Assembly: GCF_036417845.1 (NCBI RefSeq)
Contig: NC_089985.1
Location: forward strand, 29,842,583 to 29,906,582
DNA: 64,000 nucleotides
DNA from: Apteryx mantelli
Taxonomy: Eukaryota > Chordata > Aves > Apterygiformes > Apterygidae
Reading direction: 5' to 3'
Shown: positions 1-64,000 of the stretch, piece after piece
Numbering within the stretch: the stretch's first letter is position 1
How the letters are laid out: each line of letters begins with the position of its first letter
Translations under genes and position numbers: made by a program
Notes under the pieces: generated by a model
What the model saw: only the letters and a program-made list of their open reading frames with translations
What the model was told of the DNA's origin: nothing
Databases searched by the model: none

Positions 1-1065
1 CCTTTTAATTTCTCCAAGTCTGCTGCATTACTTTGTTAGAAAAGTACTTCTGCTACTACTTCATTTAATGTAATAGACACTTGGTGGTTTGTACGCATCA
101 TCATTTTTTATTGGTTCTGCCAATAGGTTTAGGATTTCTAAGGAGAGAGAAAACCTTTTAGCTCTTATACTAGCTGGGTATTATATTTGCCTAAGAATGT
201 TAGAGGGACCTTTTTTATTTTCAGTTTCTTCAGTATCTAATTGGAGACACAGAGGCTCTCTGCCTTCATGCCCTCTTTTATTGTGGTACTGTCTTCAGTT
301 CTGATATCTTTTAGACACCAGGATGGTGCAAGATGGATTCTTGTAGTTTGACCAGCACCATCTTGGTTCCAGCCTTCTTGGATTTCACAGATCTTAGCAC
401 TGAGGCAGGGATTTTGAGGAAGAGCTATGAACTGGGCACCCTTCCGGACTACTTCTGACATCTTTAGATTTTCCTACCTCTGTCTCCTGAAGGCCTGTTA
501 TATTTCTTGGGATTCTGCAATTGAAAGGAACTGACATTTTAGCCTTGGAATCCTGGTATTTTCTTCAAATTCTCCCTTACTGGATTCATGTAAACCAACA
601 TCTTGTTGCCTTCTCTCGTGCTTACTCTTTCTCCCACCTAACTTTATTTCTCCTGCTTGTGATACTAAAATTTTCATTGTTTTATCTCCTCTTAATTACT
701 ACCTGTCTGCTTTCCTGTTCTCCACCTTGCTTAAGTGCATCTGCTAAGATCATCTTTCTTGCACATTATTTCTAGCTCTTCCTTCTTTAATTGCGTGAAA
801 CGTATATCTTTGTTTTTTTTCAAAACCCGTCTTAATACTCACAATTGTCCCCAACATTAACGTGTTCATCTCTCCTTCAGTTGTTTGCTTTATTCCATAC
901 AGTCCAGCATGTTAAAACCCTTCCTACCATGATAACTAAATCCTGTAGCCTCTCAAATTGGTATCCTTTCTCTCACACTGTCTACAAGATACCTTACAAA
1001 GTAGGATGGTTAAATTTTGCACAGCTTTTGGAAATGGTTAAATTCTTACCTGTTTTCCTCTCTAG
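1..1065 (+). other. CFAP57 intron (partial), no exon seen
   Basis: The sequence is AT-rich and interrupted in all frames, and ends in a polypyrimidine stretch and AG at 1064-1065, the acceptor of the first CFAP57 exon in the window. I see no further CFAP57 exon here. A 74-codon minus-strand open stretch at 237-461 was considered and not accepted. Confidence 0.6.
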
Positions 1066-4000
1066 TTCGACAGCCTACAGAAAGACATTGAGGAGCGAAA
1101 CAGTGAGATTGAGGAAATTAAACTGGAACAGCAGAAGCTGCAAGGCATCATTACATCACTGGAGAAGGACATCTTGGCACTGAAGAGGGAGATTCAAGAG
1201 AGAGATGACACTATCCAAGACAAGGTGAGAAACAGGATGATTGATTCAGGTCAAAGTCACCCTCCTTTAATTTAATACAGATATTTATATTAATAGTATT
1301 GTGTTATGATAATATCCAGTATCCTATTCTGAGTATCTATTCTGTCCCAGACATGACTGGAAGATCAGTTTTAACTTAAAGATTTTGCAGGTTTTAGTTT
1401 GGGAACTTTATGTTTTCCCCACATTCTAAGTTTTCCTTGGGGAACTAAAGTTCAGGCTGTTGAGTTTTTTATCCCCTGCTTTGGGACTTGTAGATGGCTC
1501 TCTGCATTATTTGACACCCCTCCCCCTGCAATCTGTGTGAGGTGTGTGACAAAAGTCAATTCTTCCACAAGAACTGTGCCTGCTATGTTCGCCTCTGTTA
1601 TATTTGTGCCTTGACTGAGGAATCTGTTCAAGAGTGCTATGTGTGATTCAGATCTCCATACCCATTTTCCCCAGGAGAAGCGGATATATGATCTAAAAAA
1701 GAAAAATCAGGAACTGGAAAAGTTCAAGTTTGTACTGGATTACAAAATAAAGGAGCTTAAGAAGCAAATACAACCACGTGAAAATGATATCATGGTAATG
1801 AAGGAGCAGATCCGTGAGGTGAGCAACATGGTCATTTGGCTTCTGCTACTCAGCCTTTTATCTGGTTACAAAGTTGGCCAGGCAAATCCCTTGGAAAACT
1901 CTACCTTATTTGCTCCTTGAGTTCTTTGAAAGATACACAGCACTGATTCAATATCTTTGTGCCTAATAAAAATACTTATGCACAGCAGCTGCTATTTAGT
2001 TTTGTATTACATGCTACCAGTGATGGATATGGTTACTTAAACTCCTGTTTCAGTATTTAATGCCAGACTCTTCAACAATGTCAGTTTTGATCAAAAATAC
2101 CTCTCATCCGTATGTGGTTGGCTCCACATACCTTGTAGAGCTTGTGAGATACTGCCTTTCCTGGTCTGGAGGAAGAGAAAGTGAACTTCTTCCCTGAAAA
2201 TGTTGCAGATTTCTGCAAACCTAACCCAATTTAAAGGTTAGGTACATGGACAAATTACCGTTCATCAGCTGCTCCATGGAAACTTTTCATGTGTTCGTAC
2301 ATAGCTTGCAGCAAATTCATTGAGGCAATTTATTTGTGATACCACCTTGCCATAATCTCTCTGCTGATGTGCCTTTAACACAGCCAAATTAGGACTATGG
2401 TGACATAGCTAATCAGTGACCTGCTAATTTTCATAAGTCTGTTTATTCAGAAGAAAAGCCTTTTTAATAAAATGCCAACTAATGAACATTTTATATGCAT
2501 GTCAGACTAGCATGATGAAAGTCCTGTCCTCTCCTTTGGTCACAAACTCACATCAGTAAATGCTGGAGTATCCTTAGTGCCTCTTATCCATCTGATCTGT
2601 GTGAGCAGTCACAGCTTTTCATGCATTTGTTTCTTTTCAGTGCTGATTTCCTCTCATTGCTGCACTTATTCTTTCCAGTATTGACTGTTAATTTCCACCT
2701 CCACCCATCTTTATTCTGATGGAACAGTACAACTCCACTTCAACTCAGGCAAATAAAGGGTCATCACTTAAGTACCCATTACGGAAAAGGGGGTTGACTA
2801 TCCAGTTTTGCATTTTCTGTATGTTCTGACAGAGGGCAGTGTTGTTCCAAAATTGGCTTGAAGTTTTGAGTTGCAGTTCAACCTGAAGGGGGACCTACTC
2901 CCTCACGTCCGTACTTTAATACTGTGGTTTTCCTGTTTTATGTTGTTTTTTCAGTAATGTCTACTTTTAGTCCTAATTTCCTCCTCCTGCTTCCTTTCAG
3001 ATGGAGGGGGAACTGGAACGATTCCACAAGCAGAACGCACAGTTGGAACTGAACATCACGGAGCTGCAACGGAAGCTAAAGGCAACTGACCGCGAGGTGC
3101 ACAGAGAGAGGCAGAAGGTATGGGGTATGACCACTGTGCAGTGGTCCACAGTTCCTGCAGAATGAAGCTTGTGGGGATGGAACACTGCAGAAGCATTAAT
3201 GTGAGCAAAATGCTCCTTCATGGATCCTGTATACAAGGTCCAGTGAACAGGAGAGTCTCTGGTAAGTAAGTGGGGACAAAGGCAGAAAACTTCCAAGCCT
3301 GCAACCAGATTGGAGAGTTGATATTAAAAAATTCCAGCTGTTTATATGTAAGTTTGTTCAAAAGGTCAACACATACATTCTGCCAGGTTTAACAGAGCAG
3401 TGAGGCAGATGCCTAACATACTGCTTCTTCCTGCCCAAGCTTGAAATCTCGGGACAGTGGACCCAAATAGGAGCAACGCATGGGCTAGCACCTACAATGA
3501 TATGCAGGCATTAATAGGATGAAACGAAGGGTGGGCTTATTCGTGGAGGAGACAAGGGCTCCTTGTGCTTGAGAACAAGCAGGTCAGACATGAGGGAGCA
3601 AAAAGAACTGAAACTGAAGATGAAGGAGCTTAGCAGGCAGTGCAGGACTGGGAAAGAAAGGAGAGGGGACTGTCAGAAAACAAATAAGAGTGAGAAGGGA
3701 ATCTTGATGTGAAATTATCAAGTTTGCACATCTGATATATCCTTTGTCCCTTGCCATCTCTTATTAACTGTTTGCATCTTGTTTCTAAATAAGAATGTAG
3801 GCTGTTTGGGAAAGGACTTTGTGGGATAGTGTTCGTGATAATATGCTGCTATTCTTCACTTGAGGTCTCTGGGTGCTGACACTGGCATTACCTACTGCAA
3901 ATATCATGGATTAAGTGTTACTGCTAAAACTTGTCACTAGTATTCCACATGCAGTGCTCAGCCTGAGCAGGTTCTCTTTAATGACATATTTTAAAAAATT

Positions 4001-7000
4001 AAATGGACTTTAAAAAGTCCTTAAAACATATGAGAGATTTTCACCAGTTCAACTAGACTTTCAAGGTATTGCACAATGTGGAGTGCTCTGATCAGTCAGA
4101 TAAGAGTGTACCTACATAACTCTTGCAGGAACAAAATATGAAAGCTCTCATCAAACGATTTAAAACAGATCTTCATAACTGTGTGGGCTTCATTCAGGAT
4201 TCCAGAAAACTGAAGGATAGGATTTGTGAGCTCTACACCAAGTATGTGCATCAAACAGACATGGTGAGTCAAGGCCTTTGTCTTCTCCTTGCAGGTGAGC
4301 TTATTTGGTAGTGTAATTACTGAGGCAACATGCTGTCGCCCCTCAGGTGGAGACTGTAGAATTAGACACAGATTTGCAGCAGGAGTACATCAGACAGCGA
4401 GAGTATCTTGAGAGGAATTTTGCAACTTTAAAAAAGAAGGTGGTGAAAGAAAGTGAAATCCACCGAGCTGATTATGTGCGCATCATGCAGGTAATGAGCC
4501 TTTTCCCTGTGGTATGGGGAGGGAAGAAGGAAGCAACTGCACAAAAGAGGCTTTAGCAGCCTTGCTGCTATAGTTTCTTAAGACTTTGAAACAATTTTTA
4601 TTTGCTCCCTTGCCAGATATTCCTAGGGGTTTCAAATGCTTCCATTCACGGGTAATATTCATTGAGCTACTGGAGTTCTACAATTGTCTGGATAAAAAAC
4701 CCAAGATCTCTGAAGCAAGAAATTGTTATATGGACTGACTTTTTTGGCCATTTAGTCCCACATCCACTTATCTGAATTCAAAAACTTTCTGCTTTTCACA
4801 TCCAGGTTTTCACAGGAAGCTCAAAAACAAATGATGAATATGCCCATCAGTACCAAGACATCTTGCTTGGAATCCTTGTTCCTTACAGGGCAAGATAAAC
4901 TTGCAGCTACTGAGGCCAAAGATCTGATGTGTTTTCTCCTGGAGTGAGAGGATCTAAAGCCCCACAGCTAACTTCCTGGGAGGACAACACTCCCACAGTC
5001 TATTATTACCATGATCTCCTTCTGCTCAGTCAGCATTTCCCTTTCCCCTCACTAGCCCTTTCTTCATTGTTACTTTATTATGCTTCCTCAGGGTCTTTAT
5101 ACCTCTGTCCCCTCTTAAGTCCTCTATTCTTTGCTCTTTCTTCATAGCCCTCCCTCAGGCCCAGGCAGCAGCGATCTTCTTCCTTGGCCCTGTTTTAATT
5201 TCTGTACTACATCTCTGGGTTAGAGATTTCCATTTGGCACAAAAGGAGATGGTTTCAAAAAATAACCTGGAAAATTTCCCTGCTGGAATAGGGTGACAGA
5301 TGGTGCTTACAATGATAATACTTGATGTCTTGGATCAGTAAGCCTAACATGAAATGATGATTAAAACTGAATTAATAAAACATCTGGAAGATGAAGATAT
5401 CACAGCTTCTAACCAGCCTGGTTTCTTCAAAGAAAAGGCAGTTCTCTGAAGTCTCATAGATTAATGAGTCTTTATGGCCAGGAGGAATTATCATGGTCTT
5501 CCAGTCCTTCACAGTGGTCTTTTTTTTGACTAGTTTAGACGAACTTCTGTCAGGGCTTTCTTTGAACAGGTGAATGACATCTCGAAGGACTTCTAGCTCT
5601 GTATTTCTATTAGTTCTCAGTTGTAATTACATTTTCAGAGCTGTGCATTCCTCTTTGAGTGACTATTCATAGGTACATTTCATTAGTGACTATTGCAACA
5701 GTTGATTAGAACTGTCAAGATAATTTTAATTATTCTTACCACTTGGTAAGTTACTTGTTGTTAGTCTGTTAGTTTTCCCTCCAAACCTTCTATATTCATA
5801 ATGGCTTCTTTGGTCACCTGGATACATTAGAACAAGCGTACTGAATAATCTTGAAGTAATAGTGCTTATAAAGTATAAGAAAGAAGTATGTATAGCATGA
5901 TCCTTTCTATAATATGTCCTACCTGTTTCTGGCAGTCAGCACTTTAGGAACTTCCTAGGCTGCAGACTGCATCCAGACATCATGTGCAGTCCTTCCTGAT
6001 GGCCTCATCCTACATGCATTTGATCAATCCGTTTTTTGAAACAATTTCTGCTTTGCCACATCCTTTGACAATAAGTTTTATAATGTACATTTATTTTAAT
6101 TCACTACATGATCATTTTATTGCAGTGCAGGCTTTCTGTCAGACTGCAAAGGCTGAATTAAAGATGTATCTCTCCAGGTAGCATGCGTATGCAGAAAAAT
6201 ATTATCATTGTCAACAAGCAGCCTTTTGGCATACAGCAAGCCAGACAAGACAATTCTGCATAGCCCAGGCTACCTCATACAGGAGAGGTGTTACGCTGTG
6301 CAAGATCTTGAATTGATAGCAGGCATTCAGCTGCGTCAGTTTACCCAGAGTAAACTTATGACTCATGACCAAAGAACTCCACCTAAACAAAAATGGTGTG
6401 CCACGATCCTGAAAGCTGGTCAAAAGAAAAAATCTTTCTTACTGAGTCTTGGAAGTTATCCTCTTCATGTGTCCTTTCAGGATCAAGCTCTGGGATAAAT
6501 GCACAGTTGTCAAATTTCATCTGTGTTTAAAGACTTGAATTAATGAAGTCACAAAATATTATTGTTTACTTATTTTAGAGCAGGCTTCAGAAGCTCATCA
6601 ACTCATCCTGCTTCTAGAGTCTAACACAATCACTGCAAAAACAACTGTTCTTGCCCAACAAGTTCAGACCTTAACACATTCCACAATCTACCTCTCTGTC
6701 AGTGTCTGGTTCTGTGGACGGTGACTTTCAGCTGAGGGGAAACTCGAGCACAGTCAGTATACTTTTCTTAGAGTCAAGTATTTAGAATCTTGCCACATGC
6801 ATGTGCCTTGAGTTACTGCTGCTGGCTTGAATTCCTGGAGCGCGTCTGTACAGACAATTGCTGTAAGCGCTGTGCCTTGCTACTAACCAGTTCTGAGTTG
6901 TCCATTTGTACTACATTGACTCTTGTATGATGCTAATACTTCATCAGTATACTGTATAGAAACAAATTATGTGCCTTACAGAAATCTCACACAACATAGG

Positions 7001-8853
7001 TGTATCAACCAAAATTGTCATCTCATCCAAAAAATCAAGATTTGAAAAGACACCTTTTTCATAGGAAAATGTCATTAATCTTTTTTCTTATTTCCTGCTG
7101 TTTTGCTGAGTTCGCAATTGCTTGGGATCAGTATTAGATGAGGTAGCCTATGCTTGCCTTTTGGTCATTTATCCTTTTAAAATATGTCCATATTTGGTGA
7201 AGTTCCAGAGGCTGGAATGATGCTGTGTTCTAAAATGTCTGAAAAACCGCCGCAGGTAGTTGAGATCATTGCTACTCTCGGTACAAGTATGGTAGCAGCT
7301 GTTTAACATTCCCACTTGCTGTTGATATGATAAGGTAGCTCATTGTCTTTGTATGAGACAAATATACAATTCCGCTTCTGTTGAATTCAGAACAGAAATA
7401 TCTAGTTAATGGTGCTCCTGTTTCTGATTCATGGGCAACAGTTTTATTATCCTTCACTAGTATCAGCTCCATATTGTTATTGTTGAAGTCTTTCAATCTG
7501 TCAATAGAGTGGGTACAAGAGAACCATATTACATTCACCTGTACTTTCACAACTATTTCAGCAAGATACTTTGTTGCAGGCTATTAAGGAATTAGAGGGT
7601 TGATATTTTATAGATTGAAAACTGACTAAAAAAGAAAGAAAGATGACTAAATGGCCAGCTTTTCCCTGTAACAAAATGTTAGTAGTAGGTATATCAAGGA
7701 TCCATATGCTTTATATATTTCTTAATAATTTGGAAGGGGTGTTGGAAAGTGATGTTAGTCAAAACTAATGAATAAGGCTCTGAAGAAATGCAAGGAGATA
7801 TATATAATTTAGGTGAACAGACACATGGTGGCAAATGAAAAGCAAAATAATGCACACTGGAGGGAGAAATGGGAATTCTTCATATTAATTCTGAATTAAT
7901 TGAATCCATCTCAGAAAGGGACCTGAGCTTCACTGTGGAGTTGACAAAGAAGATGGTATCTTAAAGTGCAGCTGCAGTCAGAAAAGCAAAACAAATACTA
8001 GCTTCTTGAGGAGTGTGATTAGAACACTGTCATGTTTTACATCAAATCTGTACTGTAGCCTTGTCTGAAATACTGTGTGGTGTACTGATAGCCCTAGCTC
8101 AGTAAGCATATAATATCTCCTGCCTGTGATACTAATTCTGTGCTGTCTAGTGTCCTTTCCCATGGACAGGAAGATACATATTGCTAAGTCAGATAGTACC
8201 TGCACTTTTCATCATAGAGCATATTGTTATTGCAGGAAAATGTGAGTCTGATTAAGGAGATTAATGAGTTGCGGCAAGAACTGAAGGTGACCCGCGCCCA
8301 GGTACATGACCTCCAGTCAACACTAGGATTAACCAAGAAAAAACAAGTAATTCGAGACCCAGGTGAATAATGCTTCTTGTATGTCTCCGTTTTATCAGTT
8401 TTCATTTCAGAAGCCCTCTTTGTTATCTGCAAACAGTTCTGCTACTCTCTCTGTATGGTTCCAGCTTGTCTGCCTGGTGGTACCTGTTATATTATAATGT
8501 AAGTTGTAGAAACTGCTGAATACTTTAGAATCTTACTGTTTAGCTCTACTCCTTCAGTCCTGAAAGATGCCTTTCCTTGCTCATTCCCAAGAACTCTGCA
8601 GGCTGGGATCTTTGTTACTCTGTTCTCTCTTCTCTGATATTATCTTCTAGCTCCCTCCAGTGAAGTGCTGTTCAGCCCAGCTGTGCTGAGGTTGAATGCA
8701 GAGAAAGAAAGTGAAAAGATCATAGAAATGCAGCAGCTAGAAATTCAACGCCTGCGAGACCAAATCCAAGAGAAGGGGCAGGTCCTTGCAATTCAGCCCC
8801 TCTCAGATGGAAGGCTTCCTATGCTGAACCTGGAAGGAAGCCACAGGACATAG
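1066..8853 (+). CDS. CFAP57: CFAP57 (WDR65), C-terminal coiled-coil exons, 5' partial
   Basis: Cilia- and flagella-associated protein 57. The family has N-terminal WD40 repeats and a long coiled-coil C-terminus, and in Chlamydomonas (FAP57) it helps place inner-arm dyneins on the axoneme. The window holds the last seven coding exons: 1066-1224, 1675-1818, 3001-3117, 4129-4263, 4347-4490, 8236-8362 and 8651-8853, with stop TAG at 8851. All have AG/GT borders. The first five are exact multiples of three in phase 0, and the sixth ends in phase 1 and joins the last. Together they give 342 residues, nearly all Glu/Lys/Gln-rich heptad coiled coil, for example [19 protein letters not shown] in the first and [13 protein letters not shown] near the end. 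The last 30 residues leave the coiled coil. The WD40 part lies upstream of the window. The assignment rests on coiled-coil character plus the TMEM125-C1orf210-TIE1-MPL synteny; exon joins are inferred from phase. Confidence 0.85.
1515..1643 (+). other. Short cysteine-rich open stretch in a CFAP57 intron
   Basis: Forty-three codons are open between two TGA stops in the intron between the exons ending 1224 and starting 1675. The peptide has eight cysteines and one histidine in a spacing like a zinc-binding fold: [17 protein letters not shown], then [11 protein letters not shown], then a last Cys in QECYV. There is no good start codon and no flanking splice pair was identified. It could be a remnant of a PHD- or RING-like exon, or chance. 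No function is proposed. Confidence 0.2.
5325..5510 (+). mobile_element. Possible CR1 LINE fragment, strongly decayed
   Basis: The stretch 5325-5455 reads like the reverse-transcriptase part of old sauropsid CR1 copies (the 'cagtaagcctaacatg' ... 'catctggaagatgaagata' ... 'aaccagcctggtttcttca' order). It is followed by a short stretch around 5455-5510 like the ATAGATTxxxAGGCCAGxAGG motif found at reversed CR1 ends. The match is from memory and by eye only, so confidence is low. Confidence 0.3.
7700..8130 (+). mobile_element. CR1-type LINE fragment in a CFAP57 intron
   Basis: The order of landmarks follows the 3' half of the CR1 ORF2 consensus as I remember it: 'aataatttggaaggggtg', then 'aaaataatgcacactgg', 'cagaaagggacctgagctt', 'gcagctgcagtcagaaaagc', then the stretch around 8035-8080 matching the part coding for the (V)RPHLEYCVQ motif. 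It is heavily mutated, with many stops, and lies on the same strand as CFAP57 just upstream of the exon at 8236. It is an old insertion. Confidence 0.55.
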
Positions 8854-9117
8854 CCAGAATGACCATGGTTCAAGAACATCTTACATTACTCTATTCTGCT
8901 GGCAAGATCAGAAGTCCAACAGCATTGATTAGACTTGCCCTATCCTGTACTCTTCCAATAGAAGCATTTATGCAGCACTCAGTAATCTGAAACACAAGCC
9001 ACTTGCCTTCTCTCCATCTTTCTTTCCTGGAATCTACCCTTTCCATGAGGACTTACCTTTTCCTTAAGCGTGCATGGTCAGAAACCTGCCTGCTGCCTAG
9101 GAGCCAAGAGAAAAACA

Positions 9118-9123
9118 AATAAA
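9118..9123 (+). terminator. CFAP57 polyadenylation signal
   Basis: A canonical AATAAA lies 265 bases after the CFAP57 stop codon. It is followed within about 30 bases by a T/G-rich stretch ('ttgatctttgtgcc'), as expected of a downstream cleavage element. No better hexamer lies between the stop codon and this point. Confidence 0.7.
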
Positions 9124-12100
9124 CTTATGTTAATGCAAGATTGATCTTTGTGCCTTCATGCTAGGACAGGTGCACACCTCTATCCTGAAAAATACCATGT
9201 CCTAGTCCAAAAGAGCTAGTCAAGCTTTGTAAACCTTTTCCACTAGAATTCATATCTGGTGTCATATCGCGCTGCAAAAATCAATATCAGCCTTTTGTTT
9301 GCAAGTATTGAATTGCTTATCCGTACACATGGCTGCCCATAATATGAGATAGATGTCACTGTTATTCCAAGCAGCTATTCAGTCACAGATTAAAAATAAT
9401 TAGCCTATGAAGGCAGCCTTTAACTAGTGGTCAAGTACGCTTGAACTGGAGCCTTTGCTCAAGGCCCTGCCTCATATCTAGAGATGTGTTGTATCATCTA
9501 TTATAATCATTTCAGTAAAATAAAAAGGTAGCCCAGTTTCAGACTCCAAAATCTGCAGTGAAGTCTGAATCTTATGTTGTAACTCTTCTGTTACGTAGAT
9601 AAATTCATCTTTGCCTGTCTTCTTTCTAACATCTGCTACCCCTCCAGTTTATTTCTTCAGTGAAATTCTCCTAAAAAGTTACTTTGCAGTATACTCATGC
9701 ATAAAAAAAGACAAGGAGTCATCTACCTAATAATTAGGGAAAAAAGAAAGTGAATTTTTGCATCCTTGGTTGTCAGTGCATGATACACACTTGCCTCACT
9801 GAGGAATAGTACTTGTACATCCTAAGTTTAAGCTACTGATTGAGATGGGAACTATATGGTGTTTTAACTGTCAGTGCATTATTGTTTCCATTTCCTGTTC
9901 TGAATTGTTGAGAAGTGACAAGTGCTTTCTACATACTCCTAATAATACTTTACAGAAGATCATGGTGTCAAGACTGGATAACATGTTAGCTGTGTTACCA
10001 TTAGAGATACCAGACTCCTTTCCGGGCTAATGCCGTGGTAAAACAGATGATTCCATGAGCTGCTAAGGCCTAGGAGATTACAGTTGAATGTTTTGTCCAT
10101 GAATGTGGAATGAAGTTTCTTTAGTCCTACTTTTTTATTTTGCAGCCTTAACCTGAATGAAGCTCAAGTTTGACAGGAACAAAAGGAAGAAGTAAAAATG
10201 GAATTGGTCTCTTAATGAGAAAGTTTAACACTCTCCCCCCCCCCCCCCAGTCATCTTGATGTTTCCTATACAGAAAGAGGATGTAATTAATGTCATTATC
10301 AAATATTTTAGAAACTGGTTCCCTCTTAAATTTTCAGAACACACCCATTTTAATTTGCTAGACTCCCATATGGTATAATTTTCCCCTCACTTTGTCAGAG
10401 TAAATTGAGCGGTAGAAGCCACTGCTTTAATAGATGTGGTTTAGACAAATGGAATCAATCTTTCTAAAAAAGAAGAACCCTCTCCTGATAAGAGGAGGAA
10501 GCATATGCAAGTGAAGAATGATTTCTGAGTGTTGGCTAATATGCTTAAAAGTATGCCCATGTGTCACCCTCATTAGGAAGATATAATTTTAAAGACAATA
10601 TAAGGCCTGCTGGATGAAGCCTAGGTAGACAGCTGGCAAACAGGATTCAAGAGGATTTTGAGCTTGATCTTGGCTGGAGAGAGGCAACTAAAATATTGTT
10701 TATAAGGGAGAATGTTAAAAGTCAGGCATAGCAGAATGTTATAAACTGAGTTTTGTCAGAGACCCACTGGAAGCAAAATAGATGTACTGACCACTTCTAT
10801 ACGGGGAAAACAAGGCCAAGGTCAATTTTCCATGCATATGCTGCAGAAATGTTTTCAGAATTAAGTTTTAACTGGATTATGATTTTGTATGCTGATGGTC
10901 TTCTGAATTCTATTGAATCTTTTATCTCTAGAAGTATCAGCAAATTACTTGTTATAATATATCAAGAGTTGTTGTTCTGAAAAGCTACAAGAGTAGCTAA
11001 AAATTTATATTCCTCAATGGAGAGTAGCCATCACCATCCCACTTTATGCCATGGCACTTTGTGAATCATCCTTACTGAGGATATCTGCCTTTTACTTTTA
11101 AACTCACTGAACTTACCGTGAGGAAAAAGTGTTACCAGTGAACAGATGCTATCCAGGCTCAAAATGTTTCAGCTAGTGTCTGCTCCAGCACTAGGTAACA
11201 ATCCCTGTTGAGCCCTGCTTGCTGAATAGACTGCTCTGAATCCTGAGCCGTGTATAATACATCTTTTGCAGTGTCCAAACACTGGCCTCCCTGGCTGCTT
11301 GTGGGGTGCAGAGCTCCATCCTGGTGCCTGTTCTTGAAGTGTATTTCAAAGTCCTGCTGTTTAGCTAAAGCATACTCAAAAGAGCTCTGGCTTTGTAAAT
11401 ATTAAATAGATAAGCATATGGTGAAAAACATTATGCTTGTATGCTGTTCCCTGCCTGCCTCCTCATGCCTTGGGATGGGTTAAAGTTCTCTCAGGGTGCA
11501 AAGACACCTCCTGCCTTCATCCTCTCTTAGTCTGCATTGTCTATTTCTCCTCTTGTTGCCTAAAGGAGCTGGTGAACATCTCACACTTTGTAAAGTTACA
11601 GGCCACTTTTTAAAGTAACCATATGGCCATCTTTAAAGTTGAGCAAGGTTTCCTGTTGAATGATATGTTTGTTAACTGGCCCAACAAAAGGATGGTTTTT
11701 TCTGGTAGGGGTAAGCTCATTGTTCAAGAGTGTTTGTACAGGGAAACCCTCCACATCCCTTTTGCTGTTTTAGGTCGAGGACACCAAGCACCGGACAGAT
11801 TATATTACACAAGTTTCATAAGATCTGTCAGATTTTACACTGACAAATTCCTGAAGCTGTCACACTAATTAGTATCTAATTGTGTTAGCATATCCTAAGC
11901 TTCACTTTTCATAAACTGCTAGAAAACTAGGATGTGACTTTATAACTGAGACTCCCTTTCCATTATTTAGGCTAGAGATGTTGTTCAACCCAGTTCTCCT
12001 TTTTCTACATCTCCCAAAAGGTTTGCCAGCTGCTCAAACATACAGTAGTGATCCCCCTCTGCTATCACTAAGCCCGGCCACAAAGAGTGGATCAGGCAGG

Positions 12101-15100
12101 CAGTCAGCATGCGTTCAGTCCAGGACGCCCAATTCCCCTCATCCCCGGCATCAACATTCCTGGTACTCCCCCTTTTTCCCTTTTCTAAAGTGAGCCCTTT
12201 TCTGTCTCCCTGATCCCTCTTAAATCCCCCACCCTTTTCTTCCCCCTAGACTGCCAAAAAGTCAGCTCTTCTGCAGCATGGTGGCCCCTGCTGATGCTGC
12301 CGTCTCCCAGGGAGTGGGGTACCAGGGCTGCCTGCCCGGGGGAAATGGCACAGCAGGCTCAGTGACATCTTGCCTGACTTACCTGCCTGCGTGGCCTAAT
12401 GCTGTACGGAGATCCACTTCTGATGTGGTCAGATGGTCCTAGGCTAGCCAATAGTGCAGGAGTTAGTTACCTTATTTAACACCACGTAACACCCAATACT
12501 TGCTTAATACGTTGAATCTTCCCTAGTGCTGCCAACTTGGCTGCAAACTTCCTCTCACCTGTTGCCTTGGAGCTTCTCCCTAAATCTGGCACCTCTTCAC
12601 TTGCACCCGGGAGGAAATGAGGCACCTTCCAGGACTGGTGTGCAGAGAGATCCTGCTCAGGGAGGGAGGGGTAGGGCCTGTGCGCCAGAACGACTCTGGA
12701 GTCTCTCCAAGGCCAGCAGCAGGTTTGCCGAGACGCCACCCTGCTGGGGAATGCACCTGCCCAAGTGAGAGGCGAGCGCAGTGCAGCCTATCGGCGGCCA
12801 CAACCCACCTGTGATGGACCAGGAAGGTACGCCAGCAGGAACACCTATTTCTTGGCAGGTAGATGCCGGAGGAAGGGTAGAGACTAGGTTCTACCCTTGA
12901 GCTCCTTTCTTAGCTTGATCCAGTGAAAAGAAAACCTGGAAAATACATTGCTGCCAGCCAGGAGCCTGTGTAGGGAACAGTGCTGGGCTTTATTGTGTGT
13001 GGGCAACGTGTCAGCTGCAGGTGAGTGAACTTCTCTTCTCAAGGAAGGGCTCTGCTCTGGGACCTGTGTAGGGGGAGGGAAGGGCCATATTTCGTCAGTA
13101 CCCGTGGACAGGTTTGTCGGCTGCTTCAGAAAAGTTTCTTAAGAGGTCCTATCTTTTGCCTCCACATCTCTTCTTTGCACCCTCGCCTTTCCTCTTGTCA
13201 TGTAAAACTTTGGTATTTCATGTTCTTTCAGGATTCACAGGCCTCCCTAAGCACAGGTGCATTGGGACAGGCTTTTTGGTGTTAGGATGCTGGATGGAAA
13301 GGACGGCGATCAGGAACCTTCATAATGGAACATGCCAAAGCCATCTAGATTTCTATAAAAAGCAGCTGTACACGGACCCTACTGCAACAAATCATCCCCT
13401 TCCCCTATCCCCAGATCCCCTAGGCTTGGTGAAAAGAAGGGAGGATGCTACTGTCACCCAGGGCTTCCCTGAGGCTTCCAGAGTGATGTCTGGTGGCAGG
13501 AGTGCTGGTAGGAGGGATGCTCACTTACGGGAAAGCATTATCCCTTTTGAAGGGTGGAGAGGGTGGACTTTCCCCAAAGATACATGTTAGACAGCATAGG
13601 GTTACCTGGTCTTTGCTCCAGAAAGGAGAAGTGATGGGAGCTGGTAACTGATGTAGCAGCTGAAGGAGAGCATGAATATCTTGTCAGGGTTTTGGGAGAG
13701 ACAGATAGATGCCACTGAAAAGCTCCGATACTCTCATTCCCAGCAAATTCCTCTATCCCCCACTCCTGAATTCTTAGAAGAAGAGTTGGGCCCTGCCTGC
13801 CTCCCGGCTGTCAGTCATATGTGTCCCAAAGCAGCAGTGTCCCTGATCCCACGGGCACAGAAGGGCTTTGAGCACCATGACGTTCAGAGCTTCTGCTTTG
13901 TGTCTTGGCAGTTATTCAGATATGAAACAACATAGATGAATTTAATTCTCTTTGTGCCTCCTGGAGAGTTAGAAAAAGTGCATGAAAGGTTGGGAAAATA
14001 TTTATGTCTATTCTGGAATATAGGCTTGTGGGTCTGGGTAAGGGGTAACATGAAACACAGAGTGGTGACAAGTCCATCCCAAACAGACCATGGCCAGACC
14101 TGGGGAAAGAGGGGAAGAAGATGGCTTGTATCTGTTGGAGATTGTGAGGCTCCGTTGAATCTCATCTAGATAGCTAATGACAATCATATTATTGTTTGTT
14201 TGTTTATTTTATAGCAAATTTTGCCAGTCTTCCCCAGTCTTCACAATGCCCACATATTCCACATAATTGCATAAAATCATTCCAAAGGCTGGAAGCACTG
14301 CAGGAGCCTGTCCCACCACAAGGCTTTCTCTCCTGAATGCTGTAGGTAAACAATGTTTCACGACTGTCCAGGGTTAGGGGTGAGGAGGGAAGTGAGGAAT
14401 ATTTCAGCGGCTGAGTTGTATGTGGCTCTGAAAAGAAAGTGTTAATTAACGTACAGTCCATGCCCATCTGTCAGATATCAGACAGTAACAGACCATGAAA
14501 AGAGTATAAATAAATAAGTAAATGCATATACCTGTTTCCAGGCAGTTGGCCGGAGAGTGTTTCTCACACCTGCTGCCAGGGATGGTCAGAAACCAGTTGA
14601 TGACTCCCAATGCTCAATTAATGTTTGTTAGAGTGGGGAAAAAAGCAAAGAAAAGGAAAGACACTATCATTTTGGTTTTCCTGAGTTCCCAGTGCTTTAC
14701 TGTTTTCCCTCCCCACCTGCCAGACAGTAGTGTGGAAGAAAACAGCCTGTGAATTTTGTTCTGAAATGTGGCCTTTGATTAGAAAGCTTTGTGCGAGTGG
14801 GCTGGTCCTCTCCTCCTTTTTATCTTGCATACAAGGATGGCAGCACTGAAGGTCCTGGGTTCAGTACAAGGTAAATGGTAGACATTAATGACCTGTTATA
14901 CACTGGTTGTCAGACTGGCTAATCTGTTGAGTTAGCTGGCTTAAACTCAGAGGGTCTCTGTTATGATGAGGTCTACTTTCATCCTTTCTCCAAAGAGTGG
15001 TGGATGGCAGCCCAGGATAGGGCTGCTTTGATTTAAAATAGAAAGACAGCCATTTTTTTCTTAAGAGGTGTGCAGTGAAAGGGTGGGTGGCAAAAGACCT

Positions 15101-18100
15101 AAGTTGAAGAACGATTTTGTGAGTAAAAATACTGTAACTAGAGATACAAATCCTCACAGTCTAAAGAACCCCAAGCAAATGTGGATATTTATAGGGCAAA
15201 AGATTATATTCCCAGAACATTTTCAAACAGATTCAAGAAAACATGGAGGCACGGAAGTCTTTGTTGCTCCAAATCATTCATTTAATAAAGGTTAATAAAA
15301 TATTACAAAATAGGTGCCTACAGAGGTCATTACCATATTTTGTTCTGCAGTCAGATGTGCGAACAGTTTTATCTTGCTCCTGACCTTATTCTGGGCAAAT
15401 AAAAATGGAAGTGATTAAATTTAAAAAAGCGTGAGAATGCAATGCTATAGGTTGACTTTTGGTTATGTTTTCCCTCACTGTGGTTTCTGCCGTTGTGTTG
15501 TTTTTGTTTACTGTTTGATTGTATGTGCAACTTTGGTCAAGCAACAGAAGGCCACAAACTTTGCACTTCTGATTTTATGTTTTGTTAGGACAAAAATCTT
15601 TATCTTATCAACAAACCTGCTATCTACTAGACTCACCCCTTTGTCGGTGAGGAGAGATAAGGCAGGTCTGTGCTTGGAGAAGGAAAGGCAAGGAGGAAGT
15701 AGTGCTTAACCCAGGGCAAGCTGAGCTATAGTGTATATGCTGGGGAAATGTCCCCAGGCTCAATACCTTCTTACCCCTCTACTTTGAAAGTACCCCTTGA
15801 AATCATCACCTTCTTGGGTGCCTGTGTCCTGGGCACATGCCGCATTGCAGGCAGAAAGAGGTGTCTTTGCTGTCTCATGCAGAAGCGAACTGGGCCCTGC
15901 AGGCACAAAATCAGCATACTCAATTGCTGCTTTCTCCACTAATTCACGCTTTCTGCTTGTTCTGGGTACAGCTAGGAGTTGCAAATCTCCCAAGAGCCTC
16001 CAAACAAGTGTGCCCTTTGGAGCATGGATTTCTGTGTTTCAGTCCAGTCCCTGCCAAGACAAATCAAACACCACCAGTCGTGCAGGGAAATAACACAGTG
16101 CACAACTCATGCAGTGCATCAGGTCCCAGGCCTACAAATGAGCAGTGGTTAGAGACTTCCTGGACACGTGAGCTCAGCTGGCGGCGTGCCCTGAGCGACG
16201 TCCAAAGTGACCTCATGCTCCATCACAGCCGGGGAGTGACTCAGGAGGAGTTTGGCCTGACACTGTCAGGCTGTGTCTGGTTCAGGCGACCCCGTCCCAT
16301 TGTCCTCCCTCTTACCCCACCCCGTGGTGGCTTGTCCCTGATGAAGAGGGATTTCTAGGCATCCCTGCTGAAGATGCCAAGGAGATGATTTTCTCCTCAG
16401 ACCCATGCTCTGGAGCTGTCTGTATCAGCCTGCCCAGACTCTGGTCTGTGCATCAGGGCAGACTTGTATTACCTACAGCAGGTAGCAACGGCACTGGCAT
16501 AAGGGGATGCCATTTGTGAAGAGTGTCTGAAATAAGGGAGCTGTGTCAGAAAAGATCCCTGGAATGTGGAGGGCTGCCATGTGCAAAAGTCACTGTCTGC
16601 TATAATGAGCCCAAAAATGAGGGCTGAGCCCCAACATTGTGCTGAGTATGGCACAAAGACAAATGGAGCATGTTTGGCACAGGCTGATGGTCTCTTGGAG
16701 AGTCATTTTTAGCAGACAGGGTACTGTGTGATCGTCCTTCCACCTGGGAGCTCTGACACAGCTCTGATAGACACTGGAGGTCTGCATCAGTGCCTGGCCC
16801 TGGCTTTGACTCCTGTGGGACTTTGGGCAATTTGTGTGTGTGTCTCTGACGGCCAGCGCCTGTGCTGTTATGGGAGCAACACCAACACACGACAACACAT
16901 TGTTGTGTCTGGGAGGTGACCAGGGAGCCCAGTTCTGGGGCTCCTGAGGTCTGCCCCATGTCTCCAGGGCTCAGCCATACCTGAGTGTTGCCAGATGTCC
17001 CAGTGCTGTCGTCCCCACTGGCTCCTTGCTCTGGGTATCAGCTGGGCTGGAGGGGCCACTCTGGTGCTTTTGACTAGCCAGAGCACCCATATACTATGGG
17101 CAGGAGGTTATGTGAGGGAAATACAAGTGGTTTCTACACTCGATGTAAGACTTTGCCCGCATAAGAAGTAAGAAGGGCCAGAAAGCAAGCCAGGATTTGG
17201 ATGTGTTTGCAGAGGAGGTGATGAGCCCTGGAGAGCTGGGCTGAGGGCTGAGGAAAGGCACTGTGCTGAATGGCACCCAGCTAACTGCAGCTCCACAGAG
17301 CTTGCCTCAACCCTGTAGTTGCTGGTCGCTTTCCTCTGCTGCCCTCCTGCTGGTGAAGGTGCATCAGGGTCAGGAGGAACAGAGAGGAGAGCAAAACTGG
17401 GGAGTGCCAGGTCCCAGCTGTTTGTGGGGCTCTTTCCGGGGCAGTGCTGAAACCACCAGAGAAATAACCATCATGTTTCTGTAGGAAACTTGGGACAGGG
17501 ATTGCAGGGATAGGGACAGGGCTGAGGAACTGCAGTGGGGCCAAGGCCAAGCAGCAAGGGCAGCATTTGCTGTTCCAGCTACTGGACTTGAAGGGTTAAG
17601 CCCCAGTCCTGACCCCCACCTTCCCGCTGTCCTTCTAGGCAGCAGAGCCAGTTGGTGACAAGAGGCTGATGCTGATGAGGGAGCATGTGAAGCCAGAGCT
17701 GTGAATGGGGCTTTATCCCAGGAGCGACCGGCCTCTGCTCCGTCCTTGCCCTGCTGCCAGTACCAGCTGCAGGCAGAGCCCTGCAGGCAGCAATGTGCCA
17801 GTAGCCTCTGCGCAGGGTGCCCGGGGCTGGGGAGGCAGGGACACACGCCAGGCAAGGCATTGCAGAAGGAACTTGCTGGGGCAGGGGCAGGCTGAGGTCC
17901 CTGCCATAGCGCGTGGCGCTCTCCTGGGAAGACATGCACGGCTGACCTGTGCTCCAAGGCATGGGGGTTTTGTGACGGAGGCAGGGGAAGATCTGTCGGC
18001 CAGTCCTGAGCAACAGAGGCTCAGGATTTGGCGGGGGATTTCTTGGTACAGAGGATCAGGGTCTCTGTTTAATATCTTCTTCTCTTCTTGACTCTTTCAG
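9124..18100. other. Intergenic region between CFAP57 and TMEM125
   Basis: About 9 kb in which I support no protein-coding gene. The first 3 kb is AT-rich; from about 12.2 kb GC content rises, and 17.2-18.1 kb is GC-rich with CpGs. The latter could hold the TMEM125 promoter and an untranslated first exon, but no clear donor was fixed. A run of 14 C lies at 10235-10248. Open stretches here have no domain, no consistent splice context and no recognisable similarity. Confidence 0.5.
10235..10248. repeat. Homopolymer run (C)14
   Basis: Fourteen consecutive C residues, preceded by CTCT and followed by AG. This is a simple repeat with no gene context; its length may be inexact because of sequencing. 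Confidence 0.9.
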
Positions 18101-18412
18101 ATGAAACGTACAGGAAAGGAAGGACTGGGTCCTGGTCATTCCCCAACAGTGCTGCTCTGGGGATGCTCCACCATGTTCTGCAACTCTGCTTGGAGGCAGG
18201 GCTCAGCCCCAGCACATGGACCATAGCTCTCTGGGTGGCACTGCCACAGAAGGGAGCTCCACTGGGCACCAAAGAATGAGACAGAGGCGTCCCCGCATGA
18301 GAAATGCTGCCGTCTTCACAACTGCCACTGCTTTGACCCTCCCCTTCACTGTAAGGGTCTAGGTTCATCTGTGTGACCATCCTGCTGTGCCATCCCCACC
18401 CAGCCACTCACC
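18101..18412 (+). promoter_or_regulatory. Probable 5' UTR part of the TMEM125 coding exon, with uORF
   Basis: A long pyrimidine tract ending CTTTCAG at 18094-18100 looks like a splice acceptor, so the coding exon of TMEM125 probably starts at 18101 and a non-coding first exon lies upstream. An upstream ATG is placed exactly at 18101. It opens a 41-codon reading frame closed by TAG at 18224-18226, in the same frame as TMEM125 but separated from it by that stop. Such a uORF could dampen translation. Acceptor use is inferred, not shown. Confidence 0.4.
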
Positions 18413-19075
18413 ATGCCGGAGCTGGCAGAGCTGAGCACACCCCGCACCCCTGCGGATGCTGACCACATCCAGAGGAACATCCTGGAGGAGCATGTGGAGC
18501 TCTGGTGGTTCCAGGACCCCAAGAAGTCCATCCTGTGCTATGGGATGGCAGTGGTGCTGATCTTGGCCTGTGGGATTGGGGGCATCATTCTGCTGTACAG
18601 CACCAGCAGCCGGTCTGGGGAGTGGCGGCTGGCTGTGGGCACCACGCTCTGTCTCCTGGCCCTGCTCGTTCTGCTGAAGCAGCTGCTGAGCTCTGCCATC
18701 CAGGATATGAACTGCATCCGCAGCCGGGATCAGATTGAGCTCCTGAAAAGTGGGGGCTTCTCGGACTGCCTGGTGCTGCTGCTCAGCGCCCTGGTGCTGC
18801 TGATCTGTGGCATCGTGCTCACCGTCCTCTCCACCACGACCATGCAGCTCAGCCCTGTCCGGCCGCTGGCTAGCATGTTCACCAGTGGGATTATCCTCTT
18901 GACTGCTGGCAGTGCCATCCTCCTCTCCCTGCTGCTCTATCTCCTCTGCACCTCCTGCTGCCGAGCTGCTCCTCGAAGCTTGGAGACAGGTGAAATCAGT
19001 GTCTTCACCATCTCTGGCCGTCTTGCTGCTAACAGGCGACTTCCTCCCACCTCCAGCATGGCCAACCTGATCTGA
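18413..19075 (+). CDS. TMEM125: TMEM125, four-pass membrane protein
   Basis: Single coding exon of 220 residues, close to the 219 of human TMEM125. The molecular function of the family is not established; expression in epithelial tissues is reported. The start ATG is in a good context (CTCACCATGC). There are four hydrophobic segments at about residues 43-63, 73-93, 118-140 and 154-179. Between the first and second lies the family hallmark [20 protein letters not shown], followed by [20 protein letters not shown] at about 83-103, both near-identical to human as remembered. The N-terminal part holds [12 protein letters not shown], and the C-terminus ends in a Ser-rich tail with SSMANLI, like human SSIASLI. 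Its position directly after CFAP57 is the human order. Identification is confident. Confidence 0.95.
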
Positions 19076-21841
19076 CCCAGAGCCATTGGAGCCTCACCAG
19101 TGCCAGCAGGACACTCCTGCATGAGGGTCACTGGATACGACTCATCAGTGGGGCTTGTGTCTCCTGACCTCACCATTTTTTCCCAAAGCAGGGTGAGATT
19201 TGCAGTGTGCCTTATGTTTCTTTCAGATATGACTGCCATTTGCTTTACCTCAGGCTAACAGTGTGGCAGGAACCCTGGGTTGCCTGGACAGGCTTCATGA
19301 GCTGGAGCAGCTGGAGCTGCTTTTTATCTCAGCAAAGCCTCCTGCAACAGTTGCTGCCTGCCCAGCCAGCCCAGCTGTGGCCCCGCTGACACAGAAGGAG
19401 TTAAGGTGAGCCTGTCCTATACCTCTGGGGACCCCAGTACTTGTGCAGCTCCTGCTGGTCCCTGCACTGTGTCATGTTCTCCTATGGCAGGAGAGGCTGT
19501 GATTGCTGGTGGTGTAAAACCACCTTGTGCTCTGTGCAGAGCTGCCGGCTTGGGCCCATGTCTTAGCTGTAATCAGTTCATAATCTGTGCCTCTGAGCAT
19601 GTGTACAAGTTGAGCATACTGTGATGCCCCGTGCTGTGTGTCTCCCTTTCCTGCCAGCTTGCAGGAGCCCTGAAAATAAGAACAGCCTGTAGTGACAGCT
19701 GATAAATTACAGGAAATATTGTGAGTGTTAGCAGGCGTGCTGAATGCAAGCAAAGGGAGCTAGGTATGAAGTATGGCTGCAAGGGGCTTCCCCTTGAGAA
19801 AGCACCTGTATGTCTGCGGGAGTGAGCGTGGAATTTGCATGTGAGTCTGTGTGTCTGAGCCAGGCATGGTTTGATTGCACATGAAATGCCATTTGTGTTT
19901 GCAATGCCAGGATCTTTTCCAATATTACTTTTCTGCAGCCTATGGTCTTCTGCATTTTGATCAAAGGGGGAGGCAAATTGTTGGCATTAGCACCCTGATG
20001 GGTTTTCAGTGTTAGACTGTCTGAGTGTCAGAGGAGGCTCTGTTATCACACTGGCCTGCTCCAGCCGTGCAATCCACAAACAGCTAGGTATAGTCACCAG
20101 GAGCATGATGATGGGATGCCAAAATTACAGGCCTGGGGCTGATCTGCATGGAGAGCTCCTGCTCTGTAAGGGAGGTGAAGGGGAAGCACTGTGGCCCTCC
20201 TACATTAGTTTTGCAAGCAGATGCATCTCCGCTGCTGTGAGAACCATGCAGTTCACCTCAGTCCTTGCTGGGAGTGGATTCAGCACAGCAGCTTTTCCAT
20301 GCTATTTCCCTGTCCTCCAAGTGTGGCAGCAGCCTGTTGCTGCTTGGCGTATAATAGTTGTTCTGTTACCACTTGGGCCTCACTGTGAACCTTTTTGGTG
20401 TTTTATGTTTATGAGAATATCAGCCTGTCCTAGAGGCGGGCTAACAACTCACCCTCAGAAACTTTTCCTTTGAATTTAGGCTAATTTACCTGTCAAATTT
20501 TTCATTTCCTCTGTAAGAGCCACAAACCATTTCACTGCTCCTGCTCTTCCCACAGACACAGATCCTAACCTGTGTTGTTGGTGAAGTTGTTGCTGAGCAA
20601 CCTTTGCTTGCTTCTCTCTCTTCATCTTCCTGCCTGCTCTCATCTCCCCCGACCTGAGTTGTTCTGCCTCAGTCATTATTTCTGCACTTTATTTGCGATG
20701 ATCCCTCTGAGAATTAGGGTCACCAAAATGGAGCAAGAACAGTTAGATTAAATTGGTGTTTTGGGGGGTCTAGCAGTGAATTTATTTTAAAGAGGACTGT
20801 AGCTCATTCCCCTAGTAACAGCATGAATCACTGTCCATGTTACACCTGGAAGCAATGTCAGACGCTCATCGTCAGTGAACCACACCAGGTATATGTTGGA
20901 CAATGAGGATTTCATCCCTTTGTATCTCCAGCCCGTGCTGTCTCTGAGGCACTCAGATCACATGAGAGTACTTCTGTATTCATCCACTCTTGCCCTGTTC
21001 CTACCGACTTTCCTTCCCCCTGAAGTCTTGGATTATTTTTTCCAAACTAACTAGTTGTGCGGGAACATTATTTTGTTTCTTGTTTTCTGTATTGCTGTTA
21101 TTTCTACATTTTCCTCTGCCAGTTTCATATCATCTGTAGATTTTATTAAACTGCTATTTCCTCCTTTCACTGCATTACTTTCCTGAAGCTGCCCAAGAGC
21201 TAAGAGGGTGTTACTAAGATCAGGTCCTTCTGTGTTAAACGCTCCACATTTGGGTAGCAAAGAGCAGTCCTTCCCTAGTCTATCCCCAGGTTCAGCAGGA
21301 AGTCCAGAGCATACAAATGAAGTGACAGCCCAGAGCTGGGCGGCAGTTTTGCACCACCAACACTGCTCACCCATGCAGCTGCTGCTCTGCACATCTGTGT
21401 TGCTGCATGCGCAGTTATTGCAGGCTGCCTCAGTGCTTTTGCAGTTATTCCCAGCTTCCCCGACCTGCACATGTGTGGACCGGCTCACAGCTGTCTGTGC
21501 ACCAGCTCTTTTGCACATCTGTGCATTTCTGTGAACATGCATGTTCATGCCTGGCCTGCAGCTCCATGCTGCCTGCACGTCAATGTGAATCTGCCCCTCC
21601 ATAGACCCTTCAAAACGTGCCCTAAGTGCACATGAATGTTGCCAGAAGAGGATGCTTCGGGACCATGTCAGCAACCCAAGGAAATAATGGATAAAAACAG
21701 GCTGTTTCTGAAGATGGAGATTTGGGTATGTGGCTGCCCAAGTGGACAGCCTGTACTGAGCCAGTCCCTGACTCACCTCCTGCAGCAGCATTACTGTTTT
21801 GTTCCTTTCCCTTGTTTCCTGTGTTGTGCATGGAAAAACAT

Positions 21842-21847
21842 AATAAA
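21842..21847 (+). terminator. Candidate polyadenylation signal (TMEM125?)
   Basis: An AATAAA hexamer, followed within 20 bases by GTGTTGCAG, a G/T-rich stretch. It is the first perfect hexamer noted downstream of TMEM125, but it is 2.8 kb from the stop codon, so the link to TMEM125 is only a possibility. Confidence 0.3.
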
Positions 21848-22599
21848 GTGTTGCAGAAGTTGACTGTATCGAAGCCTCATACTTCAGTGAGAGTCCCTCA
21901 GGAATGGTAGTTTGCTGGGCTGTGCGGAGCTGAGCTCTGCTCAGGCTGAGCTCGGGGCAGAAATCTCGGCAGCCCAGGGGCCATCCTTTGGCTGCAGTTC
22001 CAGCTCATCGGCTAGCATGGCAATGCCTCCACAGTTTCCCAAATGCACATATTTATTTCCTTATACAAGATTTCCACCCCCAGATGTGCATGCATCTCCT
22101 CTGCTACAGGACTTAGACATAACAGGCCCCTCTTGCCACCGGTTTAGGCGCCCGAGCTGTTGTTGTGCCGCTGAAGGGAGCTCGCAGGCAGCGTGCAAAG
22201 CCTCCCGAACGGGACGGTGACGGCTCATTTGTTTACACAGAAGCTGTTTTGCCCTGAGCGGCAGCTGCTGCCTCCAAGTGAACCTGGAACCAGTCTGCCC
22301 ACATACCTTTCTGTTACTGTACACATCCGCCAGCGTGAACTTTGGTCCTTTCAGCAGCTTCCTGGGATGACTGCTCCGTACCTCGCTTTGAGAAGGCTCC
22401 TCCTTTTCTGCTCTGGCCCTCTGATATTCCTAACTCTGCAAGTCAGATGCATTTTTTTTGCCTCAGGCAACTGGTGCCAGGCACCCAACTGTTTGCACTG
22501 CAGTAGCCTGGATGCGGTGGAGAGGGGTTGTCATGGCACCTATACACTTTGCACATCAGAAAAAAAACCACTTCTGCTCAGTTAAAGAATAAACTGATA

Positions 22600-23190
22600 G
22601 GCTTACAAATAGCATCAAAGTAGACAAGCAGCTCACCATTAGATACTGAGGGAAGAGAGTAAATGAGATACTGAGATAAATAAAACTGGGAAGGAGTTGC
22701 TTTTAATCTCTTCTAAAACATCAGTGAGACCAAAACTAAAATATTGCATCTAGCACATGTGTTCATATTATAAACAGCATATTGAAAAGCCCAGGAAATA
22801 GTCTCCGAAAGATAATTGAAATGCATTTTTCCAGTCCTCAGATTTAAGTCTCCCATTACATCTTGCCAGAAAGATGTAAGAAATTTTCAAAAATTACAGC
22901 GTATATTATATTTTCACAGTGAGTGGCACAGTTAGTAAAGGGCTCTTAAGATGAGCCCAGAAGGCAAAACATGAAGCAGTGACTGCAAAACTGAAGCCAG
23001 GAAAAATTCAGTTTAGAAATATGGCTTTTAAGAGAGAAAACTGATCACTAGAACAAATCAACAGGTTTTCTGTCTCCTCATGGTTTCAGACAACAAGTTC
23101 CCTCTCTGGAAGATGCTTTAAGTTACTGGGCAAGATATATAGTCTGTATTGCACATCAAACACATGATCTAATAGTCCCCTTTTGTTTAT
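22600..23190 (+). mobile_element. CR1-type LINE fragment (3' part)
   Basis: The landmarks run in consensus order for the end of CR1 ORF2: 'aaaacatcagtgagaccaaa' (the LVRP part), then 'aatattgcatctagcac', 'atattataaacagcatattg', 'agataattgaaatgc', and near the end 'aacaagttccctctctgg' and 'catgatctaatagtcccc', typical of the 3' tail. It is highly decayed, with stops throughout. Identification was by eye from remembered consensus. Confidence 0.5.
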
Positions 23191-24869
23191 GCTCTCCAAC
23201 ATGTATTATTTGCTGCTGTCTACATTGTGGGGTATAAATATCCTAATAGGAAGAGAAATAAAGAAAAAAGTTTACAATTAAATGAAGGTTTGAAATATAC
23301 AGGGGAATTAGCGATGTGGCAGAGCTGCAAGACATGTAGTCCCTGTGATGAAGCATCCTGCTCCACAGCACCACAGAGATATTCCCAAACTACCAGGGAG
23401 ATTAACAGCTAGGCTGCTCCCAAGGAAACCTTTCCAGCAGAGAGCTGGACCATCACTTGCTAAGGAAGGAGGCTGCTGCTGCTCAGCACATATAACTCCA
23501 GCGTGACCCATACGTACATGGCTGGCTATGGTCCTGCCTCAGCAGAAACAACTTTGAGTTACCTATGTCTCAAGCGCTGCTTATCTGACCACAGAGATGA
23601 CAGGAATGCAAAAATTATAATGTATACTATAACTTCATGGTAAGAGGTACAGATACTAAGATGAGTCTGTAATCAACCCCTTGAGACAAGGCCATTTTGC
23701 TCCAAAGCGCATGCCTGCCTGATGCTGGAAGCAGACCACTCCAAGAACTTGACTCGGTTTTGCAGAGAGCTGTGTTCACAGGCACAGCCATGGGAAAGGT
23801 AAGTGCCTTTCTAGCAAGCCTAACAAGTGAAGGGGGAAAATAGAGAAGCAACACAACAGGAAATAATTCTGGGAAAATGTACACAGAAACCCTGCAGCAA
23901 TGCACAAGGACTGTGTGTACAAGATCATATAATAACAGATTTGTGTGTGTACAAGACTATTAATTATGCTATTGTGTCATTTGGTCCTTGAAAGTGCATG
24001 CAAAAAAGTACCTGTCAGTGTGTTAAACCAATGTGAAAGAAATTACATGAGTAATTCCCACTGAATTCCATGTTGCATTCCGTTCTCACCCACTGAATGT
24101 CCATGTTGCCTGTTAACACCAAAGCACTATGCTACTTTGGCCTGCAATGCATATGCATGTGCTCTCGTTTACATCCTGAGAAGTTGCTTCTTTCATGCTG
24201 TTCTGAAATTTCCTTGCTAGGTCATGCTCTGCTTCTTTAGCAAGGAGCTAGAAGACACCTGTGGTCTCTTAAAGTGAAATAATAAGTCTTAGAAACTGGC
24301 TCATCGATGAAAGCAGGTGGCTGCATCAAATGCCTAAGCATTAGGCTGAGATAGTCAACATCTGAACAAAACAAAGCGGCCACTGCCTCTGGCCATGGGG
24401 CAGGGTCTGCGGCGGGGGCTGGAGCACAGCAGGGTGGACATCTCCGGCTCCCTCTCTCTGACGAGGTTCTTGCAGTTTGTAGTTTTACTGCCTCATGCTC
24501 GTGGGACAGAGCAGTGAACTCTTGATCTCTAGCAGTTATTGTGCTTCCTTATGGTCTCCCACTGCCCTATTGGAGACAGGAGGACTGCAACCTAGTTAAA
24601 TACAGCTGAAAGGCACCCATCACCCATCAGTGCCAGCTTCCCAACTCCATAATGAACATCTTACTTGGAATAGGGGAAGGAGTCTGGCAATCTAGACCTC
24701 ATTTTCACTCCCAGTTTTCCTAAATTTTGTCTGACTTAAACCCATAGAGCCCAAAGACTTAAGTTCTGTAGTTTGTGACTATGTGGGCTAAGGGCTTAAT
24801 ACATGTGGAGATGACAACAGAGGCCAGGAAGGGGGTTACTCTGGTCGATTAGACACAAAGGCTGGGGAA

Positions 24870-26120
24870 TGCAGAACAGCTGCAGAACTTGTTCCTTTGG
24901 GCACCCAGCCCTGTTTCCCCACATGAGGCTAGAAATGATCACTGTTGACAGAACAATCTTCCCACACAAGGACAGGACACTCCTGTTTTCCACAGCAAGG
25001 ACATGGGGTCTTCTCTGCTCACTTCGGTTCTTCAGCATCACTTTCCCTGTTTTACTGTCTGATGAGAACCTTGAACTGATCAACCACACAGATGTTGCTG
25101 GAGGCATCAATGCAGACACTGAATGGCTGTGTGAGGAATGAATGTGATGCTGGTACACAAAGGATCAGACCAGACTTCTTGATGACAACAGCCAGCTTCT
25201 TGCTGCCTGAAACAATTAATTCCTTGGAGGCCCTGAAAGCAACAAACAAGTGAGAAAGAGCCTCCCCTCTCCTCATCTGTTGGCTTCAGTTTGCCTTTGC
25301 ATCAACCTGAAGAGTTATACAGGCCACCTAACAGAGCATTCCCTCACTGGGAGCTACAGATGAACCCTTGTAGGAGGCAGAGGGGGATTCAGAGCCCTTC
25401 AGCTGCTGCTTGGGCAGCCATCCACAGTAAGGCAGAAGTGGTAAGTATTTAAAGAACATGCTGCAGTGTTTGCACGGGGTGAAAAACATTAAAAAACTCA
25501 GAGTCAGCAGAGGGATTGGCTGCTGGAAGTGCCCATCATCACTGTACTGCTTTATCTCAGAGTTTCCCTGGGAAGGGCATGTGTGTACCACAAAAGCATA
25601 GATGTATGCAGGCTGCATCCCATATTACAGGAGGTTTCTCATTAGTGCTGAAAGGTGCTGGACCAGAAGCCTTGCTCAGTGTCCAAGGGTGAGCCTGTGT
25701 CATCTTCAAATTCTTCAACAGAGGAAAGGGGAGTTGCAGAGGCAGCTGGGTGCCTCCTGCTGGTGGGTCTGGCAGGACAGCTCCTGTGGGTCTTTCATGC
25801 CAGCACTGCATTGTCCAGCCAAAAGTTCCTCCTGCTTTACAGCTTTGGGGTGAAGAGACTAACACAAAAAATCTTTGCAATCTAAGCAATGAGAGATAGC
25901 TGTGAAAAGAACTGGCCATCTGAGCTAAATGTATAAGCCAGATCCTGATTAAGTTTCATCCAGAGCAACTCCAGGAAGCTGTTGATGAAAAAGCTGGTTT
26001 TCCAGCTGGACCCACCTGCTGGTACAGGGGTCTTCAGCTGCCACCACAAGCAAGCAGCTCTAGGCATTGCTGGCAGTAAGTATGCAGCTACAGGAGAATC
26101 TTTGGCACTGTATAGAGATC
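24870..26120 (-). pseudogene. Possible remnant of an NHL-repeat gene
   Basis: Read on the minus strand from 26.1 to 24.9 kb, three short peptides in different frames resemble NHL propeller repeats: LAYTFSSDGQFFSQLSL (about 25.95-25.89 kb), GNSEIKQYSDDGHFQQPIP (about 25.56-25.50 kb) and TQPFSVCIDASSNICVVDQF (about 25.12-25.06 kb). The last follows SKKLAVVIKKSGLIL in the same frame and fits the NHL pattern 'P.gV.iDasGNI.VvD'. Stops separate the pieces and no continuous exon set was found, so this is most likely a broken gene of the TRIM/NHL type, or three chance matches. An unannotated spliced gene is possible but not supported. There is no counterpart at this position in human as far as I recall. 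Confidence 0.3.
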
Positions 26121-27683
26121 ACAGCAGATTTTACAAGTTAGGAAAACTTCACAGATTAAACCTGGTATAGGCATGAGTGTCTGAATCATTGCCCCATTTG
26201 ACTGAGATCTTGATACAAATCCCAGAGAAGCATCCAGGCTCACTTCTGGGCTCATCTGACAGCTCTGCCATGGTCTCCACTACAAGGAGACACCAACACC
26301 AAGACACCAACAAGACAAAGACAAGCTTATATGGGAAGGAAGTAAGGAGACAAACAAGGTCTTTGAGAGGGGAATCTGCTCCCCTACAAAACATTCCTCT
26401 CTTTGCAGACAGCTCAGCAAACTGCTGCTCTTGATGCTCAGCGGAGCTTGAACACCCTTTCTCTCAAAGCACCCAGATTTTTTTGGTCTGAGTACCCAAG
26501 CATGGCAGTGGTGGTGCAAGGCAATGCAAATCCAGAGGTCTTTCCCTCACTCCCAGATATGAAAAAGTGCAGTTTGTCAAGCAGCAAAAGGCACAAAAGA
26601 GAATCAGAAAATCACATAAGCTCAGACTTATTGAACTGCTCAGGTTCTCTATGGATCCAACCCAAATGACCAAATGAAGGAGAAATGACTCAATATCTGC
26701 ACCAGGTATGGACTTCTGCTAAAAGGAATATAAAAAGATCGACTATCACTAAAACTACACAAATTCTAGTCAAATAATTAAGGATTAACCAATGCTATCC
26801 GCTACAACCCTAAACTTTCCTCCTGTGGACTGGGAAGGTTTTGTCAAACACAAATTTAACCAGCAGTGACGCTCCAAACATTTAATCAGAGATTAACAAT
26901 GCGATAACACAGTGTCCCTATCACAGGAGAGGGTAAACAAGATAAACAGTTCTCATCTGCTGGGAGACGTGGCAAAGCTCCCGCTGATGCTGGCCTGGTG
27001 CAGCCCCCCATGCTGGGATGAAGCTGGAGGCCCTTGCCAGGCTGCCCCACACCCCCCAGGCAGGCTGTGGGACTCGGGAAGCTCATCTTGGCACTGCTGC
27101 TGGGAGGGCCTGGGCCCCAACAAACCATTGCAAGCAGAAGTGGGGGTTAAATCACACTTTAATCACATCCCAGAGTGACCCCAGAACGACAACACAGTGG
27201 GGCACAGAGCCGGGCCATGCCCAGCACCGCAGGGCAGTGGGGCCAGTGCCCGAGACCCCACAGGGAGTGCCGGAGCAGGCACCCTGAGCCTCGTCCTCCC
27301 ATCCTGCCAGGCTGCCTGGGCCTCAATGAGCACCGTCTCATTCATCTTCAGCATTCGAGCAAGGCCGGGAGAGAAGCAGTGGGTCTGGTGCTCCCCAGTG
27401 CAAGCACAGCTCCACTGGAGTCACACTGGGAGGCTGCAGGGGCCTGGCAGCCCTTGCTGGCTGTGCCACTGCGGGCCTGGGGGCCTTTGCTTTCTCTCCC
27501 TGTTCCCAGCTGATCCCTTCTCATTGCTCTTCTCCACTCCTTTCTTCCTGCCACCAACTTAGGCCATGGGGCCAATATCCAAGGGAAGGTGGAAAAGGGA
27601 GAAAGGAGATGGAGATTTTGGGAGTGGAGAGGGGACAGGGCAGGGGCTGGAGACCCTGCAGTGGAGGTGGTTGGCATGTGCCC

Positions 27684-30600
27684 TCAGACAGAGAGGTGTG
27701 ACTCCCTTTCTTCCTCCTCTTGCAGCTGCTCACTCGGCTGAATGTAGTTGTCCTCAATGAAGCCATCGTCGTCCTCAGTGTGCAAGCCGGCTGCACCAGG
27801 CATGGGGTGGCTCTCGCTGTCTCCCCGGCCTGAGGTGTCCCTGTCCCAGCTGGTGCCTTCCTCCATGTGGCTGCCTCCAATCGAGCTGGTGTCGGGCAGT
27901 GGCCGGTGGCGGTAGCTAGCAAAGTTCTTGTGGAAGAGCTTGCACTTGGCAGCCAGTGCAACCAGGATGGAGATGCTGATGGCTGCCACCAGGAAGCCCA
28001 CCAGGTATGGCCAGCTCCTTCCCCCCTTTCCTGCAGGTGGTGTGGTGGCTGCAGCACAGGAAAGGCATGTCAGGGTGTTGTGTGTCGGCCATTGTGTGCC
28101 AGGGCATCATGTGTCAGGGCACTGCATGTCAGGGCATCATGTGCCCCTCACATTGTCAAGGGGGGACTGGGAGCAACAGCCCCCTGAGTGCACTTGGCAG
28201 ACCCACCACTGTGCCTCTATGCAAAGACTTCTGGCACTCATTGCAAGCTTAACTGTGAGAATAAATGCTGAGAAGCTGTTTAAGAACAGCTTTTCAGAAG
28301 TATTGTAGCTGTTGCTGTTTTACTCCAATATGGCTCCATAAAGCAGTTACTGCTAGGTGAGCCAGGGTGCAAGTCTGCAGCACATCAAGTCCTTCTCAGT
28401 AGCTTGCCATGTGCACGCCTGCCTTAGGCAGCAAACCCTGGATTGCTTTCACTAAGAGCAACATAAATGCTCTTCACCAAGAGCTAGCACCACATAACTG
28501 AACTGGAGAGAGTGTGTGTACACTGAGGAGAAAACTGCTAGGCAGCTGTTTGATACTGGTGCCCATCAGCATGGAGTGTGTGCCTGGTGCGGCTGTATGA
28601 CTCCTGCTACATCTTCTGCTGACCCGCACAGAGTGTGGCCAACCAGCAAACACCTCCAGGTGACAGCCATCCTCCCTGCCAAACCATTGCTCCATGGGTG
28701 GCCTGGGCAGTGCAGGTCCCTGGGCCTGCAGGGGAGCAGCAGGGATTTACGCCTGCAGTAGGGACATGCCTGTGGGGGTGACCAAGTAAAGGAGGGCACT
28801 AGTCAATACTGAAGCCTCCATAGCTGTACAACTTACTGTTGTTCTGGGTTGTTGTGATCAGCGGCAGTGTCATGTTGTCAGCCCGAGGAAACCGCTGCTT
28901 TTTCTTGCAGCCCAGGTCCTGGAAATCCAGAGCTGTAATGTCCTGCCCCCACAGCTCTGGAGGCGATGCGCAGGTGACCTGCACAGCTGGGAGATACACA
29001 GCCTAAGGTGGGACAAGGGGGTCTTCATCCTCTCCCTCCCCAGTTCAGAGAAAGCACTCTCTACTTGTTCCTTGTCTGATAGGAAGCAGAGCAGAGTGCT
29101 CCTGGTGCTGCCCTCCCACCTAGCCAGCCCTCAGCACACTGTAATGCACAACAAAAGAAAAAAATCCCCGACCAAGGAACTATCAGCAACAAGCAGAACT
29201 GCAAGTGTGTGACTGTGATTAGGTGGCTTTTTACTGGAAAGTACCAAATTCATGGATACTGATATGAACCGCACTCTCACAGGGTTACCTGTGTCATTCC
29301 TAGAAATCTTTGCTATTGTGTGTAACTGCAAGTAAAGAACTGACACTTTACACTTCAATTTGCTGTCTCTCAAGAGGGACATGAGAAATCCCTAGAGACT
29401 AGCCTCAGAACCTGCAAAGGGGTTGGAACAAAAGGATCAAACATGACTCCTATATCTAGGGTTCCTCCTAACCAAAATGTCCCTGACGCCTGTTCCCCAC
29501 CCCCATCCTCTCACCTTTTCTATGCTGGAGCCACTTCTGCAAAGGATATGCGGTGCAGTCACAGACCCAGGGGTTCCCTTCAAGCTGGACGTGTGGGACT
29601 GCCTCCATCAGCTGCAGGACTAAAGTGTCCATAGAGATCAGTGCGTTGTTCTGCAGGTCCAGGTGGAAAAGAGCCTCAAGGGGCAAGAAGAGAGAGACCT
29701 CTAGCTCTTGGAGATTGTTGTTTTTTAGGAGCAGTGTGTGCAAGTTTACTAAGCCCTTGAAAGCTTCTGTGTGGAGGTAGGAGATGCTGCAGCTGCTCAC
29801 ATCCAGCAAGCGTAGTGCACTGAGGTTGGAGAAGATTGCTGGATACAATGTGAACAAAGCATTGCTAGAGAGATTTAGGGAGTGCAGGGAAGGGAAATGC
29901 ATCAAAAGTGTCCCATGACTGGGCATGACCAAGGAGTTGAAGGAGAGGTCCAAACTGGTGATGTTTCTTGGAAGGGAACTTGGAGCGTACAGAAGGTTCT
30001 TCCCATTGCAGTTGGCCCGCCCCTGGAAAAAAGGGTCGCTGTCTGAGATGAATTCTCTGTACTATGCAGGATCTCCAGACTGAGATTCTCCAGAAGTTCA
30101 AATGTCTTAATTATTTACCCTTTGCAGAGTTTAAAGAAGGAATGACACAGAGAAGTGTAAAAGCGCATGAGCTGCCAGTCTGGTGTGGGTCAGGATAAAT
30201 GGAGAAAGATGAGCATAGAGCGGGACAACCCAGGACAGAAACAGACTGAAGAAATAAAGGAGAAATGCAGTGAACTGGAGGAGGAAACCTGGATAGATGT
30301 GGTGAATGTGAAGGGTGAACCAGGGACCCTCTCAAAGCCCCTTTCTGGTCTGCCTCTGGGACTCTGCAAAGGAGGTCGCTGCTGGATTGAGAGGACTCAC
30401 TTGTAATAAGGGCTGCTGCATCTGCCATGCTTGTGCGACTGCCCAGCAGTGTTGTGCCTGCAGGGGTCTGTTATGTGCAAATCTGTCTGTCTGTCTTTGT
30501 CAGAGCTTTCATCTGCCCCCCTTTGCCACAGCTGAATACCTTCCTCTTAGCACCAATAGCAGCCGTGTCCTAAGTGAATTTAACACAATCTGGCATATAT

Positions 30601-32880
30601 CCTTGTGGAAGCCATACTCTGGAGAAAGGGTTATTTGTTGGGAAGGGCTTGGAGGATAAAAGGGGAGATCAAATTGTAAGAGTTGCTCCCAGTGGAGAAG
30701 TCCCCTCAAAAAGGCAATTTTGTAGGATCCTTCAAAAAGGTTCTGGATTGGGTTTAGGTGGCCTCTTCTAGAAAGCAGCTAGCCAGGCTCCTTACTCCCA
30801 TGTCTCATCCCATGCTCCCAGAGGGGCACAGCCTGCAGCAGCTCACCAAGCAAAACCTGGTCTTGCTGAGCCATCAGTTGCATTGAAAATTAAGAAAAGC
30901 TGAGAAGCGGAAGAGAGAAGAGACTTTGTGCCACTTTGTGCAGGCCGTTTACCATGACAGGGTTGCAGAGAGTGGCCTGGCTGGGCTGTGAGAGGTTTCC
31001 CCTTCCAGGCACATCACTTGGGTCCTGCTGGTTCAGCCCAAGCCACTCCTCTGCTCACCGGTGGTTTCTAGTTTGCTAGCCACGTGGTAGCAGGAATGGT
31101 TGACCGACAGCAAAATAGTATCCAGCACAGTCACAACACCTCACTGATCTTTCTAAGGGGTCTTGTATATGTTCAGGAGAAACAGGGACTCTGCTGGGAC
31201 TTACAATGCAGACCCTGGAGAGGAGGAACAGTTATCTCTTCTGCTTGCACATGCAGTGCAAGATTTATGAGGCTATGATTCCCATGATGACATATCCCAA
31301 CATATCAACCCTCCACCCCCACCCCACTCTGAGTCACTCTTGCAGTGAACCCTGCTCTTTTTCACTTGTTCTTAGCACTGTTTCCGGCTTCCCTACCTCC
31401 TGAACATTTGCAACCCATGTCAAGAGCTGCTCCCTCAGGACATGTACAGGAATGTTGCATTCACAGCTTCCAGCCCTTTGCATGTTTCTGAAGATACACT
31501 GAGAATGGCAGCAACTTAATACACGCTGGCTGTGTCTATACTAGTAAATAAAATAGACCAGAGACCATTCTCTGTCCCAAAAGACCAGTAGTGCATGGCT
31601 GTGCATGGATCCATCCAAACAGATGAAATTTTTGACCCCCCAAAACAGGGTGGCCATTTAACAGGTAGCACTGTAACAGTTTGAATAATCATGGGACATT
31701 GCTCGATGTCATATATTGGCTCTGACCTTCCTATTAGTAGTAACATATCCAGTGGTGCTGTGCTGGAAGTTTGCTGCGGTCCTTAGACCCAAATTCCCAG
31801 GTCTGGCTACTTTCTAGCTAGCAGTCATTTCCATTACCTTGCCAATCACATGATCATCTCTCCTTTCATCCTCTGTTCAGCCTGGCTTTCCTACCGGGCC
31901 TTGCTCACTAAAGAAAGTGATAAACCTGGGCTGCTGAGGGCTGGGGAGTAGTGAGGCTCAGCCATGGTGGCCCCGCACAGGACCTGTCCCAAGCTCGAAC
32001 GTCCACATGTGCCAGGGTGGGGGAAGCTGGGAAAACAATCTCCCCATTAAAACCTTTCCAGGGCATATCTGAGAGCTCAGTGGCAAGTGCAGTGCTACAA
32101 CACCTCCTGCACACGACAGCCTTCTCCTGTCTCTTTCCCACTCCTGCCTGCTGCAGTCAAACTGCTGACTCCTGCTGTCACTCCAAGGCCTCCTGGCACA
32201 TTCCGCCTTCTCCCTTTTTTCCCCTCACGATGGTTTACAGCTATATTTCCTTTTCCTGGTTAAGTGCTTACTGATCCTGACCCCCAGGGTCGTCCTGACC
32301 CTGGCTTCTGCCGCAGAATCACTGGATATGTGAGAAGGGGCTGACGGGCCCCCAATATTCAGGCCATGGCACAATTATGGCAAAATTAGGCCAGGCCTAA
32401 TTTTCTTCACCAGATTTTGGCAGCAAGCACCCCAGGGACATGCCTCGCTGCTGCTTTTGGTGCAGCACCCACTGCTGGTGGGCAGGTTACTGGCAGCAGC
32501 ATTGGGGTTGCTGAAAGGTTCCTGGAGTAGGAGATGGAGCAGGAGGAACCACCTCCATGCCTGGTGTCCACTGACACAGATCTCCGGATAACTCTGCTTT
32601 CTCGCGGCAGGGGGTTCGTTTCACTGGATCATGTCCCAAGCTATACAGAAAGGGAGCTGCACACTGGGGGCTGCTGCCCGCGGGAGCAGGGCGCTGTGGC
32701 TCTGCTGCCTGGCGCTGGTGGCACTGGTGCCTGGGGCTGCCCTGCCTGAACCCAGCCGCTCCCGTGTGCCGCAGAGCCTCCTTTGCCCCCTACCTGGCTG
32801 TTGATGCTGCATGGGTGTCCCGTCACGGCCGCCCAGGTCCAGAGGAGGCTGCAGACACCGAGGACGCAGGCAGGAGCCAT
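27684..32880 (-). CDS. C1orf210: C1orf210/TEMP orthologue: full-length LRR membrane receptor
   Basis: Four exons read from high to low coordinates: 32880-32794 (signal peptide), 30022-29515 (LRRs), 28986-28837 (LRR C-terminal cap and stalk) and 28048-27684 (membrane segment and tail). All junctions are GT-AG, and the phases (0, 1, 1) join perfectly into 369 residues. Order: signal peptide about 1-21 (MAPACVLGVCSLLWTWAAVTG); N-terminal cap with Cys 24 and 34; five LRRs about 49-160 (LxxLxLxxNxL, e.g. LHSLNLSSNAL); C-terminal cap starting GNPWVCDC; Thr-rich stalk with NMT and NNT glycosylation sites; membrane helix about 262-283; tail with SYRHRPLP and DDDGFIEDNYIQP. The tail and membrane segment match human C1orf210 (TEMP, an endosomal membrane protein), and synteny agrees. 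Human TEMP is about 113 residues and lacks the LRRs; LRRC19 has the same overall design. Ligand unknown. Translation start chosen because it opens the signal peptide in exon 1. Confidence 0.88.
28067..28146. repeat. Minisatellite, 15-base unit, about five copies
   Basis: Imperfect tandem copies of ATGTCAGGGCATCAT: 28067-28081, 28082-28095 (14 bases), 28096-28110, 28111-28125 and 28126-28140, then a partial copy. It lies in the last C1orf210 intron, about 18 bases outside the acceptor AG of its final exon (minus strand), where the branch point would be expected. Confidence 0.75.
30023..32793 (-). other. C1orf210 intron 1
   Basis: This is the 2.8-kb intron between the signal-peptide exon and the LRR exon (minus strand). 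The donor reads CAG|GTAGGG at 32794/32793 and the acceptor TTTTTTCCAG just above 30022. No further exon is required by phase, and none was seen on either strand. Confidence 0.6.
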
Positions 32881-33680
32881 TGGGCTCCAGGAAGCTGCAC
32901 GGTGGAAAAACAGGTTGCAGGGGCGGGCGGGGAAGTCGGCGGAGCCGGCCGCGCGGGGGAGATCCCTGCCTCCAGCCGCAGCGTGGCCACCTCCGCCGCT
33001 CCCGGCACGCAGCCACGGCCAAGACGCACCCAACACCCGGCGGCGCCGGCTGCGGCCTGCGGCGAAAGGGGCCGGCGAGGCGCCGTGTCGCGTTGCGCGC
33101 ACCGCAGGGTCTGCTGCCAGCACGGCCGTGGCGCGGGCCGGCTGGGCCGGCTCAGCCTCTCTGGGCGCCCCGTCGCCCCGCACGCCCACGGCGGCGCCTC
33201 GCCGGCCTCCCTCCGCCACGGAGGCCTGGCGCCGAGGCCCGGCCGCCACGCACACTGCCCCGTGGCCCTGCCCGCCCCGCGGCCTCTGCGCCGCAGGGCC
33301 CCGGCCTCGCCGGGAGGGAGCCGCCGCGCACCTGGGAGCCGAGCCTGGCTGCCGCCGTGCTGCCTCGCGGGGCCGCGCGCGGAGGCCAGCGCTGCGGGGG
33401 GAAAGGTGCCGGTGCCGGTTACACATTAACCGCCTCCGCTCCCCGCTGCCGCCCAGCCCGGCGAGGCGCGCGCCAGGCCCCGCGGCTGCTGCAGGGCCGC
33501 ACGCGCCGGCCCTGCAGGGCAGGAGGTGGCCACAGCGGGTTTTGCTGGCCGGAGCAGGGCTCCGCGTCCCCAGGTGCCGGCTGGCCCCTCGGCAGCGCCC
33601 CGCCGTGCCCCCACTCCGCTCCGGCGCCGCAGGTCTCCCCGCGAGGCTCAGCCCAAGGAGCAGGGGCTGAGATTGCAGGC
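32600..33680. promoter_or_regulatory. CpG island, probable C1orf210 promoter
   Basis: A very GC-rich, CpG-dense stretch, densest at 32900-33500, in sharp contrast to its flanks. It covers the first coding exon of C1orf210 (minus strand, ATG at 32880) and extends upstream of it, so it is the natural promoter for that gene. No TATA box stands out. Several long open stretches on both strands inside it (up to 296 codons) are the usual by-product of few stop codons in GC-rich DNA. A divergent plus-strand transcript is possible but not shown. Confidence 0.6.
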
Positions 33681-36600
33681 AAGGGACTGATAGGGAAATA
33701 AGAGTTTCATTGTGTTTCAGGCCGAAAGGTGTTTAAAAAATGCAGCAAGCTGGCAGGTCCCTGCACCGGGCCGTGGCTCAGGAGAGTTGGCTTTCTGGCA
33801 CGGGTGAGTCACTAATAAAAGTGTTATTTCTCGGAGCAGCTTCCAGGGCTCCCACGGAGATCCTAGGGGATTGGGGACCCCCCAGCCCCCAGCACCACCA
33901 GCCCAGAGCCACCACAAACCAGGCAACAGTCCCATGGAGTCAGTGAAATTCAGAGAAATTATTTCAAGGAAACATCTGGGCTCCGGGAGCACACGTTGCT
34001 GGTGCACGACTTGGCTGGATGTGCTCCCATGCCCGGGCTTGCTGGGGGCGGAGGAGAGGGCGAGAGCTGAAGGAGGCCGGGGCTGGCCAGGTCCCACGTG
34101 TCCAGCATGGGGTGGCTGTGCGCTGCTGGGCGGGAAGTTGGGGCCAGTGCTGAAGGATGCCGGGGCCGGTCTCGCACCATCAGGACCCTAGCAAGAGCCT
34201 CCTGGCACCACAAATCCCACGGCAGAGGCAGGAGTGCTGGATGCACACGCAGCAGCCCCGGGTGCTGCAGGGGCCGCCCAGGCACCGGAGGGTGCTGGCA
34301 GCGTCCTGCTCCCGGGTTGCTGGAGTGCTCCTCCTCCCCAGCAGTGGCAGGAAGCTGCCTGCTAACAACAAATCTTCGTTTCTGCAGTTTCCAGCCCGGT
34401 GGTGGCTGGGGCAGGGAGGCCCCACTTCCCCCTGGCTGTCAAGGGGCTCCTCCACGGCTGCAGGTCTCCACCCTTTCCTCGGGGAAAGTGTTTCCCAGCT
34501 CGTCCTCGTTTCTGCAAAAGTGCGACAAATGCAAACACAGACAGATGCCCTGCCTGCCCCTGCCCCTGCTGGCCTTCTCCGTCCTGTTCCTGAAACGCTC
34601 TGCCAAGGCAGCTGGGCGGGCTGGGGATGCCGGGTCTGCAGAGCAGATGCCTGCCCATGATGTGCCGGCAAGTGGCCAGCTCGTCTCGATGCATTCCTGC
34701 TCCAGAGCTGCTCCTAGCCTGGCGACTGCAGCCTTCAGCACCGTGTTGCAGGGCCTTCCCTGGCCTGTGTCCCAGAGACCTGCACGAGCCTAAGGTGACA
34801 GGAGAGATTGCTGTTAATCCTCAGCAGCAGCCTCCCCAAGGGCATGTTTCTGTATGTATCTGTGGATCTGGTTCCTTTGTATGAGACTGGCACCATGAAC
34901 ATAAAACTAAACAAATGGCCAGAAAAGTATGACCAGAAAATGTTGCTGAGGCATCCTGTAGGTGAGTTAGCAGGGTGTTTGCATTTCCTCTCAGGAAATG
35001 TATCAGGGCATTATGGTTTCTGGCATGTGATACCTTGAATTAGAATGTGTAAATGACACCAAAAAAGAAGTATTTTTGTCACTAATGCTTTTAATTCATC
35101 ATGATTCAGCAAAAAAAAGTTTTGGTCTGTTAATTCTGCAGAAAAAGCATTCAGGTGTGAGATTCGTGCTTTGGGTTGAGTAAATGGAGCTTTCCATATT
35201 AGTGGAGAGGAGAGCAAGTGTGGTGGGCTGCTTCAGTTGAGCATAGCTAACCCAGGCTCACTGGTTTCTTTTCTGGAGGAATATCAGGTTAAATTAGAGC
35301 TGTGGGAGCCTGACTGAGTCTCCCCATGGACCCCAAGAGAAGTTTTCTACCCCACCTCTGACCCGAGGGATTTGCACAAATAGAAACCTCTTATCTAGGT
35401 GTTTCTGGAAGAAAAGCAACAGGACAAATCAGGCTATGTCTGATCCCTTGATGTATCCCTTAGATTTTCTGGACATCACCTGGTAAGGACAACTGATGGC
35501 TAAATGGATCCAATTCCCCAAAAGATCAAAGCAATGCCCTGGTTCCATTTCCTGCAGTAAATGACAGTCATGCTTTGCTCTTTGGATGAACATACTGCAA
35601 GGCCCACATTTGCAAAGCCTTTCCATAAAGCTTGTTTGTGCTATGTAGAAAATCCCTTCATCAAAATGATTTTTCATGTTGGACGAGACTTTACAATACA
35701 CATCATAAATGATTGTTTTATTAGTACTGCTTCATTGTCAAGTGATTGCAGAATGTGAGCTTGCTCTCTCATTATTTATCTAGCTGCGATACGTGTAAGT
35801 ACAAGATAGCACAATGGTAATTATAGTACCAAGTATGACTGACCTCTACAGTCAGTGAACAATGGGATGGGGGAAAGAAGCCATTTATATATGTATTCAT
35901 GTATCTATCCACCTTCCTGCAGCTGTACTGAATGTATGGATGAGTCCCTGACCCAAAGAACTTGCAAATGAGTTTTGGATTTCATAGGCAAACAAAGACA
36001 TGGCAGTTCACAGGAATGCGGAGGGACAGGAGAATACAGGTTATAAGAAGAACAGGTTTCGGTTGCCCAGCCTGTGCGTATCCATCTCAGTGACATCCTC
36101 ACCTCTGGAAACACACTGATTATTTAAATGACAGTTGAGCCTCAAATGCTCTGTGGATCCCCAAAGACGGAGCTCCTTGCCTACACATGCCCACCCAAGT
36201 AATTCAACCAGAAAAGCAACGTGACTAGTTTTCCAGACAAATGTGGCCAGCTACAATCCAGTGTCCATCTTTTTTGGAGTCTCTTCATCTCTTCCATCTT
36301 GGCCTGGCTGCAGTGTTTGTGTTCATGGGAGTGTGTGGGAGCAGTCTGCGCCAGGGCGAAGAGTCAGCAATGGTGTGGCAGAATCCCTGTCTGCTCTAAT
36401 CACTCCACACTCTTCAGGGGCACTGTACGTCCCCAGAGTGCACTGTAAATAGTCGGAAACAATGAATGGATTTCCCTTTCCTGTCCATGTGTTCTTTAGA
36501 TTTTCGACCGGATACTGCATGGGCTCTGGACACACCAAAACATAAGGCTTGTTCCCCAGCAGTCCTGGTTTTCACATGGGAACACTTCAGGGCACTGTTT

Positions 36601-39462
36601 GTGAAACAGCGTGAAGTTAAGTAGATGAAGATCATGGTGATTTCCCCAGGAATGCCTTAATATGTCAGGTTAACCCCAGGCACACAAAGCTCTTTGAGGT
36701 CACCCTTGTCTCACTGGAGAGCCCAATACAATCTGGGAAGGCACACATGTCCACACAGCAGCATAGCAGGCCTGCAGGCCTTGTTGAACAGCAGCTGCGT
36801 GTGTGCTTGCATGTGGTGGACTGTGCATAGCGTGCAATGAGCTGGGGACCACGTCGCAGCAGAGCATACACATGCACCAGGATGCTGCCTGTGGGCCTCG
36901 GAGGTTCCCAAGTATAGCCCAAGGACAGACCATCTGTGAAATGGAAAAGGGAGAGACAGGCTGGAAAGAAGTCAAGGAAAGCGGGGCTTTCTGCTGCTTT
37001 CAGCTTCCTCCCAGACATGTTTACTGCAGTGCAGAGGTTTTTGTTCTCCGTGGGCAGCTCCCACCCTCCCGTTCAGGCTTTGTCTAATGCGGTGAATGCT
37101 CTAGTTTTCACTCAGCCACTTTCAAACCAGACAGCTGCCCTGCAGACGGCCTCTGCAGATAGAGCAGCTTTGTATCTCTTCCCTGTGTTATTCCAGACAC
37201 CACTTTTGGGCATGATTTGGCTGATTCATCCATCGGGGGAAGCCACTGGTGCAATGGGGCTTGTGCCCCTGTGCAAACTCCCACAGGTGTGGACCCAGCC
37301 CAGGGCAAGTCCAGAGCTGGGTAATTTTCTGCTCCTGGTGTGCACTGCTGCCCCAACCCCTTCCCCACACCTCTCTCCAGGAGGCCAAGGTCCTGCATGC
37401 TCTTGGGGGCATAGACGGAGCTGTGTGTCCCATGTGCAATGTGCCTTTCCCTGCTGGTCAGTCTGGATGCTTAGATTGCTCAGGTGCCCCCAGGAGGTCC
37501 CTTGAAAGGAGGCTCAGGGGAAGAGAATGCTGCAAGGAGTCCATTACCCAGATTTCTCCAAAACAGCTATTGAATAGGCCTCAGCGGGATCCCTCTTCAC
37601 TCCCTGTAGATCCTGACAGAGCTGCAAGGGTGAGGTGCACCACCCTGAGCTCACGAGCTGGCCCCTCCCCTTCCTATCAGCAGTGTTCCTGAGCTGCGTG
37701 GCATGGTGGGACCTCGCTGGGGTTGGTGGAGGCTTGTGTATCTGCCATATACATTGTGCTGGCAAAATCTGATATGGTGGGAGCTCTGTGCAGTCACGTG
37801 GAAATGTGGGAGAAGGTGGCAAGGGAAGGGCATGGACAGGAGCAGTGTTAGGAGTTTCTTGTACCACTTGGTAACATTTCTACTAGTGATGGGAACGTGG
37901 CAGAGAGGGGCTTGTCCCTTCACCTAGGAAGGCAGCAGTCAGGAATGAGTTGGGACCTAGAGCAATTTTTAAGCCTCTCAGAGAAGCTCCAGCACATTCA
38001 GGACTGCCATCATCAGGGTGTCCTCAGCACCACTGGCCTCTTCCCTGTACTGCAGGAGCTGGGAGACAGTGTCACTCTCTTGTTAAAGGCCCAGCCCTGG
38101 TGAAGCTTTCTTTCTTCAGGGCTTGTGAACAGAAAATTTTCACTGACTCCAGTTGAGTTCGAGCACTGAAAACTTCAGTCCAGGACATGAATCTACAGCC
38201 ATGCAGAGAGTCTCTGGATAGAGCTATAGACTGAATCCCCTGAGCCTTCATGGTCAAGCCTGCCTCTGTACCAGCTCTAAATTGCCATGCCAGTCAACAT
38301 GCTTTATGAACTACTGACAGATGGCCTCTGCAACCTTGCTGCTGTGAGGAGTCTTTTCCTGATCTTCAGCCACTTGTAGCTCATCTCTGGACCTTTTTCC
38401 AGTTCCTCAGGCTCCATTCTAAATCAGTGCTGAAGTGCCACACTGCCGGTGCTAGTTTGTGTGGGCTCTGGGCCCCTTCCTGTATCATCCAGGCGTATTT
38501 GTGTCTTGGCAGCCTGGCTCGTAGCAGGAGGAGGCCAAGGCTTCAGGGGCTCTCTGGATGGGCAGTGTTATGAAACAGGTAAGGACTGAGCATCTCTGCC
38601 TGCCACTCTCCAGGCAATAGGCTCTGCGGGGCAGCTCCCGCCACGCGGCGAGGCACTCCCGTCTCCGGGAGTCAGGGCCATGTCAGAACAATGGGTGGAG
38701 AGCAGGAAACGCTGCATGGGAAACAGGATTTCGCTCCACTGTCGCCAGCCGCGGCCCCTTGGCCTCCTTCCTTTCCCTTGCTGAGCCCTGCTCAAGAGAG
38801 ATCTTCCCACAGCCGTCGGTCCCCACTGCTCCCCAGCACCACTCTCTCGCACCAGCCATCCTGACAGGCATCGGGAGCGTGCTGAGGGGCCGAGGATGCT
38901 GCTGTGCAAACAGGTGCCGGTGTGAGATCTTCTCCTTGCGGGTGAGGAAGGGTGCTGAGACTCTTCCCTGCCAGGCTGGAGGAGTCAGCATGGCTCTGGG
39001 TGCTTTGAATATGCAGCCGTGATTCCTCCAGGAACGGGGTCCCTGCTCCCCGACAGAGCAGCAACTGGGGAACAGGCCTCGGTGGCTTCTTTGCCACAAA
39101 GTCCTGCTCGTGTCATTCTCTTCCCATTGCCGCCTGGGCTGCCTGCGCCGATCCCCAGGACCGGCTGAGACCCCGGCAGAAGCTGAGCAGGGCACTGGGC
39201 ACAGCGCCGTCCTCAGGCAGGGAATGGGGAGCCTCTTCCTCGCTGTGCCTGCAATATGAACACCAGGACAGCCTCCTGGCTCCTCCAGACTTTGGGCAGC
39301 AGTGAAAAGGCAAGATGGGAGCTGTGGACAGAGAGCAAGAGTCCTGAACCACCCCTTGCGGGGAGCGGATAGGGAGCAGCAGTCCTCTGGTTCCTTCTCT
39401 TGCTTTTGGGGCATGTCTGGGATTTTCTGACCCGTGCCAAATTCAGGACACATTTCAAGAAC
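33681..39462. other. Intergenic region between the C1orf210 CpG island and TIE1
   Basis: About 5.8 kb without a supported gene. 33.7-34.8 kb is still fairly GC-rich, while 34.8-36.2 kb is AT-rich. A stretch near 35930-36000 ('ctgacccaaagaacttgcaa') recalls an old amniote interspersed repeat I could not name. A reversed CR1-like piece is at about 38330-38470. The last 700 bases should contain the TIE1 promoter and 5' UTR; an ETS-like TTCC core at about 39393 is visible but is not enough to define a promoter. Confidence 0.45.
38330..38470 (-). mobile_element. Possible reversed CR1 LINE fragment
   Basis: The landmarks 'ctcatctctggaccttttt', 'ccagttcctcaggctcc' and 'agtgctgaagtgccacac' follow the order of the reverse complement of the CR1 segment upstream of the LExVQRR motif ('tctctggacctttttccagttttt' in typical copies). 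It is short and diverged, and recognised from memory only. Confidence 0.35.
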
Positions 39463-57190
<17,728 letters not shown>

Positions 57191-57870
57191 GGCTGCACCC
57201 AGCACTGTGCAGCCAGCTGCCCAGCTACGCCAGCTCATGGCCCCACTGCAGAGGGACAACACTGGCCCCCAGCCTGCTGGAATAATGCTGTGGGAACAAG
57301 GGGCTGCCTGACCCCCCCTGGGTCAGAGCCCCAAACACTGGTGACCCTTCCTGAGAGTGCCCTTCCACGCAGCAGGACTGCATTTTTCCCTCCCCGGCTG
57401 CCTCCCAAGGTGTGCTGGCCACGTTGGCATGCCACTGGCCTCTGACAGTGGTTCCACACAGCTGGGGGATGTGCTGGAATGTCCCCAAAGGACAAGACCC
57501 TGGCTGCACGCCCTGCATGGTGTTTGCAGCAGAGTTATGGCAGGAGAAGGGCTCTCCTAGGAGCTGGCAGATGCTGCAGCTCGGACCTCTGGAAGTGTGT
57601 AGGAGCTGGCCTATGCATGAGGACATAAATGCCCATCCTCTGGGGTGAGAGATGGAAGCAGAGACCTGGCAGCTCACTGCCCTGCAGGCTCTCAGTGTGC
57701 TCGGGGTCTGACTCAGTGCCAGGTCCTGAGCACTGTCCTGATGAGGCTGCAAACATTGCTGCCAGCATGGGATGAGGCAGCCCCAGGGTGCGAGAAAGGA
57801 TGGTGCTAGCTGTGCATGGCCTCCAGCTCTGCACTAACCCTTTGGAGATTGCCAGTTCTGCTTTCTGTTC

Positions 57871-57876
57871 AATAAA
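57871..57876 (+). terminator. TIE1 polyadenylation signal
   Basis: AATAAA, 681 bases after the TIE1 stop codon and the first perfect hexamer downstream of it. It is followed by TGTAGCGC and, about 30 bases on, a G/T-containing stretch ('tggtctgggg'). Confidence 0.7.
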
Positions 57877-58059
57877 TGTAGCGCAACAGACACCCATGGT
57901 CTGGGGAAGGGAGAGGTGGGTTACCAGCTCTGCGTCGCTGAAGGCCCTGCGGAAGGGGACCTGGGGCCCTGCCAGTCTGCTGCGGTGGTGATTCATTGGG
58001 ATCCTGTCGGCTGTCTGGGTCCTCCGATGGCAGGGATTCCCCAGCGCCCCCAGACAAGC

Positions 58060-58440
58060 CCCACGTTTCATTATGTAGTGGGAAAGGTTTTTCTTAATAT
58101 CAAACTGGGATCTCCCCACCTGCAATCTAAGACCGTGACTTGTCCTGTCCCCCAAGGATATGGAAAACAAATTATTTCCTTCCTTTGTGCAGCAGCCTCT
58201 CACATATTTGAAAACTGTTACTGCAGCTTCCCCTCAGCTGGCCCCTCTTTATGGGGAACAACCCCAGTTCCTCCAGCCTTTCCCTGCAGCGCAGGTTGTG
58301 TTGCTGTGGCTCTCCCCTGGACTCTTCCCACCTGGGGGCCAGCTGATGCCCACCCAGTGCTGAGTCAAGCTGTAGGGTCTTTTCATGCATCTTCCTAGGT
58401 GAGTGTCCTGTTTGAACACCACACTCTAACATGAGTCTTT
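58060..58440 (-). mobile_element. Reversed CR1 LINE fragment
   Basis: The plus strand reads as the reverse complement of the CR1 3' end: 'gggaaaggtttttcttaata' (58080), 'acttgtcctgtcccccaagg' (58138), 'aacaaattatttccttcctt', 'gcagcagcctctcacatatt', 'gaaaactgttactgcagctt', 'cagttcctccagcctttccc' and 'ctctcccctggactcttccc' (58309). The order is consistent over nearly 400 bases. It is decayed but easily recognised, and opposite in strand to TIE1 and MPL. Confidence 0.7.
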
Positions 58441-59470
58441 TTGGCAACAAAACATTTCTCTCAAGTTTAGCCTGGGATCTGCTATGATGCTAGATGCCTC
58501 TCTTGGGAGCTCCTGTCTGGGCAGGCAGTCATTGTCCTGTGCTTGTGCAGTTTGTTATACTGACAGCAACTGGGCTTGGTCTTTAACTTTAGTTTCCTAA
58601 GCCATAGGTGTGCAGTCAAATTAGTCATCTAGTCATCCTCTACAGTCTGTGGGAAGTAAGGGCTGTTCCTCCAGAGCCTGTTACCCCATCCCAAGGTAGG
58701 TGCCTAAGTACCATATCTGGCATTTGTCCGCCTGGGAAATAATGTTTTGTTTTTCCCCAGATCATGTTTCAAATGTGTTGATACCAATGTGATTTCCCAT
58801 GCCAGCCTCCATTACTATCTGGTGTCAACTGCAGCCATTAACAAGCATCCTCTCCTCCCCCATCACTGAGCTCCTTAGTGAAATGGTAACTCAGACCGGC
58901 CCCTGAGGTCCCATGTGACTGTGCAGCCCAATGACATGTGCCGCTGGCCTTGCACCTTGCAGAGCCAAGGCCACTGCGGGGAATGGTGTGTGAGGCAGCA
59001 CCGCTGGCCTCGCTGAAACAAAGGTTATGCTTCTTGCTTCTCTGACTGCAGAGCCCATTAGCCGGATGGAGAAGGAAGTGGGATTGGTTTGACAAAATTT
59101 GACCATGACAAATTGGTGTTGGCTGTTCCTCCTCTCCTCTCTGTGCCCTGGGGCTGGTGGTGCTGTCACCTGCTGCTGCAGGGTCAGAAGGCAGCAAGCC
59201 CACCCCTGCAGCGCAGTGGGGAGGTGTGTGCGAACACTGGTGAGGTGGCAGTCCCCGAGCCCTGGATGGTGCTCCCCAGGGACACTGCGGTCCTGCACCA
59301 CAGCCGACAGTGGGTCAAATACCCCTCCGATCCAGCCGTGGCCTCTCCCTGCTGTGGCCTGGCTGCACAGCACCCTGTTGTGGTGCCAGATGGGCACAAA
59401 GAAGAGTGGCTTTGTGGGACCCTACTGTGGTCCTGCATTTGTGTCACATGCATGTAGCCAATGCTCTGCA

Positions 59471-59492
59471 TGTGCGTGTGTGTGTGTGTGTA
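59471..59492. repeat. Short (TG)n microsatellite
   Basis: About eleven TG dinucleotides with one TGCG interruption near the start, ending in TATG. It lies in the TIE1-MPL intergenic region. Confidence 0.8.
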
Positions 59493-60041
59493 TGTTGGGG
59501 GTGTCTGTACTGCAAGTCCGAGGTGGAGGCTCCTCTTCCCTCCCTTTCTAAGGGCTACTTTTGGCTTTGGGAGCAGATGCAGGGTTGGTCTGGGGGAGTA
59601 GAGAGGAGCTCTGGGGCTCTGCCCAGGTGCTTCAAGCATGACTGCAGCTCTTGCAGTTGTGGTGTGGCATAAGGGCCATGGCATCCCAATCCCTGCATGT
59701 GCTATGGCACCATGAGTGTCCGTGCAGGCCCTGCCAATACTCCCAATGACTGTACCCCTCGTCCTGGGAAAGCCCCAGGGATGGTGCTGCCAGTCTGTGC
59801 GGAGCAGACCTGCCTCAGCAGCGCCAGGGCCCTGCAAAGGGCAGTGCGGGGTGGAACGACACAGACCTCCCTCGCCCCATGGTCCCTGCGTGCTGGTGGG
59901 AGCAGGGGCAGCGCAGGGCACGTGGCCCTGGCCGCCTGCATGTGCCCCAAACGGGGGCCTCACTCATTTCTTGGGGGGTTGTTTTTCTTCCTATTCCAGC
60001 CTCCCAGTGTGCCCGGTAGCCACAAGGGCAGGACGTGCTGC

Positions 60042-60191
60042 CTATCTGATAGGAGCAGTCTCTCTTGGCACTGCGGCTGGCGGAGAGGCCGCAGCGCGGT
60101 GGTTTCAGGCACGGGGAAGTGCCGGCGATGGGGGCGGAGGGAGCCTTTCAGCCAGGCTTCCTGAGCAGCAAAGTTGACACTTCCCAGATAA
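60042..60191 (+). promoter_or_regulatory. Candidate MPL promoter: GATA and ETS sites
   Basis: Two inverted GATA cores abut at 60042-60052 (CTATCTGATAG). A further AGATAA at 60186-60191 is preceded directly by ACTTCC (60179-60184, an ETS core read on the minus strand), and another CTTCC lies at about 60158. The last pair lies 105 bases before the MPL start codon. GATA1 and ETS factors are the known drivers of the mammalian MPL promoter in megakaryocytes, so the arrangement fits, but the transcription start is not known here. Confidence 0.45.
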
Positions 60192-60295
60192 AGGTATCGC
60201 CTGTAGGAGCTCCAACAGCAAGTCAGGGTACTGGAAAGAGCAGAGCTGGGGCACGCGCTGCCCCATGCCCCGGGGCAGCTCCACGCGGGGCAGGG

Positions 60296-63200
60296 ATGGC
60301 CACCTGGCTGCACCAGGGGTGGCTTCTCTCCCTGCTTGCAGAGGTCCTGCTCAGCCTCCTCAGCCCAGCTTTGCCCCCTGAGCCGGTGACATCTGAAGGT
60401 AGGTCCTAGGGGCTTGTTTTCTTCTGCAAAGGATGAGCCAGAGGGATGTGGCGTGCTGTGCCTGTGGATGGAGCAGTGAGCACCCCAAGAGCAGCGGGGT
60501 ATGTGCAGGGTTAGGGCCCCTGCTCCTCCCTGCACTGCAGAGAGCGCAGAGAGCGGCCTGGCACCTGATGGAAAGGTTTTGAGGGATGTGAGTGGGACTG
60601 CAGCTGTGCAGATGGCCAGGCACGAGGGTCAGGGTGAAAGGGGGTCTGTGGGGTGCTCGTGGCCCCTGGGTGGGAGCAAAGAGGGTGAGCTGGGGTGGGC
60701 ACTTGGGGTGGGCGATGGAGTCCTGATCTCACCCACAGGACAACCCGGTGTGCCTGGAGGAAGGGGGGGTCCCTGCTGCCTGCAGGAAGGACCAGGCAGC
60801 CCCAGAGCAGCCCTTGCGAATGGCAGCACACAGCCCCAGGCCTGGCTCCCAGCCCTGCGGGCTCTCTTGGAGTCACGCTGCTCCCTGCCCCATGCAGGTA
60901 ACAGAAAGGAGCTCTTTGTTCATTCAAGCCAAGCCAAGGCTCTTGGTGTTATAATGACAAGGTTTGAATAAAATTCAAACTAAAAATCTGAAGGCACAAC
61001 TCTAGACCATGGGTGACACAGAGGCACCTGCCCAGCTAATCCCAGCACCCACGTGCCAGCCTTGCAGCACGTAGCAGCTTTGAGAGCTATTGGCCTGATG
61101 TGACCTTACTGTCTACATGAATTTCTTCAACTCTGTCTTTAGCTGTCCCAAGCCTGGCTCACTGCTGCTTTGCAGTACAGCTTTGCAACTTCATTATACT
61201 TTAGGTCTGTCCACACTTTCTGGGGTCTGCCCACCCCATCCCCCTTAGACCTTTTAAGACTTTCTGTAATACCATAAAAAGTATTAACTGAACAAAATTC
61301 TGTTGTTCTTGCACTCATCCTTTCAGACCCCACACATGATCTCTGACCAGACTGCTACAGCAGACTCAGGAATATGACACTTGGCCCAAACTGCTGTTTT
61401 AAGTTACGCCCTTAGGAGCAGTGCCTCCCCTGCGAGCAACCGCAGCCCCTGGCCTGTCCTGGCTGCCCACCATGGCTGTAGGAAGCTGAGCAAGAGAACT
61501 GGACTTGGACACCACAGCAGCCTGGGGCAGGGGTGGGAGAAAGGACAGGGCTCATCCTCCCTCTGCTCATGGCCTCGGCAGGGTCATTTTGCCCTTAGAC
61601 CGCTGCTGGCTGAACAGCGTTATGTCTAAGCATCATTCACATGGATTGCCCTACTGTACAGCGAGTTTTGTTGAAGGAAATTGCCAGCATTGAGCGGAGT
61701 TGCTCCATAGGACTGGCAGGAGCTCCCACCAGTACCGTGGGATGGAGCACGAGCAGAGGGAAGCAAGTCCCCCACCCCCCAGCACAGCCCGTCATGGCCA
61801 GGAAAGGCCTGGTGCTGGCACAAGACGCAGGGTGCCTGGCTGGGCAGGGCAGGATGGGGCAGGAGGGTGTGGAAAGGGAAGAGCAGGGCAGGAGGGAGAA
61901 TTACAGCAAGGAGGCTGTGGTCTGCAGCGAGGGAGGAAGGCAATGCTGGGCCAGGAAGGGAGGAACGGGGCTGGGGGGTCAGGGCAAGGGGGAGCAGGGG
62001 GACACTGGGAGAGTGGCAAGGACATCAGGGACTGTCCTTGCTCTTGTGCTCACTCCCTTCGTCTCGTGGTGGCACAGCCAGCTGCAGGGCTGCGCAGGGG
62101 GCTCCAGAGCAGAGAAAGGGCACACTCAGCACATGGAGCAGGCCAGGCGACGGCACACAGCTTGTTGTGGTGTCCTCCAGCTGAGGGCAGCTCCTGGGGG
62201 GAATGGGGCATTTCCTGAGAGGAGGAAGGCTGGGGCAGACCCCAGGCCAGAAGCCATGAGAGAGAAGGAGGATGCTGGAGTGGTGATGGGGAAGCAGTGA
62301 GGCAGGCCGCATCAGCTCTATTCCCTGCATGACATGTCTGCGTCCCGCAGGGCTGTCCCCTTCTCCATGCCAATAGGGACAGGCCCTGGCATGCCAGCAG
62401 AGTGACTGGGGCTCAGGAGGGAGGTCCTGCTGGGTGCAATGCTGCCTGCTGAGGTGTCCCACACAGGCTCTGCTCTGCTTTATCCCTGAGATGACAGGGA
62501 GGGCGACTCACCAAGTGGGCTGGAGAAGCCCACACCTCACTGAGCTGCCCCCCGATGGGGTGCGAGCAGCCCCTGCGCGCAGGACAGCAGCTGGGGAGTG
62601 GCTTGGGCAGCTGCCCTGTGTGCCCCTATGCCAGCCCCAGGGCCCTTTCCCTCTCCCCTGGGGCCTGCTCCTCCTTATCTCACTTCCGCGCGCCTTTCCG
62701 CAGCCAGCGCTATCACCGGCGCGAGCAGGGCAGGGGGTGCTTCCCATTGATCTCCAGGCCTGGCCAAGCCTGGGCCAGGGCCAGAGCCCCACTCCGACCG
62801 CAGAGCTATTTTGGGATGTTTGTTTGTCCCAAAGGACCCCACGTGCTGAGGAAGGGGGAGCAGTGAGGCCTGGCCAGCGGGGCCCTGTGCCACCAGCCAG
62901 GAACCCCATGCAAACTGGCAAGCAGGCCCATGTGCTACGTCCCTCCTGTGGTGTCGTGGCTGGCAAGGAGGACGTTCGCACCCACTCCCTGGCCCCGGGG
63001 CAGGCACAGCCACGCTGCCCCAAGCTCCCTGCAGAGGCGGGCCTCGGGGGTGAGCTGGCATGGGACATGGAGGGGTACACGTGCAGGACAGGGTTGTGCC
63101 CGGGGGCTCCTTCATGCCCACTCTCCTCCCAGATGCTGCGCTCCTGGATGAGGTGCCTGAGGACATCCTCTGCTTCTCCCGCTCCTTCGAGGACCTCACG

Positions 63201-63810
63201 TGCTTCTGGGATGAAGAGGAGGAGGAAGAGGCCACGAGCGGGAAGTGCCACTTCTACTACTGGTATAGCAGGTAGGACGTGGTGCCGATGCTACCCCAGC
63301 ACAGTGTGTGCCATGGGAGCTGTGCCCTGTCTGTCTCAGCATGTGCCAGGTGGGGCCCTCCATGGCCATCCCCCAAGTGCAAGGAGAGGCTGGAGAGCCT
63401 GCTGCAAGCTACAGAGTATTTATTGCATGCCCATGGCAGGGCTGGGACTGCTGATGTCCCAGGTCTTGCCTCAGTCTCACTGGGAAGGTGCCCTGTGACG
63501 GACTGGGGTGCAGAGAAGGAGCTGGTGGCACCTCTGGCTGCTAAGGTCTTGATGCCATGTCCCAGGACCCTTCTCCTCCAGGCAGGACCCCCAGACAGGA
63601 CATGCTGGAGGGTCCCTGACTCTCTGTTCTCCAGGGAGGTGCCCAAGGCATGCACAGTTTCTACGCAGAGCCGTGGGGCCAGCGGGATGCGGCATGTCTG
63701 CGTGTTTCCCAGCCAGGACGTGCGACTCTTCAGCCAGCTCTTCATCCTCATCGTGAATGCCACCAGCAACCAGACCAAGTACTCGCGGGAGCTCAGCGTG
63801 GACGCAGTGG
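60296..63810 (+). CDS. MPL: MPL, thrombopoietin receptor, first three coding exons (3' partial)
   Basis: Class I cytokine receptor for thrombopoietin, signalling through JAK2 in thrombocyte precursors and stem cells. Exons: 60296-60398, 63133-63271 and 63635-63810, with junction phases 1, 2 and 1, all GT-AG; about 139 residues in the window. Exon 1 gives a signal peptide (MATWLHQGWLLSLLAEVLLS...). Exon 2 carries the first cytokine-receptor-domain strand with CFSRSFEDLTCFWDEEEEEE (residues 48-67), nearly the same as human CFSRTFEDLTCFWDEEE. Exon 3 has the next cysteine pair (KACTV and RHVCVFPSQDVRLF) and NAT and NQT glycosylation sites. The start ATG was chosen because it opens the signal peptide and its exon ends in the phase exon 2 needs. 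The fibronectin-like modules, WSxWS motif, membrane segment and box motifs lie beyond the window. The acidic run is longer than I remember for human. Confidence 0.93.
60399..63132 (+). other. MPL intron 1
   Basis: A 2.7-kb GC-rich intron. It has a purine-rich, G-rich stretch at about 61840-62010 made of loose GGGCAGGA/GGGAGGA repeats. Open frames of up to 354 codons cross it on both strands, one of them covering exon 2 in the wrong frame, but none shows a domain. Confidence 0.55.
61840..62010 (+). repeat. G-rich purine repeat in MPL intron 1
   Basis: Imperfect tandem units around GGGCAGGA, GGGAGGA and GGGGCAGGAGGG run for about 170 bases with very few pyrimidines on the plus strand. Several closely spaced GGG runs could allow G-quadruplex formation. 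Confidence 0.5.
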
Positions 63811-64000
63811 GTGAGTTCCTCCCATGGTGCAGCACCCACACAGCAGCAGCTGGCCTCGGCCAGGGCTCCAGGATGCTCCTTGGACTCCACTCTCCATCCT
63901 CCCTGCCCCTCTGCCCATCATAGTCCTTGATGTGGGCAGGCTCGGACTAGCCCCACATGGCGCCAGCCTGCAGCAGTCCCTGCAGGAGCTGGCAATACCC

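Follow-up and report, generated by a model that had tools for sequence, protein, structure and literature searches.

LRRC19 is an immune receptor of the gut and kidney, and the mammalian protein has been described as responding to bacterial products through TRAF2 and TRAF6 to NF-kappaB. TEMP, encoded by C1orf210, has been characterised in the mouse as a type III membrane protein of 111 residues, located in early and recycling endosomes and expressed in stomach, kidney and intestine (PMC3901140); the same report presents TEMP as mammal-only and without relation to known domains, and notes that the motif of its tail also occurs in Lrrc19. A gene with a place in this relationship has been identified in the window, a stretch of 64,000 nucleotides of kiwi DNA to which the coordinates below refer. 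We consider it highly probable that full-length TEMP is an ohnologue of LRRC19, and that the mammalian protein is the same receptor minus its leader and leucine-rich repeats (LRRs).

A predicted LRR receptor gene at the TEMP locus

The predicted gene occupies four coding exons on the minus strand, between TMEM125 and TIE1, the latter probably starting further upstream of 46065:

18413..19072, plus strand: TMEM125 (Pfam TMEM125, 5.7e-51 on frame 18377-19072; a stop codon follows)
27684..28048, minus strand: TEMP exon 4, encoding the end of the stalk, the membrane helix and a cytoplasmic tail that contains EDDDGFIEDNYIQP, then the stop codon (LRR19-TM, 5.1e-12)
28837..28986, minus strand: TEMP exon 3, with the second half of the C-terminal cap and stalk, ending in phase 1 (AG/GT sites)
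29515..30022, minus strand: TEMP exon 2, with the LRRs and the first half of the cap, ending in phase 1
32794..32880, minus strand: TEMP coding exon 1, with the ATG, a signal-peptide-like leader and the first cysteine of the ectodomain, ending in phase 0
about 33000..33500, no strand: CpG island, likely the TEMP promoter region (GC 0.82, CpG observed/expected 0.97)
46065..57190, plus strand: TIE1, from part of an EGF exon up to the stop codon (translated pieces; kinase and EGF exons used as genome queries)

Human C1orf210 also lies between TMEM125 and TIE1. By tail motif, membrane helix and genomic place, the locus is, as read from its sequence, the C1orf210/TEMP orthologue. The assignment is one of orthology and does not extend to the type III protein: a product of about 111 residues, with a reverse signal anchor and no signal peptide, does not match the kiwi prediction, which has 369 residues, a leader-like N-terminus and LRRs. 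A type III TEMP would further be expected at the plasma membrane as well as in early and recycling endosomes.

The initial annotation had read four phase-continuous exons as an LRR receptor, and as sequence this is confirmed: all internal borders have GT donors and AG acceptors, the phases are 0/1/1, the predicted splice model joins into 369 codons plus a stop, and the product carries the corresponding Pfam domains. For exon 1, a crude scan of the 15 kb upstream of exon 2 for an ATG, a hydrophobic start and an in-phase donor gave three candidates, two with a common ATG at 32880 and one at 43427. The exon taken here has a donor short of optimal (GTAGGG), adjoins the CpG island, and agrees in position and phase with the predicted exon 1 of LRRC19. 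An in-frame methionine in exon 3 would allow a short product of 133 residues. An Rfam search of the window at gathering scores returned no matches. Viral contigs were also searched for vertebrate relatives that might have strayed there; the pattern matched 17 times, and none of the matches was a relative.

The LRR ectodomain is matched by Pfam LRR_8 (1.7e-25, 89 bits; cut-off 27 bits) and the tail by LRR19-TM (PF15176; 2.8e-11, 43.9 bits; cut-off 27 bits). LRRCT stays below its threshold, at 15.5 of the 20 bits needed (E 0.026), with the CxC...C...C pattern present (C183, C185, C204 and C225), and no LRRNT family was listed by Pfam up to E 1. Hydropathy over the 369 residues, in windows of 19, places the membrane helix at residues 261-284, with its maximum at 264-282. 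The tail beyond it contains SYRHRPLP and EDDDGFIEDNYIQP; the motif EDDDGFIEDNYIQPG appears here as EDDDGFIEDNYIQPS, with 14 of 15 residues in common. N-glycosylation sequons number six in the whole protein, against 13 in LRRC19. The product predicted from the locus is a type I LRR receptor in which a leader is followed by a short ectodomain of LRRs with LRRCT cysteines, a single membrane helix and a conserved acidic DGFIEDxYI tail. Human TEMP, of 113 residues, carries SYRHRPLP as well, and its sequence matches LRR19-TM at 2.4e-9.

LRRC19 as the second-best match in the genome

Comparisons across loci were made within one vertebrate genome, by genome-wide searches of the source assembly of the window. 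With the tail exon, four matches were obtained up to E 10, of which those at the locus itself and at LRRC19 (8.3e-7) alone were significant, and none of the four was a short TEMP copy elsewhere. PF15176 gave six matches up to E 10, two of them over the cut-off, namely LRRC19 and TEMP. The window gene is not LRRC19 itself, which lies on C44 and scores 146.4 bits with PF15176. For the LRR exon, at least 170 matches reached E 10 or better (150 of 215 candidates scored); LRRC19 was second best among the matches listed (8.2e-19), its 78.2 bits closely followed in that list by other receptors at 73.6 and 71.9.

The two genes have four coding exons each with phases 0/1/1, exon 1 being a prediction in both and that of LRRC19 coming from a crude scan with two candidates; exon lengths are 84/511/213/329 in LRRC19 and 87/508/150/365 in TEMP. 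In alignment, 114 of 341 residues are identical (33%), at similar levels in exon 2 (35%) and the tail (34%), and the C-x20-C spacing in exon 3 is equal. When each TEMP exon was scored against its LRRC19 counterpart and 1000 shuffles, the scores of exons 2 and 4 were reached by no shuffle and are beyond chance; similarity was insignificant for exon 1 (178 of 1000 shuffles reaching the score) and exon 3 (668 of 1000). Exons 1 and 3 are supported by splice phase, position and cysteines, and similarity contributes nothing to them.

A tree of 14 LRR segments, drawn from 20 LRR loci after six with fewer than 118 residues or no LRRCT part had been dropped (L012, L016, L019, L020, L021 and L023), was unresolved in its branching and left TEMP and LRRC19 unjoined. 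The intron within LRRCT is not a mark private to the two genes: among the 15 of 20 loci with an LRRCT end, five have a phase-1 donor shortly past the beginning of LRRCT (TEMP, LRRC19, L010, L015 and L024), so this intron alone proves nothing.

Paired linkage with TIE1 and TEK

LRRC19 occupies C44:5129770-5133918 on the plus strand, and a search with kinase and EGF exons placed TEK exons on the minus strand of C44 at 5050927-5051118 and 5063128-5063253, so that LRRC19 and TEK stand head to head with 79 kb between LRRC19 and the TEK kinase exon. TEMP on the minus strand and TIE1 on the plus strand have the same arrangement; this mirrored LRRC19-TEK linkage is new in the present analysis, and the rough chance of such proximity is 1e-4. 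The paralogy of TEMP and LRRC19 put forward in the initial annotation is thereby well supported, and more strongly than was then argued, by the common exon plan, the phases and the paired linkage. TIE1 and TEK have been named as 2R ohnologues (PMC6389290), and because their linkage is paired with a common exon plan and phases, TEMP and LRRC19 are probably ohnologues too. Four NFI loci were found, one on C8 at 39.5 Mb and one on C44 at 22.1 Mb, both far from the TEMP and LRRC19 genes; they hint weakly at a larger shared block.

Proposed origin of the short mammalian protein

An LRR receptor gene that neighboured the TIE gene of an ancestor very probably underwent block duplication, most plausibly in a vertebrate genome duplication, giving rise to TEMP with TIE1 and LRRC19 with TEK. 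By parsimony, the LRR ectodomain would be ancestral to TEMP and LRRC19, and mammalian TEMP would have lost the signal-peptide and LRR exons while retaining stalk, helix and tail. With leader and LRRs gone, the helix would therefore have turned into the reverse signal anchor of a type III protein, leaving trafficking or tail function alone. Judging from LRRC19 and mouse TEMP, the full-length protein would most likely be a receptor of the epithelial surface and the early or recycling endosome, its LRRs binding an extracellular or microbial ligand and the tail common to both proteins recruiting adaptors or sorting factors.

The opposite direction of change, with short TEMP as the ancestral form and a sauropsid acquisition of the LRR exons, perhaps by exon shuffling from another LRR gene, might draw on the abundance of LRR exons in the genome (the 170 or more matches above) and on the lack of resolution in the 14-row tree, yet we regard it as improbable. 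In LRRC19, LRRs and this tail are already combined in a four-exon plan with identical phases, so a gain would need the rebuilding of an existing plan, and divergence from LRRC19 is much the same in the LRR exon as in the tail exon. Slighter still is the chance that two genes have been wrongly joined, with exons 1-3 forming an LRR gene and exon 4, provided with its own leader, a distinct short TEMP gene: the 133-residue form starting in exon 3 could be made, but the six best hydropathy windows all fall inside exon 4, so that exons 1-3 have no comparable anchor of their own, every junction is in phase, and the same design constitutes one protein in LRRC19, the mouse Lrrc19 being given as 364 residues with the order SS-LRRNT-6LRR-LRRCT-TM (PMC2235866).

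A further alternative touches novelty only and is compatible with mammalian TEMP as a reduced receptor: a long, LRR-bearing C1orf210 may well, with somewhat better than even chances, be present among the gene predictions of bird databases, its relation to LRRC19 being contained in Pfam. LRR19-TM matches both the predicted TEMP and the human sequence, and a review lists C1orf210 with the candidate genes covered by an RNA-seq screen of chicken embryos (PMC10959104). In a search of the literature, no such statement was found in the accessible text of papers on C1orf210, including those with LRRC19 or chicken, nor was an LRR form of TEMP described there. The link between the two proteins is already hinted at by Pfam and the 2012 TEMP paper (PMC3901140).

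If mammalian TEMP is a decapitated LRR receptor and an ohnologue of LRRC19, its conserved tail, endosomal location and gut and kidney expression gain testable meaning, a further receptor of the LRRC19 kind would exist in birds, of which no study was found, and the gene would be a clear case of membrane topology changed through exon loss. More speculatively, and rather doubtfully, vertebrates may have started out with TEMP and LRRC19 as sister LRR receptors of epithelia, and mammalian TEMP, headless but with the common tail retained, may act on LRRC19 in gut and kidney as a natural dominant-negative or as a partner in trafficking. The internal methionine of exon 3, which would give a TEMP-like product of 133 residues from the long gene, would then offer a ready route to the short form.

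Comparison with known systems

LRRC26, LRRC38, LRRC52, LRRC55 and other small LRR-only receptors resemble the predicted TEMP, being described with a signal peptide, six LRRs, LRRCT, one helix and a short tail that includes acidic residues (PMC2235866). Some LRR genes of this genome, identified by locus number only, also have the phase-1 donor in LRRCT. Unlike TEMP, these LRRC receptors are not expected to have the LRR19-TM tail, PF15176 exceeding its cut-off at only two loci in the genome. Human C1orf210 has in common with it the SYRHRPLP of the tail and the place beside TIE1. Mammalian C1orf210/TEMP further shares the membrane helix and, with EDDDGFIEDNYIQP here, 14 of 15 residues of its published motif, and differs in its length (111 residues in the mouse), its type III topology, and its lack of signal peptide and LRRs (PMC3901140). 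LRRC19 has, like TEMP here, a leader, LRRs, LRRCT cysteines, a membrane helix and a DGFIEDxYI tail, encoded in four coding exons with phases 0/1/1 and set head to head near a TIE-family kinase gene; it is distinguished as a separate gene on C44 with a longer stalk (exon 3 of 213 against 150 bases), more sequons, and a tail that differs after YI.

Gene structure of Apteryx TEMP

The initial annotation had read C1orf210 (TEMP) as a complete four-exon gene, and as sequence this model stands, with GT/AG internal borders, phases 0, 1, 1, and 369 codons plus a stop.

About 33000–33500, CpG island just upstream of TEMP exon 1
32880–32794, minus strand, TEMP exon 1
30022–29515, minus strand, TEMP exon 2
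28986–28837, minus strand, TEMP exon 3
28048–27684, minus strand, TEMP exon 4

The four-exon translation (369 residues) combines a leader-like N-terminus; an LRR region matched by Pfam LRR_8 (1.7e-25); a C-terminal cap with a CxC...C...C pattern (Pfam LRRCT 15.5 bits, under the 20-bit cut-off); a membrane helix near residues 264–282; and a tail that scores 43.9 bits with the membrane-tail family LRR19-TM (PF15176; cut-off 27). A search of solved structures with the ectodomain matched a broad range of LRR proteins (263 distinct sequences at E <= 0.001), with no LRRC19-named structure among the best 60 of these 263 matches. From an internal methionine in exon 3, the long gene would yield a 133-residue TEMP-like product, so that a short TEMP form would take little to make.

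Directly before the TEMP ATG, an acceptor-like pyrimidine-rich stretch with AG (window 32881–32910) makes a non-coding first exon possible; the reading frame upstream of the ATG remains open, in GC-rich DNA. Intron 3 carries a short imperfect tandem array (window 28065–28145), its repeats some 15 and 30 bases long, whose end lies no more than about 20 bases from the acceptor of exon 4.

Orthology to C1orf210

TEMP is adjoined by TMEM125 (Pfam 5.7e-51), its other neighbour being TIE1, recognised from translated pieces and from its kinase and EGF exons; human C1orf210 likewise has TMEM125 and TIE1 as its neighbours. Exon and PF15176 searches across the genome found, LRRC19 excepted, no TEMP-like tail elsewhere. 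The tail EDDDGFIEDNYIQPS departs at 1 of 15 positions from the mammalian motif, described in the TEMP paper as 100% identical across the mammalian species included (PMC3901140). These neighbours, the 14/15 tail motif and the sole TEMP-like tail besides LRRC19 identify the locus as the C1orf210 orthologue.

Paralogy with LRRC19

A whole-genome search with the TEMP LRR exon gave at least 170 matches at E up to 10; among the 150 of 215 candidates scored, the best non-self match was C44:5131373–5131849 (8.2e-19; C44 being the contig with LRRC19 and TEK), followed by matches at 2.3e-17 and 6.9e-17, a spacing so close that the LRR part by itself settles little. In a 14-row LRR-exon tree TEMP and LRRC19 are neither joined nor separated with support. 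The tail exon has one further significant genome match, C44:5133604–5133894 (8.3e-7), and the two C44 matches are exons 2 and 4 of a single gene, named LRRC19 for its LRR19-TM score (145.6 bits once assembled) and its place near TEK.

Assembled LRRC19 has exons of 84, 511, 213 and 329 bases, phases 0/1/1 and 378 residues, its exon 1 being a prediction because it was picked from 2 candidates by a crude scan resembling the one applied to TEMP exon 1; TEMP has exons of 87, 508, 150 and 365 bases with identical phases. The proteins share 114 of 341 aligned residues, with similarity far above chance in exons 2 and 4 (score reached in 0/1000 shuffles each) and within chance in exons 1 and 3 (178/1000 and 668/1000), and the last two cap cysteines have a common C-x20-C spacing. 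A phase-1 donor in the cap does not set the pair apart: it also occurs in three other LRR loci, lying soon after the cap start in L010, L015 and L024 (loci surveyed in the same genome), which suggests an old intron common to small LRR receptors.

TRAF6-binding sites follow the pattern PxExx(aromatic/acidic). In LRRC19 exon 4, the sequence PEEDGF, which borders the shared tail motif, resembles this pattern; TEMP has no proline at that position.

Linkage to TIE1 and TEK

A TIE1 kinase exon matches TEK at C44:5050927–5051118 (minus strand, 81% identical), and a TIE1 EGF exon matches C44:5063128–5063253 (minus strand, 69% identical). LRRC19 starts at C44 5129770 on the plus strand, about 66 kb from the EGF exon and 79 kb from the kinase exon, so that LRRC19 and TEK are arranged head to head; TEMP and TIE1 are head to head too, with about 13 kb between the TIE1 EGF exon and the start of TEMP. 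The probability that random placement would bring two genes within 80 kb of each other is about 1e-4. Together, TEK and LRRC19 span about 83 kb (C44:5050927–5133918), mirroring TIE1 and TEMP.

Of the four loci of the NFI family, one is on C8 (the contig with TEMP) and another on C44, at distances of some 10 and 17 Mb; this fits a larger shared block, but it is one family only. C8 and C44, with their TEMP and LRRC19/TEK blocks, look like bird chromosomes 8 and Z. PMC6389290 counts TIE1 and TEK among the 2R ohnologues. The paralogy of TEMP and LRRC19 proposed in the initial annotation gains new, independent support from exon plan and phases, exon 2 and 4 similarity and TIE1/TEK linkage.

Earlier descriptions and proposed function

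LRR19-TM already unites LRRC19 and TEMP-like tails in Pfam, and human TEMP matches the family too. The TEMP paper notes a motif common to TEMP and Lrrc19, yet states no relation to known domains, and gives orthologues for mammals only (PMC3901140). An inventory of extracellular LRR proteins published in 2007 includes Lrrc19, and the name C1orf210, the only one searched for, is absent from its main text (PMC2235866). Among the papers listed by a literature search centred on openly available journals, none was seen to describe TEMP with LRRs or the TEMP–TIE1/LRRC19–TEK pairing.

LRRC19 is described as a gut epithelial receptor through which bacterial products activate NF-kappaB via TRAF6/TRAF2 (PMC10763354, PMC4742566), with a kidney role indicated by a cited title and its citing text, and a form lacking the extracellular region did not respond to lactobacilli (PMC4742566). 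The TEMP paper (PMC3901140) places the mouse protein, a type III protein, at the plasma membrane and in early/recycling endosomes, and gives stomach, intestine and kidney as its sites of expression. Because long TEMP unites features of both, it may be an epithelial LRR receptor cycling through early endosomes; the common DGFIEDxYI tail would serve as an adaptor or sorting signal, and mammals would have lost the head and kept the tail function. The best reading of mammalian TEMP is as a putative reduced form of an LRR receptor. Long Apteryx TEMP would add an example to a known receptor type, and alters how a poorly understood mammalian protein may be read.
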